A DNA stretch of 64,000 nt, from assembly GCF_024748695.1 (NCBI RefSeq), contig NZ_CP087176.1:2907501-2971500 (forward strand). The letters run 5' to 3'. Under the pieces are notes generated by a model. That model was not told the DNA's origin. It saw nothing but the letters and a program-made list of their open reading frames with translations, and did no database searches. Positions 1 to 64,000 of the stretch are shown in pieces (position 1 is the first letter of the stretch; each line of letters opens with the position of its first letter). The stretch comes from Pseudomonas sp. B21-040 (lineage in GTDB: Bacteria > Pseudomonadota > Gammaproteobacteria > Pseudomonadales > Pseudomonadaceae). The position numbers were made by a program, and so were the translations under genes.

Positions 1-254
1 GTGAAGGCCGGGAAGTTCAAGGCGATGACCTTGAACTGCTCCACGTCTTCACCAATTTCTTCGGCTTCTTCATCGGCATCCAGCCAGACGCCCAGGCCGC
101 CATCGCGGGCCTTGAGCATGCGGCTGTGTTCGCGCCACAGCTGCAGGGGGACGATGAGGTCGTCGCAGTTGCTGATCTCGTCGATGTTGAAATCCTTGGG
201 CAGCAGGTGCCAGGTTTCGTCGACGACCTCGTTGTTCTTAATGATTCGCTGCAT
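1..254 (-). CDS. DUF934 family protein, C-terminus beyond window edge
   Basis: The start codon is at 254 and the frame runs off the left edge, so only the first 84 or so residues are visible. The protein starts MQRIIKNNEVVDETWHLL and has the acidic segment typical of the short DUF934 family, annotated in Pseudomonas as a putative oxidoreductase or sulfite-reduction accessory protein. Its start overlaps the last 17 bases of cysI, which points to translational coupling in one transcript. A role in assimilatory sulfite reduction is inferred from this conserved pairing; no catalytic residue can be named. Confidence 0.8.
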   Translation of the reverse strand, partial: MQRIIKNNEVVDETWHLLPKDFNIDEISNCDDLIVPLQLWREHSRMLKARDGGLGVWLDADEEAEEIGEDVEQFKVIALNFPAF

Positions 255-1896
255 AGACGCGCTCCTTGAAGAGGTCGATGCCAATACGCTGATAGGTGTC
301 GATGAAACGCTCGTCTTCGGTACGTTGTTCGATGTACACGTCGATCAGTTTTTCGATCACGTCAGGCATGGCTTCCTGGGCAAAGGACGGGCCAAGGATT
401 TTACCCAGGCTGGCGTCACGGCTGGCACTGCCACCAAGGGACACCTGGTAGAACTCTTCGCCTTTCTTGTCCACCCCGAGGATGCCGATGTGGCCGACGT
501 GGTGGTGACCACAGGCGTTCATGCAACCGGAGATGTTCAGGTCCAGTTCACCGATGTCGAACAGGTAGTCCAGGTCGTCGAAGCGGCGCTGGATCGATTC
601 GGCAATCGGGATCGACTTGGCGTTGGCCAGCGAGCAGAAGTCGCCACCCGGGCAGCAGATGATGTCGGTCAGCAAGCCAATGTTCGGCGTGGCGAAACCT
701 TGCTCGCGCAACTCGCCCCACATCGCGAACAGTCGGGACTGTTCCACGTCGGCCAGAATGATGTTTTGTTCGTGCGAGGTACGCAGCTGACCGAAGCTGT
801 AACGGTCGGCCAGGTCGGCCACAGCGTCGAGCTGCTTGTCGGTGATGTCGCCCGGTGCAACACCGGTTGGCTTCAGGGACAGGGTCACGGCGACATAACC
901 CGGCTTCTTGTGCGCCAGGGTGTTGCGGGTGCGCCAGCGTGCGAAACCAGGGTGCTGCTGGTCGAGTTCGGCCAGTTCGGCGGCCTGGTTGTCCAGGGCC
1001 TTGTAGTCCGGGTCGACGAAGTGTTTGGCAACACGATGTACTTCGGCTTCGGTCAGCGTGGTCTGGCCACCGCGAAGGTGTTCCATTTCCGCATCGACTT
1101 TCTGTGCGAAGACTTCAGGTGTCAGTGCCTTCACCAGAATCTTGATCCGCGCCTTGTACTTGTTGTCGCGACGGCCATAACGGTTGTAGACCCGCAGGAT
1201 GGCGTCGAGGTAGCTCAACAGGTCTTGCCACGGCAGGAACTCATTGATGAACGCGCCCACCACCGGCGTACGGCCCAGGCCACCGCCGACCAGCACACGG
1301 AAACCCAGCTCGCCAGCGGCGTTGTGTACCGGCTCAAGGCCGATGTCATGGACTTCGATGGCGGCACGGTCGGACGTCGAACCGTTGACAGCGATCTTGA
1401 ATTTACGCGGCAGGTAGGCAAATTCCGGGTGGAACGTGGTCCACTGACGGACGATCTCGCACCATGGACGCGGATCGATCAATTCATCGGCGGCAACACC
1501 GGCGAACTGGTCGGTGGTGACGTTGCGCAGGCAGTTGCCGCTGGTCTGGATCGCGTGCATCTGCACGGTCGCCAGTTCAGCCAGAATGTCCGGAATGTCT
1601 TCCACGGCCGGCCAGTTGAACTGAACGTTCTGCCGGGTACTGATGTGGGCATAGCCCTTGTCATAGTCGCGGGCAATCTTGGCCATCATGCGGATCTGAC
1701 GCGAAGTCAGTTGGCCGTAAGGCACCGCCACTCGCAACATCGGCGCGAATCGCTGGATGTAAAGCCCATTTTGCAGGCGCAGGGGGCGGAACTCTTCTTC
1801 GCTCAGCTCGCCTGCCAGATAGCGTCGGGTCTGATCACGGAACTGCTTGACGCGGTCCTCGATGATCCGCTGATCGTATTCGTCGTATACGTACAT
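238..1896 (-). CDS. cysI: Assimilatory sulfite/nitrite reductase hemoprotein (CysI)
   Basis: This 552-residue enzyme reduces sulfite to sulfide with six electrons, using a coupled 4Fe-4S cluster and siroheme in the cytoplasm for cysteine synthesis. The cluster/siroheme ligands are visible as C-x5-C (C415, C421) and C-x3-C (C458, C462), in 'CPGGDFC' and 'GCMNAC'. I chose the start MYVYDEYDQ at 1896 because it matches the family N-terminus and has an AGGACC ribosome site. The same frame is open for 49 codons upstream, but that part has no family resemblance. The DUF934 gene overlaps its 3' end. The family is close to ferredoxin nitrite reductases, but the context fits sulfite. Confidence 0.93.
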   Translation of the reverse strand: MYVYDEYDQRIIEDRVKQFRDQTRRYLAGELSEEEFRPLRLQNGLYIQRFAPMLRVAVPYGQLTSRQIRMMAKIARDYDKGYAHISTRQNVQFNWPAVEDIPDILAELATVQMHAIQTSGNCLRNVTTDQFAGVAADELIDPRPWCEIVRQWTTFHPEFAYLPRKFKIAVNGSTSDRAAIEVHDIGLEPVHNAAGELGFRVLVGGGLGRTPVVGAFINEFLPWQDLLSYLDAILRVYNRYGRRDNKYKARIKILVKALTPEVFAQKVDAEMEHLRGGQTTLTEAEVHRVAKHFVDPDYKALDNQAAELAELDQQHPGFARWRTRNTLAHKKPGYVAVTLSLKPTGVAPGDITDKQLDAVADLADRYSFGQLRTSHEQNIILADVEQSRLFAMWGELREQGFATPNIGLLTDIICCPGGDFCSLANAKSIPIAESIQRRFDDLDYLFDIGELDLNISGCMNACGHHHVGHIGILGVDKKGEEFYQVSLGGSASRDASLGKILGPSFAQEAMPDVIEKLIDVYIEQRTEDERFIDTYQRIGIDLFKERVYAANH

Positions 1897-2189
1897 ATAG
1901 GTCCTGTTCTCAGGCTTGGGTCGCTCGGATACAGCTGCGTTTTTGTGCTTGCCGGAGTCCGAAAGAGCCTCTGCAATTCTGCGCGCACGGCCGCGCACTC
2001 CCCACGGAGCCGGGGCAAGATACCAGTTTGCAGTTATGCGCAAAAGTGATGTTTAAGTATATGTAAAGAACCAAATCGCCTAATGAGAATCGTTGTTGCA
2101 AAACCCTTATTTGTGGTGCGGGCAATCGTCGTCTTTACTGTGGTCGAGTCTTTGTGCAATCACCGATAAAACCGACAAGAGGCGATGCA

Positions 2190-2303
2190 ATGAGCAACCC
2201 TACCAAAGCTACAAAGCCTGACAGTACGGTCGATGCTTGGGCGATCTTGTTTCTGATCATCCTGGTCGTGGGCACGGCGGTATTCTGGGTCAGTCATCAA
2301 TAA
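2190..2303 (+). CDS. Small single-pass membrane protein (37 aa)
   Basis: A 37-codon ORF starts at an ATG eight bases after AAGAGG-type ribosome-site sequence. It has a hydrophilic N-terminus (MSNPTKATKPDS), then a hydrophobic helix of about 18 residues (AWAILFLIILVVGTAVFWV) and the end SHQ. This is the pattern of a one-helix inner-membrane miniprotein, N-terminus probably inside. It sits alone between divergent cysI and the downstream binding-protein gene. I do not recognise a function. The ribosome site and the clean hydrophobic block support it being real; codon use cannot be judged at this length. Confidence 0.6.
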   Translation: MSNPTKATKPDSTVDAWAILFLIILVVGTAVFWVSHQ

Positions 2304-2381
2304 ACGACCCCGTCCGGGCCCCTACCCGACGATTGTCGGACAAAAGCCGTAATAAACCCCGTTTTACGGAACTTCACTGGC

Positions 2382-2387
2382 TATAAT
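2382..2387 (+). promoter_or_regulatory. Candidate sigma-70 -10 element (TATAAT)
   Basis: A perfect TATAAT lies 33 bases before the ATG at 2421 and would start a transcript with a short leader. No good -35 box is seen at 16-18 bases upstream, so the promoter may be weak or activator-assisted. Confidence 0.35.
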
Positions 2388-2420
2388 GCGCGGCGGAATT
2401 TCCGGGGGCTCGGACGTTAA

Positions 2421-3494
2421 ATGTTGAAGTTTTTCTACACCTTCCTGCTGGCGTTTGGCGCGATTTACGGTCCGACTGCGCGTGCAGAGTCGGTGCTGTT
2501 CCTGAGCCCCGGCACCACCCAGGAAGCCTTCTGGATCAGCTACGTTCAATTCATGCAAGCCGCCGCCAAAGACTTGGGCATTGACCTGAAAATTCTGTAT
2601 GCCCAGCGCATGCCTGAGCTCACGGTGGCGCAAGCCCGGCTGGCCCTCCAGGGTCCTGATCGCCCGGACTACCTGGTTTTCGCCAATGAACAGTACGTCG
2701 CCCCGCAAATCCTGCGCCTGGCTCAAGGCAGCGGGGTAAAGCTGTTCATGGTTAATGCGTCGCTGACGGCCAATCAGCAGAGCCTGCTGGGTGAGCGTGA
2801 GGACCAAGTGGGCAGTCTGGTGCCTAACGACGAGGAGGGCGGTTACCTGATGCTCAAGGAACTGATCCGCCAGCACCCGCGGGCAGTGCCCGGCCAGCCC
2901 ATCGAGTTGCTGGCGTTCTCGGGGCTGAAAATTACCCCCTCGGCGCAACTGCGCGAGCAAGGGATGATGCGCGCCTTGGCCGAACACCCTGAAGTGCGTT
3001 TGCGCCAATTGGTTTACAGCGGCTGGAACCGGGAGCGGGCCTATGAGCAGGCGAAGCTGTTGTTCCGGCGTTACCCCAAGGTATCCCTGGTGTGGTCAGC
3101 CAATGACGAGATGGCGTTTGGCGCGATGCAGGCGTTCGAGGAAACCGGTGGAAAACCCGGCAAAGATGCGTTGTTCAGCGCAATCTCTGCGTCTCCCGTC
3201 GCGTTGCAGGCGATGATTGACGGTCGTCTGAGCGTGCTGTTGGGCGGTCACTTCACGTTGGGTGGCTGGGCGTTGGTGCAGTTGCATGATTATGACAGGG
3301 GCGTCGACCTCGACCGGTACGGCGGCCGTGACCGACAGATACCGTTGTTGCAACTGATCGACAAGGCGCAAGCCAAGCGAATGCTGGCCATGGGGGCAAC
3401 GCCGGACTACGGCGTGAACTTCCGTCGACTCTCAGCCAAAGGGCGACCGACGTCCTACCGCTACCCGTTCACCCTGCAAACACTGATGCGCTAG
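2421..3494 (+). CDS. Periplasmic sugar-type ABC substrate-binding protein
   Basis: This 357-residue protein has a cleavable signal peptide (MLKFFYTFLLAFGAIYGPTA, cleavage likely near RAE at 22-24). The body resembles type I periplasmic binding proteins of the LacI/ribose-binding fold. Visible family features are an N-terminal strand with 'LFLSPGTTQEAFW', the mid-protein 'SLVWSANDEMAFGAMQAFEE' and the later 'GGHFTLGGWALVQL' segment. No permease or ATPase gene is adjacent, so it may serve a distant transporter or act as a sensor input. The ligand is unknown. It converges with the next gene and overlaps it by four bases. Confidence 0.75.
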   Translation: MLKFFYTFLLAFGAIYGPTARAESVLFLSPGTTQEAFWISYVQFMQAAAKDLGIDLKILYAQRMPELTVAQARLALQGPDRPDYLVFANEQYVAPQILRLAQGSGVKLFMVNASLTANQQSLLGEREDQVGSLVPNDEEGGYLMLKELIRQHPRAVPGQPIELLAFSGLKITPSAQLREQGMMRALAEHPEVRLRQLVYSGWNRERAYEQAKLLFRRYPKVSLVWSANDEMAFGAMQAFEETGGKPGKDALFSAISASPVALQAMIDGRLSVLLGGHFTLGGWALVQLHDYDRGVDLDRYGGRDRQIPLLQLIDKAQAKRMLAMGATPDYGVNFRRLSAKGRPTSYRYPFTLQTLMR

Positions 3495-3709
3495 ACCCCG
3501 GCCAGATGCACCACCAGTTGCACGATGCCGTACAGGATCAGCGCGAACACCGTTGTGAACAAAATCCCCAGAATCACGAAATGACTCGGTTTGCCGTGAG
3601 TGAAATCCCGGGCCCGGTTCTTCCCGCTCTGCACCCCGAACGCTGCTGCCATGACGCTGTGCAGCATTTGCCAGAAGGTTGGCGGCTTGTTGTCGACTGG
3701 ATCGTCCAT
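3491..3709 (-). CDS. DUF2970 domain small membrane protein
   Basis: A 72-residue protein with a basic, aromatic N-terminal half (PTFWQMLHSVMAAAFGVQSG, then KNRARDF) and one C-terminal transmembrane helix (HFVILGILFTTVFALILYGI). This layout is characteristic of the DUF2970 family, whose function is unknown. Its last four bases overlap the stop of the convergent binding-protein gene. It is probably a monocistronic inner-membrane protein. Confidence 0.8.
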   Translation of the reverse strand: MDDPVDNKPPTFWQMLHSVMAAAFGVQSGKNRARDFTHGKPSHFVILGILFTTVFALILYGIVQLVVHLAGV

Positions 3710-3768
3710 ACATCCCCCGTCATTTATGTTTGAGCCATAAGCATAGACCTACGGCGGACACAAACAAC

Positions 3769-3796
3769 TGTGGGAGCGAGCAGGCTCGCTCCCACA
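3769..3796. repeat. REP-type palindrome
   Basis: A near-perfect palindrome (TGTGGGAGCGAGC / AGGCTCGCTCCCACA) of the common Pseudomonas REP family. It lies downstream of metH and upstream of the DUF2970 gene. It could stabilise the metH mRNA 3' end, but no T-run is present, so I do not call it an intrinsic terminator. Confidence 0.75.
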
Positions 3797-3839
3797 AGGG
3801 AATCACTGCTGGCCACAGTATTGTGGCCAGGTAGCTGAC

Positions 3840-7550
<3,711 letters not shown>

Positions 7551-7705
7551 TTGGACTACTCGGAAAGACCATGACGAAGGGGCCGGATCATAGCAAACCT
7601 GTGCGCTTTTAGAGCATGCCCCGATTTTGCATGAATATCGTTCATGTTGGACAGGGTGCCTGCCCGGTAGAATCGCGGCGATTTTTCAAGATTGGGACCA
7701 GGGAT

Positions 7706-10003
7706 ATGTCGTATCGCGTCATCACCAGCATTTTTATGCTGCTTCTAAGCTGGGACGCCGCGGCGCAAGGTCCGGCCATTTCCACTGCTATTTCCTACAG
7801 CCGGGACATCCAACCGATCTTTACTGAAAAGTGCGTGGCCTGCCATGCCTGCAACGATGCCGCCTGTCAGCTCAACCTGGGCAGTGGCGAAGGGGCTGCA
7901 CGTGGCGCGACCAAAGTGCCGGTCTACGATGGCGATCGCCGAACGGCCGCAGCACCGACCCGCCTGTTTTACGATGCCTTTGGCAAGCATGCCTGGCAGC
8001 AGAAGGGCTTCTTCCCCGTGCTGGACGCTCAAGGCAGTCAGGCTGCGTTGATGGCGCGGATGCTTGAGCTGGGCCATAAAACCCCCTTGCAGCCCAATGC
8101 CAAATTGCCGGACGAGATCGTGCTGGGTCTGAACCGGGAAAACAGCTGCGCCATGCCAGCGGAGTTCGACGGCTATGCCCGTTCACATCCCAAAGAAGGC
8201 ATGCCGCTGGCGGTCACCGGCCTGACCGACCAGCAATACCAGACGCTGCAGCGCTGGCTGGCCTCGGGTGCGCCGATTGATGAACAGGGGCTGGTGCCGA
8301 GCGCGAAAGAAGCGTTGCAGGTGGTGCAGTGGGAAAACCTGCTCAACGCCCCCGGCTCCCGGCAAAGTCTGGTGGCCCGCTGGTTGTTCGAGCACTGGTT
8401 TCTTGCCCATCTCTATTTCAAGGACGGCGAGCCAGGGCACTTTTTCCAGTGGGTGCGCTCGCGTACGCCCACCGGTCAGCCGATTGACCTGATCAACACA
8501 CGCCGTCCGAATGATGACCCGGGTACTCAGGTGTATTACCGCTTGTGGCCGGTGCAGGGTGTGATTGTGCAGAAAACCCACATCACCTATCCGCTGAGTG
8601 CGGCGAAGATGGCGCGGGTCAAAAGCCTGTTCTATAGCGGCAACTGGCAGGTCAACGCCTTGCCAGGCTACGGGCCGGAACGGCGGGCCAATCCGTTCGA
8701 TACCTTCGAAGCTATTCCGGCGCAGGCGCGCTACCAGTTCATGCTCGATAACGCCGAATACTTCGTGCGCACGTTCATTCGTGGGCCGGTTTGCCGTGGG
8801 CAGATCGCCACGGATGTGATTCGCGACAACTTCTGGGCGCTGTTCCAGGCCCCTGAGCACGACCTCTATATCACCGACCCGAATTACCGCGGCCAGGCCA
8901 CACCGTTGCTGGCCATGCCGGGTCAGAATGACGATGTCGGTAGCGTCTTGAGCCTGTGGCATGGCTACCGCGACAAGCGTAACGAATACGAAGCGCTGCG
9001 CCGGGACAATTACGCCGACGCACCGGCGCCTAGCTGGTCGACCTTGTGGGCGGGGAATGACAACGCGTTACTGACGATCTTCCGCCACTTCGACAGTGCG
9101 TCGGTGAACAAAGGCTTGATCGGCGATGTGCCGCAAACCATGTGGCTGTTCGATTTTCCGCTGCTGGAGCGCACCTACTACCAATTGGCGGTGAACTTCG
9201 ACGTGTTCGGCAACGTTTCCCACCAGGCCCAGACCCGCCTGTACTTTGACCTGATCCGTAACGGCGCCGAACAGAACTTCCTGCGCCTGATGCCGGCCGA
9301 CTCACGGGACGGCTACCTCGACGATTGGTACCAGAACAGCGGCAAGTTCAAGATGTGGCTGGACTATGAGTCCATCGATGACGACAAACCGACCGCGCTG
9401 AAACTCGACGAGAAAGACCCCAAGCGCGATTTCGCCATGCAGTTGCTGGCCCGTTACGGCGAACTCAATGCCAACCCCGATCCGATCAACCGGTGCAATG
9501 GTGCGTATTGCTCGCGGCCGAATATCGACCCGGACTTGCAGGACGCCGAACAAGTATTGAGTCGCCTGACTTCGCGCCCGGCAGCCGGCTTGAGGGTCAT
9601 CGACCAGTTGCCGGAAGCAACGATGTTGCGTATCGAAACGACGAGCGGCAAACGCGTGGCCTACAGCCTGTTGCGCAACCGTGCGCACAGCAATGTGGCG
9701 TTCCTGCTCGGTGAATCTTTGCGCTACCAGCCGGGGCTCGACACGTTGACCATTTACCCGGGTGTACTCAGCAGTTACCCGAACTTTATGTTCAACATTC
9801 CGGCCGATCAGGTCCCGGCGTTCGTCGCTGCAATGGAAAACGCCAAAGACACGGATGATTTCGAGAAAGTCGTCGAACGGTGGGGGATTCGTCGCAGTCA
9901 TCCGCAATTCTGGTTCTATTTCCACGACCTCAGCCGTTACGTCCACGAAACCGACCCGGTGGAAGAGGGCGTGCTGGATATGAATCGCTACGAAAACCTC
10001 TGA
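7706..10003 (+). CDS. cti: Fatty acid cis/trans isomerase (periplasmic c-type cytochrome)
   Basis: This 765-residue protein converts cis-unsaturated acyl chains of membrane phospholipids to trans, a solvent and heat stress response of Pseudomonas and Vibrio. The N-terminus is a signal peptide (ITSIFMLLLSWDAAAQG). It is followed by the heme c-binding motif CVACH at residues 43-47, as in known Cti proteins. I chose the ATG at 7706 because it places the signal sequence at the N-terminus; the open frame extends 30 codons further upstream without one. Cti is normally constitutive and controlled by membrane fluidity at protein level, and no operator was seen. Confidence 0.94.
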   Translation: MSYRVITSIFMLLLSWDAAAQGPAISTAISYSRDIQPIFTEKCVACHACNDAACQLNLGSGEGAARGATKVPVYDGDRRTAAAPTRLFYDAFGKHAWQQKGFFPVLDAQGSQAALMARMLELGHKTPLQPNAKLPDEIVLGLNRENSCAMPAEFDGYARSHPKEGMPLAVTGLTDQQYQTLQRWLASGAPIDEQGLVPSAKEALQVVQWENLLNAPGSRQSLVARWLFEHWFLAHLYFKDGEPGHFFQWVRSRTPTGQPIDLINTRRPNDDPGTQVYYRLWPVQGVIVQKTHITYPLSAAKMARVKSLFYSGNWQVNALPGYGPERRANPFDTFEAIPAQARYQFMLDNAEYFVRTFIRGPVCRGQIATDVIRDNFWALFQAPEHDLYITDPNYRGQATPLLAMPGQNDDVGSVLSLWHGYRDKRNEYEALRRDNYADAPAPSWSTLWAGNDNALLTIFRHFDSASVNKGLIGDVPQTMWLFDFPLLERTYYQLAVNFDVFGNVSHQAQTRLYFDLIRNGAEQNFLRLMPADSRDGYLDDWYQNSGKFKMWLDYESIDDDKPTALKLDEKDPKRDFAMQLLARYGELNANPDPINRCNGAYCSRPNIDPDLQDAEQVLSRLTSRPAAGLRVIDQLPEATMLRIETTSGKRVAYSLLRNRAHSNVAFLLGESLRYQPGLDTLTIYPGVLSSYPNFMFNIPADQVPAFVAAMENAKDTDDFEKVVERWGIRRSHPQFWFYFHDLSRYVHETDPVEEGVLDMNRYENL

Positions 10004-10018
10004 GCCACTGCAATTCCC

Positions 10019-10111
10019 TGCGGGAGCGGGCTTGCCCGCGAAGAGGTCGTCACATTCAGCATAAATGTTGAATGACCTGATGCGTTCGCGGGCAAGCCCG
10101 CTCCTGCAAGG
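10019..10111. repeat. REP doublet (inverted pair)
   Basis: Two REP units in inverted orientation (GGGAGCGGGCTTGCCCGCGA and its complement-like partner) are separated by about 45 bases. They lie between cti and nfuA. The arrangement is that of a REPIN, mobilised in trans by RAYT transposases; none is in this window. Confidence 0.85.
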
Positions 10112-10143
10112 GATCACCATTTCTTTCCTGACAAAAATACTAG

Positions 10144-10785
<642 letters not shown>

Positions 10786-10806
10786 GTAAGGTGTTCACTG
10801 CGACAT

Positions 10807-10839
10807 AAAAAAACGGCGCCCCGTGAGCGCCGTTTTTTT
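10807..10839. terminator. Bidirectional intrinsic terminator between nfuA and cobM
   Basis: A GC-rich hairpin (AACGGCGC ... GCGCCGTT) has a run of A on one side and a run of T on the other, so it can end transcripts from both nfuA (plus) and the cbtBA-cobEM operon (minus). Confidence 0.85.
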
Positions 10840-10847
10840 ATGCCTGT

Positions 10848-10934
10848 GATCGTTCCCACGCTCCGCGTCCCAAAAGCGGACGCAGAGCGTCCAGTGAGGC
10901 ATGCCCACCCGGAGTGTGGGAACAGTGCGATCAT
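10848..10934. repeat. Intergenic palindromic repeat, family 2, copy 1 (diverged)
   Basis: Begins GATCGTTCCCACGCTCCGCG and ends with the inverted form GTGTGGGAACAGTGCGATC. It is related to the copies at 18880-18989 and 40121-40226. It abuts the cobM stop codon. Confidence 0.75.
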
Positions 10935-11681
10935 TCAGGGGCGATACAAATGCGCATGCCCCGCGCGATACAGCGACGAGGCGCTGAACTGGTCACTCCC
11001 CAATACCCGCCCGACCAAGATCAACGCCGTGCGCCGAAATCCCTTCGCTTCAACCTTCCCGGCAATGTCCTCAAGTGTCCCCACTACCCAATCCTGATCC
11101 GGCCAGGTCGCCCGGTGGATCACCGCGATCGGGCAGTCCGCGCCGTAATGCGGCAGCAGTTCAGCGAGGATTTTCTCCAGGTGATTGACGCCCAAATGAA
11201 TGGCCATGGTCGCCCCATGTTGCGCCAGGCTGCCCAGTTCTTCGCCAGCCGGCATGGCTGTCTTGTCCGCGTAGCGGGTCAAAATCACGCTTTGCGAAAT
11301 GTCCGGCAGGGTCAGTTCCGCCCCTAAAAGCGCCGCGCACGCCGCTGTCGCCGTTACGCCCGGTACGATTTCAAACGGAATGTCGAGCTCACGCAGGTAG
11401 CGAATCTGTTCGCCAATCGCGCCATACAGGCTCGGATCGCCGGAATGCACCCGTGCCACGTCCTGGCCGTTGGCGTGGGCGGTTTTGATCAGTTCGATGA
11501 TCTGTTCCAGGTGTAATTCGGCGCTGTTGACCACCTGTTCGGCGCGATGGCCTTCCAGCACGGCCACGGGCACCAGGGAGCCGGCATAGATGATCACCGG
11601 GCAGCTGCGAATCAGCCGTTGGCCTTTGACCGTGATCAGTTCCGGGTCGCCGGGGCCTGCGCCAATGAAGTAGACGGTCAT
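10935..11681 (-). CDS. cobM: Precorrin-4 C(11)-methyltransferase
   Basis: A 248-residue SAM-dependent methyltransferase that methylates C-11 of precorrin-4 in the aerobic (late cobalt insertion) cobalamin pathway. The uroporphyrin-III methylase fold is shown by 'VYFIGAGPGDPELITVKG' at the N-terminus, 'VHSGDPSLYGAIGEQI' and 'EIVPGVTATAACAALLG'. It is the last gene of a riboswitch-controlled run with cbtB, cbtA and cobE. CbiF of the anaerobic pathway is homologous, but the neighbouring cobN and cobE point to the aerobic route. Confidence 0.93.
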   Translation of the reverse strand: MTVYFIGAGPGDPELITVKGQRLIRSCPVIIYAGSLVPVAVLEGHRAEQVVNSAELHLEQIIELIKTAHANGQDVARVHSGDPSLYGAIGEQIRYLRELDIPFEIVPGVTATAACAALLGAELTLPDISQSVILTRYADKTAMPAGEELGSLAQHGATMAIHLGVNHLEKILAELLPHYGADCPIAVIHRATWPDQDWVVGTLEDIAGKVEAKGFRRTALILVGRVLGSDQFSASSLYRAGHAHLYRP

Positions 11682-11763
11682 CGTCGGTTCCTGTGAGAAA
11701 AGGGGCAGGGCAACGGCTTCAGATGAAGATTGCTCATGATCGAATGCGCGATTACCAGGGATT

Positions 11764-12177
11764 TTACGCAGCGCCGGCCAATGCCAGGGTCGCCTGAGCG
11801 TATTTTTGTCGGGATATCAGCAACTTCGCTGGCGCCTGGGCCAATTGTTCGGCCAATGCCAGGGCAGCACTTTCCGCTACGCCATAACAGCCCGTGCGCT
11901 CGAAGGCGATGTCTGAATGATGGGTGAGTTTGGTGTGATAGCAGGCCAATTGTTCACTGCTGAAAAACAACAACGGCAACTCGAGTTGTGCGGCCAGCTC
12001 GACCAGACCCGACTCGTCGCGTTTCAGGTCGATGCTGGCCAGGGCCTTTATTTCGTGAAGTCCGACTTGATGAGCCTGTAACGCCTGATCAAGCAATGCC
12101 CGCAGCGTGCTGGCGGGGCAGCCGCGCTGGCAGCCCAGGCCGACCACTAACGTCGGCGCTGTGCGGGTCTCTGTCAT
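11764..12177 (-). CDS. cobE: Cobalamin biosynthesis protein CobE (CbiG C-terminal-like)
   Basis: A 137-residue protein beginning MTETRTAPTLVVGLGCQRG. The glycine-rich 'GLGCQRGCP' and the end 'CYGVAESAALALAEQLAQ' are hallmarks of the CobE/CbiG C-terminal family. Its exact role in cobalamin synthesis is not settled in the family. The start is fixed by the four-base overlap with the cbtA stop (12174-12177), which indicates translational coupling. A longer frame upstream of 12177 runs antisense-like through cbtA and is rejected. Confidence 0.88.
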   Translation of the reverse strand: MTETRTAPTLVVGLGCQRGCPASTLRALLDQALQAHQVGLHEIKALASIDLKRDESGLVELAAQLELPLLFFSSEQLACYHTKLTHHSDIAFERTGCYGVAESAALALAEQLAQAPAKLLISRQKYAQATLALAGAA

Positions 12178-12881
12178 GCGTGGTATTGGCCATCGTTTTT
12201 GCGTCGGAACAACCAGGCACTGATCAGGCCCAAGGCCAGCCAGAACGCCACGTTGGTCAGCTGCGAAGCGATTTTGAACTGCGCTTCCAGGGCTTCCGGC
12301 GCGAGCATCGAATGCACTTCCGGCTGAGGTGCGCCGATGACATGTGGAGTGGCCAGAATCGCCGCGCCCAGCACTTTCATCAGCCAATGACGGCTGAACA
12401 CGATCAGGGCGATGCCGGCTGCTGTGGACGCCGCCGTGCCGATCCACCAGATCTGCCGTTGTGCCAGATCGGCTGCGGCAGTGCCCGGCAATTCAGGTGG
12501 CAGGCCGAGGGTCGGTGCGAGGACGAACGTCGCGTAACCGGCCAAGCCCCAGAGCAGACCTTGTGCGGTGCTGTTTGGCGCCCGCAGGGTATAGAGACCG
12601 GCAAGCATCAGGGCAAAACCGACCGCGACCACCAGGTTGCCGCCGGTGGTCGACAGCACGCGCTGCCAGCCGTCTTCCGGCTCCCAGGCTTCGGCGTCGT
12701 GGGTATGAGCGGCCATGGCGCCGTCGGCGTGTTCATGGGGTTGAACCACTGCCGGCTCGGCTTTTTCGTAGGTTTCGGCCTGAAGGATCAGCGGTGCCAC
12801 CCAGAAACTTTGCAGCAGGGTCAGCAACAGGGCGGCCAGCAACCCGGTGAAACCTGCGGTTTGCGCAATACGCTTGATCAT
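12174..12881 (-). CDS. cbtA: Cobalt transporter subunit CbtA
   Basis: A 235-residue inner-membrane protein with about five hydrophobic helices and a histidine-containing loop (PHEHADGAMAAHTHDAEAWE) after the first helix. Family CbtA proteins are predicted cobalt transporters recognised by their link with cobalamin riboswitches. It follows cbtB by 11 bases and overlaps cobE by four. The start MIKRIAQTAGF at 12881 begins directly with the first transmembrane segment; the open frame extends upstream across cbtB in another frame and is discarded. Confidence 0.92.
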   Translation of the reverse strand: MIKRIAQTAGFTGLLAALLLTLLQSFWVAPLILQAETYEKAEPAVVQPHEHADGAMAAHTHDAEAWEPEDGWQRVLSTTGGNLVVAVGFALMLAGLYTLRAPNSTAQGLLWGLAGYATFVLAPTLGLPPELPGTAAADLAQRQIWWIGTAASTAAGIALIVFSRHWLMKVLGAAILATPHVIGAPQPEVHSMLAPEALEAQFKIASQLTNVAFWLALGLISAWLFRRKNDGQYHA

Positions 12882-12892
12882 TTGGGCAGGTC

Positions 12893-13087
12893 TCAATGGC
12901 AAGGGAACGCAGAGCTGTGACGGGTATCGTGCGCGGCGTTGTGCACCGCTTCTATGTGCGAGAAACCGGCGAAATAGACAAGGCACGCGCCCAGGATCGA
13001 CGCACACACGGCGGCGGTCAGGCGTTGGGTCAGGGTTGTGGTGGTGCTGGCGGTGCTGCTGGAGCCGGTGCTGGTGATGATCGACAT
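12893..13087 (-). CDS. cbtB: Cobalt transporter subunit CbtB
   Basis: A 64-residue protein with one transmembrane helix (AAVCASILGACLVYFAGFSH) and a C-terminal metal-ligand tail (HIEAVHNAAHDTRHSSAFPCH) with five His and one Cys. This is the CbtB signature. It pairs with CbtA for cobalt uptake. It is the first gene after the minus-strand cobalamin riboswitch, so cobalt import is probably shut off when cobalamin is plentiful. Confidence 0.93.
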   Translation of the reverse strand: MSIITSTGSSSTASTTTTLTQRLTAAVCASILGACLVYFAGFSHIEAVHNAAHDTRHSSAFPCH

Positions 13088-13221
13088 GGCGCGCTTCCCT
13101 CTGGTCTGTCAGCGGGTGAATAGAGCGCATGGAAAACCCCTGCGATTCGGGCTCGCAGACGTTCAAACAGCGCCCGCCCACCGCGGGTTTGTTGTTCCGT
13201 GACCGTAAGGGTCACTGTGTG

Positions 13222-13420
13222 TTGCGGGCCGGTCTCCGGGCTCACGAGGGGCGTTGGCTTTCGCCGTGGCCTGCAAACATCACCTTCCCATGCCGAACTG
13301 CTGGCACAGTGGATTTGATGCTTCGCTCGCTTACCGTTGCGGGGGCAGCACCGGACTGACATGGCTTTGAGTAAAGCACATGATTCACCGGTTTCCCGTT
13401 TCACCCTGTGAAGGGCACCC
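13222..13420 (-). promoter_or_regulatory. Cobalamin riboswitch upstream of cbtB
   Basis: Read on the minus strand, the element contains the conserved junction GCTGCCCCCGCAACGGTAAG and ends with the B12 box AGCCCGGAGACCGGCC (13226-13242). The 5' part carries GGGTGAAACGGGAAACCGGT, the usual start of the fold. It precedes cbtB by about 135 bases. Adenosylcobalamin binding normally represses downstream expression, so it should control cbtB-cbtA-cobE-cobM. Confidence 0.93.
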
Positions 13421-13497
13421 GTAACAAAGCGTGTAGGAGAGCATGGGCGGGGGTTGGCCGTCAATTGGCAAGGGTTCTCAACACGCCATTGTGTCGA

Positions 13498-13572
13498 CGC
13501 TATCGCGGGCAAGCCTTGCGCCTACAAGACCGCCCTAATCCTGTAGGAGCAAGGCTTGCCCGCGAAAGCGTC
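13498..13572. repeat. REP doublet between the two riboswitches
   Basis: Inverted REP pair (TCGCGGGCAAGCCTTGCGCC and TGTAGGAGCAAGGCTTGCCC) placed in the spacer between the two divergent cobalamin riboswitches. It probably marks the 5' limit of both transcripts. Confidence 0.85.
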
Positions 13573-13628
13573 CTGATGGCCGCCACAAGACATTGACCCG
13601 CTCCCAAGCGATGCGTAGCCTTGCGCTT

Positions 13629-13816
13629 TCGAGGTTCTTCGGCGTTTGTCGAAGCTAAGAAGGGAACGCGGTCAATGCCGCGGCTGCCCCCGCAACTGTG
13701 AACGGTTCAGTTTCTGCCATGCCACTGCATGCGCCAGCCATGGCGCGAGCGGGAAGGCGCAGCAACCGCCAGTCAATCGACTGGCCAGCCGTCAGCCAGG
13801 AGACCTGCCTCGACAC
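13629..13816 (+). promoter_or_regulatory. Cobalamin riboswitch upstream of cobW
   Basis: The plus strand shows the conserved parts in order: GAGGTTCTTCGG, AAGAAGGGAACGCGGT, GCTGCCCCCGCAACTGTGA, the GGGAAGGCGC segment and the B12 box AGCCAGGAGACCTGCC near 13795-13810. It ends 114 bases before cobW. It should turn down cobW-cobN-chlI/D when adenosylcobalamin is high. Confidence 0.95.
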
Positions 13817-13929
13817 AGATTCTCACTTTCAACCGGGCGGGGTGATCCGGTGGCGAACTCTTCAGGCATGCGCGTGCGCGCTGCCGGTCGTCGTCCCGTA
13901 TGCCCGCCACCAAAGCCAAAGGGCATCCG

Positions 13930-15012
13930 ATGAAAACACTGGCCAAACTCCCCGTCACCATCGTTACCGGTTTCCTCGGCTCGGGCAAAACCACGCTGCT
14001 GCGGCACATGCTCGACAACGCTCAGGGCCGTCGCATCGCGGTGATCGTCAACGAGTTTGGCGAGCTGGGCATTGACGGCGAAATCCTCAAGCAATGCTCC
14101 ATCGGCTGCACCGAAGAAGAAGCCAACGGTCGCGTTTATGAGTTGGCCAACGGCTGCCTGTGCTGCACGGTTCAGGAAGAATTCTTCCCGGTGATGCGCG
14201 AACTGGTTGCCCGTCGCGGCGACCTCGATCACATCCTCATCGAAACCTCGGGCCTGGCCCTGCCAAAACCGTTGGTTCAAGCCTTCCAATGGCCGGAAAT
14301 CCGCAGTGCCTGCACCGTCGACGCGGTCATTACCGTCGTCGACAGCCCGGCCGTGGCCGCCGGCACCTTTGCCGCGTTCCCGGATCAGGTCGACGCCCAG
14401 CGTAAACTCGACCCGAACCTGGACCATGAATCGCCGCTGCACGAGCTGTTCGCAGACCAATTGGCCAGCGCCGACCTGGTGATCCTCAACAAGGCCGACC
14501 TGATCAGCCCTGAAGACCTGGCCCGCGTGCGCCTTGAAGTCGCTGAAGAATTGCCACCGGCGGTCAAAGTCATCGAAGCCAGCAGCGGTCGCCTACCGCT
14601 GGACGTGCTGATCGGCCTCGGTGCCGGTTCCGAAGAGCACATCGACAGCCGTCACAGCCATCACGACCATCACCACGACGGTGATGACCACGACGGTGAT
14701 GACCACGACGACCACGATCACGATGCGTTTGACTCGATCTCCCTCGAACTGCCGCAAGCCGACGAAAGCCTGCTGCTGGATGCGCTGACCCAACTGGTGG
14801 TCAAGCATGGCATCCTGCGTGTGAAAGGCTTCGCCGCGATCCCCAACAAACCGATGCGTTTGCTGATTCAGGGCGTGGGCACGCGTTTCGACAAGCACTT
14901 TGACCGTCAGTGGGGCGCCGATGAGGCGCGGACCACGCGCTTGGTGTTGATCGGTCAAGACCTGGACGCCGCGCAACTCGAAGCGCAATTGCGCGCCGCG
15001 CTCAGCGTTTAA
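13930..15012 (+). CDS. cobW: CobW-type metal chaperone GTPase (cobalamin synthesis)
   Basis: A 360-residue G3E-family GTPase thought to deliver cobalt to the cobaltochelatase. Residues 14-21 form the Walker A GFLGSGKT, residues 76-79 the metal-binding CLCC motif, 'ILNKADLI' the guanine-specificity motif, and the C-terminal CobW domain follows. Residues about 237-265 are an extreme His/Asp tract, probably a metal store or sensor. I chose the ATG at 13930 for its AAAGGG ribosome site; an in-frame ATG at 13900 would add ten residues. cobN follows after three bases. Zinc chaperones share the family, but the riboswitch and cobN context favour cobalt. Confidence 0.93.
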   Translation: MKTLAKLPVTIVTGFLGSGKTTLLRHMLDNAQGRRIAVIVNEFGELGIDGEILKQCSIGCTEEEANGRVYELANGCLCCTVQEEFFPVMRELVARRGDLDHILIETSGLALPKPLVQAFQWPEIRSACTVDAVITVVDSPAVAAGTFAAFPDQVDAQRKLDPNLDHESPLHELFADQLASADLVILNKADLISPEDLARVRLEVAEELPPAVKVIEASSGRLPLDVLIGLGAGSEEHIDSRHSHHDHHHDGDDHDGDDHDDHDHDAFDSISLELPQADESLLLDALTQLVVKHGILRVKGFAAIPNKPMRLLIQGVGTRFDKHFDRQWGADEARTTRLVLIGQDLDAAQLEAQLRAALSV

Positions 15013-15015
15013 GCC

Positions 15016-18000
15016 ATGCACCTGCTCAGGACCCAGCCCGGCGGTTTCGTGTCGGACGACAACATCGCCGACCTTGGACAAACCCCCGCCGAGCTGGTGA
15101 TCCTGTGCAGCGGTGATTCCAGCCTGGCGCTGCTCGCAGAAGCCGCGCAGCAATTGCCCGATGATTATCCCAGCGTGCGCCTGGCCAATCCGATGCAGGT
15201 GCAAAACCATGCCTCGGTCGACCTGTATGTCGACGAAGTGCTGCGGCACGCCAAGGTGATTCTGATTTCGCTGCACGGCGGCATCGCCTATTGGCGTTAC
15301 GGCATCGAGCGGCTGGTGGAGCTTTCCCAGCGGGGCGTGCAACTGATTCTGGTGCCGGGTGATGATCGCCCGGACCCGGAACTCAGCGACCTGAGCACCG
15401 TGGCGGCCGGCGATCGCGACCGGCTCTGGCAGTTTTTGCGTCAGGGCGGCATGGGCAATGCCCTGGATTTTTTTCGCTGCCTGGCCACTCAATGGCTTGG
15501 CCGCGATTACGCCTGGGCCGAGCCCCAAACCCTGCCGCGCACGGCGATTTACCATCCGAAAAAAAGCCCCGCAGTCCTGAAAGACTGGCAAGCCGATTGG
15601 CACGCCGATCAACCGGTGGCGGCGGTGTTGTTTTACCGCTCGCATTTGCAGGCGGCCAATACCGGTTTTATCGATGTTTTCTGCCAGCGTTTGCAGGCGG
15701 CGGGGTTAAATCCCTTGCCGATTGCCGTGGCCAGTTTGAAAGAGCCCGGCTGCCTGACGGTGGTCGAGGATTGGCTGGATGAAGTCGAGGCGGGGGTGAT
15801 TTTGAACACCACCGGTTTCGCCCAATCCAGCCCCGAAGCGCCGCACCTGCGACCGTTTCGCCGCAACATCCCGGTGATTCAGGCGATTTGCGCCCAAGAC
15901 AACGAGCCCGGATGGCGCGCCAGTGAGCAAGGCCTCGGCCCGCGTGACCTGGCGATGCACATCGCATTGCCGGAACTGGACGGCCGCATCATCAGCCGCC
16001 CGATCAGCTTCAAGGACTTGGCGTGGCGCAGCGAGCGCAGTCAGTCGGACGTCGTTTGCTATCGTCCTCAACCCGAACGCATGGATTTCGTCGCCGAACT
16101 GGCGCGGCGCTGGATCGATCTGGCGCGGCTGGCGAACAGCGAAAAACGTATCGCCCTGATTCTCGCCAACTACCCGACCCGGGATGGGCGCATCGGCAAT
16201 GGCGTCGGCCTCGATACCCCGGCCGCCGCGTTGAATATCTTGCGAGCGCTGCAGGTCGAGGGTTATCCGCTGTCGGCCGAGTTACCGGACAGCGGAACGG
16301 CGTTGATCCAGCAATTACTCGGCGGGGTCAGCAACGACCTCGATACCCTGGATCAGCGTCCCTGCCATCAAAGCCTCACGCTGGACGAATACCGGCAGAT
16401 GTTCGACGCCTTGCCCGAGGCCAACCGCCAAGCAGTGCTGGAACGCTGGGGCACGCCCGAAAGCGATCCGATGTGCCGTGGCGGACGAATGATGATCGCC
16501 GGCCTGCGCTTCGGCCTGACCTTCGTCGGTATTCAGCCGGCGCGTGGTTATCAGGTGGACCCGAGCGCGGTGTATCACGACCCGGACCTGGTGCCGCCGC
16601 ACGGTTATCTGGCGTTCTACTTCTGGCTGCGCAACACCTACGGGGCCCACGGCGTGATTCACGTCGGCAAGCACGGCAACCTCGAATGGTTGCCGGGCAA
16701 AGGTGTCGGGCTCTCGGAAAACTGCTGGCCGGACGCATTGCTCGGGCCGCTGCCGAACATTTATCCGTTTATCGTCAATGACCCGGGCGAGGGCGCGCAG
16801 GCCAAGCGCCGCACTCAAGCGGTGATCATCGATCACCTGATGCCGCCGCTGACCCGCGCTGAAACCTACGGACCACTGCGCAATCTCGAATTGCTGGCCG
16901 ACGAGTATTACGAAGCGCAACTGCTCGATCCGCGTCGTGCTCGGGAATTGCAGCGCGACATCCTGCAACTGGTGCGCGACACGCACATTGATCGTGAACT
17001 GCAACTGGACGAAAAACTCGACAGCGATGCCGACGCGGCGATCTGGTTGCCGCGTCTGGACACCTATCTCTGCGATTTGAAGGAATCGCAGATTCGCGAT
17101 GGCCTGCACATCTTTGGCGAGTCACCGACCGGGCGCTTGCGCATCGACACCTTGCTGGCCTTGCTGCGGATTCCCCGTGGCGATGGTCGTGGTGCGCAAT
17201 CCAGTTTGCTGCGAGCGTTGGCGAAGGCGTTCGAGCTGGGATTCGATCCTCTGGATTGTGCGTTGGCTGACCCATGGGAAGGGCCGCGCCCCATTGAACT
17301 GCAAACCCTCACCGATGAAGCCTGGCGCACGGCGGGTGATACCCGTGAACGCCTGGAATTGTTCGCCGCTCAACTCATCTCGCAGACTTTGATGACTGAA
17401 TCCGGTCCCTGTAGGAGCGAGCCTGCTCGCGATGCGGTTCATCATTCAACATTGATGTCGATTGACCCACTGCTATCGCGAGCAGGCTCACTCCTACAGG
17501 AGACGGGTTGGTCCGACGTGCAAGCCATCCTCGACAGCCTGCGCGAAGTCGTCGCACCACGCCTTGACGCCTGCGGCCCAGCCGAAATGCGCGGTCTGCT
17601 CGACGCCCTGAAGGGCCGCTTCGTTCCCGCCGGCCCCAGCGGCGCACCCAGCCGCGGCCGTCTGGACGTGCTGCCTACCGGGCGCAACTTCTATTCGGTG
17701 GACGTGCGCAACCTGCCGACCACCACCGCGTGGCGCATCGGTTTCCAGTCGGCCAACCTGATCCTTGAACGACATCTGCAAGACCACGGCGATCATCTGC
17801 GCCAACTCGGTTTGTCCGTGTGGGGCACCGCGACCATGCGCACTGGCGGCGACGACATTGCCCAAGCCATGGCGCTGATGGGCGTGCGTCCGGTCTGGGC
17901 GACCGGCAGTCAGCGAGTCGACGATTTCGAGATTCTGCCGCTGAGCTTGCTCGACCGCCCGCGTGTGGACGTTACCTTGCGCGTCTCCGGTTTTTTCCGC

Positions 18001-18873
18001 GATGCCTTTGCCAACCTGATCCGCTTGTTCGACGCCGCGGTGCAAGCGGTCGCCGCGCTGGATGAACCCGACGACCTGAACCCGTTGGCGGCCAAAGTGC
18101 GTGCCGAACGTGAAGCGTTGATGCAATCGGGGCTGGATGAAGACGCTGCGAATCGTCAGGCCGGTTGGCGAATTTTCGGGGCCAAACCCGGTGCGTATGG
18201 TGCCGGCGTGCAGGGCGCCATCGACGGGCGTCTGTGGCAAAGCCGCGAAGATCTGGCCGAGGTATACCTGAACTGGGGCGGCTATGCTTATGGCGGCTCG
18301 GACGAAGGTACCGCCGCTCGCGAACAATTCGCCCAGCGCCTGAGCCAGGTGCAAGCGGTGCTGCAAAACCAGGACAATCGCGAGCACGACTTGCTCGATT
18401 CCAACGATTATTACCAGTTCCAGGGCGGCATGCTCGCCGCCGTAGAAAGCCTCAGCGGTGAAGCCGCGGCCAGTTACCACGGCGATCACAGTCAACCGGA
18501 CTTGCCGAAAATCCGCACCTTGAAGGAAGAGCTGAACCGGGTGATTCGTTCCCGGGCGGCCAATCCAAAGTGGATCGACGGGGCCAAGCGTCACGGCTAC
18601 AAAGGCGCGTTTGAACTGGCGGCGACGGTCGACAACCTGTTTGCGTTCGACGCCACTACGCAACTGATTGACGATCACCAGTACGCGTTACTGGCCGACG
18701 CTTATTTGCTCGATCCGGCAACTCGCGATTTCGTTCGCGAGCACAACCCGCATGCGTTGCGAGACATGACCGAACGGATGCTGGAAGCGCAGCAGCGAGG
18801 GATGTGGAAGGAACCGGGCGAGTATCGCGAGGCGCTGGAGAATTTGTTGTTGGATATAGAAGAAGATTCATGA
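15016..18873 (+). CDS. cobN: Cobaltochelatase large subunit CobN
   Basis: At 1285 residues this is the ATP-dependent cobalt-inserting subunit acting on hydrogenobyrinate a,c-diamide. The CobN/BchH family core is clear in 'VIHVGKHGNLEWLPGKG', 'FPVGRNFY'-like 'LPTGRNFYSVD' and 'NDYYQFQGGMLAAVESL'. It starts three bases after cobW. Residues about 799-828 are encoded by a REP doublet inserted in frame, which gives a segment (ESGPCRSEPARDAVHHS) absent from usual CobN and explains the extra length. The frame stays open, so the protein is probably still made. It needs AAA+ and VWA partner subunits, encoded next. Confidence 0.95.
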   Translation: MHLLRTQPGGFVSDDNIADLGQTPAELVILCSGDSSLALLAEAAQQLPDDYPSVRLANPMQVQNHASVDLYVDEVLRHAKVILISLHGGIAYWRYGIERLVELSQRGVQLILVPGDDRPDPELSDLSTVAAGDRDRLWQFLRQGGMGNALDFFRCLATQWLGRDYAWAEPQTLPRTAIYHPKKSPAVLKDWQADWHADQPVAAVLFYRSHLQAANTGFIDVFCQRLQAAGLNPLPIAVASLKEPGCLTVVEDWLDEVEAGVILNTTGFAQSSPEAPHLRPFRRNIPVIQAICAQDNEPGWRASEQGLGPRDLAMHIALPELDGRIISRPISFKDLAWRSERSQSDVVCYRPQPERMDFVAELARRWIDLARLANSEKRIALILANYPTRDGRIGNGVGLDTPAAALNILRALQVEGYPLSAELPDSGTALIQQLLGGVSNDLDTLDQRPCHQSLTLDEYRQMFDALPEANRQAVLERWGTPESDPMCRGGRMMIAGLRFGLTFVGIQPARGYQVDPSAVYHDPDLVPPHGYLAFYFWLRNTYGAHGVIHVGKHGNLEWLPGKGVGLSENCWPDALLGPLPNIYPFIVNDPGEGAQAKRRTQAVIIDHLMPPLTRAETYGPLRNLELLADEYYEAQLLDPRRARELQRDILQLVRDTHIDRELQLDEKLDSDADAAIWLPRLDTYLCDLKESQIRDGLHIFGESPTGRLRIDTLLALLRIPRGDGRGAQSSLLRALAKAFELGFDPLDCALADPWEGPRPIELQTLTDEAWRTAGDTRERLELFAAQLISQTLMTESGPCRSEPARDAVHHSTLMSIDPLLSRAGSLLQETGWSDVQAILDSLREVVAPRLDACGPAEMRGLLDALKGRFVPAGPSGAPSRGRLDVLPTGRNFYSVDVRNLPTTTAWRIGFQSANLILERHLQDHGDHLRQLGLSVWGTATMRTGGDDIAQAMALMGVRPVWATGSQRVDDFEILPLSLLDRPRVDVTLRVSGFFRDAFANLIRLFDAAVQAVAALDEPDDLNPLAAKVRAEREALMQSGLDEDAANRQAGWRIFGAKPGAYGAGVQGAIDGRLWQSREDLAEVYLNWGGYAYGGSDEGTAAREQFAQRLSQVQAVLQNQDNREHDLLDSNDYYQFQGGMLAAVESLSGEAAASYHGDHSQPDLPKIRTLKEELNRVIRSRAANPKWIDGAKRHGYKGAFELAATVDNLFAFDATTQLIDDHQYALLADAYLLDPATRDFVREHNPHALRDMTERMLEAQQRGMWKEPGEYREALENLLLDIEEDS
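17409..17500. repeat. REP doublet inserted in frame inside cobN
   Basis: Two inverted REP units (TGTAGGAGCGAGCCTGCTCG and its partner ending CTCACTCCTACAGG) lie inside the cobN coding frame and are translated without a stop. All other REP doublets in the window are intergenic. Confidence 0.9.
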
Positions 18874-18879
18874 GGGCAT

Positions 18880-18989
18880 GATCGTTCCCACGCTCTGCGT
18901 GGGAATGCCTCAACGGACGCTCCGCGTTCGGCTCTGGGGGCGCAGAGCGTCCCATGCTGCATTCCCACGCGGAGCGTGGGAACGATCAC
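18880..18989. repeat. Intergenic palindromic repeat, family 2, copy 2
   Basis: A 110-base element framed by GATCGTTCCCACGCTCTGCG and the inverted CGGAGCGTGGGAACGATCA, with inner arms GGACGCTCCGCG / CGCAGAGCGTCC. It fills the gap between cobN and the chelatase ATPase gene, and its reading frame (MIVPTLCVGM...) produces a false N-terminal extension of that gene. Confidence 0.9.
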
Positions 18990-19015
18990 ATCACCGACCA
19001 CAAACGAGACCCGAC

Positions 19016-20014
19016 ATGACCGACACCCCGCATTTCCCGTTATCCGCCGTGGTCGGCGCCGACGACTTGAAGCTCGCCCTGTACCTGACCGCCATCGACC
19101 CGAAAATCGGTGGCGTACTCATCGAAGGCCCTCGCGGCATGGCCAAATCGACCCTGGCCCGTGGTCTGGCAGATCTGCTCGCCAGCGGTCAATTCGTCAC
19201 GCTGCCGCTGGGTGCAACCGAGGAACGACTGGTCGGCACCCTCGACCTGGATGCGGCGCTGAGCGATGGCCGTGCGCAATTTTCCCCCGGCGTACTGGCC
19301 AAGGCTGACGGCGGCGTGCTCTATGTCGATGAGGTCAATCTGCTGCCCGATCACCTCGTGGACCTGTTGCTTGACGTCGCCGCCAGCGGCACCAACCTGA
19401 TCGAACGCGACGGCATTTCCCATCGGCATTCGGCGAAATTCGTACTGATCGGCACCATGAACCCGGAAGAGGGCGAGTTGCGTCCACAACTGCTCGATCG
19501 CTTTGGCCTTAACGTTGCGCTCAGCGGCCATACCGCACCGACCGAGCGTGGTCAGATCATCCGTCGACGACTGGATTTCGACAGCGATCCGCAACAGTTC
19601 TGCGCGCAGTGGGAACATCAACAGCAGGCGCTGCGCGAACGCTGCGAGAAGGCCCGTAGTCTGTTGGCGAGCATCCCCCTCGACGATCAAGCGCTCGCAC
19701 TGATTACGGAGCGCTGCTTTGCCGCCGGGGTCGATGGCTTGCGCGCCGACCTGGTCTGGCTGCGCGCCGCCCGCGCCCATGCCGCATGGCAAGGGGCGAA
19801 CGCGATCACCGAGGACGATATCGACGCCGTCGCCGACTTCGCCTTGCGTCATCGTCGCCGCGAGCAAACACCGCCGGCACCGCAATCCAGTCAGTCACCG
19901 TCTGCGCAACCTCCCAACCCGAGCGAAGGCCAGGGCCAATGGGGAGACATGCCGGCCCAGGCGTCGCCGGTCGGCGCCCGCCGTGAAGTGCCGAGCTGGC
20001 CAAAAAAGCCTTAG
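19016..20014 (+). CDS. chlI: ChlI/CobS-like AAA+ ATPase of cobaltochelatase (zero-frame product)
   Basis: The zero-frame product is 332 residues. Walker A is GPRGMAKS (38-45), with Ala in the last-Gly position as in many ChlI-like cobaltochelatase ATPases. Walker B is VLYVDEVNLL (101-110) and the arginine-finger region contains 'RPQLLDRFGL'. A Pro/Gln/Ser-rich linker ends at PSWPKKP and a TAG stop. The ATPase is expected to power CobN. The start at 19016 lies just after the repeat; the longer upstream frame is repeat-derived. The stop falls six bases after a slippery heptamer, so a longer product with a VWA domain can be made from the same start. Confidence 0.9.
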   Translation: MTDTPHFPLSAVVGADDLKLALYLTAIDPKIGGVLIEGPRGMAKSTLARGLADLLASGQFVTLPLGATEERLVGTLDLDAALSDGRAQFSPGVLAKADGGVLYVDEVNLLPDHLVDLLLDVAASGTNLIERDGISHRHSAKFVLIGTMNPEEGELRPQLLDRFGLNVALSGHTAPTERGQIIRRRLDFDSDPQQFCAQWEHQQQALRERCEKARSLLASIPLDDQALALITERCFAAGVDGLRADLVWLRAARAHAAWQGANAITEDDIDAVADFALRHRRREQTPPAPQSSQSPSAQPPNPSEGQGQWGDMPAQASPVGARREVPSWPKKP

Positions 20015-20049
20015 GCATTCGCCCTCGATCTGATGCGGGGGCGAATGCC
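20002..20049 (+). promoter_or_regulatory. Programmed -1 ribosomal frameshift signal
   Basis: The zero-frame codons CCA AAA AAG contain the heptamer A AAA AAG at 20002-20008, the type used in E. coli dnaX. After a five-base spacer, an 11-bp perfect stem (GGCATTCGCCC at 20014-20024 with GGGCGAATGCC at 20039-20049) closes a 14-base loop. The zero-frame stop TAG overlaps the first stem base. Slipping back one base continues as ALGIRPR... into the VWA frame. Confidence 0.88.
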
Positions 20050-20688
20050 AGACCCCGCGCAGGACGGCTGGACAACGGCAAGCAAGGCAAGCGTCACGCC
20101 GCACGCAGCGGCTCGATCAATTGGCCCGGAACCTTGCTCAACGGCCGGCCACGTCAATGCAGCGATGTACTGTTCCATCTGCGCACGCGAAGCGCCCATG
20201 AATTGTGGCTGGTGATCGTCGATGCGTCGGCTTCGACGCGGCGTCATCAAGCATTAAGCGATGCCAAGGGTTTGCTGGCGCAATTGTTCGACGATGCCTA
20301 TCGCCAACGTGCGCGACTGGCGTTGCTGACGGCCAGCGGCAATGTGCCGAAATGGCAGGTGCAAGGCTTGAAAGCCTCCAGCGGTTTGCGTACCTGGCTT
20401 GATGGGCTGGGTGCAAGCGGCGGCACGCCAGTGTTGGCGGCGCTGGAAGAGGCCGGGCGTTGGCTGGTGGCACGGAAAATACGCTTCCCCGCGGAGCAGC
20501 AGCGAGTGTTGCTGCTGACCGATGGACGATTGAAAGAGTGGTCAGTTCTGCCTGCTCTGGATTGTCCCATTTTGCTGGTGGATATCGAAAGAGGAGCGAT
20601 TCGACTAAACCGGGCTAGACGGTTGGCAAGTGACTTGTGTGCCACTTATTTGCATATCGATATCCCGGAATCTCCCATTGTTTTCTGA
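20008..20688 (+). CDS. chlD: ChlD-like VWA domain, C-terminal part made by -1 frameshift
   Basis: From 20008 in the -1 frame, 226 residues follow without an ATG start. A basic linker leads into 'GSINWPGTLLNGRPRQ', then a von Willebrand A domain with the MIDAS motif D-x-S-x-S (VDASAS, near residue 403 of the fusion), 'GGTPVLAALEEAGRW' and 'LLTDGRLKEW'. Fused to the upstream ATPase the product is about 557 residues, the ChlD arrangement. The only alternative start is a TTG at 20134, which would cut the conserved linker. The long form would be the middle chelatase subunit beside the short ATPase. Confidence 0.85.
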   Translation, partial: ALGIRPRSDAGANARPRAGRLDNGKQGKRHAARSGSINWPGTLLNGRPRQCSDVLFHLRTRSAHELWLVIVDASASTRRHQALSDAKGLLAQLFDDAYRQRARLALLTASGNVPKWQVQGLKASSGLRTWLDGLGASGGTPVLAALEEAGRWLVARKIRFPAEQQRVLLLTDGRLKEWSVLPALDCPILLVDIERGAIRLNRARRLASDLCATYLHIDIPESPIVF

Positions 20689-20747
20689 GGGTAAATGTTC
20701 GGGGCGGCACCACTGATGGGCGATCAGTGGTGTGGGGACTCGCAGAT

Positions 20748-21811
20748 CTAAATAAAGTTAATCAGCCCATCCAAAATGGAACCGGTAGCTTGGGTTTTGA
20801 TGGTTACGGATTTTTTTACTACTTCGTTAGTGTAGTAGCAATTAACTCGGTGTCGATCGAGCAAATCAATTACTTCGTTGTGTGGGTGTGGGTCATTCGA
20901 AGTGCCGAACTTTCGGTTGTTATGGCTGATAATTGCATGACAAGGTTTAATGGCGAGCATTGCGTTGTTGGAAATATTTTCTCTACTGCCATGATGTGGG
21001 ACTTTTAGAAATCTCGCAGATATGTCGGTTTTTTCTTCGATCAGCCGTTCAAATACCGAGTTGTCTGCATCACCTGTAAATAACCAGTCGCCGCTGTCGT
21101 GCTGGTGTTTGAATACAATGCTGGCTCGGTTGGAGTTCAACTTTACGTGCCGGGAGACGTAGTAATCTATATTGTTTTTTGAGGCGCCGGCGAGTGACTC
21201 ACTGAGCGTGATGAAAAATAAATGCACGAATTTTCGCGCAAAGAACCCATACTCCAATTGGCTTTCGATGTGGCGTTGCAAAACCAGTGGTGAGACATAG
21301 TTAATTATTTCTTCTCTCGGAAGCTCTATTCCATATTCCGAAAGTATAGTCAGCGCTTGTTCGATGGACGTTTCGGAGGTTGGGAAGTCGTCGAAAATTT
21401 TTTCGGGGTGGCGAGGGGGTTCAATATGGTTGCGTGGGTGCACAAAGTATCTCCCTGTGCGACCAACTGCGGGTGCAAGGTGCTGATCAACTTCCAGTTC
21501 GGCTGTTTAAGTTTTTCAGTGGTGTGTTTTTTTAGATAGCCGTATATTTTTGTTATTTCAGGAAGATAGTAGGGGATATAAGTGTGGAAAATTTCTATTT
21601 TTTTTGACTTTAATAGTCGCGGAACCCCACCGATATGATCTTCGTGTGAGTGGGTGATTAGTAACCGATAAATACCTGGGCTCAGTATGTTTTCAATATT
21701 CGCCTTGGCGGGACCTGTGTCTATTAGAAGCGGTGGATCGCTTAAATCACAACCTTGTCCTGGATTCAGAATAAAGGCGTCGCCTTGACCTACGTTTATT
21801 ACAGTTAGCAT
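20748..21811 (-). pseudogene. ComEC-like metallo-beta-lactamase-fold hydrolase, frameshifted
   Basis: The 5' half starts MLTVINVGQGDAFILNPGQG and carries the metal motif THSHEDH (H54, H56, D58, H59) and 'IDTG'. The 3' half, one frame back, has 'LFTGDADN', 'VPHHGSREN' and 'CHAIISHNN', the other conserved blocks of ComEC/Rec2-type hydrolases. The break is at an A6T4 run (21394-21403): one more A would restore a single frame of about 355 residues. It could be a real mutation, a sequencing error, or slippage-based expression. The stretch is much more AT-rich than its neighbours, which suggests acquisition. Soluble members of this fold are not DNA-uptake channels; substrate unknown. Confidence 0.75.
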
Positions 21812-21939
21812 TGTGAACACTCGGCTTCCATGGCAAATGATGCGCCTCGTCTTCCGGATTGCGATATTGGGAGTGCAAAGTATCGTCCCGGGCGGGCAGA
21901 GAGACGATACTAATATGCCATCATCGTGTCTAGCTCAGG

Positions 21940-23163
21940 TTACTTACTCATCGCCTGACGATACTGGCGAGTCCGTCGGCTGATGTACAACTGGTCAAGA
22001 ATCAATGCCCACAGCGCCGATACCTGCGGCTGAGGCTTACGCCCGCGGCTGAGTCGCTTGAGCTGAAACTTCACCACCGCCATGTTCGCCAGCGCGGCCA
22101 ATGGTTTGCGTTTCCAGCGGATCGGCGGCAACTGCGGGTGACTGTTCTGACCTTGGCGCCACTGTTTGACCAATTGCGGTTCGACGGCCATCGCCGTGCC
22201 AATGCCGGCCATGGCGATGCCGCTGTCGAGCACCTGCTCCACGATAGCCAGACGCCGGATGCCGCCGGTTACCATCACCGGCATGTTCGCCACACTGGCC
22301 AGTTCACCGGCCATTTCCAGAAAGTAGGCTTCGCGCGCCAAGGTCCGGCCGTCGCGGGCTTCACCTTGCATCGCGGGGGCTTCGTAGCTGCCGCCGGAGA
22401 GTTCCAGCAGGTCGATGCGTTGCTCATTGAGCCACCGGATCACCTGACGGGCATCGTCGGCATCAAAACCGCCACGCTGGAAGTCGGCGGAATTGAGTTT
22501 CACTGCCACACAAAACTGCGGCGATACCGCCTCGCGAACGGCGCGGACCACGTCCAGCAGCAAACGCGCGCGATTTTCCAGTGATCCGCCCCAACGGTCG
22601 GTCCGCTGATTGGTCAGCGGCGAGAGGAACTGGCTGAGCAGGTAACCGTGCGCCGCATGGATCTGCACGCCAGTGAACCCGGCCTTTTCGGCGAGAGCTG
22701 CGCTGGTGGCGAAGCGGGTGATCACCTCGCTGATATTGGCCTCGGACATGGGTTTGGGCTCGGCAAACATCTTCGAAAAGCCCCCCAGGTCCAGCGCCAC
22801 CGCCGACGGCGCCAAGGCTTGTTGGCCGAGGTTGGCCATGGTCTGGCGGCCGGGATGGTTCAATTGCACCCAGAAATGCGCACCACCGGCCCGGCCAATG
22901 GTTGCCCACTGACGGAACTGTTCGATATGCCGTTCGTCTTCCAGCACCACGCCACCGGGGCCGGTCATGGCGCGGCGATCGATCATGACATTGCCAGTCA
23001 GCAACAGGCCGGCTTCGCCCTCGGCCCAGGCCTGATACAGCTGAAACAAGGCGCGTGACGGCCCTTGGCCGGTATCGGCGAGGTTTTCTTCCATCGCGGC
23101 TTTGGCGATACGATTACCGACGGTCTGGCCGTTGGGCAGATTTAACGCTTGGAAGGGCGACAT
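21940..23163 (-). CDS. NADH:flavin oxidoreductase, old yellow enzyme type
   Basis: This 407-residue FMN enzyme has the OYE/NADH-oxidase TIM-barrel marks: 'LPNGQTVGNRIAKAAM' at the N-terminus, 'QLNHPGRQ', the catalytic 'GVQIHAAHGYLLSQFLSP' with its His pair, 'RWGGSLENRARLLL' and 'VMVTGGIRR'. Members reduce activated C=C bonds such as enones. There is no Fe-S C-terminal extension, so it is not a dienoyl-CoA reductase. It is divergent from a MerR regulator, with a shared palindromic operator between them, so it is probably induced by that regulator. Confidence 0.92.
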   Translation of the reverse strand: MSPFQALNLPNGQTVGNRIAKAAMEENLADTGQGPSRALFQLYQAWAEGEAGLLLTGNVMIDRRAMTGPGGVVLEDERHIEQFRQWATIGRAGGAHFWVQLNHPGRQTMANLGQQALAPSAVALDLGGFSKMFAEPKPMSEANISEVITRFATSAALAEKAGFTGVQIHAAHGYLLSQFLSPLTNQRTDRWGGSLENRARLLLDVVRAVREAVSPQFCVAVKLNSADFQRGGFDADDARQVIRWLNEQRIDLLELSGGSYEAPAMQGEARDGRTLAREAYFLEMAGELASVANMPVMVTGGIRRLAIVEQVLDSGIAMAGIGTAMAVEPQLVKQWRQGQNSHPQLPPIRWKRKPLAALANMAVVKFQLKRLSRGRKPQPQVSALWALILDQLYISRRTRQYRQAMSK

Positions 23164-23199
23164 GCTTGACTCCTCATCAGTGAAGCGTAGAGGCTAAGC

Positions 23200-23215
23200 T
23201 TAAAGTTAACTTTAA
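23200..23215. promoter_or_regulatory. Perfect 16-bp palindrome, probable MerR operator
   Basis: TTAAAGTTAACTTTAA lies between the divergent OYE and MerR genes, 37 bases from the OYE start and 25 from the MerR start. A dyad in the -35/-10 spacer is typical of MerR-family promoters. Confidence 0.7.
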
Positions 23216-23240
23216 TGTCAAGCAGTCAAATGAGGCCGTG

Positions 23241-23651
23241 ATGAAAATTGGTGAATTGGCGCAGTTAAGCGGCTTGAACGCTTCGCGAATCCGGTTTTAC
23301 GAAGCTCAAGGGTTGATCAGTCAGGTGGCGCGCTCGGCCAATGGCTACCGGCGATACTCAGAGCAGGCCCTGCAAACACTGATGATTATTCAGTGTGCCC
23401 AACAGGCGGGGTTCAGCCTCGAAGAGCTGAAGCAGTTATTACCTGACACCGTAACGGGCGAGTTCAAGCGCGATGAACTGGTGGCGGGGCTTGTGCGAAA
23501 AGTCGAGCAGATCGAAGAAATGCAACTTCACCTGGCCCAGAGCAAGGCGAAGTTGCTGGGGGTGATCGAAAGCATCGAAGTGCGACCCGAAGGGATAGCC
23601 TGTGATGCGAATGCCGAGAGGGTGCTGGCGTCGCTCAAGCATCAGTTCTGA
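23241..23651 (+). CDS. MerR family transcriptional regulator
   Basis: A 136-residue regulator with the N-terminal winged HTH of MerR (MKIGELAQLSGLNASRIRFY, then EAQGLI and NGYRRYSE), a dimerisation coiled coil and a short C-terminus without the cysteines of metal sensors. It therefore probably senses an organic ligand or stress. I use the ATG at 23241 rather than the GTG one codon earlier. It is divergent from the OYE gene, its likely target. Its last ten bases overlap the convergent DUF2790 gene. Confidence 0.92.
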   Translation: MKIGELAQLSGLNASRIRFYEAQGLISQVARSANGYRRYSEQALQTLMIIQCAQQAGFSLEELKQLLPDTVTGEFKRDELVAGLVRKVEQIEEMQLHLAQSKAKLLGVIESIEVRPEGIACDANAERVLASLKHQF

Positions 23652-23899
23652 TCGATGCATGAATCACCGTAAGCCTGGTAGCGCAGGACATGAGTGGCGC
23701 CCGTGGTGTCGACATAGGTCATCTCCCGTGGGCCGATGCCGCAATAATCGCCGTTGGTGATGTTGATGACCCTGGCAATGTTCAGCGATTTCGAATAGCT
23801 GTAGTCCTCGACGTTCGAGGGGCTGGCGTTGTCGGCAGAAGCAGCGGCGGCAGTGCCGCTCAGGGCAATCAGACACAGCGCGGACAGAAGGCTTTTCAT
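23642..23899 (-). CDS. DUF2790 small secreted protein
   Basis: An 85-residue protein with a signal peptide (MKSLLSALCLIALSGTAAAA). The mature part has 'DYCGIGPREMTYVDTTG' and 'LRYQAYGDSC', the conserved core with two cysteines of DUF2790. This family is typical of Pseudomonas and has no assigned function; the protein is probably periplasmic. The start at 23899 places the signal sequence first; ten further codons are open upstream. Its 3' end overlaps the merR 3' end by ten bases. Confidence 0.85.
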   Translation of the reverse strand: MKSLLSALCLIALSGTAAAASADNASPSNVEDYSYSKSLNIARVINITNGDYCGIGPREMTYVDTTGATHVLRYQAYGDSCIDQN

Positions 23900-23962
23900 G
23901 ATGGGGCTCTCGTAGTGGCTACTGATCAATTTCAGTGGCAGTACGACGAACCCCGTACGGGT

Positions 23963-25510
23963 TTATTCCAGGCTCAGGGAGAAGTTTTTTTGCACCGGAA
24001 TCGGATTGCGCATCAGCGTGCCCACCACCAAGGCACACAGCAGCGCCACCAGCCCGGCGACGCAGAGCAACAGACTGAAGCCGCCGACAAAGGCCTGACG
24101 CGCCAATGGCTCGACCACTGAGCGTGCAGTTTGCGGTAGCAGGTTCATGGCCGCCGCCATGTCACCGGCAACTACCCGCGAAGCAATGCCTTGTGCCTGG
24201 CTGAGCCACACCACGCCTTGAGTGGAAAGGCTGTCGCGCAACAACAGTTCGGTATGACTGGAGAGCAGCGCGCCGTAGACACCGATGGCCAGCACGATGG
24301 CGCTGAAACGCATGGTGGTGCTCATGCCCGACGCCATGCCAGTGCGCTCGCGGGGTACGCACGCCATGATGTTCTTTTGCGTGTCGCCATTGAGCAGCCC
24401 GGCACCCGCGCCGGTCACGGCAATCGCCAGGGCAAAGGGCAGGTAGCCGCCACTGCTGACCGCCCAGGCACTGAGCAAGTTGCCGCTGCCGACGAGCGTC
24501 AACCCGGCCGCCATCAAGGTGGCAGGCGAATAACGGCCGGCCAGTCGCGCTCCGATGCGTGGGCAGATCAGCATGGTCAACGCAAACGGCAGCATCCCCA
24601 GCCCCGACGCAATCGCCGAAAAGCCCAAGCCGTTTTGCAGGTAAAACGGCAGCAAGGTCATCATCACTTGAGCGCAACCGGCGTAGGCAAACATGCCGAG
24701 CAGTGCGCCGATAAAACGCGGATGCTTGAACAATTGCAGGTCGACCATCGGACGCTGTTGCATCCGCTCAATCACCACGAACAGCCCCAACAATAACGCG
24801 CCGCCGATGAGCCGGACGTAAGTGGTCGGGTTGTTCCAGCCAATCCGGTTAGCCTCGATCAACCCCCAGATCAGGCACAACAAACTCGCACTGAATGCCA
24901 GGCTGCCCCAGGGATCGAGGCGTGCGGATTGGGAGTCTCTGGATTCCGGCACGGTGCGCCAGACCATGACCATCAAGAACACGCCAATGGGCAGGTTGAG
25001 GTAAAAAATCCAGCGCCAGCCGATGTATTCGGTGATCAGCCCGCCGACCGTCGGCGCCGCGGTCATCGCCACCCCCATGCACGCCCCCCAGAACGCCCAG
25101 GCTTTGGCCCGATCGACTTCATCGTGAAAGGTGTGGCCAATGGAGGCCAGTGCCGAGGTCAACAACAGTGCCGCGCCGACGCCTTTGATCGCCCGCGCAA
25201 TATCGAGGAACAACGCGTTGGGCGCCGCACCGCACCCGAGGGACGCAAGAATGAAAATGCCCAGGCCCCAGAGCAGGGTTTTCTGCCGGCCAAAGCGGTC
25301 GGCAATGCTGCCCGCCGGCAGTAGCAGGGCGGCGAACGCCAGCATGTAGGCGCTGACGACCCATTCGATGTCGGCAAAGTTTGCGCCCAGGTCCCGTGCG
25401 ATGGTCGGCAACGTGACCGCGACGATGTTGGTGTCCAGCACGATCAGCGAGCAGACACCTGAGGCTGTGAGTAACGTCAGTCGCGGGCTGACCTTGGGTT
25501 TGACGGGCAT
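23963..25510 (-). CDS. MFS drug efflux transporter, DHA2 (EmrB/QacA) family
   Basis: This 515-residue inner-membrane protein has 14 predicted helices. Motif A appears as 'GSIADRFGRQKTLLWG', and the DHA2 opening 'LDTNIVAVTLPTIARDL' and 'WVVSAYMLAFAALLLPAG' are clear. Family members export toxic organics by proton antiport. It is divergent from a LysR regulator about 100 bases away, which probably controls it. No membrane-fusion partner gene is adjacent, so it may act alone across the inner membrane. Confidence 0.92.
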   Translation of the reverse strand: MPVKPKVSPRLTLLTASGVCSLIVLDTNIVAVTLPTIARDLGANFADIEWVVSAYMLAFAALLLPAGSIADRFGRQKTLLWGLGIFILASLGCGAAPNALFLDIARAIKGVGAALLLTSALASIGHTFHDEVDRAKAWAFWGACMGVAMTAAPTVGGLITEYIGWRWIFYLNLPIGVFLMVMVWRTVPESRDSQSARLDPWGSLAFSASLLCLIWGLIEANRIGWNNPTTYVRLIGGALLLGLFVVIERMQQRPMVDLQLFKHPRFIGALLGMFAYAGCAQVMMTLLPFYLQNGLGFSAIASGLGMLPFALTMLICPRIGARLAGRYSPATLMAAGLTLVGSGNLLSAWAVSSGGYLPFALAIAVTGAGAGLLNGDTQKNIMACVPRERTGMASGMSTTMRFSAIVLAIGVYGALLSSHTELLLRDSLSTQGVVWLSQAQGIASRVVAGDMAAAMNLLPQTARSVVEPLARQAFVGGFSLLLCVAGLVALLCALVVGTLMRNPIPVQKNFSLSLE

Positions 25511-25613
25511 GACCGGAGCTCTTTACTGTGAGGGGCCATGCAGCTTATCGCCAGCAGGGGCTTGCTTTGTTAGGCATGGACCGTCAATTCATTACCTTTG
25601 GGCTAACGCACTA

Positions 25614-26480
25614 ATGGAAATTCGCCATTTTCGCTATTTTCTGGCCGTTGCCCGGCAGCGCAATTTCACCCGCGCCGCCGAACATTTGGGCATCGCGCCG
25701 CCGACCTTGAGCCGACAGATCCAGGACATGGAAAGCGAACTGGGGGCTCGGTTGTTCTTGCGCCAGCAGCGTGACGTGAAGCTGACCGAGGCGGGCGTCG
25801 CGCTGGTGATCGAGGCCGAAGCCACCGTGCGCCAATTCGAATGTGCACAGCGCAACGCACAGCGGGCGGGGCGTGGCGACATTGGTCATATCGAACTGGG
25901 TTACGTGGCCTCGGCGGTGTTCGGCGGCGTGCTGCAAAAACAGGTGCAAGCCTTCAGCCGCGAATGCCCCGACGTGAGTCTGAATGTGCGGGAAAGCCCC
26001 ATGGCCACGTTGCCGGCCATGGTGCTCGATGGTCGATTTGACATGGGTTACGTCCGTTCGCCCATGACGCTGCCAGAGGGGCTGGACGAGATCCGCCTCA
26101 ACGCAGAAGGTTTTGTGCTCGCGGTCTCGGCCGAGTCCTGGCTGTGCCGTTTGCCGGACATCGGCCCGCAACATTTACAAAACGAGACGTTCATCCTGCC
26201 GGAACAAATCACCGGCACCTTGCAAGTGGCCGCCCAAGGCGGCTTTTCGCCGACCCTGGGGGCGCAACCGGGCGGGTTGGTGGCCGTGATTGCCTTGGTG
26301 TCGTTGGGGCAGGGCGTGGCAGTCGTGCCGGAATCGGTGGTCGGCCACGTCGGTTTGCCCGGCGTCCTGTATCGCAAGATAAGCGGCTGTGAAGCGACGT
26401 CCTGGCTGTCGCTGATTTATCGTCGCTTCGAGAAATCGGCGGCGGTGGTGAGGTACATCGAGCAGGTCAAACATTCCTGA
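25614..26480 (+). CDS. LysR family transcriptional regulator
   Basis: A 288-residue regulator with the LysR winged HTH at the start (MEIRHFRYFLAVARQRNFTR, then LSRQIQDMESELGARLF) and a periplasmic-binding-like effector domain from about residue 90. The start MEIRHF at 25614 is the classical one; the open frame extends 82 codons back across the divergent MFS promoter and is not used. It probably controls the MFS gene in response to a small molecule. Confidence 0.93.
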   Translation: MEIRHFRYFLAVARQRNFTRAAEHLGIAPPTLSRQIQDMESELGARLFLRQQRDVKLTEAGVALVIEAEATVRQFECAQRNAQRAGRGDIGHIELGYVASAVFGGVLQKQVQAFSRECPDVSLNVRESPMATLPAMVLDGRFDMGYVRSPMTLPEGLDEIRLNAEGFVLAVSAESWLCRLPDIGPQHLQNETFILPEQITGTLQVAAQGGFSPTLGAQPGGLVAVIALVSLGQGVAVVPESVVGHVGLPGVLYRKISGCEATSWLSLIYRRFEKSAAVVRYIEQVKHS

Positions 26481-26489
26481 GCACGACAA

Positions 26490-26520
26490 CTTCGCGAGCA
26501 AGCTTGCACGCGATAGCGTC
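26490..26520. repeat. Single degenerate REP unit
   Basis: TTCGCGAGCAAGCTTGCACG and the following bases resemble one arm of the REP family and lie between the convergent LysR and thioredoxin-like genes. No partner unit is seen. Confidence 0.5.
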
Positions 26521-26546
26521 CTGTCAAACACCACTATTGCCAAGCC

Positions 26547-26990
26547 TTAACACCCGGCTCGACGATTCAACCGCTCAAAGGCCCGAGGCACGGTACACAA
26601 TCTGCGCAACGTCTGGCGCAACCATGCCAGATCGTGACTCGGCGCCTGACGCACATATCGCGGCCTGAGCCTGCCGACGTGGTGGGCGAAATCCTGCTCC
26701 AGGGTCTCCTGAGAGCCAATGCCCTTGAGTTTCTTCCTCAATCTCCCGTCCTTGAAAAACAGCACCGTCGGCGTACCCGTAACGTTCGGATGCCGAGGTG
26801 ATTCGCTGGTGTTCAACACGTAGATATTCGCGTGATGGCGATAGCGCTCGGCAACCTGGCGAAAGATCGGTTCCGCCCATTCGCAGGCCGGGCAGTGTTC
26901 GTTGCCGAAATACAGGATCACAGGACGCCAGGTTTTCAGTGCCTTGCGATACACCGGGGCCAGCGATGTCAGGTGGGTTGTCGAGCTCAT
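26547..26990 (-). CDS. Thioredoxin-like fold protein with CPAC active site
   Basis: A 147-residue cytoplasmic protein without signal peptide. The redox motif is C33-P-A-C36 (NEHCPACEW) and the cis-proline loop is 'GTPTVLFFKDG', so the thioredoxin fold is complete and catalysis is plausible. The last 45 residues are basic and not part of the usual fold. There is no operon partner. It could be a thiol reductase or a peroxide-stress protein; the substrate is unknown. Confidence 0.82.
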   Translation of the reverse strand: MSSTTHLTSLAPVYRKALKTWRPVILYFGNEHCPACEWAEPIFRQVAERYRHHANIYVLNTSESPRHPNVTGTPTVLFFKDGRLRKKLKGIGSQETLEQDFAHHVGRLRPRYVRQAPSHDLAWLRQTLRRLCTVPRAFERLNRRAGC

Positions 26991-27276
26991 TGAAATCTCC
27001 TTTTCACAACGACCATCGAGGGTTTGTCGACGGTAAAGGAGGGAAGTGGGGTGGGTCTACTGTCAGAAATTACAGGTGGGAAACTTCTTACGTTGTCTCG
27101 GAAGTTGCGCACGGTATTACACGATTCTCTCGACGGAGATCTCAGAAATCCAGATGCGTATGACGTGATACTTTTTGTGCAATCGAGAACAAGCACTGTT
27201 CAGGATCTGTAATGAGACACCCTTGCCTTGGGGGCGTGAAATTTCTCTCAAAAGGATGGAGCTCAGATGCGCTTTA
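26991..27276. other. Non-coding gap before the toxin-antitoxin pair
   Basis: This stretch is AT-richer than its surroundings. Short open frames exist on both strands, but none has a good ribosome site or recognisable content. It may be the edge of the DNA that brought in the toxin-antitoxin genes. Confidence 0.4.
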
Positions 27277-27308
27277 GAGTGCTATTTTTAGCGTCTCTAA
27301 AAGCACTC
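27277..27308. promoter_or_regulatory. Inverted repeat, probable toxin-antitoxin operator
   Basis: GAGTGCT (27277-27283) and AGCACTC (27302-27308) form a 7-bp inverted repeat ending 14 bases before the antitoxin ATG. Type II antitoxin/toxin complexes usually repress their own promoter at such sites. Confidence 0.55.
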
Positions 27309-27322
27309 ATAGGAACAAATTC

Positions 27323-27571
27323 ATGACACATATCGTGCTTTCGCAAGTCGTGGCGAGCATCTCCGAGCTGAAAAAAAACCCGATGGGTACGGTTGCTGCC
27401 GGTGGTGGTTTATCTGTTGCGATCCTCAACCGTAATGAGCCGGCTTTCTATTGCGTTCCCGCCAAGGAGTACGAAGCGATGATGAGTCGTTTGGAAGATT
27501 TGGAGTTAATCGCTCTTTGCAAAGAACGAGAGAACGATCCCACCATAAAGGTTTCAATTGATGACCTATGA
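27323..27571 (+). CDS. Type II antitoxin, Phd/YefM family
   Basis: An 82-residue protein with the Phd/YefM fold at the N-terminus ('VASISELKKNP' followed by 'SVAILNRNEPAFYCVPAKEY') and an acidic C-terminal tail that would wrap the toxin. It overlaps the toxin gene by 11 bases, so the two are coupled. An inverted repeat just upstream is the probable autorepression site. No phage or plasmid genes are beside it. Confidence 0.9.
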   Translation: MTHIVLSQVVASISELKKNPMGTVAAGGGLSVAILNRNEPAFYCVPAKEYEAMMSRLEDLELIALCKERENDPTIKVSIDDL

Positions 27572-27842
27572 GCTGGAATTCTCTGAAAAAGCGTGGAAAG
27601 AATGGCAAAAGCTGGGGGGCAACCTAAGGGAGCAGTTCAAAAGGAAGCTTCAGGAGCGACTGCTTAATCCGCATGTTCCCGCAGACCGGCTAAGCGGGCT
27701 TGGAAATGCTTACAAGATCAAGCTACGTGGTGCTGGATACAGGATGGTTTATCGAGTGAAGGACGAGGTGTTGATAGTGACTGTCATCGCCGTGGGGAAA
27801 CGAGAACGGGGCGATGTTTACAAAAATGCAGGCGATCGCTGA
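27561..27842 (+). CDS. Type II toxin, RelE/ParE family
   Basis: A 93-residue basic protein beginning MTYELEFSEKAWKEWQKLGG. The family motifs 'LSGLGNAYKIKLRGAGYRMVYRV' region and 'VIAVGKRERGDVY' are those of RelE-type ribosome-dependent mRNases, with the basic and aromatic residues (R, Y) expected near the C-terminus intact. It should cut mRNA in the ribosomal A site unless bound by the upstream antitoxin. I start at the ATG 27561 inside the antitoxin gene. Ribosomal target rather than gyrase is inferred from similarity to RelE. Confidence 0.9.
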   Translation: MTYELEFSEKAWKEWQKLGGNLREQFKRKLQERLLNPHVPADRLSGLGNAYKIKLRGAGYRMVYRVKDEVLIVTVIAVGKRERGDVYKNAGDR

Positions 27843-28193
27843 CGGGAGCAGTCTGAAGGCTTATTCCGAAAGGGATGTGCGCCGACGGAGACTCTGTACT
27901 CGTAGATGCCAGATGCCCTGATTGATCGTGGAAGAAAATGTGGAGTGTAGGGCACGCAATACTTTGCCCTTCTCGATTCCTCCAAGAAAGAATGCATTAT
28001 TAGTCAGCACCGTTTTGGCTCACCGACATCCCAGATGTGAACCAGATACCCGCCAACTGTGGCCAACGGTAGCGCTCCCTTGATCGTACGTTCCGTAACA
28101 CTCTTGCCGTGCTTTCGCACATCCATTTGATTCAAAACACTTTTCAATCTCCCCAACATTCCCTCCACAACCTGTGGCACACTTTCTGCTGTC
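27843..28193. other. Non-coding gap after the toxin gene
   Basis: About 350 bases lie between the toxin stop and the operator of the ABC transporter operon. Open frames on the minus strand here are continuations of the antisense shadow of the transporter gene. I see no RNA gene, REP unit or terminator in it. Confidence 0.4.
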
Positions 28194-28233
28194 TATTCCG
28201 CTGTTACATACTCGTGTCCGGTATAGCGGAATA
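28194..28233. promoter_or_regulatory. 9-bp inverted repeat upstream of amino-acid ABC operon
   Basis: TATTCCGCT (28194-28202) and AGCGGAATA (28225-28233) are an exact inverted repeat, with a further TCCG/CGGA dyad at 28218-28231 inside. It ends 24 bases before the binding-protein start, so a repressor here would block initiation. The IclR regulator of this cluster is a candidate. Confidence 0.5.
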
Positions 28234-28256
28234 AACATCACCCTGGAGTGCTTGCC

Positions 28257-29105
28257 ATGCATCGCCGACCTTCCTTGTTTAAAGCGTGTGTTTTCCTTTT
28301 CGCCGCGTCTGCCTCTGTCATGGGCATGGCCCAGGCAGCAGACAGCAAGCTCGATAGCGTGCTGGCCCGCGGGAAATTGATTGTGGGCACGGGCAGCACC
28401 AATGCGCCGTGGCACTTCCAGGGAGCGGATGGCAAGTTGCAGGGGTTCGATATCGATATCGGGCGGATGATTGCCAAGGGGTTGTTCAACGACCCGACCA
28501 AGGTCGAGTTCGTGGTGCAGTCTTCCGATGCGCGGATTCCCAATCTGCTGACCGACAAGGTCGACATCAGTTGCCAGTTCATTACCGTGACCGCCAGCCG
28601 TGCGCAGCAGGTGGCGTTCACCTTGCCGTACTACCGCGAAGGCGTCGGCCTGCTGTTGCCGGCGAACAGCAAGTACAAGGAAATCGAAGACCTCAAGGCC
28701 GCTGGCGACAGCGTGACCGTGGCGGTGTTGCAGAACGTGTACGCCGAGGAGTTGGTGCACCAGGCACTGCCCAAGGCCAAGGTCGATCAGTACGACAGTG
28801 TGGATTTGATGTACCAGGCCGTGAACTCCGGCCGTGCCGATGCCGCCGCCACCGATCAGTCGTCGGTCAAATACCTGATGGTGCAGAACCCTGGCCGCTA
28901 TCGCAGCCCGACTTACGCCTGGAGCCCGCAAACCTACGCCTGCGCAGTCAAACGTGGCGATCAGGACTGGCTGAACTTCGTCAACACCACCTTGCATGAA
29001 GCCATGACCGGCGTCGAGTTCCCGACCTACGCGGCGTCGTTCAAACAGTGGTTCGGTGTCGAGCTGCCGTCGCCGGCCATCGGTTTCCCTGTCGAATTCA
29101 AATGA
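28257..29105 (+). CDS. Polar amino-acid ABC transporter, periplasmic binding protein
   Basis: A 282-residue family-3 solute-binding protein with signal peptide (FKACVFLFAASASVMGMAQA). Typical blocks are 'GKLIVGTGSTNAPWHFQGAD', 'LQGFDIDIGRMIAKGLF', 'VDISCQFITVTASRAQQVAF' and 'AWSPQTYACAVKRGDQDW'. The ATG at 28257 has GGAG about nine bases upstream; a GTG three codons earlier is less likely. It is the first gene of a four-gene transporter set with two permeases and an ATPase. The ligand is not readable from sequence, but the neighbouring PLP enzyme suggests an amino acid, possibly a D or hydroxy form. Confidence 0.92.
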   Translation: MHRRPSLFKACVFLFAASASVMGMAQAADSKLDSVLARGKLIVGTGSTNAPWHFQGADGKLQGFDIDIGRMIAKGLFNDPTKVEFVVQSSDARIPNLLTDKVDISCQFITVTASRAQQVAFTLPYYREGVGLLLPANSKYKEIEDLKAAGDSVTVAVLQNVYAEELVHQALPKAKVDQYDSVDLMYQAVNSGRADAAATDQSSVKYLMVQNPGRYRSPTYAWSPQTYACAVKRGDQDWLNFVNTTLHEAMTGVEFPTYAASFKQWFGVELPSPAIGFPVEFK

Positions 29106-29157
29106 TCCCGTGAGAGCGGGGCGCCTGTAACGCGCCCCGCTCAAGGTACTGCTGACC

Positions 29158-29820
29158 ATGAACTATCAGTTGAATTTTGCCGCCGTGTGGCGCGATTTCG
29201 ACACCTTGCTGGCGGGGCTCGGTCTGGGCCTCGAACTGGCACTGGTGTCGATCGCCATCGGCTGTGTGATCGGCCTGATGATGGCGTTTGCTTTGCTTTC
29301 GAAGCACCGCGCATTGCGGGTGCTGGCGTCGGTGTATGTGACGGTGATCCGCAATACGCCGATTCTGGTATTGATTCTGTTGATCTACTTTGCCTTGCCG
29401 AGCCTGGGCATTCGCCTGGACAAGATCCCGTCGTTCATCATCACGTTGTCGCTGTATGCCGGGGCGTATCTGACCGAAGTGTTCCGGGGTGGCTTGCTGA
29501 GTATTCCCAAGGGGCTACGCGAGGCCGGGTTGGCCATTGGCCTGGGCGAGTGGCAGGTCAAGGCGTACGTCACCGTACCGGTGATGTTGCGCAATGTGCT
29601 GCCGGCCTTGTCGAACAACTTCATCTCGCTGTTCAAGGACACCTCTCTGGCCGCGGCGATTGCCGTGCCGGAGCTGACCTATTACGCGCGCAAGATCAAT
29701 GTCGAGAGCTACCGGGTGATTGAAACCTGGCTGGTGACCACGGCGCTCTATGTTGCGGCCTGCTACCTCATTGCCATGATGCTGCGTTACCTCGAACAGC
29801 GTCTGGCGATCCGCCGATAG
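29158..29820 (+). CDS. Polar amino-acid ABC transporter permease 1
   Basis: A 220-residue HisM/GlnP-type permease with about five helices. The conserved EAA loop that docks the ATPase appears as 'GLREAGLAIGLGEWQVKAYV'. The family opening 'TVIRNTPILVLILLIYFALP' is present. It forms a heterodimer with the next permease. It follows the binding-protein gene by 52 bases and precedes permease 2 by eight. Confidence 0.93.
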   Translation: MNYQLNFAAVWRDFDTLLAGLGLGLELALVSIAIGCVIGLMMAFALLSKHRALRVLASVYVTVIRNTPILVLILLIYFALPSLGIRLDKIPSFIITLSLYAGAYLTEVFRGGLLSIPKGLREAGLAIGLGEWQVKAYVTVPVMLRNVLPALSNNFISLFKDTSLAAAIAVPELTYYARKINVESYRVIETWLVTTALYVAACYLIAMMLRYLEQRLAIRR

Positions 29821-29828
29821 GAGGCCCC

Positions 29829-30491
29829 ATGTACGAATCCCCCAGTTGGTTGAATGAGTTATGGGTGGCCCGCGAAGTGTTGTGGCAAGGCTTTTTGACC
29901 AGCGTGCAGGTGTCGGCACTGGCCATTTTGCTGGGCACGATGGTCGGCATTGTCGCCGGCCTGGTGCTGACCTACGGCAAGTTCTGGATGCGCGCGCCGT
30001 TTCGTTTTTATGTCGACCTGATTCGCGGGACGCCGGTATTTGTGTTGGTGCTGGCCTGCTTCTATATGGCGCCGGCACTGGGTTGGCAGATCAGCGCGTT
30101 TCAGGCCGGTGCCTTGGGTCTGACGCTGTTTTGCGGCTCCCACGTCGCCGAAATCGTGCGCGGTGCGTTGCAGGCATTACCCAGCGGGCAGATGGAAGCG
30201 AGCAAAGCCATCGGCCTGACGTTTTATCAGGCCCTCGGGTATGTGCTGTTGCCTCAGGCGCTGCGGCAAATCCTGCCGACCTGGGTCAACTCATCGACCG
30301 AGATCGTCAAGGCGTCGACCCTGTTGTCGGTGATCGGTGTGGCCGAGTTGCTGCTCAGCACGCAGCAGATCATCGCCCGGACCTTCATGACCCTGGAGTT
30401 TTACCTGTTCGCCGGATTTCTGTTTTTCGTCATCAACTACGGCATCGAATTACTCGGCCGGCACATTGAAAAGCGGGTGGCCTTGCCATGA
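29829..30491 (+). CDS. Polar amino-acid ABC transporter permease 2
   Basis: A 220-residue permease, a paralogue of the preceding one. '[20 protein letters not shown]' and the EAA loop '[20 protein letters not shown]' identify the His/Glu/Gln/Arg/opine family. Its stop overlaps the start of the ATPase gene by four bases (ATGA), so the two are translationally coupled. Confidence 0.93.
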
Positions 30492-31279
30492 CTCAAACTT
30501 CCAACATACAAAACGGCCAGGCCCTGCTGGACATTCGCGGGCTGCACAAACAGTACGGCAAGCTCGAAGTGCTCAAGGGCGTAGACCTGAGCATGCAGCG
30601 CGGCAACGTCGTCACACTGATCGGCTCCAGCGGCTCGGGCAAAACCACACTGTTGCGTTGCGTGAACATGCTCGAAGAGTTTCAGGGTGGGCAGATCATG
30701 CTCGATGGCGAGTCCATCGGTTATGACGAGGTCAACGGCAAGCGTGTGCGCCATGCGGAAAAAGTCATCGCCCGTCATCGTGCAATGACCGGCATGGCGT
30801 TCCAGCAGTTCAACCTGTTCCCGCACCTTACGGCGTTGCAGAACGTCACGCTGGGTTTGCTCAAGGTCAAGAAGCTGCACAAGGACGAAGCGGTCGCGCT
30901 GGCGGAAAAATGGCTGGAGCGCGTCGGTTTGCTGGAGCGCCGTGATCACTATCCCGGTCAGTTGTCCGGCGGTCAGCAACAGCGCGTGGCGATTGCCCGG
31001 GCGATTGCGATGAACCCGAGCCTGATGCTGTTTGATGAAGTCACCTCGGCGCTCGACCCTGAGCTGGTCGGCGAGGTGCTGAACGTGATCAAGGGCCTGG
31101 CCGACGAAGGCATGACCATGTTGCTGGTCACCCACGAAATGCGTTTTGCATTCGAAGTTTCGGACAAGATCGTTTTCATGAATCAGGGGCGCATTGAAGA
31201 GCAGGGGCCACCCAAGGAGCTGTTCGAACGCCCGCAATCGCCGCGTCTGGCGGAATTTCTCAAGAACACGCGTTTCTGA
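30488..31279 (+). CDS. Polar amino-acid ABC transporter ATP-binding protein
   Basis: A 263-residue ABC ATPase. Walker A is GSSGSGKT, the Q-loop is '[19 protein letters not shown]', the signature is LSGGQQQR, Walker B is [13 protein letters not shown] and the H-loop is '[15 protein letters not shown]'. Length and motifs match GlnQ/HisP. It completes the importer and overlaps permease 2 by four bases. Confidence 0.95.
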
Positions 31280-31323
31280 TTTTTTTCAGAAGCATTTTCA
31301 CTTCTCAATCAGGAGAAACACTC

Positions 31324-31713
31324 ATGAGCATTACTCGTTACGGCACCGGCAGCACCGCCGGTGGCGGCCAGCCCCGTCCTTTTGCACGCGCCGTTGAAGC
31401 CGATGGCTGGCTGCATGTGTCTGGCCAGGTGCCGGCGCTGGATGGCGAAATCATTGTGGGTGGCATTGTCGAGCAGACTCACCAGACCATGAAAAACCTG
31501 ATCGCGATTCTCGAAGAGGCCGGTTATGGCCTGGAAGACGTGGTGCGCACGGGCGTATGGCTGGAAGACCCACGGGATTTCTGGAGCTTCAACAAAGTGT
31601 TTTCCGAGTACTTCAGCCCCGAGCACGCCCCGGCGCGCGCGTGTGTGCAGGCGAACATGATGGTCGACTGCAAGGTTGAGATCGACTGCATCGCGTACAA
31701 GAAAAAGGCCTGA
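31324..31713 (+). CDS. RidA family enamine/imine deaminase
   Basis: A 129-residue RidA/YjgF protein. The N-terminal 'GGGQPRPFARAVEADGWLHV' and the C-terminal 'HAPARACVQANMMVDCKVEI' with the conserved active-site Arg are present. RidA proteins hydrolyse reactive enamine/imine intermediates released by PLP-dependent dehydratases. Its place 44 bases after the transporter ATPase and near a PLP enzyme of the D-serine dehydratase type suggests it cleans up that enzyme's product. Confidence 0.92.
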   Translation: MSITRYGTGSTAGGGQPRPFARAVEADGWLHVSGQVPALDGEIIVGGIVEQTHQTMKNLIAILEEAGYGLEDVVRTGVWLEDPRDFWSFNKVFSEYFSPEHAPARACVQANMMVDCKVEIDCIAYKKKA

Positions 31714-31726
31714 ACCGAGGTGACTT

Positions 31727-31806
31727 CATCGCGGGCAAGCCACGCTCCCACATTGGATCTCCAGTGTTCACACAATCCCTGTGGGAGCTGGCTTGCCAGC
31801 GATGAC
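31727..31806. repeat. REP doublet
   Basis: Inverted REP pair (CATCGCGGGCAAGCCACGCT and TGTGGGAGCTGGCTTGCCAG) between ridA and the IclR gene. It separates two transcription units. Confidence 0.8.
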
Positions 31807-31870
31807 GGCCTAACGGTCACCGTTGCACTCTGGGTAAACTTCCCGGCGAATTTGAATGGGAACCACTGAC

Positions 31871-32635
31871 ATGACCGAAGACACCATCAAGCGCCGGGCA
31901 CGTGGGCTGGACCGGGCGTTCGATATCCTCGACTTCCTCAAGGAAATCGGCAAACCCCTGCGCCCGAACGAAATCGCCAGCGGCATCGGCAGTCCGAAAT
32001 CCACGGTCTACGAACTGGTGGCCTCGCTGCTGGAACGTCGGGTTCTGGAGGCCGTGGGCAAGGACGGTCACGTTTACCTCGGCCGTCAGCTGTACTTCCT
32101 GGGACAGGCGCATTTGCGTCATTTCGACCTGACCCGCGAGGCTGATCATGCCTTGCAGGAGATCGTCAGCCAGACCCATGAAACCGCCCAGATGTGCCTG
32201 CTCAACGGGCGCAAATACACGGTGGCGCTGATGAAGGAAGGCGAGCGGCATTTCCGCATTTCTTCGGACATCGGCGAGAACGCGCCGATTCCGTGGACGG
32301 CGTCCGGGCGCCTTCTGCTGACGCACTTGAGTGACCAGGAAATCGTCGACTTGATCGACCACGACGACTTCATCCTGCCCAACGGCGAGCGTCTGGCGCT
32401 GGAGCAGTTTCTCCAGGAGATCCGTCAGGCCGGTATCGAGGGCTTCTTCTCTTTCGATAGTGTCGCCGACACCTTTACCCACTGCTTCGCCGCTCCGGTC
32501 AAAGACCCGACGGGCGTGGCCATCGCGACCCTGTGCATCGTCGCCCCACGGGACGATGCCAAGAACAATTACGACGCTTATCGCCGGGTGCTGATCGACA
32601 GCGCCAACAGCCTGGCCCGGCGTATCAACGAATAA
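31871..32635 (+). CDS. IclR family transcriptional regulator
   Basis: A 254-residue regulator with the IclR winged HTH ('RAFDILDFLKEIGKPLRPNE', 'SPKSTVYELVASLL') and the effector-binding domain with 'APIPWTASGRLLLTHLSD'. I prefer the ATG at 31871 (MTEDTIK), preceded by GGGAA at good spacing. An ATG at 31856 in the same frame would add five residues. It is followed closely by the PLP-enzyme gene and probably regulates it and the upstream transporter. The effector is unknown. Confidence 0.9.
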   Translation: MTEDTIKRRARGLDRAFDILDFLKEIGKPLRPNEIASGIGSPKSTVYELVASLLERRVLEAVGKDGHVYLGRQLYFLGQAHLRHFDLTREADHALQEIVSQTHETAQMCLLNGRKYTVALMKEGERHFRISSDIGENAPIPWTASGRLLLTHLSDQEIVDLIDHDDFILPNGERLALEQFLQEIRQAGIEGFFSFDSVADTFTHCFAAPVKDPTGVAIATLCIVAPRDDAKNNYDAYRRVLIDSANSLARRINE

Positions 32636-32674
32636 CAGCGGCTGCCTGCGGCCGCGAATGTGAGGAGTTCGACC

Positions 32675-33892
32675 ATGTCTACTGCCCAAAATACTGCCGC
32701 CGTGGAAAAGGGCTTTGCCCAGACCGGCGCCAATCTGGTACGCGACGTCAGCCTGCCGGCGCTGGTGCTGCACCGCGAAGCGCTGGAGCACAACATTCGG
32801 TGGATGCAGACGTTTGTCAGCAACAGCGGTGCCGAACTCGCGCCCCACGGTAAAACCAGCATGACCCCGGCACTGTTTCGCCGCCAACTGGACGCCGGTG
32901 CCTGGGGCATCACCCTGGCGAGCGCTACGCAAACTCGCGCGGCTTACGCCCACGGTGTGCGTCGGGTGCTGATGGCCAACCAGTTGGTGGGCACGCCGAA
33001 CATGGCGCTGATCGCCGATCTGCTGGCAGACCCGACCTTTGATTTCCATTGCATGGTCGATCACCCGGACAACGTCGCCGACCTCGGGGCGTTCTTTGCC
33101 TCGCGCGGTGTGCGCCTGAACGTGATGATCGAATACGGCGTGGTGGGTGGTCGTTGCGGTTGCCGCACGGAAGACGAAGTTCTCGCACTGGCCAAAGCGA
33201 TCAACGCACAACCGGCGTTGGCACTGACCGGTATCGAAGGCTACGAAGGCGTGATCCATGGTGATCATGCGGTCACCGGCATTCGTGATTTCGCCGGGTC
33301 ATTGGTGCGCTTGGCCGTGCAGTTGCAGGACAGTGGCGCATTTGCGATTACCAAGCCGATCATCACCGCTTCGGGATCGGCTTGGTATGACTTGATTGCC
33401 GAGGAGTTCGAAGCGCAAAACGCCGGCGGCCGTTTCCTCAGCGTGCTGCGTCCCGGCAGCTACGTGGCGCACGATCATGGCATCTACAAAGAAGCGCAGT
33501 GCTGCGTGCTCGACCGTCGCAGCGACCTGCACGAAGGCCTGCGCCCGGCACTGGAAGTCTGGGCGCACGTGCAGTCGATGCCGGAACCGGGTTTTGCGGT
33601 GATTGCCCTGGGCAAGCGCGATGTGGCCTACGACGCCGGTTTGCCGGTGCCGCTGCTGCGTTACAAGGCCGGGGTGATCCCGGCCAACGGCGATGACGTC
33701 AGCGCCTGCAAGGTGACAGCGGTGATGGATCAACACGCGTTCATGACCGTCGCGCCGGGGGTTGAATTGCGGGTGGGCGACATCATTTCGTTCGGCACCT
33801 CGCACCCGTGCCTGACGTTCGACAAGTGGCGTACCGGGTGTCTGGTGGATGAACAGCTGAATGTCATCGAAACCATGGAAACCTGTTTCTAA
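32675..33892 (+). CDS. D-amino-acid deaminase / D-threonine aldolase-like PLP enzyme
   Basis: A 405-residue fold-type III (alanine racemase-like) PLP enzyme of the DSD1/D-serine dehydratase-like family. The PLP lysine lies in 'ELAPHGKTSMTP'. The C-terminal domain has the metal-ligand style 'DQHAFM' and 'SFGTSHPCLTFDKWR' typical of this family. Members deaminate D-serine or D-threonine, or cleave beta-hydroxy D-amino acids. The start at 32675 has a strong TGAGGAG site. Its neighbours RidA, IclR and an amino-acid importer suggest catabolism of an imported amino acid. The exact substrate is not known. Confidence 0.88.
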   Translation: MSTAQNTAAVEKGFAQTGANLVRDVSLPALVLHREALEHNIRWMQTFVSNSGAELAPHGKTSMTPALFRRQLDAGAWGITLASATQTRAAYAHGVRRVLMANQLVGTPNMALIADLLADPTFDFHCMVDHPDNVADLGAFFASRGVRLNVMIEYGVVGGRCGCRTEDEVLALAKAINAQPALALTGIEGYEGVIHGDHAVTGIRDFAGSLVRLAVQLQDSGAFAITKPIITASGSAWYDLIAEEFEAQNAGGRFLSVLRPGSYVAHDHGIYKEAQCCVLDRRSDLHEGLRPALEVWAHVQSMPEPGFAVIALGKRDVAYDAGLPVPLLRYKAGVIPANGDDVSACKVTAVMDQHAFMTVAPGVELRVGDIISFGTSHPCLTFDKWRTGCLVDEQLNVIETMETCF

Positions 33893-33912
33893 GGCTTGAT
33901 ACCGAGGTGCGG

Positions 33913-33983
33913 CAATCGCGGGCAAGCCCGGCTCCTACAGGGGTTAGACGATCCCTGTAGGAGCGGAGCTTGCTCGCGATGAG
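33913..33983. repeat. REP doublet
   Basis: Inverted pair (AATCGCGGGCAAGCCCGGCT and TGTAGGAGCGGAGCTTGCTC) between the PLP-enzyme and kinase genes. Confidence 0.85.
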
Positions 33984-34023
33984 GCCCGCCCAGACAACAA
34001 AGAAACACCAGAGACCCCACACA

Positions 34024-34956
34024 ATGCACACCATCAACACCCTGGGGCCAGATGCCCCACGCATCGCCCTGATCGGCGAATGCATGATCGAGCTGCAACA
34101 TCGCGCCGACGGCAGCCTCCAACAAAGCTTCGGCGGCGATACCCTGAACACCGCCGTCTACCTGGCCCGTGAACTGGGCGAGCGCGGTATCGTCGACTAC
34201 GTCACGGCCCTGGGCGACGACAGTTTCAGCGATGCGATGTGCCAGCACTGGGCCAGCGAAGACATCGGCTTGGGCATGGTCCAGCGTTTGCCCGGTCGCT
34301 TGCCCGGTTTGTATTGCATCCAGACCGATGCCGCCGGTGAGCGCCGTTTCCTCTACTGGCGCAACGAAGCCGCCGTGCGCGATTGCTTCACCACGCCAGC
34401 GGCCGCGCCGATCCTGGCGGCGCTGCCGGATTACGATGTGCTGTATTTCAGCGGCATTACCCTGGCGGTGCTCGGTGTGCAAGGTCGGGAAAAGTTGCTG
34501 GAAACGTTGATTGAGGCCCGTCAGCGAGATGCGCGGATCGTCTTCGACAACAATTATCGGCCACGGCTGTGGACTTCAGTCGAAGAAGCTCGCGCGGCGT
34601 ATCGCAGTGTTTTGCCGTATGTGGACCTGGCGTTGCTGACCCTTGAGGACGAGCAGGCGCTGTTTCATTTCTCCAGCGGCGAGGCGGTGTTCGAGGCTTA
34701 CGAGCAGATCGGTACGCCGGAAGTGGTGCTCAAGCGTGGCGCCGAGGCCTGTTTGATTCGTTGCGACGGCGAGATGTTCGAGGTGCCGGCGCAGAAGGTC
34801 GAGCGCGTTGTAGACACCACGGCGGCGGGGGATTCGTTCAGTGCGGCGTATCTGGCCAGCCGACTCAAGGGCGGGAGCCCGGCCGAGGCGGCGGAGGCGG
34901 GGCATCGATTGGCAAGCCGGGTGATTCAGGTGCCGGGGGCGTTGATCCCAAGATAG
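34024..34956 (+). CDS. kdgK: Carbohydrate kinase, PfkB family (2-dehydro-3-deoxygluconate kinase-like)
   Basis: A 310-residue ribokinase-fold enzyme. 'GGDTLNTAVYLARELGE' is the substrate-binding region and 'DTTAAGDSFSAAYLASRL' the C-terminal PfkB signature with the catalytic Asp. 'DNNYRPRLW' resembles KDG kinases, which phosphorylate 2-keto-3-deoxygluconate. The start at 34024 has only a weak ribosome site. The link to the amino-acid cluster upstream is by position only; a REP doublet separates them. Other sugar acids cannot be excluded. Confidence 0.82.
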   Translation: MHTINTLGPDAPRIALIGECMIELQHRADGSLQQSFGGDTLNTAVYLARELGERGIVDYVTALGDDSFSDAMCQHWASEDIGLGMVQRLPGRLPGLYCIQTDAAGERRFLYWRNEAAVRDCFTTPAAAPILAALPDYDVLYFSGITLAVLGVQGREKLLETLIEARQRDARIVFDNNYRPRLWTSVEEARAAYRSVLPYVDLALLTLEDEQALFHFSSGEAVFEAYEQIGTPEVVLKRGAEACLIRCDGEMFEVPAQKVERVVDTTAAGDSFSAAYLASRLKGGSPAEAAEAGHRLASRVIQVPGALIPR

Positions 34957-34983
34957 CGGTGGATGGCCACTGGCTGCGCCATC

Positions 34984-35062
34984 GGTTCGCGAGCAGGCTC
35001 GCTCCGACAGTGGATCTTCGGTGTTCACAAAACCTGTGGGAGCGGGCTTGCCCGCGATGGGG
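34984..35062. repeat. REP doublet
   Basis: Inverted pair (TTCGCGAGCAGGCTCGCTCC and TGTGGGAGCGGGCTTGCCCG) between the convergent kinase and parvulin genes. Confidence 0.85.
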
Positions 35063-35078
35063 CCCAACAGCCAACCGA

Positions 35079-35354
35079 TCAATCCCGGTAAAACACCTGC
35101 ACCAGGTGATACCCGAACTTGCTCTTGATTGGCCCATGCACCACCCGCAGCGGTTTCTTGAAAATCACCGCATCAATGACCCCGACCATCTGCCCCGGCC
35201 GAACTTCACCCAGGTCGCCGCCGCGCTTGCCGGACGGGCAGGTGGAGTACTTTTTGGCCAGCACATCGAAGGCTTCGCCCTTGGCGATGCGTTGTTTGAG
35301 CTGCTCGGCTTCTTCCGAGGTTTTCACCAGAATATGGCGGGCTTGAGCTTTCAT
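35079..35354 (-). CDS. Parvulin-type peptidyl-prolyl isomerase (PpiC-like), copy A
   Basis: A 91-residue single-domain cytoplasmic parvulin. The opening 'ARHILVKTSEEAEQL', 'STCPSGKRGGDLGEVRPGQM' and the end 'GPIKSKFGYHLVQVF' are diagnostic. No signal peptide is present. It catalyses cis/trans isomerisation of X-Pro bonds. A second copy with the same layout is at 49933-50214. Confidence 0.93.
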   Translation of the reverse strand: MKAQARHILVKTSEEAEQLKQRIAKGEAFDVLAKKYSTCPSGKRGGDLGEVRPGQMVGVIDAVIFKKPLRVVHGPIKSKFGYHLVQVFYRD

Positions 35355-35419
35355 TGGGGCATACCTTGCAACGGTGGTGGCTATGTTGGTACCAGCGGGG
35401 CGCGCGATTATGCCTTAAC

Positions 35420-37957
35420 TCAGTCCGGTTGGCCGATCATCGTGCGAATCTTGTTGGCCAGCAGATCAATGGAAAAAGGCTTGGCGACCATGTCCATGCC
35501 TTCTTCGAGGAACCCCTGGCGTTCGGCGGCTGTTTCCGCGTAACCGGTCATGAACAGCACTTTCAGTCCCGGGCGATGCTGGCGGGCGATCTCTGCCAGC
35601 TGCCGTCCGTTCATGCCCGGCAGCCCGACATCGGTCACCAGCAGGTCGACGCGCAAATCAGATTCCAGCAAGGGCAGGGCCGTTGTCGCATCTTCGGCTT
35701 CGTAAGCGTGGTAACCCAGCTCTTTGAGCAGATCGAGCACCAGCATGCGCACCGCCGGATCATCTTCCACCAACACCACGGTTTCCCCGGCAATCGCTGC
35801 GGGTGCCTCGCCCGTCACCGGCGTCAGCACGTCCTGCGGTTCCATGGCGTGCAGGCGTGGCAAATACAGGCGCACGCTGGTGCCCTGGCCCGGCAAGCTG
35901 AACAGGCTGACATGCCCGCCCGATTGCTGGGCGAAGCCGTAAATCATCGACAACCCCAGGCCGGTGCCCTGGCCGATGGGCTTGGTGGTGAAGAACGGGT
36001 CGAACGCCTTGGCCAATACCGACGGTGTCATGCCGGTGCCGTTGTCGCTGACGGCGATCATCACGTAGTCCCCGGCCTTGACCGGTTCCACCGTGGTGAT
36101 GTCGCTGCCGTCGAGGTAAACATTCGCCGTTTCGATCAGCAGTTCGCCGCCACCGGGCATCGCATCGCGGGCGTTGATCACCAGGTTGAGCAGGGCATTT
36201 TCCAGTTGGCTGACGTCGGTGCTGATCGACCAGACTTCATCGGCCAGTTGCAGTTTGAGCTCGATGTGGTCGCCCTTGGTCCGGCTGAGCAAATCCTCCA
36301 GCGAACGCACCAGCTCGTTGGCATTGAGCGGCTTGCGATCCAGTGACTGGCGACGGGAGAACGCCAGCAGGCGATGGGTCAGCGCGGCGGCGCGGTTGGC
36401 CGAGGACACGGCGGCTTCGGTAAAACGGCCAATCTCGGCAGTACGCCCGTCGGCGATGTAGCGCTGCATCAGGTCGAGACTGCCGATGATCCCGGTGAGC
36501 ATGTTGTTGAAGTCATGGGCGATACCGCCGGTGAGTTGGCCGACGGCCTCCATTTTCTGTGCATGACGCAAGGCGTCCTCGGCACGCTCGCGTTCGACCA
36601 TCTCGTTCTGCAGACGCTGGTTGGCTTCGGCCAACTGCTGTGTGCGGGCGGCGACGCGCTCTTCCAGGGTTTCGTTGAGGTTGCGCAAGGCTTCCTCGGT
36701 CTGCTTGCGCTCGGTTTCGTCGATTACAAAAATGTAGAAACCATTCACCGCGCCGTCCGCACCGTGGCGCGGCAGGTAATTCATCAGCGCCTGGCGCAGG
36801 CTGCCGTCACGGTGTGGCGTGCTGATACTGAAACTGCAGGGCTTGCCCTTCAGGGCTTCGCCGATGTATTCGGCGCGCAACGCATAGGCCTCGTCACCCA
36901 GCACTTCACGAATGGTTTTGCCAAAGAGCTCTTGGGGCGTCAGGCCGTACCAGTCCAGGTAGGCGGAATTGTTCAGGCGAAAACGCTCTTCACTGTCGAC
37001 GTAGCTGATCAGGATCGGCATGGCATTGATGATCAGTTGCAGCTCGGTCTGGCTTTGGCGCAGCGCCTGTTCGGTGTGTTTGCGCTCGGTAAGGTCCAGC
37101 GCCGCCCCGAGAAAACGCATCGGCCGGCCATGGTGATCCTTATAGCAACGACCCCGGGCAAACACCCAGCGCAACTGGCCGTCGGGTTGCAGCAGGCGAT
37201 ACTCCTCGGCGTACTCGGTGCCATGGGTGATGCAGTGCTTGATGCTGCGCGCGATCATCGCCCGGTCTTCGGGGTGCACGCCGTGCAAGTACTCGCTGAT
37301 GGGTAACTGCCCGGCCAGTTCCGGGTTGACGCCGTGCAGTTGGGCGAAATGGGCATCGGCGAGGAAACGGTCTTCGCCGATGTCCCAATCCCAGGTGCCG
37401 ACCGCGTCGGTGGCGGCCAAAGCCAGTTGCAGGCGTTGCTCGGTTTCGCGCTGGGCCTTGAGGCTCGCGGCTGAGCGCTGTTCAAGCTCCAGCGCGATAC
37501 GGCGGCGTTCGTTGGTTTCAATGGCGGTGACCAGGATTCCGGCGACCTCGGCGCTTTCATCGCGGATCGGGCTGTAGGTCAAATCCAGCCAGAAGTCGGA
37601 ATCCGCACCGTCACGCTGCAAGGTAAAGCGCTGTTCGCTGTAGGTGCGTACCTGGCCCTGTAGGACAGCGCTGTAAATCGGGTCGGTAAAGTCCTGGAGA
37701 TCTGGCCAGATTTGATGCGTCGGCTGTCCGAAAGCGTGTGGATGCTTGCTGCCGGCGAGGAGGGCGAAGCCATCGTTGTAAATCTGTGTCAGTTGCGGAC
37801 CCCACAGCAACAGCATTGGCATCGGTGAGTGGATCACGATATCCACGGCGGTGCGCAGGCTCTGTGGCCAGGTGCCGGCCGCGCCCAATGGGGTGCGTGT
37901 CCAGTCCAGCCTGGCAATCAAGGCCTGGGCATCGCTGCCGATGGGGAATGCGTTCAT
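35420..37957 (-). CDS. Hybrid sensor histidine kinase with PAS domains and receiver
   Basis: An 845-residue soluble kinase with no transmembrane helix. An N-terminal sensor region (about 10-160) is followed by PAS domains at about 175-300 and 305-425 and a coiled coil. The phospho-acceptor is GGIAHDFNN near residue 480. The ATPase has 'NLVINARDAM' (N box) and 'FFTTKPIGQGTGLGLSM' (F/G boxes). A receiver domain with 'LLVTDVGLPGMNG' and 'VLFMTGYAE' ends the protein. The ATG at 37957 follows AGGAC. No response regulator is adjacent, so its output is unknown; internal phosphotransfer to the receiver is likely. Confidence 0.92.
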   Translation of the reverse strand: MNAFPIGSDAQALIARLDWTRTPLGAAGTWPQSLRTAVDIVIHSPMPMLLLWGPQLTQIYNDGFALLAGSKHPHAFGQPTHQIWPDLQDFTDPIYSAVLQGQVRTYSEQRFTLQRDGADSDFWLDLTYSPIRDESAEVAGILVTAIETNERRRIALELEQRSAASLKAQRETEQRLQLALAATDAVGTWDWDIGEDRFLADAHFAQLHGVNPELAGQLPISEYLHGVHPEDRAMIARSIKHCITHGTEYAEEYRLLQPDGQLRWVFARGRCYKDHHGRPMRFLGAALDLTERKHTEQALRQSQTELQLIINAMPILISYVDSEERFRLNNSAYLDWYGLTPQELFGKTIREVLGDEAYALRAEYIGEALKGKPCSFSISTPHRDGSLRQALMNYLPRHGADGAVNGFYIFVIDETERKQTEEALRNLNETLEERVAARTQQLAEANQRLQNEMVERERAEDALRHAQKMEAVGQLTGGIAHDFNNMLTGIIGSLDLMQRYIADGRTAEIGRFTEAAVSSANRAAALTHRLLAFSRRQSLDRKPLNANELVRSLEDLLSRTKGDHIELKLQLADEVWSISTDVSQLENALLNLVINARDAMPGGGELLIETANVYLDGSDITTVEPVKAGDYVMIAVSDNGTGMTPSVLAKAFDPFFTTKPIGQGTGLGLSMIYGFAQQSGGHVSLFSLPGQGTSVRLYLPRLHAMEPQDVLTPVTGEAPAAIAGETVVLVEDDPAVRMLVLDLLKELGYHAYEAEDATTALPLLESDLRVDLLVTDVGLPGMNGRQLAEIARQHRPGLKVLFMTGYAETAAERQGFLEEGMDMVAKPFSIDLLANKIRTMIGQPD

Positions 37958-38145
37958 CAAGTCGTCCTGCGTTTAAACCGGTGTGGCGGCGTCTGCTTTT
38001 CTCGTAGAGGGGTAGACGCTGGATGGCCCGTTTGGGGTCATTATTTTTGCATTGAATGCTTTGCGGGCGCTTTTTGCCATGGAAATCGATGCGCTGTCAG
38101 CCCCGCGGGCCAACTGTAATGACGCTGACCCACAGGGAAACATTT

Positions 38146-40101
38146 TCAATCCTGCAGTTCGGGGCGGTTTCGGAACTGTTCCAGCGCCTCGGGATTGGCC
38201 AGTGCATCGGTGTTTTTGACCTTTTGCCCATGCACCACATTGCGTACCGCCAACTCGACGACCTTGCCGCTGATGGTCCGTGGAATATCGGTCACCGCGA
38301 CGATCTTCGCTGGCACATGCCGGGGCGTGGTGTTGTCTCGAATGACCTGACGAATCTGCTGTTGCAGCGCTTCATCGAGTTCAACGCCCTCACGCACGCG
38401 CACAAACAGCACCACCCGCACGTCTCCCTGCCATTGTTGACCAATGGCCACGCTGTCCAGCACTTGCGGGACTTTTTCCACCTGGCGGTAAATCTCCGCC
38501 GTACCGATGCGCACGCCGCCAGGGTTAAGCACCGCGTCCGAACGGCCATGGATCATCATCGCGCCGTGCGGCAGTTGTTCGGCGTAATCGCCTTGGGCCC
38601 AGACACCCGGGAACTGGCTGAAATACGAGGTGTGAAGCTTCTCCTGCTGCGGGTCATTCCAGAAACCGATGGGCATCGCCGGAAAGTGCCGGGTGCACAC
38701 CAATTCACCTTTTTCGCCAATCACAGGCTTGCCGTCGTCGTTCCAGACTTCGACCGCCATGCCCAGGCTTTTGCCCTGAATCTCGCCACGGCATACCGGT
38801 TGAAACGGATTGCTGTTCACGAAGCACGAAACGATGTCGGTACCTCCGGACATCGAGGCCAGGCACAGGTCAGTCTTGAAGTCGCGATAGACGTAATCGT
38901 AACTCTGCGGTGACAGCGCGGAGCCGGTGCAGAGCAGGGTTTTCAGGCTGCTCAGGTCGTGACTTTCGCGCGGTTTGACGCCGTTGCTTTCCAGGGTCGC
39001 GAGGTACTTGGGGCTGGTGCCGAAGACGCTGATGCACTCGTCGTCGATCAGGTCGATCAAGCGTTGCGGGTCCGGATGGAAGGGTGAGCCGTCGTACAGG
39101 ACAACGGCGCTACCCACCGCCAGCGCCGAGACCAGCCAATTCCACATCATCCAGCCGCAAGTTGTGTAGTAGAACAGGCGGTCGCCGGCGCCCAGATCAC
39201 AATGCAAGCCGTGTTCCTTGACGTGTTGCAGCAGTACGCCACCGGTGCTGTGGACGATGCATTTCGGCACGCCAGTGGTGCCGCTGGAATAGAGGATGTA
39301 CAGCGGATGAGCGAAGGGTACGGGGACGAAATCCGGTTCACCGCCGACGTCGTAGAAATCCTCCCAGAGCGTGACATTGGCCGGGGTGTGGAAGTCCACG
39401 ATGTGTGCCTGCGGCTTTGCAAAAGGCACCACGATCAACTGCTGCAACGACGGCAGGCGTTCCAGGATTTCATTGATTTTGCCGGTCTGGTCGATGTCCT
39501 TGCCGGCATAGTGGTAACCGGCGCAGGTGACCAGTACTTTCGGTTCGATCTGGCCGAAACGGTCGATCACGCCCTGGGTGCCAAAATCCGGCGACGAACA
39601 GGACCAGATCGCCCCCAGGCTCGTGGTGCCGAGCATGGCCACCAGCGTTTGCCAGGTGTTGGGCATGCACGCCGTTACGCGATCACCGAGGCCGACACCC
39701 GCAGCGATCAGGCTGTGTTGGAACCCGGCAACGTGCTCGGCGAGTTCCGCCCACGTCAGGTGTTCGCGCTGGCCATTCTCGCCAATGGCAATCACCGCGA
39801 TGGCATCGTCGCGACGGCGTAGCAGGTGTTCGGCAAAATTCAGGGTGGCGCCGGGGAACCACTGGGCGCTGGGCATTTGCGTGCCCTCGACCAACACCGC
39901 ATCCGGCTGATCGTGAAAACGGACGTCGAAGAAATCGACGATGGCTTGCCAGAAGTCTTCGCGATGATCGATGGACCATTGGTGCAGGGCGGGGTAGTCA
40001 TCGATATGGATGTGGTGTCGCTGACTGATGGAACGCCGAAAGGCGTCCATGCGCGTCTTGGCGATTCGCTCGGCGCTGGGTTGCCAGAGGATGTCGGACA
40101 T
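38146..40101 (-). CDS. aacS: Acetoacetyl-CoA synthetase
   Basis: A 651-residue adenylate-forming enzyme that activates acetoacetate to acetoacetyl-CoA. Core motifs are 'ILYSSGTTGVPKCIVH' (P-loop), 'FGTSPKYLA', 'GGTDIVSCFV' and 'DIPRTISGKVVELAVRN' with the catalytic Lys. The family start MSDILWQPSAERIAKTRM is at 40101. The longer frame runs through a palindromic repeat and is false. It is the third gene of the operon with the GntP permease and 3-hydroxybutyrate dehydrogenase, which makes its substrate. Confidence 0.94.
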   Translation of the reverse strand: MSDILWQPSAERIAKTRMDAFRRSISQRHHIHIDDYPALHQWSIDHREDFWQAIVDFFDVRFHDQPDAVLVEGTQMPSAQWFPGATLNFAEHLLRRRDDAIAVIAIGENGQREHLTWAELAEHVAGFQHSLIAAGVGLGDRVTACMPNTWQTLVAMLGTTSLGAIWSCSSPDFGTQGVIDRFGQIEPKVLVTCAGYHYAGKDIDQTGKINEILERLPSLQQLIVVPFAKPQAHIVDFHTPANVTLWEDFYDVGGEPDFVPVPFAHPLYILYSSGTTGVPKCIVHSTGGVLLQHVKEHGLHCDLGAGDRLFYYTTCGWMMWNWLVSALAVGSAVVLYDGSPFHPDPQRLIDLIDDECISVFGTSPKYLATLESNGVKPRESHDLSSLKTLLCTGSALSPQSYDYVYRDFKTDLCLASMSGGTDIVSCFVNSNPFQPVCRGEIQGKSLGMAVEVWNDDGKPVIGEKGELVCTRHFPAMPIGFWNDPQQEKLHTSYFSQFPGVWAQGDYAEQLPHGAMMIHGRSDAVLNPGGVRIGTAEIYRQVEKVPQVLDSVAIGQQWQGDVRVVLFVRVREGVELDEALQQQIRQVIRDNTTPRHVPAKIVAVTDIPRTISGKVVELAVRNVVHGQKVKNTDALANPEALEQFRNRPELQD

Positions 40102-40120
40102 GATTTGCCTCTTCTTCTCT

Positions 40121-40226
40121 CGTTCCCACGCTCCGCGTGGGAATGCCTCAACGGACGCTCCGCGTTCGGCACTTGGGACGCAGAGCGTCCCGGGCTGCAT
40201 TCCCACGCAGAGCGTGGGAACGATCA
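40121..40226. repeat. Intergenic palindromic repeat, family 2, copy 3
   Basis: Framed by CGTTCCCACGCTCCGCGTGG and the inverted AGAGCGTGGGAACGATCA, with inner arms GGACGCTCCGCG / CGCAGAGCGTCC. It lies between bdhA and aacS inside the operon. Confidence 0.9.
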
Positions 40227-40233
40227 GGGTGGG

Positions 40234-41007
40234 TTACTGCGCCAACCACCCGCCATCAATATTCCACGCCGCGCCACGTACCTGGCTGCCGGCTTCGCTG
40301 CACAAAAACAGCACCAGTTCACCCAGTTGCGGCGGCGTCACGAACTCCAGCGACGGCTGCTTCTCGGCCAGTAAATCATGCTGCGCCTGTTGCGGATCAA
40401 CCCCGGTCGCGGCGCGGTCATCAATCTGCTTCTGCACCAGAGGCGTCAGCACCCATCCCGGGCAAATCGCGTTACAGGTGACGTGGGTCGTCGCGGTTTC
40501 CAGGCCGACCACTTTGGTCAAGCCGATCACTCCATGCTTGGCGGCGACGTAGGCAGCCTTGCCCGTCGACCCGACCTGGCCATGCACCGAGGCGATGTTG
40601 ATGATCCGCCCCCAATTCTTGGCCCGCATGCGCGGCAGGCACAGGCGGGTGCTGTGAAACACCGACGACAGGTTGATCGCGATAATCGAATCCCAGCGTT
40701 CCACCGGAAACTCTTCCACCGGCGCCACATGCTGGATGCCAGCGTTGTTGACCAGAATGTCGATGCCACCGAACTCACGGTCGGCATAAGCGACCATGTC
40801 GGCAATCTGCGCCGGGTCGCTGACGTCGGCCGGATGATGACCGACCTTGCCGCCGAACTGCTGGACTTCGGCAATCACCTTGGAGGCGTCGCCGAAACCA
40901 TTGAGCACCACGTTCGCGCCAGCCTTGGCCAGGCTGAGCGCGATGCCCAGGCCGATGCCGCTGGTAGAACCGGTGACCAGCGCAGTTTTGCCTGTAAGAG
41001 TCGTCAT
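40234..41007 (-). CDS. bdhA: D-(3)-hydroxybutyrate dehydrogenase
   Basis: A 257-residue short-chain dehydrogenase that oxidises (R)-3-hydroxybutyrate to acetoacetate with NAD+. The cofactor loop is TGSTSGIGLGIA, 'NNAGIQHVAPVEEFPVERW' is the family region, and the catalytic Ser/Tyr/Lys lie in 'INIASVHGQVGSTGKAAYVA' and AAKHG. The start at 41007 follows the permease stop by seven bases. Between it and aacS lies a palindromic repeat. Gene order permease-bdhA-aacS makes a complete 3-hydroxybutyrate route to acetoacetyl-CoA. Confidence 0.93.
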   Translation of the reverse strand: MTTLTGKTALVTGSTSGIGLGIALSLAKAGANVVLNGFGDASKVIAEVQQFGGKVGHHPADVSDPAQIADMVAYADREFGGIDILVNNAGIQHVAPVEEFPVERWDSIIAINLSSVFHSTRLCLPRMRAKNWGRIINIASVHGQVGSTGKAAYVAAKHGVIGLTKVVGLETATTHVTCNAICPGWVLTPLVQKQIDDRAATGVDPQQAQHDLLAEKQPSLEFVTPPQLGELVLFLCSEAGSQVRGAAWNIDGGWLAQ

Positions 41008-41014
41008 GAATACC

Positions 41015-42406
41015 TCACACAATGCCAGTGGCGTAGAAAGTGCCGATGACCACGAAGACCGCCAGGGTCTTGATCAGCGTAATACAGAAAATGTCTTTGT
41101 AGGCCTCGCGGTGCGTCAGGCCGGTGACCGCCAGCAACGTGATCACGGCGCCGTTGTGCGGCAAGGTGTCCATGCCGCCACTGGCCATCGCGGCCACACG
41201 GTGCAGCACTTCCAGCGGAATGTTGGCTGCATGGGCAGCGGCGATGAAGTCATTGGCCATGGCCGCCAGCGCAATGCTCATGCCGCCCGACGCAGAACCG
41301 GTGATGCCGGCCAGCAAGGTCACGGTAATCGCTTCATTGACCAGTGGGTTGGGGATGCTCTTGAGCCAGTCGGCCAGCACCAGGAAGCCTGGCAACGATG
41401 CGATCACCGCGCCGAAGCCGTATTCCGAAGCGGTGTTCATCGCCGCGAGCAACGAACCGCTGACTGCACTTCGGCTGCCTTCAGCCAACTTGCCGCGAAT
41501 CGCCTGGAAGCCGAACACCAGCACCATGATGATGCCGACCAGCAAGGCTGCCTGAACCGCCCAAATCGCGGTGAGCTTGGCGATATCGGTGGTGACCGGC
41601 GCCGCCATACCCGGCAGCGCGAGGCTGTGGGTCTTGCCGTACCACTGCGGAATCCACTGGGTAAACAGCAGGTTCATGATGCCGACGGCCAGTAGCGGCG
41701 ACAGGGCGATCCACGGGTTGGGCAGCTTGATGTCGGCAGCAGTTTCCGGCTCGTTGCGCAGTTCGGTGCCATAACCTTCACCGGCAAGCTGAGCCTTGTT
41801 GCGCTGGCGCTGAAGAAACAGCATGCCCGCGCAGAACACGAAGATCGCGCCGATCACACCCAACCACGGCGCCGCCCACGCGGTCGTGTTGAAGAAGGTG
41901 CTGGGGATGATGTTCTGTATTTGCGGAGTGCCGGGCAGGGCGTCCATGGTGAACGAGAATGCGCCGAGGGCGATGGTTGCCGGGATCAAACGCTTGGGGA
42001 TGTTGCTCTGGCGGAACATTTCGGCGGCAAACGGATACACCGCGAAGACCACCACAAACAGCGACACGCCGCCGTATGTCAGCAGGGCGCAGACCAGCAC
42101 AATCACCAGCATCGCCTGGCGCGTGCCGAGCAGGCGAATAGCAGCGGCGACGATGGAGCGCGAGAAGCCGGACAACTCGATCAGTTTGCCGAACACCGCG
42201 CCGAGCAGGAACACCGGGAAATACAGTTTGATGAAGCCGACCATTTTCTCCATGAACACCCCGGTAAAGGCTGGGGCGACGGCGGAAGGGTCAGTGAGCA
42301 GGACGGCGCCGAGGGCGGCAATCGGAGCAAAAAGGATAACGCTATAGCCACGGTAAGCAGCCAGCATCAACAGCGCGAGCGCTGCCAAGGCAATGATCAC
42401 ACTCAT
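41015..42406 (-). CDS. GntP-family permease, likely 3-hydroxybutyrate uptake
   Basis: A 463-residue inner-membrane protein with about 12 helices. 'AFSFTMDALPGTPQIQNIIP' and 'GITGSASGGMSIALAAMAND' match the GntP/ion-transporter superfamily. Classical members carry gluconate, but the operon with bdhA and aacS indicates a ketone-body or short hydroxy-acid substrate. It is the first gene of the unit and has a sigma-54 promoter about 60 bases upstream. The start is at 42406 with TCAGGAG-type sequence before it. Confidence 0.88.
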   Translation of the reverse strand: MSVIIALAALALLMLAAYRGYSVILFAPIAALGAVLLTDPSAVAPAFTGVFMEKMVGFIKLYFPVFLLGAVFGKLIELSGFSRSIVAAAIRLLGTRQAMLVIVLVCALLTYGGVSLFVVVFAVYPFAAEMFRQSNIPKRLIPATIALGAFSFTMDALPGTPQIQNIIPSTFFNTTAWAAPWLGVIGAIFVFCAGMLFLQRQRNKAQLAGEGYGTELRNEPETAADIKLPNPWIALSPLLAVGIMNLLFTQWIPQWYGKTHSLALPGMAAPVTTDIAKLTAIWAVQAALLVGIIMVLVFGFQAIRGKLAEGSRSAVSGSLLAAMNTASEYGFGAVIASLPGFLVLADWLKSIPNPLVNEAITVTLLAGITGSASGGMSIALAAMANDFIAAAHAANIPLEVLHRVAAMASGGMDTLPHNGAVITLLAVTGLTHREAYKDIFCITLIKTLAVFVVIGTFYATGIV

Positions 42407-42463
42407 GGTGTGTCTCCTGGATTGTTATTTTTGTAGGGTAGATCTGTTGTGGAAAAGGCCTAT

Positions 42464-42479
42464 AGCGAGATTCGTGCCA
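42464..42479 (-). promoter_or_regulatory. Sigma-54 (-24/-12) promoter of the 3-hydroxybutyrate operon
   Basis: On the minus strand TGGCACGAATCTCGCT matches the consensus TGGCACG-N4-TTGCW with one mismatch (TCGCT for TTGCT). It lies about 60 bases before the permease start. The adjacent sigma-54 activator gene supports the call. Confidence 0.8.
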
Positions 42480-42542
42480 GAGGCTAGAGGCCTTGAAATA
42501 CAAGGGGGTGTGCCGGAAATGGTGCGGGTATCTGGAGGGCTT

Positions 42543-42558
42543 GTCTCTACATTGAGAC
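42543..42558. promoter_or_regulatory. Enhancer-like inverted repeat, site 1
   Basis: GTCTC-N6-GAGAC (GTCTCTACATTGAGAC) lies about 65-80 bases upstream of the -24 element. The position is typical of an activator-binding site for a sigma-54 enhancer-binding protein. Confidence 0.65.
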
Positions 42559-42572
42559 TTGTTTGGCAGTGA

Positions 42573-42663
42573 TGGCCTCACCGCGGGCAAGCCCGCTCCC
42601 ACAGTTTGACGGCGTTCTCCTGAAAAATAGCTGACCCTGTGGGAGCGGGCTTGCCCGCGAAGG
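42573..42663. repeat. REP doublet between the two enhancer-like sites
   Basis: Inverted REP pair (ACCGCGGGCAAGCCCGCTCC and TGTGGGAGCGGGCTTGCCCG). It separates two identical-type GTCTC-N6-GAGAC sites. Confidence 0.85.
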
Positions 42664-42686
42664 TCTGTCTAATAATTGAGATTCGT

Positions 42687-42702
42687 GTCTCTTTATAGAG
42701 AC
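42687..42702. promoter_or_regulatory. Enhancer-like inverted repeat, site 2
   Basis: GTCTC-N6-GAGAC (GTCTCTTTATAGAGAC) repeats the arms and spacing of site 1, 144 bases away. It overlaps the last codons and stop of the activator gene. Confidence 0.6.
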
Positions 42703-44108
42703 TCGTCAATCCCGAGCGCCACCATCTTCTTGTACAACGTCGACCGACCCAACCCCAGCCGCGCCGCAGTTTCAATCACCTTGCCCCCGCATTGCGCGAG
42801 TGCGGACTCAATCAACTGCCGGTCAAACCGCTCCCGAGCCTGGCTAAACGTCTCGTGCGCAACCGGCTCAATCATCAGCGGTGCCACTCGCTCCACCGGC
42901 GTGAAGGTGCCAATCGCCGCACGAATCTCGTCGGCATCCAGCAGCAGATCATCACTGAGCAACGCCGCCCGCTCCAGGACGTTGCGCAGTTCTCGAATGT
43001 TCCCCGGCCATGCGTGCTGGCCCAACACCTCCAGCGCCTCGCGGTTCAGTTCGTGCTGACTGCGCAGTTCCTCAAGAATCGCTTCGCTGAGTGCCGGCAG
43101 GTCATCGAGGCGTTCACGCAGCGGCGGCACGTGGATGGGCAGCACGTTGAGGCGGTAGTACAAATCCGCGCGAAACTCGCCGCGTTTGATCGCGGCCTCA
43201 AGGTCCGTGGAGGTCGCGGCAATCACCCGCACATCACTCTGGATCACTTCGTTGGAACCGACCGGCTCGAATTCCTTTTCCTGCAAAACCCGTAGCAATT
43301 TGCTTTGCAGCGGCAGCGGCATGTCGCCGATTTCATCGAGAAACAAGGTGCCGCCCTGGGCGATCTGCAATTTTCCGGCGCGGCCCTTGCGGTCGGCACC
43401 GGTGAAGGCGCCGGGGGCGGTGCCGAAGAATTCCGCTTCCAGCAACGATTCGGGAATCGCCGCGCTGTTGATGCTGACGAAGGCTTTATGTGCACGCGGC
43501 GAAGCACCATGGATCGCCTGCGCCAGCAGTTCCTTGCCGGTGCCGGTTTCTCCGAGCAGCAACACCGGCGAGTCGGCACTGGCGCTGCGCCGGGCCCGGC
43601 GTTTGACTTCCAGGCTGGCGGCGCTGGTGCCGATGAAGTGGGCGAAATTGTATTTGGTTTGCCGCGCCCGCAGCAGCGAGCGGGTGGACGCCAGTTCTTC
43701 CTGCATGCTCATGTAGCGCTTGAGCATCGGCGACAGGCTGCGCAATTCGTCGAACAGGGCAAAACCGATCGCGCCGATCACCACACCGGCATCGTCATGG
43801 ATCGGCAGGCGCATGACCACCAGCGGCTCTTTCGGCGTGTCCTGCATGTCCAACAAAATCGGGCGCCCGGTGCGCACCACTTCACGCAAAAGACTGCCGG
43901 GGATCACGCTTTCGCAGGCCTTGCCGATGGCGCCTTGCGCCGATTCCAGACCGAAACGCCGGGCGTAACGCTCGTTCATCCACACGATGTTCGCATCGCG
44001 GTCGACAATCACCGTGCCTTCACTGGACTGCTCGATGATCTCGAACAGCGAACGGATCGCCAGCAGACGGACCCGTTGGTAATCCTTGAGGCTTTCGGTG
44101 GTGTTCAT
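42693..44108 (-). CDS. hbcR: Sigma-54-dependent activator of 3-hydroxybutyrate catabolism (HbcR-like)
   Basis: A 471-residue enhancer-binding protein. A PAS sensor (about 15-125, 'DRDANIVWMNERYARRFG') precedes the AAA+ domain with Walker A GETGTGKE, the sigma-54 contact loop GAFTGAD, 'GGTLFLDEIGDMP' and 'FRADLYYRLNVLPI'. The C-terminal Fis-type HTH ends 'AARLGLGRSTLYKKMVALG'. It lies upstream of the permease-bdhA-aacS operon on the same strand. P. aeruginosa has a comparable RpoN-dependent activator beside its bdhA; the symbol is given by that analogy. Two matching inverted repeats upstream of the operon are the likely binding sites. Confidence 0.88.
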   Translation of the reverse strand: MNTTESLKDYQRVRLLAIRSLFEIIEQSSEGTVIVDRDANIVWMNERYARRFGLESAQGAIGKACESVIPGSLLREVVRTGRPILLDMQDTPKEPLVVMRLPIHDDAGVVIGAIGFALFDELRSLSPMLKRYMSMQEELASTRSLLRARQTKYNFAHFIGTSAASLEVKRRARRSASADSPVLLLGETGTGKELLAQAIHGASPRAHKAFVSINSAAIPESLLEAEFFGTAPGAFTGADRKGRAGKLQIAQGGTLFLDEIGDMPLPLQSKLLRVLQEKEFEPVGSNEVIQSDVRVIAATSTDLEAAIKRGEFRADLYYRLNVLPIHVPPLRERLDDLPALSEAILEELRSQHELNREALEVLGQHAWPGNIRELRNVLERAALLSDDLLLDADEIRAAIGTFTPVERVAPLMIEPVAHETFSQARERFDRQLIESALAQCGGKVIETAARLGLGRSTLYKKMVALGIDESL

Positions 44109-44142
44109 GGGTTTTATATCCAGAAAGTGTGGTGTCTGGGGC

Positions 44143-44223
44143 GGGCCTCATCGCGGGCAAGCCCGGCTCCCACAGGTCTAACGCCGTACAACCTGTAGGA
44201 GCCGAGCTTGCTCGCGATGCGGG
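44143..44223. repeat. REP doublet
   Basis: Inverted pair (CATCGCGGGCAAGCCCGGCT and TGTAGGAGCCGAGCTTGCTC) between the activator and yejF. Confidence 0.85.
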
Positions 44224-44255
44224 CGACGCGGTCTCACTGCCTGTTGAAATGATGC

Positions 44256-45830
44256 CTACCGCGGATGCGCCGCCGCCAAAAGCTCTTTGGTGTACGGATG
44301 CTGCGGCGAATCGAACACATCATGGCTGGCGCCGCTTTCCACCACTTTGCCGTCCTTGATCACAATCATGTCATGGGCCAGGGCTCGCACCACCGCCAGG
44401 TCGTGACTGATGAACAGGTACGTCAGGCCATGTTTTTCCTGAAGCTGGCGGAGCAGGGCGACCACTTGTTTTTGTACCGTGCGGTCCAGCGCCGAGGTCG
44501 GTTCGTCCAGCAGGATCAGCGCCGGTTTGAGCACCAGCGCCCGGGCAATCGCGATGCGCTGACGTTGGCCGCCGGAAAATTCGTGCGGATAGCGATGGCG
44601 ACTTTGCGGGTCGAGGCCGACTTCTTCCAGTGCCCGAATCACTTCGGCCTTGCACTGTTCGTCGGTCAACTGGCTGTGTACCTCAAGGCCTTCGCTGATG
44701 ATCTGTGCCACCGACATGCGTGGGCTGAGGCTGCCATAAGGGTCCTGGAACACCACCTGCATTTTCTTGCGCCATGGTCGCAGTTGTTTTTGCGTCAGGC
44801 CATCCAGTGCCTCGCCCTGAAAGCGAATGCTGCCTTGGGAGTCGAGCAAGCGCAGGATCGCCTGGCCTAGTGTCGACTTGCCCGAACCGGACTCACCGAC
44901 GATGCCCAGCGTCTTGCCGCGCTGAATGTTGAGGCTGATGCCGTCCACGGCATTGAGGTAAGTCTTGCGCTGAAACAAACCACCGCCGAGAGCGAACTGC
45001 ACGCGCAGGTTGTCCACTTCCAGTACGTTCTCGCGCTCATCACGGGGCAGGGCTTCACCCTCCGGCTCGGCGTTGAGCAGGATGCGGCTGTAAGGGTGTT
45101 TTGGCTCGGTAAAAATCGTTTCGCACGTGGCCTGCTCGACGATTTCCCCGGCCTTCATCACGCAAACACGCTGGGCAATGCTGCGCACCAGGTTGAGGTC
45201 ATGGCTGATCAGCAGCAGCGACATGCCGAGCCGGTGTTGCAGCGATTTGAGCAGGATCAGAATCTTGCGCTGCACCGTGACGTCCAGCGCCGTGGTCGGT
45301 TCGTCGGCAATCAGCAACTCAGGCTCACAGGCCAGGGCCATCGCAATCATCACGCGCTGACGCTGACCACCCGAGAGTTGATGGGGGTAAGCTTTGAGCC
45401 GCTCCTTGGGCTTTTGAATGCCGACAAGGTGCAGCAACTCAAGGATCCGCGCTTGCGCCGGTTTACCGGTCAGGCCTTTGTGCAGAAGCAGGGTTTCGCC
45501 GATCTGCTTTTCGATGCTGTGCAGCGGATTGAGCGACGTCATCGGCTCCTGGAAAATCATCGCGATCCGGTTGCCGCGCAGTTCCCGCAGCACTTTGGGC
45601 GTCGCGCCGAGCAATTCCCTGCCGCGATAACGAATGCTGCCGGTGGACTCGGTGCCGGTTTCGGGCAGCAGTTGCAGGATCGAATGGGCGGTCACCGATT
45701 TACCGGACCCCGACTCGCCGACCAGCGCCAGGCATTCACCGGGGCGGATGTCCAGGCACAGCTTGCGCACCACGGTTTCACCACTGAAGGCGACGCTGAG
45801 GTCACGGATTTCGATCAGGTTGGTACTCAT
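44256..45830 (-). CDS. yejF: Peptide ABC transporter, dual ATP-binding protein (YejF)
   Basis: A 524-residue protein with two complete ABC ATPase domains fused head to tail. Both have Walker A GESGSGKS; the signatures are LSGGQRQR and FSGGQRQR, and the Walker B motifs are '[13 protein letters not shown]' and '[13 protein letters not shown]'. Oligopeptide 'oligo_HPY' elements follow each domain. It energises the YejABEF importer. It is the last gene of the operon, 14 bases after yejE. In enteric bacteria this system imports peptides including microcin C. Confidence 0.95.
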
Positions 45831-45844
45831 ATCAACAGTCCGCG

Positions 45845-46867
45845 TCAGGATCTCGGATCGAAAGCATCACGTAATGCCTCGCCGATAAACACCAGTAAAG
45901 AAAGAATCAATGCCAAGGTGAAAAACGCCGTCAATCCCAGCCACGGCGCCTGCAGGTTCTGCTTGCCCTGGCCGATCAATTCGCCCAGCGATGCGCTGCC
46001 CGCTGGCATGCCGAAACCCAGGAAATCCAGGGCCGTCAGGGTGGAAATCGCCCCGGTGAGAATGAACGGCAGGTAACTCAGGGTCGCGTTCATCGCGTTG
46101 GGCAGAATGTGCCGCACGATCACTTTGCGATCCGTCAGGCCCAACGCCCGGGCGGCTTTGACGTATTCCAGGTTGCGCCCTCGAAGGAATTCGGCGCGCA
46201 CCACGTCGACCAGTGCCAGCCAGGAAAACAGCGCCATGATCCCCAGCAGCCACCAGAAATTCGGTTCGACAAACCCCGAGAGAATGATCAGCAGGTACAG
46301 CACCGGCAACCCGGACCAGACTTCCAGCAAGCGCTGGCCAATCAAGTCGACCCAGCCGCCGTAATAACCTTGAAGCGCCCCGGCGGCAATGCCGATCAGG
46401 GCGCTGACAAAGGTCAGCATCAACGCAAACAGGATTGACACTCGGGCGCCGAAAATCACCCGGGCCAATACGTCCCGGGCCTGATCGTCGGTGCCCAGCC
46501 AGTTCACATCCGAGGGTGGGCTCGGCGCGGGTTTGTTGAGGTCGTAATTGGGTGTGTCGTCACTGAACGGGATCGGCGGGAACAGCATCCAGCCGCCATC
46601 CTGTTTGATCAGCTTTTGCACATAGTCGCTGCGGTAATCCGCCTGGAACGGCAATTGCCCACCGAACGCCTGCTCGGTGTGGCGTTTGAACACCGGGAAA
46701 TACCATTGCCCCTGATAGCTGACCACCAGCGGCTTGTCGTTGGCGATCAACTCGCCACCCAGCGTCAGCATAAAAAGACCGATGAACAACCACAGCGACC
46801 ACCAGCCCCGGCGGTTTTTCTTGAAGCGCTCAAAACGGCGTCGACCCAACGGCGAGAGCTTGAACAT
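45845..46867 (-). CDS. yejE: Peptide ABC transporter permease (YejE)
   Basis: A 340-residue DppC/OppC-type permease with an N-terminal helix, a long periplasmic insert (about 45-130) typical of YejE, and a core with 'WLGTDDQARDVLARVIFGAR' and the EAA-like loop 'EYVKAARALGLTDRKVIVRH'. It partners YejB. Its start overlaps the yejB stop by one base. Confidence 0.94.
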   Translation of the reverse strand: MFKLSPLGRRRFERFKKNRRGWWSLWLFIGLFMLTLGGELIANDKPLVVSYQGQWYFPVFKRHTEQAFGGQLPFQADYRSDYVQKLIKQDGGWMLFPPIPFSDDTPNYDLNKPAPSPPSDVNWLGTDDQARDVLARVIFGARVSILFALMLTFVSALIGIAAGALQGYYGGWVDLIGQRLLEVWSGLPVLYLLIILSGFVEPNFWWLLGIMALFSWLALVDVVRAEFLRGRNLEYVKAARALGLTDRKVIVRHILPNAMNATLSYLPFILTGAISTLTALDFLGFGMPAGSASLGELIGQGKQNLQAPWLGLTAFFTLALILSLLVFIGEALRDAFDPRS

Positions 46868-47928
46868 CAGGCATTCCTCGCGGCGAAGTCGATACGCGGG
46901 TCGACCAGGGTGTAGCAGAGGTCGCCGACGAGTTTTATCAAGAGCCCGAACAAGGTGAAGATAAACAGCGAACCGAACACCACCGGATAGTCTCGGGAGA
47001 CCGCGGCTTCATAGCTCATGCGGCCCAGGCCATCGAGTGAGAAAATCACTTCGATCAGCAAGGAGCCCGCGAAAAACACACTGATGAATGCCTGCGGAAT
47101 ACCCGACACCACCAGCAGCATCGCATTGCGGAACACGTGCCCATAAAGCACCCGGCGCTCGCTCATGCCTTTGGCGCGGGCAGTGATCACGTACTGGCGG
47201 GTGATTTCATTGAGGAACGAGTTCTTGGTGAGGATGGTCAGCGTGGCAAATCCGCCAATGACCAGCGATGTGACTGGCAACACCAGGTGCCAGAAGTAGT
47301 CGGCGATTTTGCCCACGGTCGACAGGGACTCGAAATTGTCCGAGACCAGCCCGCGCACCGGGAACCAGTTCAGCGAAGTGCCTCCGGCAAACACCACGAT
47401 CAGGAACATGGCGAACAGGAACGCCGGCATTGCGTAACCGATGATGATCGCGGTGCTGCTCCAGATATCGAAATGGCTGCCGTGGTGCACGGCCTTGCGG
47501 ATGCCCAGGGGGATCGACACCAGATAAGTGATGAGCGTCGCCCACAGGCCGAGGGAGATGGTCACCGGCATTTTTTCCAGGATCAGGTCAGTGACCGTGG
47601 CGCCCCGGAAAAAGCTTTTACCGAAGTCCAGCCTGGCGTAACTGGTGAGCATCAGCCACAGGCGCTCATGGGCGGGTTTGTCGAAACCGTATTGCTTTTC
47701 GATGTCCTTGATCAGTTGCGGGTCGAGCCCGCGACTGGCGCGCGAAGTGCCGGTCATGCGTTCACCGGCGCCGCCGCCGACGGTCGCGCCGCCGATGCCT
47801 TGCAGGTGCGCAATCGCCTGTTCCACCGGACCGCCCGGCGCGGCTTGGACGATGATGAAGTTGACCAACAGGATGATCACCAGCGTCGGGATGATCAGCA
47901 GCAAGCGCCGCAGTGTGTAAGCCCACAT
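46867..47928 (-). CDS. yejB: Peptide ABC transporter permease (YejB)
   Basis: A 353-residue DppB/OppB-type permease with about six helices. '[20 protein letters not shown]' opens the protein and '[20 protein letters not shown]' is the ATPase-docking loop. The periplasmic segment with many glycines ('[14 protein letters not shown]') is usual for YejB. The ATG at 47928 shares one base with the yejA stop (TGATG), so translation is coupled. Confidence 0.94.
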
Positions 47929-49796
47929 CAATGCGGCCCTCCGGGTTTGCCACGACTGATTTGCTCAGCCGTCATTTGCTGGTTGGTCAGCGCGGTGGTG
48001 CTTATTTCCCACCAGCTCTCGATGGCTTCGTCATTGCTGGCCTGCACGTTGGGCCGGCCGAACCGGTTCCACCAGACGGTCGATGTGCCCGGTGGGTAAT
48101 AGTTGGGAATCCAGTAGTAGTTCCATTGCAGTACCCGGTCGAGTGCGTGGGCGTAGCGCAGCATTTCCGGCTGGGTGGTGGCGCGGACCAGTCCGGTGAT
48201 CAAGGTATCGACCGCCGGATTCTTCAGCACCATGTAGTTGTTGGCACCGGGGTCGTTGGCCGAGATCGAGCCGAAGTAATTGAACAGCTCGCCGCCGGGT
48301 GAGGTGGTGACCGGGTAGCCGGTGACGATCATGTCGTAGTCGCGGCTCATCAGGCGATTCACGTATTGGGACGAATCGATCCGGCGGATGTTCAGGTCGA
48401 TACCGATCTGTTTCAAGGTGCGCTTATAAGGCAGCAGCAAACGGTCCATGCCGTTCTGGCTGACCAGGAAAGTGAAGCTCAGCGGCTCGCCTTCGGCGTT
48501 GACCAGTTGATCGCCATCGGGTTTCCAGCCGGCCTGTCCGAGCAGGTCCAGTGCTTGTAATTGCTTGTCGCGAATCACACCGCTGCCATCGGTTTTCGGT
48601 GCTTCGAAGACCTTGGTGAACACCTCGTCCGGGATCTGGCCGCGCAACGGCTCAAGAATGGCCAGTTCCGCTTTATCCGGCAGTTGCCGCGCAGCCAGGT
48701 CGGTGTTGGAAAAGAAACTCTGCTGGCGAATGTACATGTCACGCATCATCTGCCGGTTGCTCCATTCGAAATCCCAGAGCATGACCAGGGCCTGACGCAC
48801 GCGGCGATCCTGGAACATCGGGTTTTGCAGGTTGAAGACAAACCCTTGGGCCGGTTGCGGCGCGTCGGTTGCCAGGTGCGCCTTTTGCAGGCGACCGTCG
48901 CTCAAGGCCGGGCTGTCGTAGCCGATGGAGTAGCCGGTGGCGGAGAATTCGCGGTTGTAGTCATAAGCACCGCCGCGCAACACCTGGCGCGCCACGTCGG
49001 TGTCGCCGAAGTACTCGATGCTGAAATGATCGAAGTTGTACAGGCCACGGCTGACCGGTAAGTCTTTGCCCCACCAATTGGCGTCGCGCTCGAAAGTGAT
49101 GCTGCGACCGGAATCGACTTTGCTCACTTTATAAGGGCCGCTGCCCAAAGGGGCCTCGTAGCCGCCGCCATTGGCGAAGTCGCGGCTCTTCCACCAATGC
49201 TCGGGAAACACCGGCAGTGTTGCGATGTCGAGGGGCAGGGTGCGGTTTTCATTGCTTTTGAAGTCGAACCGGACGATCAGGGGTGACTCGACTTCCACGC
49301 CTTTGACGTCAGCGAATTGGGTGCGATAGCGCAGGCTGCCTTGGGTCATCAACAAGTCGAAGGTGTAGCGCACGTCTTCTGCCGTGATCGGTTTGCCATC
49401 GGCAAAGCGGGCCTTGGGGTTGAGATAGAGGCGCAGAAACAGGCCGTCGTCCGAGCGCTCCATCTTTTGTGCGACGAGGCCGTATACGGTGTAAGGCTCA
49501 TCCAGCGAGCGCTGGGCCAGCGGCGAGTAGAGCAAACCGTCAATTTGCGTCACGCCGATACCCTTGTCGATGTACGGCAGCATATGGTCGAAATGACCGA
49601 TTTCGATTGCCGAACGTCGCATCGTGCCGCCCTTGGGCGCCTGTGGGTTGGTGTAGGCAAAATGACTGAAGCCGGCGGGATACTTCGCGGGTTCGCCGTA
49701 CACGGTCAACGCATGTTGCGGTGCAGCATTCACACCGGCGGCGGCCAATAGCAGCGCCACGGCAGTGAACAATAATGTGGGGAAAGCCAGTCGCAT
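47928..49796 (-). CDS. yejA: Peptide ABC transporter, periplasmic binding protein (YejA)
   Basis: A 622-residue family-5 solute-binding protein. The signal peptide is [20 protein letters not shown]. Family features include '[20 protein letters not shown]', 'NPQAPKGG', '[20 protein letters not shown]' and '[20 protein letters not shown]'. It starts the yejABEF operon. I start at MRLAFPT (49796) so that the signal sequence is first. Confidence 0.94.
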
Positions 49797-49883
49797 TGTC
49801 AGCCTTAGAGCCGGAGGATCGAAAAGCACAATTTGTACGCTAGCGGCGCGTCCCTCGCCAGCCTAAAAACGTATCCGAAACAG

Positions 49884-49909
49884 AACGGCCCGCCAATTGG
49901 CGGGCCGTT
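49884..49909 (-). terminator. Strong hairpin after parvulin copy B
   Basis: AACGGCCCGCC-AATT-GGCGGGCCGTT is an exact 11-bp stem with a four-base loop. On the minus strand it follows the parvulin stop by about 23 bases and is followed by TCTGTTTC, an imperfect T-tract. Confidence 0.7.
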
Positions 49910-49932
49910 GCACGTAAAGCCTGGCGGATCGA

Positions 49933-50214
49933 TCAGTCCTGACGACTGGTCACTTCCAGCAAGTGATAACCGAATTGGGTTTTCACCGGGCCTTGTACGA
50001 CATTGATTGGTGCGCTGAAAACGACGGTGTCGAATTCCTTGACCATCTGGCCTGGACCGAACGAACCCAGGTCGCCGCCCTGACGGCTGGACGGGCAGGT
50101 GGAGTTGGCTTTGGCGACTTCGGCGAAATCAGCGCCGCCTTCGATTTGGGCTTTGAGTTCGTTGCACTTGGCTTCCGAGGCAACCAGGATGTGACGGGCA
50201 GTGGCTTTGGCCAT
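49933..50214 (-). CDS. ppiC: Parvulin-type peptidyl-prolyl isomerase (PpiC-like), copy B
   Basis: A 93-residue single-domain parvulin. 'ARHILVASEAKCNELKAQI', 'STCPSSRQGGDLGSFGPGQM' and 'GPVKTQFGYHLLEVTS' are conserved. It is closer to E. coli PpiC than copy A at 35079. The start at 50214 follows AAAGGAG. It stands alone with its own terminator. Confidence 0.95.
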   Translation of the reverse strand: MAKATARHILVASEAKCNELKAQIEGGADFAEVAKANSTCPSSRQGGDLGSFGPGQMVKEFDTVVFSAPINVVQGPVKTQFGYHLLEVTSRQD

Positions 50215-50304
50215 GGGAAATACTCCTTTCAATAATCTGCGTACAGTAAAGTGCGCAGACTACCGGATTCAGTGCTCCATTTCTTGTCAAAAGTTCCGTA
50301 CGGT

Positions 50305-51186
50305 TCAAAGGCCGGCGTTTCTCAGGCGCTCGGCATGTTGGACATACAATGCCGCAGGGTCGATGCCTTTGCGACCAGGACTGGCGGTGTGACCCAGGCT
50401 GCTCAAATGATCCAGGGAATAGTCGGAGCGGATCACTTTTCCCAAATGTGAACTGTAGCGGCCGACCATGCCGTCATTTTGCTCCGCTTCAGTCGTGAAG
50501 TATTGGGAAAAGGCGCGGAGGAACCCGTGCAACGGATCGAGCGCATCCAGTCCCTCATCGAGCCTGTTTCCCTGCAACGTTCCGCTCCAGGAGTAGTACC
50601 GCACGCCGTTGACCAGTTCGCGCCCTTTGCCGCCCCAGGTCCTCGGCAACCCTTGAGGGAACTTGTCGTTGAAAGCGCCTACGCCTTCAGTGGTCAGAGC
50701 ATTAAGCGCAGCGACAGCGTTTTGTGGCAGGTGCACGTTGCCGCTGAGTAACGACACAAAATCGGCGAACAGCGTCGCAATCGTTGCTGCGACATGTTCC
50801 GGCAGCCGCCCGGGCGTCAGCGCCTTGCGCAGGAAGTCGGCCAGTTCCGAGCCGTGGTTCGGTCCACTGACCGAGGTGACCGAAGCAATCATATGGGGGG
50901 CTATGGCCGCCGCATAGCGTGCCGCCAATGCCCCTTGGCTGTGGCCGATCAAGTTGACCTTGCCGGCGCCGGTTCCTTCCAGGACCCGATTGATCTGTGC
51001 CAAGAGTTGGTCACCACGTGCTTCGTTGCTATGGGTAGCCGAGAGGTGAGGGATGAACACCCTGGCCCCCGCACTTCGCAGGGATTGCTTGACGTTATGG
51101 AAGAGTTCGTTTGTGCCGATCCGATCAAAGCCGAAGAGCCCATGGACCAGCAGGATAGGGTACTGGGTGGTAGCGTTCCGTAGCAT
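50305..51186 (-). CDS. Triacylglycerol lipase, family I.1-like without signal peptide
   Basis: A 293-residue alpha/beta hydrolase. 'YPILLVHGLFGFDRIG' forms the oxyanion region, the nucleophile is S83 in GHSQG, and the acid and His lie in 'QNDGMVGRYSSHLG' and 'SLDHLSSLGH'. There is no N-terminal signal sequence and no foldase (lif) gene beside it. Small lipases of P. fragi and Proteus have the same features, so folding may not need a foldase. How it is exported, if at all, is not clear. Confidence 0.9.
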   Translation of the reverse strand: MLRNATTQYPILLVHGLFGFDRIGTNELFHNVKQSLRSAGARVFIPHLSATHSNEARGDQLLAQINRVLEGTGAGKVNLIGHSQGALAARYAAAIAPHMIASVTSVSGPNHGSELADFLRKALTPGRLPEHVAATIATLFADFVSLLSGNVHLPQNAVAALNALTTEGVGAFNDKFPQGLPRTWGGKGRELVNGVRYYSWSGTLQGNRLDEGLDALDPLHGFLRAFSQYFTTEAEQNDGMVGRYSSHLGKVIRSDYSLDHLSSLGHTASPGRKGIDPAALYVQHAERLRNAGL

Positions 51187-51446
51187 GTTGATTCCTTTTT
51201 CGCAGTCGTTCAGAGGTGAGCAGATGGGCCCACTCTAAAGCACCCCAACGGTTCGGCGATGTATGAAGAATCCGCTGTAAGCTGATGAAAAAGGTATAGA
51301 AAAAGTAGGAAAGTTCGAATGTGTTTGAGGTCTTGTTCGGAATATTTCGACATCTATTTATCTGTAACAACGCGTTGTTCCGCGATGGCCTACTCAGGAA
51401 ACACCTTTACCTGTCAGCAATGTCCCTGTTTATGCCATAACGCAAT
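51187..51446. other. AT-rich upstream region of the lipase gene
   Basis: The region is AT-richer than the surroundings and should carry the lipase promoter. No gene, REP unit or clear promoter motif was found. Confidence 0.4.
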
Positions 51447-51580
51447 CTGTAGCAGCTGGCGAAGCCTGCGTTCGGCTGCGCAGCAGTCGTAAACCTGAGT
51501 TTGCGGTCTACCTGAAACACCGCATCGTCTGATTTCACGACTGCTGCGCAGCCGAACGCAGGCTTCGCCAGCTGCTACAG
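51447..51580. repeat. Long perfect inverted repeat (44-bp arms)
   Basis: The left arm (51447-51490, CTGTAGCAGCTGGCGAAGCC...) and the right arm (51537-51580) are exact reverse complements over 44 bases, with a 46-base loop. It is a different repeat family from the REP doublets. It ends 16 bases after the aroG stop on the minus strand and could stabilise that mRNA. Confidence 0.9.
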
Positions 51581-51596
51581 AAAGTGCGTTAGCCGT

Positions 51597-52676
51597 TTAT
51601 TGATTCTGGCGCTGCGCCCGCAGCCGGTCGGCGGCCTGGCGCAACAACTGTTCCGTGCCTTCCCAGCCAAGACAGCCATCGGTGACCGAAACGCCATAGC
51701 GCAGCGATGGACTCAGGGGTTGGCAGCCTTCGAACAAATGGCTCTCGATCATCATGCCGATCAGCGACAGGTCGCCTTGCAGGCGTTGCTCGAGCACATC
51801 GTTGAACACCGCAGGTTGCCGCGCCGGGTCTTTTCCGCTGTTGGCATGGCTGCAATCGACCATGATTCGCGCCGGGATCTTGAGCCGGGTCAAATCGCGG
51901 TTCACCTGGGTGACGCTGTCGCGATCGTAGTTCGGCCCATGGTGTCCGCCGCGCAATACGAGGTGAGTGTCGGGGTTGCCGGGCGTCTGGATGATCGCGG
52001 GATGTCCCTGGCTATCGACGCCGAAATGGCGGTGCGGATGCGCAGCGGAGCGCATGGCGTCGCTGGCAACGGCCACGCCGCCGTCGGTGCCGTTCTTGAA
52101 CCCGACGGGCATGCTCAGGCCGCTGGCCATTTCTCGGTGGATCTGCGATTCAGTGGTGCGGGCACCAATCGCCACCCAGCTCAGCAAGTCGTCAAAGTAG
52201 CCGACTGCCATGGGTTGCAGCAGTTCGGTTGCAATCGGCAAGCCGAGACGAAGCATTTCACGCATCAGTTCACGCGACAGCGTCAAACCGCCGGCCATGT
52301 CATCACTGCCATCGAGATGCGGGTCATAGGCCAGGCCTTTCCAGCCGACCGTGGTGCGAGGTTTTTCGACGTAGGCGCGCATCACCAGCAGCATTTCATC
52401 GCTGACATCGGTGGCGAGTCGGGCAAGATTGGCCGCGTATTCGAGGGCGGACTGTGGGTCATGAATCGAGCAAGGACCGACGATCACCAGCAAACGGGAA
52501 TCTTCCCCGTTGAGAATCGCGCGGACCGCATCGCGGTGGGCAGCGACTTGCCGGGTCAGGGCGTTGCTGAGGGGCAATTGCTGTTTGAGTTGCAACGAGC
52601 TGGGCAGACGCAGGGTCAGCGCTTCGTTGGCAGGGCTCAAGGTGGACAGCGGCAGAGCAGAGACGGACGAGTTCAT
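51597..52676 (-). CDS. aroG: 3-deoxy-7-phosphoheptulonate (DAHP) synthase, class I
   Basis: A 359-residue enzyme joining phosphoenolpyruvate and erythrose 4-phosphate, the first step of the shikimate pathway. 'VIVGPCSIHDPQSALEYA', 'YVEKPRTTVGWKGL', 'GFKNGTDGG' and 'LRGGHHGPNY' are the class I AroG/F/H metal- and substrate-binding blocks. Length is normal. Which amino acid inhibits it cannot be decided here. An attenuation-type leader with an aromatic-rich peptide lies upstream, so transcription probably responds to charged aromatic tRNAs. Confidence 0.94.
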   Translation of the reverse strand: MNSSVSALPLSTLSPANEALTLRLPSSLQLKQQLPLSNALTRQVAAHRDAVRAILNGEDSRLLVIVGPCSIHDPQSALEYAANLARLATDVSDEMLLVMRAYVEKPRTTVGWKGLAYDPHLDGSDDMAGGLTLSRELMREMLRLGLPIATELLQPMAVGYFDDLLSWVAIGARTTESQIHREMASGLSMPVGFKNGTDGGVAVASDAMRSAAHPHRHFGVDSQGHPAIIQTPGNPDTHLVLRGGHHGPNYDRDSVTQVNRDLTRLKIPARIMVDCSHANSGKDPARQPAVFNDVLEQRLQGDLSLIGMMIESHLFEGCQPLSPSLRYGVSVTDGCLGWEGTEQLLRQAADRLRAQRQNQ

Positions 52677-52724
52677 ATTCAGGCTTCCTGGGCTGGCGGC
52701 GGGTTCGTTCCCGCGCGCTCGGCC

Positions 52725-52877
52725 CTACTGGGGTGTTCGACAATTGGCCGGATTGGCTTCGTGTGTGTGCTTGCCACCTGTAGGTGACCGATCGGAGGCG
52801 GCAGGCTGTCCCGAGCGGAGGCTGCTAAATCGCCAGGCGGAAAAACTGTCGTAACGGTAATAAGTGGCGTAGTTCAT
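52725..52877 (-). CDS. Short Tyr-rich ORF between attenuator and aroG
   Basis: A 50-codon ORF starts MNYATYYRYDSFSAWRF, with GAGGA about nine bases before the ATG. Four of its first nine residues are Tyr, then Phe, Trp and Phe follow by residue 17. It begins 50 bases after the terminator hairpin and ends 48 bases before aroG. It is probably a second regulatory peptide or a translated coupling ORF rather than a working protein. It was too short to be judged by codon use. Confidence 0.5.
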   Translation of the reverse strand: MNYATYYRYDSFSAWRFSSLRSGQPAASDRSPTGGKHTHEANPANCRTPQ

Positions 52878-52926
52878 GTCGTGAATCCTCAAATTGTCTG
52901 GTGTGCTGCAAAAATGTTCGGGGCTG

Positions 52927-52966
52927 AAAAAACAAAACCCCCGGTCGGGAGGCCGACCGGGGGTTT
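52927..52966 (-). terminator. Attenuator terminator in the aroG leader
   Basis: On the minus strand CCCCCGGTCGG-CCTC-CCGACCGGGGG is an exact 11-bp stem with a four-base loop, followed by TTTTGTTTTTT. It lies between the leader peptide and the second short ORF, so readthrough is needed to reach aroG. Confidence 0.88.
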
Positions 52967-53012
52967 GGAAAACTCTGGCGGCGACCCGTTTAAAGTGGGC
53001 GCCGTGTGGGTA

Positions 53013-53141
53013 TCAGGCGCGCCAGTGGCTAAACCAATACCCAAAATAAAAGCTGACCGAAGCACAGACGTCATTCACTCGCGCAGCCGCCACCGAGCGC
53101 AGGGCGCTGATCGTTGCAAGCTGTGAGAGGGTGTTGAACAT
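53013..53141 (-). CDS. Aromatic-rich leader peptide of the DAHP synthase gene
   Basis: A 42-residue ORF (MFNTLSQLATISALRS... ending SFYFGYWFSHWRA) starts at 53141, seven bases after GGAGA. Seven of its last twelve residues are Phe, Tyr or Trp. Ribosome stalling at these codons would change RNA folding upstream of the terminator 46 bases later. This is the layout of amino-acid attenuation, which here could sense all three aromatic amino acids. I could not work out the competing antiterminator stem by eye. Confidence 0.8.
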   Translation of the reverse strand: MFNTLSQLATISALRSVAAARVNDVCASVSFYFGYWFSHWRA

Positions 53142-53167
53142 GGTCTGTCTCCGATGAATGTGCCTGA

Positions 53168-53196
53168 GCTTACTAGAGGCCGGTGCGCGGTTTCAA
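53168..53196 (-). promoter_or_regulatory. Candidate sigma-70 promoter of the aroG leader
   Basis: On the minus strand TTGAAA and TAAGCT are 17 bases apart, placing the start site near 53160 and the leader ATG about 20 bases on. Confidence 0.5.
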
Positions 53197-53303
53197 TCAG
53201 AAAATGCTATCGCTCACCGGCAGCGGTTTCTATCGCTTGAGCACGGGCCGCTTTATGACACACTTGGTTTTTTGCCCGCCCTCTAACGTCGCAAGGATGA
53301 AGC

Positions 53304-54062
53304 ATGACGCCATTGACCATTGCCGCCGCACAATCGATTTCCGTCGCGGGTGATCTCGCCGCCAACATTGTTTGGCATCAACGTTTCATGCAGGTTGCCG
53401 CGGAGCAGGGCGTTCAGTTGCTGGTCTTTCCGGAACTGTCATTGACCGGCTATGAGCGGGGGGTGGCGGCCGATCTTGCGGTTGTACCTGATGCGAAAGA
53501 GCTGCAGCCATTGCGCGATTTCGCCCGCGAAGTCGGTGTGACCAGTGTCGTCGGAATGCCGATTCGACTGTCGGACGATTCGCCGGTCCTGATTGGTGCG
53601 CTGGTTTTGGGCGCTGATGGTTCGCTTGGGGTTTACAGCAAACAGCATCTGCACCCCGGCGAGGAAGTAGCGTTTGCGCCAGGCAATGGCGGATCGATGC
53701 TGAACATTGGTGGCGATACCGTCGCGTTGGCGGTGTGTGCGGATTTTTCTCACGCCAGTCACGCTGCCGCTGCTGCGCAGCAGGGTGCCGACCTTTATGC
53801 CGCCGGTGTGCTGATCACTGAAAGCGGCTATGCCCCGGACTCGGCGCTCCTGAAAGGCTACGCCGGCACTCATTCAATGACGGTGCTGATGGCAAACCAT
53901 GGCGGTGCGACCGGAGGCTGGGAGTCAGCCGGACGCAGCGCAATTTGGGCGCCGGACGGTTCGCTCATCGTGGCGGCGAGCAGTGCCGGGAACGTGATGG
54001 TGGTGGCTCGCCGTGATGCAGGCGGCTGGAAGGGCAGTGTCGTAGACGTTTCGGAGGCTTGA
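53304..54062 (+). CDS. Carbon-nitrogen hydrolase (nitrilase superfamily)
   Basis: A 252-residue amidase-fold enzyme. The catalytic triad is E44 (FPELSLTGY), K113 (YSKQHLHPGE) and C145 (AVCADFSH). Such enzymes cleave amides or nitriles in the cytoplasm. Its length and context give no clear subfamily; omega-amidase and N-carbamoyl-type amidases are possible. Its stop is followed directly by the GNAT gene (ATG at 54063), so the two form an operon. Confidence 0.9.
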   Translation: MTPLTIAAAQSISVAGDLAANIVWHQRFMQVAAEQGVQLLVFPELSLTGYERGVAADLAVVPDAKELQPLRDFAREVGVTSVVGMPIRLSDDSPVLIGALVLGADGSLGVYSKQHLHPGEEVAFAPGNGGSMLNIGGDTVALAVCADFSHASHAAAAAQQGADLYAAGVLITESGYAPDSALLKGYAGTHSMTVLMANHGGATGGWESAGRSAIWAPDGSLIVAASSAGNVMVVARRDAGGWKGSVVDVSEA

Positions 54063-54506
54063 ATGGCGTTCCAATGGCGTGCGGTCTTATCCGCGGATCT
54101 CGACTTCGCGCGTACGCTCACCTGCACCAACATGCTGCGCTATTACATTCAGTACGATCTGCTTTGGCTGGATGAAGCGTTTGATGTCGCTTGGGCGGGG
54201 CGTGAGAATCGCTTGATTGTGCGCGATGATGCCGTGCTGGGTTTTGTCAGCCTGAGTCGCGATGCGAGGGCCTTGTACATCCGTGAATTACAGGTCCTTG
54301 AAGCGTTCCAGGGGCAGGGCGCAGGTTCGTGGGCAATCGATCAGGTATTCGATATTGCAGGCGAGGAACGACGCCCGGCCTTGCGCTTGACTGTTTTTGA
54401 AAATAATCCGGCAAAAAAACTTTACGAGAGAAAAGGCCTGAAGGTGGTCGGTCAAGACGAGTGTTTCCTGAGAATGCAGCGGGATGTCGGCGGACTTCAT
54501 CGCTGA
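54063..54506 (+). CDS. GNAT family acetyltransferase
   Basis: A 147-residue protein with the GNAT fold. 'LYIRELQVLEAFQGQGAGSW' includes the acetyl-CoA-binding Q-x2-G-x-G/A loop, and 'LRLTVFENNPAKKLYERKGL' is the usual C-terminal strand-helix. The substrate is unknown. It begins at the base after the hydrolase stop, so the two may act on the same compound. Confidence 0.88.
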   Translation: MAFQWRAVLSADLDFARTLTCTNMLRYYIQYDLLWLDEAFDVAWAGRENRLIVRDDAVLGFVSLSRDARALYIRELQVLEAFQGQGAGSWAIDQVFDIAGEERRPALRLTVFENNPAKKLYERKGLKVVGQDECFLRMQRDVGGLHR

Positions 54507-54633
54507 AACACGCTGGCGACAAGCCTTTCATGACGTATTGATACTTTTTATATGACGCTTGCCGCTAGGTCTGCCCATTGCTTTTTGCTAAGGTGTCCGG
54601 CAACCCAATAAGACCATTTCGCGAGGTGTCTGC

Positions 54634-55275
54634 TTGATTAGGGTGCTAGTAGTCGATGACCATGATCTCGTTCGTACAGGCATTACACGAATGCTGGCTG
54701 ACATCGATGGCCTGCAAGTGGTCGGCCAGGCTGAGTCAGGGGAAGAATCCCTGCTGAAAGCGCGTGAGCTGAAACCCGATGTGGTCTTGATGGACGTCAA
54801 GATGCCCGGCATTGGCGGTCTTGAAGCCACGCGCAAACTGTTGCGCAGTCATCCGGATATCAAAGTCGTCGCAGTCACCGTCTGTGAGGAAGATCCGTTT
54901 CCTACACGGTTGTTGCAGGCCGGTGCCGCAGGTTATCTGACCAAGGGTGCCGGGTTGCCGGAAATGGTCCAGGCCATTCGCCTGGTGTTTGCTGGCCAAC
55001 GCTATATCAGCCCGCAAATTGCCCAGCAATTGGCGATCAAATCTTTCCAGCCGACCAATGATTCGCCCTTTGATGCATTGTCCGAGCGCGAAATCCAGAT
55101 CGCGCTGATGATTGTCGGCTGTCAGAAGGTACAGATCATTTCCGACAAGCTTTGCCTGTCGCCCAAAACGGTCAACACCTACCGTTACCGCATTTTCGAG
55201 AAGCTTTCGATCAGCAGTGACGTGGAGTTGACGCTGTTGGCGGTTCGTCACGGCATGGTCGATGCCAGCCTCTGA
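54634..55275 (+). CDS. gacA: Global response regulator GacA
   Basis: A 213-residue NarL/FixJ-type regulator. The receiver has the acidic pair D8/D9, phospho-acceptor D54 ([10 protein letters not shown]), Thr ('VAVTVCEED') and Lys ('GYLTKGAG'). The LuxR-type HTH is '[20 protein letters not shown]'. With the GacS kinase it activates small RNAs that titrate RsmA. It starts with TTG at 54634, seven bases after GAGGTG; no ATG is available near the correct N-terminus ([13 protein letters not shown]). uvrC follows after two bases, the conserved gacA-uvrC order. Confidence 0.97.
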
Positions 55276-55277
55276 CA

Positions 55278-57101
55278 ATGACTGAAGTCTTCGATCCCAG
55301 CGCCTTTCTGTCGACGGTCAGTGGGCGTCCCGGTGTGTATCGCATGTTCGACAGCGATGCGCGCCTGTTGTATGTCGGCAAAGCCAAGAACCTGAAAAAT
55401 CGCCTGTCGAGCTACTTCCGAAAATCCGGTCTGGCGCCCAAGACCGCAGCGCTGGTGGCGCGCATCGCCCAGGTCGAAACCACCATCACCGCCAATGAAA
55501 CTGAAGCCCTGCTGCTTGAGCAGACGCTGATCAAGGAATGGCGGCCGCCGTACAACATCCTGCTGCGCGATGACAAATCGTATCCTTACGTCTTTCTTTC
55601 GGATGGCCAGTTCCCTCGCTTGAGCATCCATCGCGGTGCGAAAAAAGCCAAGGGCAAGTATTTTGGTCCGTACCCGAGCGCTGGAGCGATTCGCGAAAGC
55701 CTGAGTCTTTTGCAAAAGACCTTCTTTGTCCGTCAGTGTGAAGACAGCTATTTCAAAAACCGCACGCGTCCTTGCCTGCAATACCAGATCAAACGTTGCA
55801 AGGCGCCGTGCGTAGGGCTGGTGGAGCCTGAGGTGTACGCCGAAGACGTTCGCCACTCGGTGATGTTCCTTGAAGGCCGCAGCAATGCGCTGGCTGACGA
55901 ATTGTCCGCGGGCATGGAAGAGGCGGCGATCAACCTTGAGTTCGAACGGGCCGCCGAGTTGCGCGACCAGATATCGTTGCTGCGTCGGGTTCAGGACCAG
56001 CAAAGCATGGAAGGCGGCACCGGCGATATCGATGTGATCGCGGCGTTCGTAAACCCAGGTGGTGCTTGCGTCCACCTGATCAGCGTTCGCGGCGGCCGGG
56101 TACTGGGCAGCAAGAACTTTTTCCCGCAAACCGGTATCGACGAAGACGTATCCGAAGTCATGGCTGCCTTTCTCGGCCAATACTTCATCACCAGCCCCGA
56201 GCGCGACTTGCCGAGTGAATTGATCGTCAACGTGGTTCATGAAGACTTCCCGACGCTGATCGAAGCCATCGAAGCGCTGCGCGGTCGCGAACTGACCATC
56301 AGCCATCGGGTGCGTGGCACACGAGCACGCTGGCAGCAATTGGCGGTCACCAATGCCGAGCAGGCATTGGGCGCACGCCTGGCTAACCGTCAGCATGTCG
56401 CCGAACGTTTCGATGCCTTGGCCGAGGTATTGAAGCTGGACGAACCGCCGCAGCGTCTGGAGTGCTACGACATCAGCCATTCCAGTGGTGAAGCCACCGT
56501 GGCGTCTTGCGTGGTGTTTGGTCCGGAAGGTCCGATCAAGTCGGACTATCGCCGCTACAACATCGAAGGCGTGACGGCAGGTGATGACTATGCCGCGATG
56601 CATCAGGCCTTGACCCGTCGCTTCAGCAAGCTGAAGGACGGGGAGGGCAAGCTGCCGGACATATTGTTAGTGGACGGTGGTAAAGGCCAGCTGTCGATGG
56701 CCCGTGATGTGCTCAACGAACTGGCGGTGCCGGACCTGATCCTGTTGGGCGTGGCCAAAGGGGCGACGCGCAAGGCCGGTTTCGAAACCCTGTACCTCAA
56801 CGATGCGGCCCACGAATTCACCTTGCGCGGCGATTCCCCCGCGCTGCATTTGATCCAGCAAATACGTGACGAAGCTCACCGATTCGCCATTACCGGGCAC
56901 CGCGCCCGTCGTGGGAAAACCCGCCGCACGTCCACGCTTGAGGGCGTTGCCGGTGTCGGACCAACTAGACGTCGCGATTTATTGAAACATTTTGGTGGAT
57001 TGCAGGAGCTGTCTCGTGCCAGCATCGAAGAGATCGCCAAAGCACCCGGGATCAGTAAAAAGCTCGCAGAGTTGATTTATGCAAATCTGCACAGCGAGTA
57101 G
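55278..57101 (+). CDS. uvrC: Excinuclease ABC subunit C
   Basis: A 607-residue nuclease that makes both incisions in nucleotide excision repair. The GIY-YIG domain is at the N-terminus ('[20 protein letters not shown]'), a UVR motif is near residue 210 ('[18 protein letters not shown]'), the RNase H-like second nuclease has '[20 protein letters not shown]', and two helix-hairpin-helix motifs end the protein. It starts two bases after gacA and is co-transcribed with it. Confidence 0.97.
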
Positions 57102-57133
57102 AATGCCAACTCACCTCGTAGCCAGTTGTGCCG

Positions 57134-57694
57134 ATGAATATCCCTAATCTGATTACCGTTCTACGCGTCCTGCTCATCCCGATCTTCATTTTACTGTTCT
57201 ACCTGCCTTACCAATGGAGCTACGTGGCTTCCGCCTCGGTGTTCGCATTTGCCGCCGCCACAGACTGGCTGGACGGTTATCTGGCTCGACGCCTGGAACA
57301 AAGCACTCCGTTCGGGGCGTTCCTTGATCCCGTGGCTGACAAGCTGATGGTCGCCGTCGCGCTGGTCTTGTTGGTGCAGGAACACGGCAACCTGTGGCTC
57401 ACGCTGCCGGCCGCCGTGATCATCGGTCGTGAGATTGTCGTCTCGGCCTTGCGCGAATGGATGGCTGAACTCGGCGCCCGCGCGCATGTCGCGGTGTCGA
57501 ACCTGGGTAAATGGAAAACCGCCGCGCAGATGCTTGCGCTGGTGATCCTGCTGGCCAATCCGTCAGATTTTTCCTTCTGGGTCTTGATCGGTTATGCCTT
57601 GTTGATGGTATCCGCGGGCCTGACATTGTGGTCGATGGTCCAGTACTTGCGGGCTGCCTGGCCGCATCTGAAGACTGACGTTGAAAAGAAATAA
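57134..57694 (+). CDS. pgsA: CDP-diacylglycerol-glycerol-3-phosphate phosphatidyltransferase
   Basis: A 186-residue inner-membrane enzyme making phosphatidylglycerol phosphate. The CDP-alcohol phosphotransferase motif D-G-x2-A-R-x8-G-x3-D-x3-D is intact in '[20 protein letters not shown]' and 'LDPVADKL'. It has about four to five helices. The ATG at 57134 is preferred over a GTG two codons earlier. It follows uvrC by 32 bases in the conserved gacA-uvrC-pgsA unit. Confidence 0.96.
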
Positions 57695-57714
57695 AACTTT
57701 TTTGAATCAAGGGG

Positions 57715-57742
57715 TTGACGGGGCTTCTGATTTCTATAGAAT
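57715..57742 (+). promoter_or_regulatory. Sigma-70 promoter of tRNA-Gly
   Basis: TTGACG (57715-57720) and TAGAAT (57737-57742) are 16 bases apart and end 15 bases before the tRNA. The -35 box lies in a CAAGGGGTTG context also found upstream of tRNA-Cys. Confidence 0.75.
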
Positions 57743-57757
57743 GCGCCACACCAAGAC

Positions 57758-57833
<76 letters not shown>

Positions 57834-57841
57834 AGATTCAC

Positions 57842-57871
57842 AAAAACGCCACTCAATAGAGTGGCGTTTTT
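57842..57871 (+). terminator. Intrinsic terminator after tRNA-Gly
   Basis: AACGCCACTC-AATA-GAGTGGCGTT followed by TTTT gives a 10-bp stem with a T-run. Confidence 0.9.
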
Positions 57872-58166
57872 GTTTGTGCGTTTTTTGTGGTTCTGCCGGC
57901 TGGTTCTTCGGGTTGAAGGGCTGATGTCGACGTCCTCCGTGCACTTTTATAAAGCCGTAGCACCTGTCGCTGCACTATGCGAAGGCAAGTACCGGATGCA
58001 TATCCGTGCCCATTGAGCGTCTATAAGCCTGAAACGCCCGGCTGAAGCCCCTTTCGCGAAAAGTGGCACAAACGCTGCAACACACCCGGCAGGCCCACCG
58101 TGAATACAGTCGAGTGGGCAGCCCCCTCGGTCAACGACGATCGAATCGCGGGCAACATCGGTGGAT
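57872..58166. other. Upstream region of the nirB leader
   Basis: Non-coding stretch that should hold the nirB promoter, probably nitrogen-controlled. I see no clean -24/-12 or -35/-10 pair. The nirB frame is open through most of it, but this is fortuitous. Confidence 0.4.
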
Positions 58167-58218
58167 CAGGCATAGACGTCTGGTATCAACACCGCAAAAG
58201 AACAGGCAAAGACGCCTG
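58167..58218 (+). promoter_or_regulatory. ANTAR-type two-hairpin antitermination target (NasT-like)
   Basis: Two hairpins with six-base loops occur in tandem. P1 at 58167-58182 has stem CAGGC/GTCTG and loop ATAGAC; P2 at 58203-58218 has stem CAGGC/GCCTG and loop AAAGAC. Both loops have A at position 1 and G at position 4, the known ANTAR-target rule. P2 shares bases with the left arm of the terminator that follows, so the two folds exclude each other. Confidence 0.8.
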
Positions 58219-58247
58219 GAACCGAAAGGTTTCAGGCGTTTTTTTTT
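58212..58247 (+). terminator. Regulated terminator in the nirB leader
   Basis: ACGCCTGGAACC pairs with GGTTTCAGGCGT over 12 bp around a GAAA loop, followed by nine T. It overlaps hairpin P2 upstream and lies about 30 bases before nirB, so transcription should end here unless an ANTAR protein holds P2. Confidence 0.88.
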
Positions 58248-58278
58248 GCTTTTTGAATCGTCTAGCCGGGTGCTTCTT

Positions 58279-60840
58279 ATGAATTCCAATGTTGCCGCGT
58301 TGAACAAATTGCAAACGCTGATCGTGATTGGCAATGGCATGGTCGGACACCATTGTGTTGAACAGTTGATCGAGCGGGGCGCGCTTGAGCATTACCGGCT
58401 ACAGGTGTTCAGCGAGGAGCCGATGCGCGCCTACGACCGCGTGCACCTTTCCGAGTACTTCTCCGGCCGCGATGCCGAGTCGCTGGCCCTCGGTGACGCC
58501 TCGCTGTACCAGACGCCGGGCGTGACGCTACATCTGGGTGTGCCGGTGCTGGAAATCGACCGCGACCGCCGCCAGGTGATCACCGCGCAAGGGTGTGTTG
58601 CTTACGACAAATTGATCCTGGCCACCGGGTCTTATCCATTCGTGCCGCCCATCGAGGGCGCTGAAGGCGATTCGCGCCTGGTGTATCGAACCCTGGAAGA
58701 CCTCGACGCGATCCGTGCTGCCGCTGTCAATGCGCGACGTGGTGTCGTGGTGGGTGGTGGTCTGTTGGGGCTCGAAGCCGCCAATGCCCTGAAGAGCCTG
58801 GGTCTGGAAGCGCATGTTGTTGAGTTCGCCCCGCGCTTGATGCCGGTGCAGTTGGACGAAATGGGTGGGCTTGCACTGAAGTCGCAGATCGAGCGGCTTG
58901 GCGTCGGTGTGCACCTGTCGCGCGGCACTCAATCGATCAGCGCGGGCGAGGATTACCGCTATCGCATGAATTTCGCCAACGACGAATTTCTTGAGGCCGA
59001 CCTGATCGTGTTCTCGGCGGGTATCCGCGCACAAGATGCGCTCGCCCGTCAGTGCATGCTCGACATCGGTCCGCGTGGTGGCGTGGTCATTGATGACGAA
59101 TGCCTGAGCAGCGACCCGAATATTTACGCGATCGGCGAGTGCGCGTCCTGGAATGGCAGCCTTTTCGGACTGGTCGCCCCGGGCTACCAAATGGCGCGCA
59201 GCGTCGCGGCGCGTTTGTGTGACCAAGTAGCTGAGCCGTTCATGGGCGCCGACATGTCGACCAAGCTCAAGTTGCTGGGTGTTGATGTCGGCTCCATCGG
59301 CGACGCTCACGGCAACACACCCGGCGCGCGCAGCTATCAGTTCATCGACGAAACCACGGCCAGCTACCGTCGATTGGTCGTGGATGCTTCGGGCAAGCAC
59401 GTACTCGGTGCCGTATTGGTCGGTGATAACAGCTATTACGACACGCTGCTGCAATACATGCAGAACGCTATTGCCTTGCCGGCGGAACCCGCCAGCCTGA
59501 TTCTGCCGTCGTCCGAAGGGGCGCCGACCCTGGGGCCGGGCGCGTTGCCTGAATCGGCCACAGTCTGTTCCTGCCATAACGTCACCAAGGGTTCCATTTG
59601 TTCGGCCATCGACGGTGGCTGCACTGACCTCGGTTTGCTCAAGTCGCAAACCAAAGCGTGCACCGGTTGCGGTGGGTGCGCCGGTTTGCTCAAGCAAGTT
59701 TTCGAGCATGAGCTGATTGCCCGAGGCGTCAGTGTCGATAAAAGCCTGTGCGAACACTTCGCCTATACGCGTCAGGAGCTGTATGCGCTGGTGCGCGTAG
59801 AAGGGGTGATCACTTTCGAAGAGCTGCTGGCCAAGCATGGTCGTGGCCACACGGGTTGCGATGTCTGCAAGCCGGCCGTGGGCTCGATCCTCGCGTCGTG
59901 CTGGAACCAGCCGATCATGGACGCCTCGCTGGTGCCGTTGCAGGACACCAACGACACCTTCATGGCCAACATGCAGAAAAACGGCACCTATTCAGTCGTG
60001 CCGCGCATTCCCGGTGGCGAAATCACGGCGGACAAATTGATCGCGATTGGGGTGGTGGCGAAAAAATATGACCTCTACACCAAAATCACCGGCGGCCAGC
60101 GGATCGACCTGTTCGGTGCTCAATTGCATCAGTTGCCGGATATCTGGGGCGAGCTGATCGAGGCCGGATTCGAGACCGGGCATGCCTATGGCAAATCGAC
60201 CCGGACGGTGAAGTCCTGTGTCGGCAGTACCTGGTGCCGCTATGGCGTGCAAGACAGCGTAAAAATGGCCCTGATGATCGAAGACCGCTACAAGGGCCTG
60301 CGCTCGCCGCACAAGCTCAAATTCGCGGTATCCGGTTGCACCCGCGAGTGCGCCGAGGCCCAGAGCAAAGACGTGGGCGTGATCGCCACTGAAAAAGGCT
60401 GGAACCTCTATATCGCCGGCAACGGCGGTATGCGCCCACGGCATGCCGAGCTGTTCGCCACCGACCTCGACGATGCGACCCTGATCCGCTACATCGACCG
60501 CTTCCTGATGTTCTACATCCGCACCGCCGACAAACTGCAGCGAACCTCGGTGTGGCGCGAAAGCCTGGAGGGCGGCCTCGATTACCTCAAGGACGTGATC
60601 ATCAACGACAGCCTCGGGCTTGGCGCCGAGCTCGAATCGCAGATGCAACTGGTGGTCGATCGCTACGAATGCGAGTGGGCCAATGCGCTCAAGGACCCGG
60701 AAAAAATCAAACGATTCCGTACCTTCGTCAACGATAAACGCCCCGACCCGGATATTCATTTTGTCCAGGAGCGTGGTCAGCGGCGCCCGATCATGGCCGC
60801 CGAACTCAACCTTATCCCGGTTACCGAGGAGATTGCATGA
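58279..60840 (+). CDS. nirB: Assimilatory nitrite reductase (NADH) large subunit
   Basis: An 853-residue cytoplasmic enzyme reducing nitrite to ammonium. FAD/NAD domains come first ('TLIVIGNGMVGHHCVEQL', 'GVVVGGGLLGLEAANAL'). A BFD-like 2Fe-2S domain has 'CSCHNVTKG' and 'CTGCGGC'. The siroheme/4Fe-4S part has C-x5-C (CVGSTWC) and C-x3-C (GCTREC). The start MNSNVAALNK at 58279 follows the leader terminator; the frame extends upstream through the leader RNA and is rejected there. nirD overlaps its stop. Confidence 0.96.
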   Translation: MNSNVAALNKLQTLIVIGNGMVGHHCVEQLIERGALEHYRLQVFSEEPMRAYDRVHLSEYFSGRDAESLALGDASLYQTPGVTLHLGVPVLEIDRDRRQVITAQGCVAYDKLILATGSYPFVPPIEGAEGDSRLVYRTLEDLDAIRAAAVNARRGVVVGGGLLGLEAANALKSLGLEAHVVEFAPRLMPVQLDEMGGLALKSQIERLGVGVHLSRGTQSISAGEDYRYRMNFANDEFLEADLIVFSAGIRAQDALARQCMLDIGPRGGVVIDDECLSSDPNIYAIGECASWNGSLFGLVAPGYQMARSVAARLCDQVAEPFMGADMSTKLKLLGVDVGSIGDAHGNTPGARSYQFIDETTASYRRLVVDASGKHVLGAVLVGDNSYYDTLLQYMQNAIALPAEPASLILPSSEGAPTLGPGALPESATVCSCHNVTKGSICSAIDGGCTDLGLLKSQTKACTGCGGCAGLLKQVFEHELIARGVSVDKSLCEHFAYTRQELYALVRVEGVITFEELLAKHGRGHTGCDVCKPAVGSILASCWNQPIMDASLVPLQDTNDTFMANMQKNGTYSVVPRIPGGEITADKLIAIGVVAKKYDLYTKITGGQRIDLFGAQLHQLPDIWGELIEAGFETGHAYGKSTRTVKSCVGSTWCRYGVQDSVKMALMIEDRYKGLRSPHKLKFAVSGCTRECAEAQSKDVGVIATEKGWNLYIAGNGGMRPRHAELFATDLDDATLIRYIDRFLMFYIRTADKLQRTSVWRESLEGGLDYLKDVIINDSLGLGAELESQMQLVVDRYECEWANALKDPEKIKRFRTFVNDKRPDPDIHFVQERGQRRPIMAAELNLIPVTEEIA

Positions 60841-61217
60841 TGAGCGCACCCACTACCCAACGCATCGATTCCCTGGCCAGCGCCGATGTCTGGCAAACGG
60901 TGTGCGAGCACCAGGACCTGGTGAGCAATTCTGGCGTCGTCGTATGGCTCGACGGCGCGCAAGTGGCGCTGTTCTACCTGCCGACGGCACACGGCAAGAC
61001 CCTGTACGCCATCGACAACCATGATCCGCAGTCCGGGGCGAACGTCATCGGCCGTGGATTGATCGGCAGCATCAAGGGCGATCTGGTCGTTGCTTCACCG
61101 ATCTACAAGCAGCATTTCCGTCTGGAGGACGGCAGTTGCCTGGAGTACCCGCAACAGCGTCTGCGTGTCTGGCCAGTGCGGTTGAACGGCGACGTGGTCG
61201 AAGTCGGCGTGGCCTGA
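60837..61217 (+). CDS. nirD: Nitrite reductase (NADH) small subunit
   Basis: A 126-residue Rieske-fold protein that lacks the Rieske cysteines (compare 'YAIDNHDPQSGANVIGRG' and 'VASPIYKQHFRLEDG'), as normal for NirD. It is needed for NirB activity. Its first ATG overlaps the nirB stop (ATGA); a second ATG follows directly. Confidence 0.95.
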   Translation: MMSAPTTQRIDSLASADVWQTVCEHQDLVSNSGVVVWLDGAQVALFYLPTAHGKTLYAIDNHDPQSGANVIGRGLIGSIKGDLVVASPIYKQHFRLEDGSCLEYPQQRLRVWPVRLNGDVVEVGVA

Positions 61218-61256
61218 GGGATATCAACCTGTTTGCCAACAGTATCGGAGGCATTG

Positions 61257-61697
61257 ATGAAAACAGCCGCACAGCTACTGAAACTGAAAGTCGTACAAAA
61301 CCAGCACGTGCATAGCATTGCACCTGATCAGATGGTGCTGGACGCGATGAAGCTGATGTCCGAGAAAAACGTCGGCGCGCTGCCCGTCATCGAAAACGGG
61401 CAGGTGGTTGGCGTGATCAGCGAGCGCGACTATGCCCGCAAGGTGGTTTTGCAGGGCCGTTCCTCAGTCGGTACACCTGTGCGCGACATCATGAGCGCCC
61501 CGGTCGTGACCGCCGACAGCCAACAGAGTGTGGAGCGTTGCATGACGGTCATGACCGACAGTCATCTGCGCCATCTGCCGGTAGTGGAGGGCGGCGAGTT
61601 GATCGGTTTGTTGTCGATCGGTGATCTGGTCAAAGAAGCCATTGTCGAGCAAGCGGAATTGATTCGGCAGTTGGAACACTACATTCGCGGGCACTAA
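61257..61697 (+). CDS. CBS-domain pair protein
   Basis: A 146-residue protein made almost entirely of two CBS domains ('MVLDAMKLMSEKNVGALPVI', 'GVISERDYARKVVLQGRSS', then 'VERCMTVMTDSHLRHLPVVE', 'GLLSIGDLVKEAI'). Such modules bind adenine nucleotides or NAD(H) and sense energy state. The start at 61257 follows GGAGG. It is 39 bases after nirD and may be co-transcribed with it; the function is unknown. Confidence 0.9.
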   Translation: MKTAAQLLKLKVVQNQHVHSIAPDQMVLDAMKLMSEKNVGALPVIENGQVVGVISERDYARKVVLQGRSSVGTPVRDIMSAPVVTADSQQSVERCMTVMTDSHLRHLPVVEGGELIGLLSIGDLVKEAIVEQAELIRQLEHYIRGH

Positions 61698-61781
61698 ACA
61701 GACCAGGCGAGGCAGAACAGCAGGGCGCAGCCTCGTCGAAACAGTCAGAGTGCCAGATAAAATTTTTTTGAAATCAAGGGG

Positions 61782-61810
61782 TTGCCAGTCCTTGGAAATC
61801 AGTACATAAT
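61782..61810 (+). promoter_or_regulatory. Sigma-70 promoter upstream of tRNA-Cys
   Basis: TTGCCA (61782-61787) and CATAAT (61805-61810) are 17 bases apart. The same CAAGGGGTTG context occurs before tRNA-Gly (57708) and again at 61855, nearer tRNA-Cys. The tRNA begins about 115 bases downstream, an unusually long leader. Confidence 0.65.
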
Positions 61811-61929
61811 TCACGCCATCGAAAGCACTGACCGCTGAAAAAGCTCAATGTTTTCAAGGGGTTAGATCTAGTATCTAATTCCAAGTTTGTACGCGTTTGG
61901 TGTTGTGCTACATGACATCAGATGTTTGA

Positions 61930-62003
61930 GGCCGAGTAGCAAAATGGTTATGCAGTGGATTGCAAATCCACCTACGCCGGTTCGATTCCGACCTCGGCCT
62001 CCA
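61930..62003 (+). tRNA. tRNA-Cys (GCA)
   Basis: 74 bases with acceptor GGCCGAG/CTCGGCC, GCA anticodon at 61962-61964 in a TTGCAAA loop, T-loop TTCGATT and encoded CCA. Confidence 0.98.
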
Positions 62004-62008
62004 CTCTT

Positions 62009-62044
62009 AAAAACCCCGTAGATCAATGATCTACGGGGTTTTTT
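62009..62044 (+). terminator. Intrinsic terminator after tRNA-Cys
   Basis: AAAACCCCGTAGATCA pairs with TGATCTACGGGGTTTT and is followed by more T, a long stem with a T-run. Confidence 0.92.
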
Positions 62045-62407
62045 ATTGCCTTCGGGAAAGTGAAGTGTTCCGCAATTTTCAGAAGGTGTTCCGCAACTGC
62101 GAACGATGGGGCGCCTGTGATCAGAGCCACTTGTGTCTAATCGCGGGCGTCAAGCCTTGGGCCGTTACAGACAATACCTGACGCTCAGGGTAGGTGGCTG
62201 TAGCTACGGCTCAACTCTCACCGTCGGCAATGTGCCACCAAACGTCTGCCAGTAAACTCGACTTCGACAGAAACGTCATCGGGGCAGACAGTAGACATCG
62301 TGATGGCAAATGAGTAGCGTCAGTTAATTCTCGAAGACAAGGGAATGCTGCCTGTTGCGATCAGCCACTTATCACCAGGCATACACCAATTTTTACAGGG
62401 ATATTTT
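62045..62407. other. Gap between tRNA-Cys and the SEFIR gene
   Basis: It contains a tandem GTGTTCCGCAA motif (near 62067 and 62087) and otherwise no recognisable gene. It may be the left junction of an integrated element. No duplicate of the tRNA 3' end is seen in the window. Confidence 0.4.
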
Positions 62408-63853
62408 ATGTCAGAACCAAAACTGTTTATTTCATATAGTTGGTCGACTCCAGAGCACCAAAAGTGGGTGCTTCGCTTGGGAACAGAGCTTCGTGAAAAC
62501 GGTGTTGACGTATTATTAGATAAATGGGATTTAAAAGAAGGTCATGACGCCAACGCCTTTATGGAAAAAATGGTTTCGGATGAAAGCATAAAGAAAGTAA
62601 TAATAGTGCTTGATGAGCAATATAGTGACAAGGCTAACAAAAGATCTGGAGGCGTGGGGACGGAAACACAAATAATATCCGCGGAAGTGTATGAGAGCGT
62701 AGATCAGAATAAGTTTGTTGCAGTTATTGCAAGTAGAGATCAGGAGGGAAAAGCAAAGCTACCGGTTTTCTATAAGTCACGAATATATATAGATCTTTCT
62801 GATGACGGTCTTTATGGAAGTAATTTCGAGCAATTACTGCGCTGGATATATGACAAGCCACTCAACATAAAGCCAGAGCTTGGAAAGAAGCCCGTGTTTT
62901 TAAATGAAGAAGCTTCCGTCTCGCTGGGGACATCTGTGATATTTAGGCGCTTAATTGATGCCTTAAAAAGCTCCAGGCCTCATGCCAATGGAGCGTTGGT
63001 TGAGTATTTCAGCTTGTTTTCAAGAAACTTGAGCCGATTTAGGTTAGAACCAAGCCGGGGGGGAACTGAGTTTGACCAAAAAGTTCTCGACAGTATCAAT
63101 CAACTTTTGCCTGCGCGAAACGAGCTTATAGAAGTTTTCTCAACCATTGCGCAGTATGACCTTTCTACCGGTGCAGGGCCTATCATACACAAATTTTTCG
63201 AGTCACTAATACCGTATTTGGATAAGCCGGAAAACGTAACAAGTTATCATAAATGGGATTGGGATAATTTAAAGTTCGTTATTCAAGAGTCTTTCATGAT
63301 ATGCATAGGAGTATTACTCAAGCATGAAAGATATGACTTGGCGGAGTGCTTGGTAAGACAGCGCTACTTTGCTGAGAGTGATAACTACGGGCAAAGCAAA
63401 ATGCACTCTTATGGTATCTTTAGAAATCACCTAGAGTCATTGAGCTACCGAAATAATCGGCTCAAGCTACGGCGCTTATCCGTCCATGCTGACTTACTAA
63501 AAGAAAGATGTACCGATTCAGGATTGTCATTCAATAATTTGATGCAGGCGGATTTTCTGTTATACCTTGCAGAGTCCCTACAAGGTCTCGCGGAAAATCG
63601 CCGACAAGAGTGGTGGCCAGAATCATTGGTATTTAAGTCGTTTCATGGAGGCACTTTTGAAATGTTTCTCCGCGCGGAGTCATTGAGTTATTTTAATCGG
63701 ATGGCCAACTTGCTGGGCATAAGTTCGAAGTCGGATTTCACCGCTTTAGTTGAAGGCTTAAAAAGCCAAGCAGTTTATGTGCCAAAATGGGGCTTCGATA
63801 ATATTAACCCATTAGAACTGATGAATTACGACAGATTGTGTATTCGCCCATAA
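62408..63853 (+). CDS. SEFIR (TIR-like) domain protein, probable defence gene
   Basis: A 481-residue protein. Residues 1-150 resemble a SEFIR domain: 'PKLFISYSWSTPEHQKWVLR', 'GVDVLLDKWDLKEGHDANAF', 'KKVIIVLDEQYSDKANKRSG' and 'VGTETQIISAEVYES'. The remaining 330 residues are mostly helical and I do not recognise them. SEFIR/TIR proteins in bacteria are often abortive-infection effectors that cleave NAD+, but the catalytic Glu cannot be assigned here with certainty. Codon use is strongly AT-shifted against all genes to its left. The start at 62408 follows AGGGA. It lies next to tRNA-Cys, a common island site. Confidence 0.78.
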   Translation: MSEPKLFISYSWSTPEHQKWVLRLGTELRENGVDVLLDKWDLKEGHDANAFMEKMVSDESIKKVIIVLDEQYSDKANKRSGGVGTETQIISAEVYESVDQNKFVAVIASRDQEGKAKLPVFYKSRIYIDLSDDGLYGSNFEQLLRWIYDKPLNIKPELGKKPVFLNEEASVSLGTSVIFRRLIDALKSSRPHANGALVEYFSLFSRNLSRFRLEPSRGGTEFDQKVLDSINQLLPARNELIEVFSTIAQYDLSTGAGPIIHKFFESLIPYLDKPENVTSYHKWDWDNLKFVIQESFMICIGVLLKHERYDLAECLVRQRYFAESDNYGQSKMHSYGIFRNHLESLSYRNNRLKLRRLSVHADLLKERCTDSGLSFNNLMQADFLLYLAESLQGLAENRRQEWWPESLVFKSFHGGTFEMFLRAESLSYFNRMANLLGISSKSDFTALVEGLKSQAVYVPKWGFDNINPLELMNYDRLCIRP

Positions 63854-63931
63854 AGGATTAACGAAAATTATATCGCATTGGAAGAATCCCAATAAATCTC
63901 ACATAGTAGCCGCAGTCCGCCGGGGGGCATA

Positions 63932-64000
63932 ATGGCAAGCAAAGGAAAACTCTTGCTGGATGAGCGGGTCGCACAGGTGCGATCCAGACTGCGAGTGGGA
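63932..64000 (+). CDS. Start of an unidentified gene, truncated by window end
   Basis: An ATG 10 bases after GGGGGG opens a frame (MASKGKLLLDERVAQVRSRL...) that continues past the edge. Only 23 codons are visible. It is downstream of the SEFIR gene by 78 bases and may belong to the same island. Confidence 0.4.
   Translation, partial: MASKGKLLLDERVAQVRSRLRVG

Follow-up and report, generated by a model that had tools for sequence, protein, structure and literature searches.

The window (the whole stretch of DNA analysed, 64,000 nucleotides from Pseudomonas sp. B21-040) almost certainly carries one gene of the chlID type (fs-chlD) for the aerobic cobaltochelatase, from which two subunits would be obtained through a -1 frameshift. 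The ATPase and VWA parts of one ChlD-type protein are found in overlapping frames of this gene, as seen from profile matches and translation, and its anatomy, conservation, covariation and gene content are matters of direct observation. The phenomenon is already known in Pseudomonas: the gene is a well-supported instance of a published device, because the available text of PMC3711429, PMC5009743 and PMC9227772 describes it in this genus. The part worth following is a mirror arrangement in another genus of the same order.

Anatomy of the locus

The host genome is a single contig of 6.75 Mb. In the window, cobW, cobN and the frameshifted gene follow one another in this order, all on the + strand, with 142 bases between the end of cobN and the frameshifted gene. 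The features of the locus are as follows.

13900..15012, + strand: cobW, cobalamin biosynthesis GTPase (TIGR02475, 525.2 bits, cut-off 332.1)
15016..18873, + strand: cobN, large cobaltochelatase subunit (TIGR02257, 1736.6 bits, cut-off 822.05)
19016..20014, + strand: frame-0 product, 332-aa AAA+ ATPase (small subunit, ChlI-like; sequence, AAA_5, AAA_lid_2)
20002..20008, + strand: slip heptamer A_AAA_AAG (sequence; 138 of the 142 genus loci have it in frame)
20008..20688, + strand: -1-frame part that adds 226 aa (basic linker, then VWA domain) as the C-terminal end of the 557-aa medium subunit (translation; VWA_2 34.4 bits, cut-off 27; TIGR02442 positions 460-641)
20009..20013, + strand: 5-nt spacer between heptamer and stem (sequence)
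20012..20014, + strand: frame-0 stop TAG (sequence)
20014..20024, + strand: 5' arm of the stem, GGCATTCGCCC (sequence, RNAfold, covariation)
20039..20049, + strand: 3' arm of the stem, GGGCGAATGCC (sequence, RNAfold, covariation)

Read from the ATG at 19016, frame 0 runs through CCA (20000) AAA AAG CCT TAG at the junction, and GGCATTCGCCC (20014-20024) forms 11 perfect base pairs with GGGCGAATGCC (20039-20049). Direct reading therefore confirms the junction, the heptamer, the 5-nt spacer and the exact stem described in the initial annotation. No stop interrupts the -1 frame over 226 codons (20008-20685), which from the slip site encode a basic linker and then the VWA domain, as annotated, and the product sizes of 332 and 557 aa are correct (331 + 226 = 557). 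The VWA domain also proved to lie in the -1 frame without an ATG of its own: no ATG opens this frame in the gene, and the first codon in it that resembles a start is a TTG inside the frame, at 20134. The ATPase scores 417.4 bits with TIGR02442 (ATPase part) and 340.9 bits with TIGR02030, both below cut-offs that are set for whole proteins.

The space between cobN and the frameshifted gene houses the first of two doublets of the inverted repeat TTCCCACGCNNNGCGTGGGAA (window positions 18885-18982 and 40123-40220), in each of which the two copies start 77 bases apart. Shuffled sequences lead one to expect 0.00 such doublets, and we take them to be REP/REPIN-like. Beyond the frameshifted gene, on the - strand, a metallo-beta-lactamase-fold gene (20748-21820) is seemingly split into overlapping frames (21350-21820 and 20748-21443), the second of which is shifted by -1 from the first; the overlap contains GAAAAAATTTTC, and a Pfam match is confined to the first part. 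The split seems to reflect damage, assembly error or another frame change.

Conservation of the slip site in Pseudomonas

AAAAAAG as such is not rare, with four occurrences in the window against 6.75 expected. It is conservation that decides against chance: beyond what chance would give are the position of the heptamer where the frames meet, the stem, and the degree of conservation. With the ATPase as query, orthologues were retrieved from 142 of the 149 genus genomes searched, and all 142 loci were examined; the other seven genomes contain only remote matches (3e-8 or weaker) and no orthologue. A_AAA_AAG is in frame in 138 of the 142 loci, and the VWA domain lies in the -1 frame in all 138 of these. 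The frame-0 stop follows the heptamer one codon on in 135 loci, after seven codons in two and immediately in one. The codon that supplies the first A of the heptamer is CCA in 99 loci, GCA in 31, ACA in 4, CAA in 2, TCA in 1 and CTA in 1, each a minority choice for its residue in these genes (e.g., CCA 11.6%, GCA 8.4%), so the residue varies between loci and the A is constant. The run is A6 in 136 loci and A7 in two. Among 66 further named loci (L241-L306), drawn partly from the same genomes, 63 have the heptamer in frame and three are cut before the site.

Four genus loci depart from this pattern. L160 is cut by a contig end. In L164 and L165 the ATPase match itself is broken into different frames, cobN being also broken in L164 and whole in L165. 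L081 reads C_AAA_AAG, has the VWA domain in frame 0 behind the stop and a -1 frame that stops after 8 codons, and cobN is also split in its genome. Damage or faulty assembly seems a better account of L081, L164 and L165 than a functional variant; a true loss of the heptamer or of the frame is possible at L081, because its ATPase part is intact.

Two records labelled with other genera, L296 (Pantoea sp. Cy-639) and L285 (a Paucimonas MAG), carry a Pseudomonas-type locus of 75-76% identity with the same heptamer, and their genus labels may be wrong. The Rfam sRNA P15 matches some loci of the Pseudomonas family (L173, L174 and L178 at 2741-2861 on the + strand, L290 at 2145-2265 on the - strand), roughly 240-360 bases upstream of the ATPase start and on the opposite strand; the window's own locus (L017) gave no P15 match.

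Stability and covariation of the stem

In RNAfold predictions the stem of the window gene lengthens to 14 pairs, with an energy of -28.9 kcal/mol and a z-score of -4.45, and none of 200 dinucleotide shuffles is as stable. Across the genus loci, the 53 nt located 3' of the heptamer have a median energy of -29.0 kcal/mol; the mean over 690 control windows taken from these genes is -17.2 kcal/mol, and 1.4% of the windows reach that median.

Covariation was assessed in an alignment of 106 of the 138 junction sequences, one per distinct stem region, in which 90.6% of the cells of the 11 named stem pairs are paired. Double-change cells number 44 against 13.0 in shuffles (0 of 500 reach 44), and sliding one arm of the stem yields at most 13. 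Two of the five covariation measures, those counting pairs or types, are weak: six pairs show a double change against 4.2 in shuffles (37 of 500 reach six), and further pair types number 15 against 12.4 (24 of 500 reach 15). The outermost pair is absent in 47 of the 106 rows, 37 of which have a TGA stop. RNAalifold did not recover the stem from the 106-sequence alignment, returning two unrelated pairs only. An Rfam scan of 19850-20250 produced two sub-threshold matches, one of them to P17 over the stem (13.3 bits against a gathering threshold of 45, E = 0.39), and these were taken as chance.

Gene content and lysine tRNA

The search for separate chlI, cobS or cobT genes, named as a check in the initial annotation, returned matches that are weak or absent. 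The genome has no match to CobT, a single match to CobS of 29.1 bits, below the cut-off, and no other ChlI-like match above 26.3 bits; cobN is present, and no strong match to a separate small-subunit gene was found. A CobNST layout with separate cobS and cobT was rejected on the same results.

Within the genus, the gene and CobN go together, as judged from the pattern in 14 tested genomes: CobN scores above the cut-off in all seven tested genomes that have the gene, and among the seven that lack it the CobN match is absent in five and below the cut-off in two. The latter, G060 and G082, each have a CobN-like frame (1491 and 1448 aa, respectively), which may belong to a different chelatase-like protein. 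Of 14 genomes tested outside the genus, G183 lacks both the gene and CobN; G201 (86% complete) has a fused homologue, and its CobN match is absent.

A_AAA_AAG is the heptamer of E. coli dnaX, where slippage is helped by the missing CUU lysine tRNA. A lysine tRNA pattern admitting both anticodons gave 32 matches in 17 of 19 genomes, two of them in the window's own genome, and all have the anticodon TTT, with the limitation that the pattern could miss a CUU tRNA with a different body. ARAGORN identified four of these tRNA loci, one from the own genome, as tRNA-Lys TTT.

Proposed mechanism and alternatives

Conservation, covariation, gene content and the linkage to cobN support the proposal of the initial annotation that one gene yields a small ATPase and a medium ATPase-VWA subunit. 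Most ribosomes would reach the TAG at 20012 and release the 332-aa AAA+ ATPase as the small subunit. The stem (20014-20049) would hold a fraction of the ribosomes at A_AAA_AAG, where they could slip back by one base, the lysine tRNA with anticodon UUU being able to re-pair in the -1 frame. Reading would then continue into the 557-aa ATPase-VWA protein, the medium subunit, and both products would serve CobN, which is encoded just upstream. We infer in this way that slippage occurs in this organism, at some rate, and that its products assemble; the two may be made in a fixed ratio, as initially proposed.

The A6 homopolymer raises the question of whether RNA polymerase, instead of the ribosome, slips on the A run, the more so as two loci outside the genus (L181 and L183) have runs of up to A10 followed by G. 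The in-frame phase of A_AAA_AAG, the spacer and the covarying stem are, however, what ribosomal -1 slippage uses, and the run stays short throughout the 138 loci. Six A are short for RNA polymerase slippage, which counts against transcriptional slippage and makes it very improbable. Slightly less probable still is coupled or internal initiation, by which the VWA part would be started separately. The TTG at 20134, for example, opens a 184-aa frame containing the VWA domain, and a crude count in the 138 genus loci found a VWA-frame ATG in 43 and an ATG, GTG or TTG in 134, although the stretch it covered was too wide, starting at the upstream stop and ending 25 codons into the VWA match. Downstream-frame initiation alongside frameshifting is also reported for some experiments in the accessible part of PMC3711429. 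Against this, the window gene has no VWA-frame ATG before 20134, and the TTG is not kept as a start, because the codon varies among the 80 loci in which the site was placed (TTG 52, CTG 19, TTA 5, CTC 3, CTA 1; 58 of the 138 unplaced). A separate start also leaves the kept heptamer and stem unexplained.

A sequencing error or a decaying gene could mimic split frames, and indel damage or an altered frame does occur in the three genus loci L081, L164 and L165. The frame relation and the heptamer are nevertheless shared by 138 of 142 loci, which come from different genomes, and 63 of the 66 loci L241-L306 also have the heptamer in frame, which leaves this explanation a negligible probability. Ribosomal -1 frameshifting at A_AAA_AAG is accordingly the reading retained for the window gene.

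Relation to known frameshifting genes

The statement in the initial annotation that frameshifting chlD genes occur in cobalamin producers is right, even for Pseudomonas, according to the available text of PMC3711429, PMC5009743 and PMC9227772. Frameshifting was measured for the chlD family by Antonov (2013, PMC3711429, in the part available), with Pseudomonas among the six genera of the cluster. Three members assayed in E. coli shifted frame at 63, 40 and 10% with runs of A11, A9 and A7, respectively; the assayed sequences carry A7 to A11, and the window gene A6G. The accessible text of these three papers gives no rate of frameshifting for a Pseudomonas sequence with A6G. Kuznetsov (2022, PMC9227772, likewise in part) describes the small and medium Co-chelatase subunits as products of one gene and places P. 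aeruginosa at stage 8. The window gene and the fs-chlD genes, as far as the available text of PMC3711429 and PMC9227772 describes them, are the same gene, with the -1 direction, an A-rich slip site, a downstream RNA structure and the small and medium Co-chelatase subunits made from one gene, and no essential difference was found. The downstream structure is present at the window gene, the negative RNAalifold result notwithstanding. Added here are the genus-wide counts, the stem covariation and the joint absence with cobN. The literature search found no publication naming two or more of PA2942, PA2941 and cobN.

The available portion of Atkins et al. (2016, PMC5009743) names Pseudomonas, describes A_AAA_AAR as being under strong purifying selection, and prints a stem from P. 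protegens; the genus loci agree with this, the heptamer being kept at the overlap in 138 of 142. The stem of this P. protegens magnesium chelatase element has the 11 pairs of the window stem except for one compensated change from T-A to C-G. The same portion proposes a possible triplex and calls the sequence not strongly conserved, whereas in the present alignment the pairing is kept by covariation.

The dnaX-like arrangement claimed in the initial annotation holds for the signal and not for the output. E. coli dnaX shares the A_AAA_AAG heptamer, the stem a few bases downstream and the tRNA-Lys with anticodon UUU; slipping, however, gives the short product there and would give the long product at the window gene. 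A dnaX-type layout was rejected for the window gene, since its frame 0 ends with the TAG at 20012, short of the VWA domain, and does not encode the full-length protein.

Homologues across the order

In a survey of 293 genomes of the order, 49 loci outside the family of the window (L180-L228) were examined; the survey left out G310, G365, G260 and G284, of similar match strength, and matches weaker than 1e-58. The VWA domain is fused in frame in 36 of these loci, lies in the -1 frame in 8 and is unclassed in 5. Both wirings thus occur in one order, and the eight -1 loci have a run of A6 to A10 before G. Several loci outside the family (L180, L181, L183, L185 and L223) have an A run before G near the stop of A7 to A10, longer than the A6 of Pseudomonas. 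A linker heptamer, G_GGA_AAG, recurs among the in-frame fused genes, for the most part in a single genus, g28. Among in-frame fused homologues outside g28, 9 of 31 genes have an X_XXA_AAR site in the linker, where synonymous shuffles give 4.6 and the observed count is reached in 2 of 300, a result that is suggestive only.

Candidate mirror case in genus g28

Genus g28, of the same order, is probably Marinomonas. The gene was found in 45 of 48 searched genomes; 45 loci were read and 44 were counted, namely those with in-frame fused ATPase-VWA chelatase genes (L321-L361, L203, L182 and L186). The dropped locus, L362 in genome G454, contains an ATPase frame of 312 aa; its 2360 examined bases show no VWA match, possibly a loss of the medium-subunit part.

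The linker of the fused gene contains G_GGA_AAG in 38 of the 44 loci, at residues 370-387 in 29, 319-325 in 7 and 335-337 in 2; the six genes without it are L337, L341, L357, L359, L360 and L361. The linker PGK is written CCG GGA AAG at 36 of 37 sites, for which codon usage predicts about 1% (0.286 x 0.122 x 0.304), and TCG GGA AAG, at a third position, is present in two genes. Ranked by synonymous identity among consecutive conserved codon triplets, PGK comes first in the first group (30 genes, 223 triplets; 0.97 against 0.71 for the next) and first in the second (7 genes, 262 triplets), there tied with two others. A linker slip site occurs in 11 of 12 genes against 1.6 in synonymous shuffles (0 of 300). 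The rest of these 12 genes is also somewhat above the shuffles (9 slip sites against 5.4), the density being 1.6 per thousand codons outside the linker against 8.2 within it. As the genes are related, none of these counts represents independent events.

Among the 29 loci of the first group, the -1 frame meets a stop after 1 codon in 19 loci, after 3 codons in 6 and after 11 in 4; the distance is 7 codons in 7 of 7 loci of the second group and 5 codons in the other two. A purine-rich motif, GAGG, AGGA or GGAG, begins 11 nt upstream of the site in 25 of the 29, 12 or 14 nt upstream in three and is lacking in one; in the second group it begins 14-16 nt upstream in 7 of 7, both being counts without a control. 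Compared with synonymous shuffles, hairpin energies at the sites stand out weakly (mean z of -0.73 at 29 sites and of -1.01 at 9), and we do not propose a stem in g28.

None of the 30 g28 genomes searched has CobS above the cut-off. Seven of them contain a 346- or 397-aa frame that matches CobS at 7e-31 to 2e-26 and could be another ATPase. With the fused protein as query, the best second locus scores 1.3e-6; the ATPase alone retrieves second matches to about 2e-12, at some 32% identity. CobN is present in the one g28 genome checked (G377).

Judged by these sequence patterns, it seems fairly probable that the fused gene of g28 carries a dnaX-type -1 signal at which a slip would make the short subunit, the mirror of the Pseudomonas wiring, and that a two-subunit output would then have been reached through opposite wirings in related bacteria. 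Independent origins within g28 are suggested by the signal at two linker positions, and a third in two genes, within one genus. The layout would resemble that of E. coli dnaX, with the long protein read in frame 0 and the short one made by slipping. Antonov reportedly published a further study of frameshifted chlD genes in 2020. The literature search, which did not extend to that study and hence does not show novelty, found no publication on Marinomonas chelatase frameshifting or on chlD together with dnaX and programmed frameshifting; the words marinomonas and dnaX are absent from the accessible text of PMC9227772.

Biological implications

The window gene shows how a bacterium can draw two AAA+ motor subunits for cobalt insertion from one gene, and two subunits from one gene would explain the absence of a clear cobS or cobT in this genome. 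If the mirror arrangement in g28 is true, the output of two products would be maintained by selection as its wiring, in which the slip makes either the long or the short product, turns over. The role of the subunit ratio in cobaltochelatase would then be directly testable by comparing both wirings.
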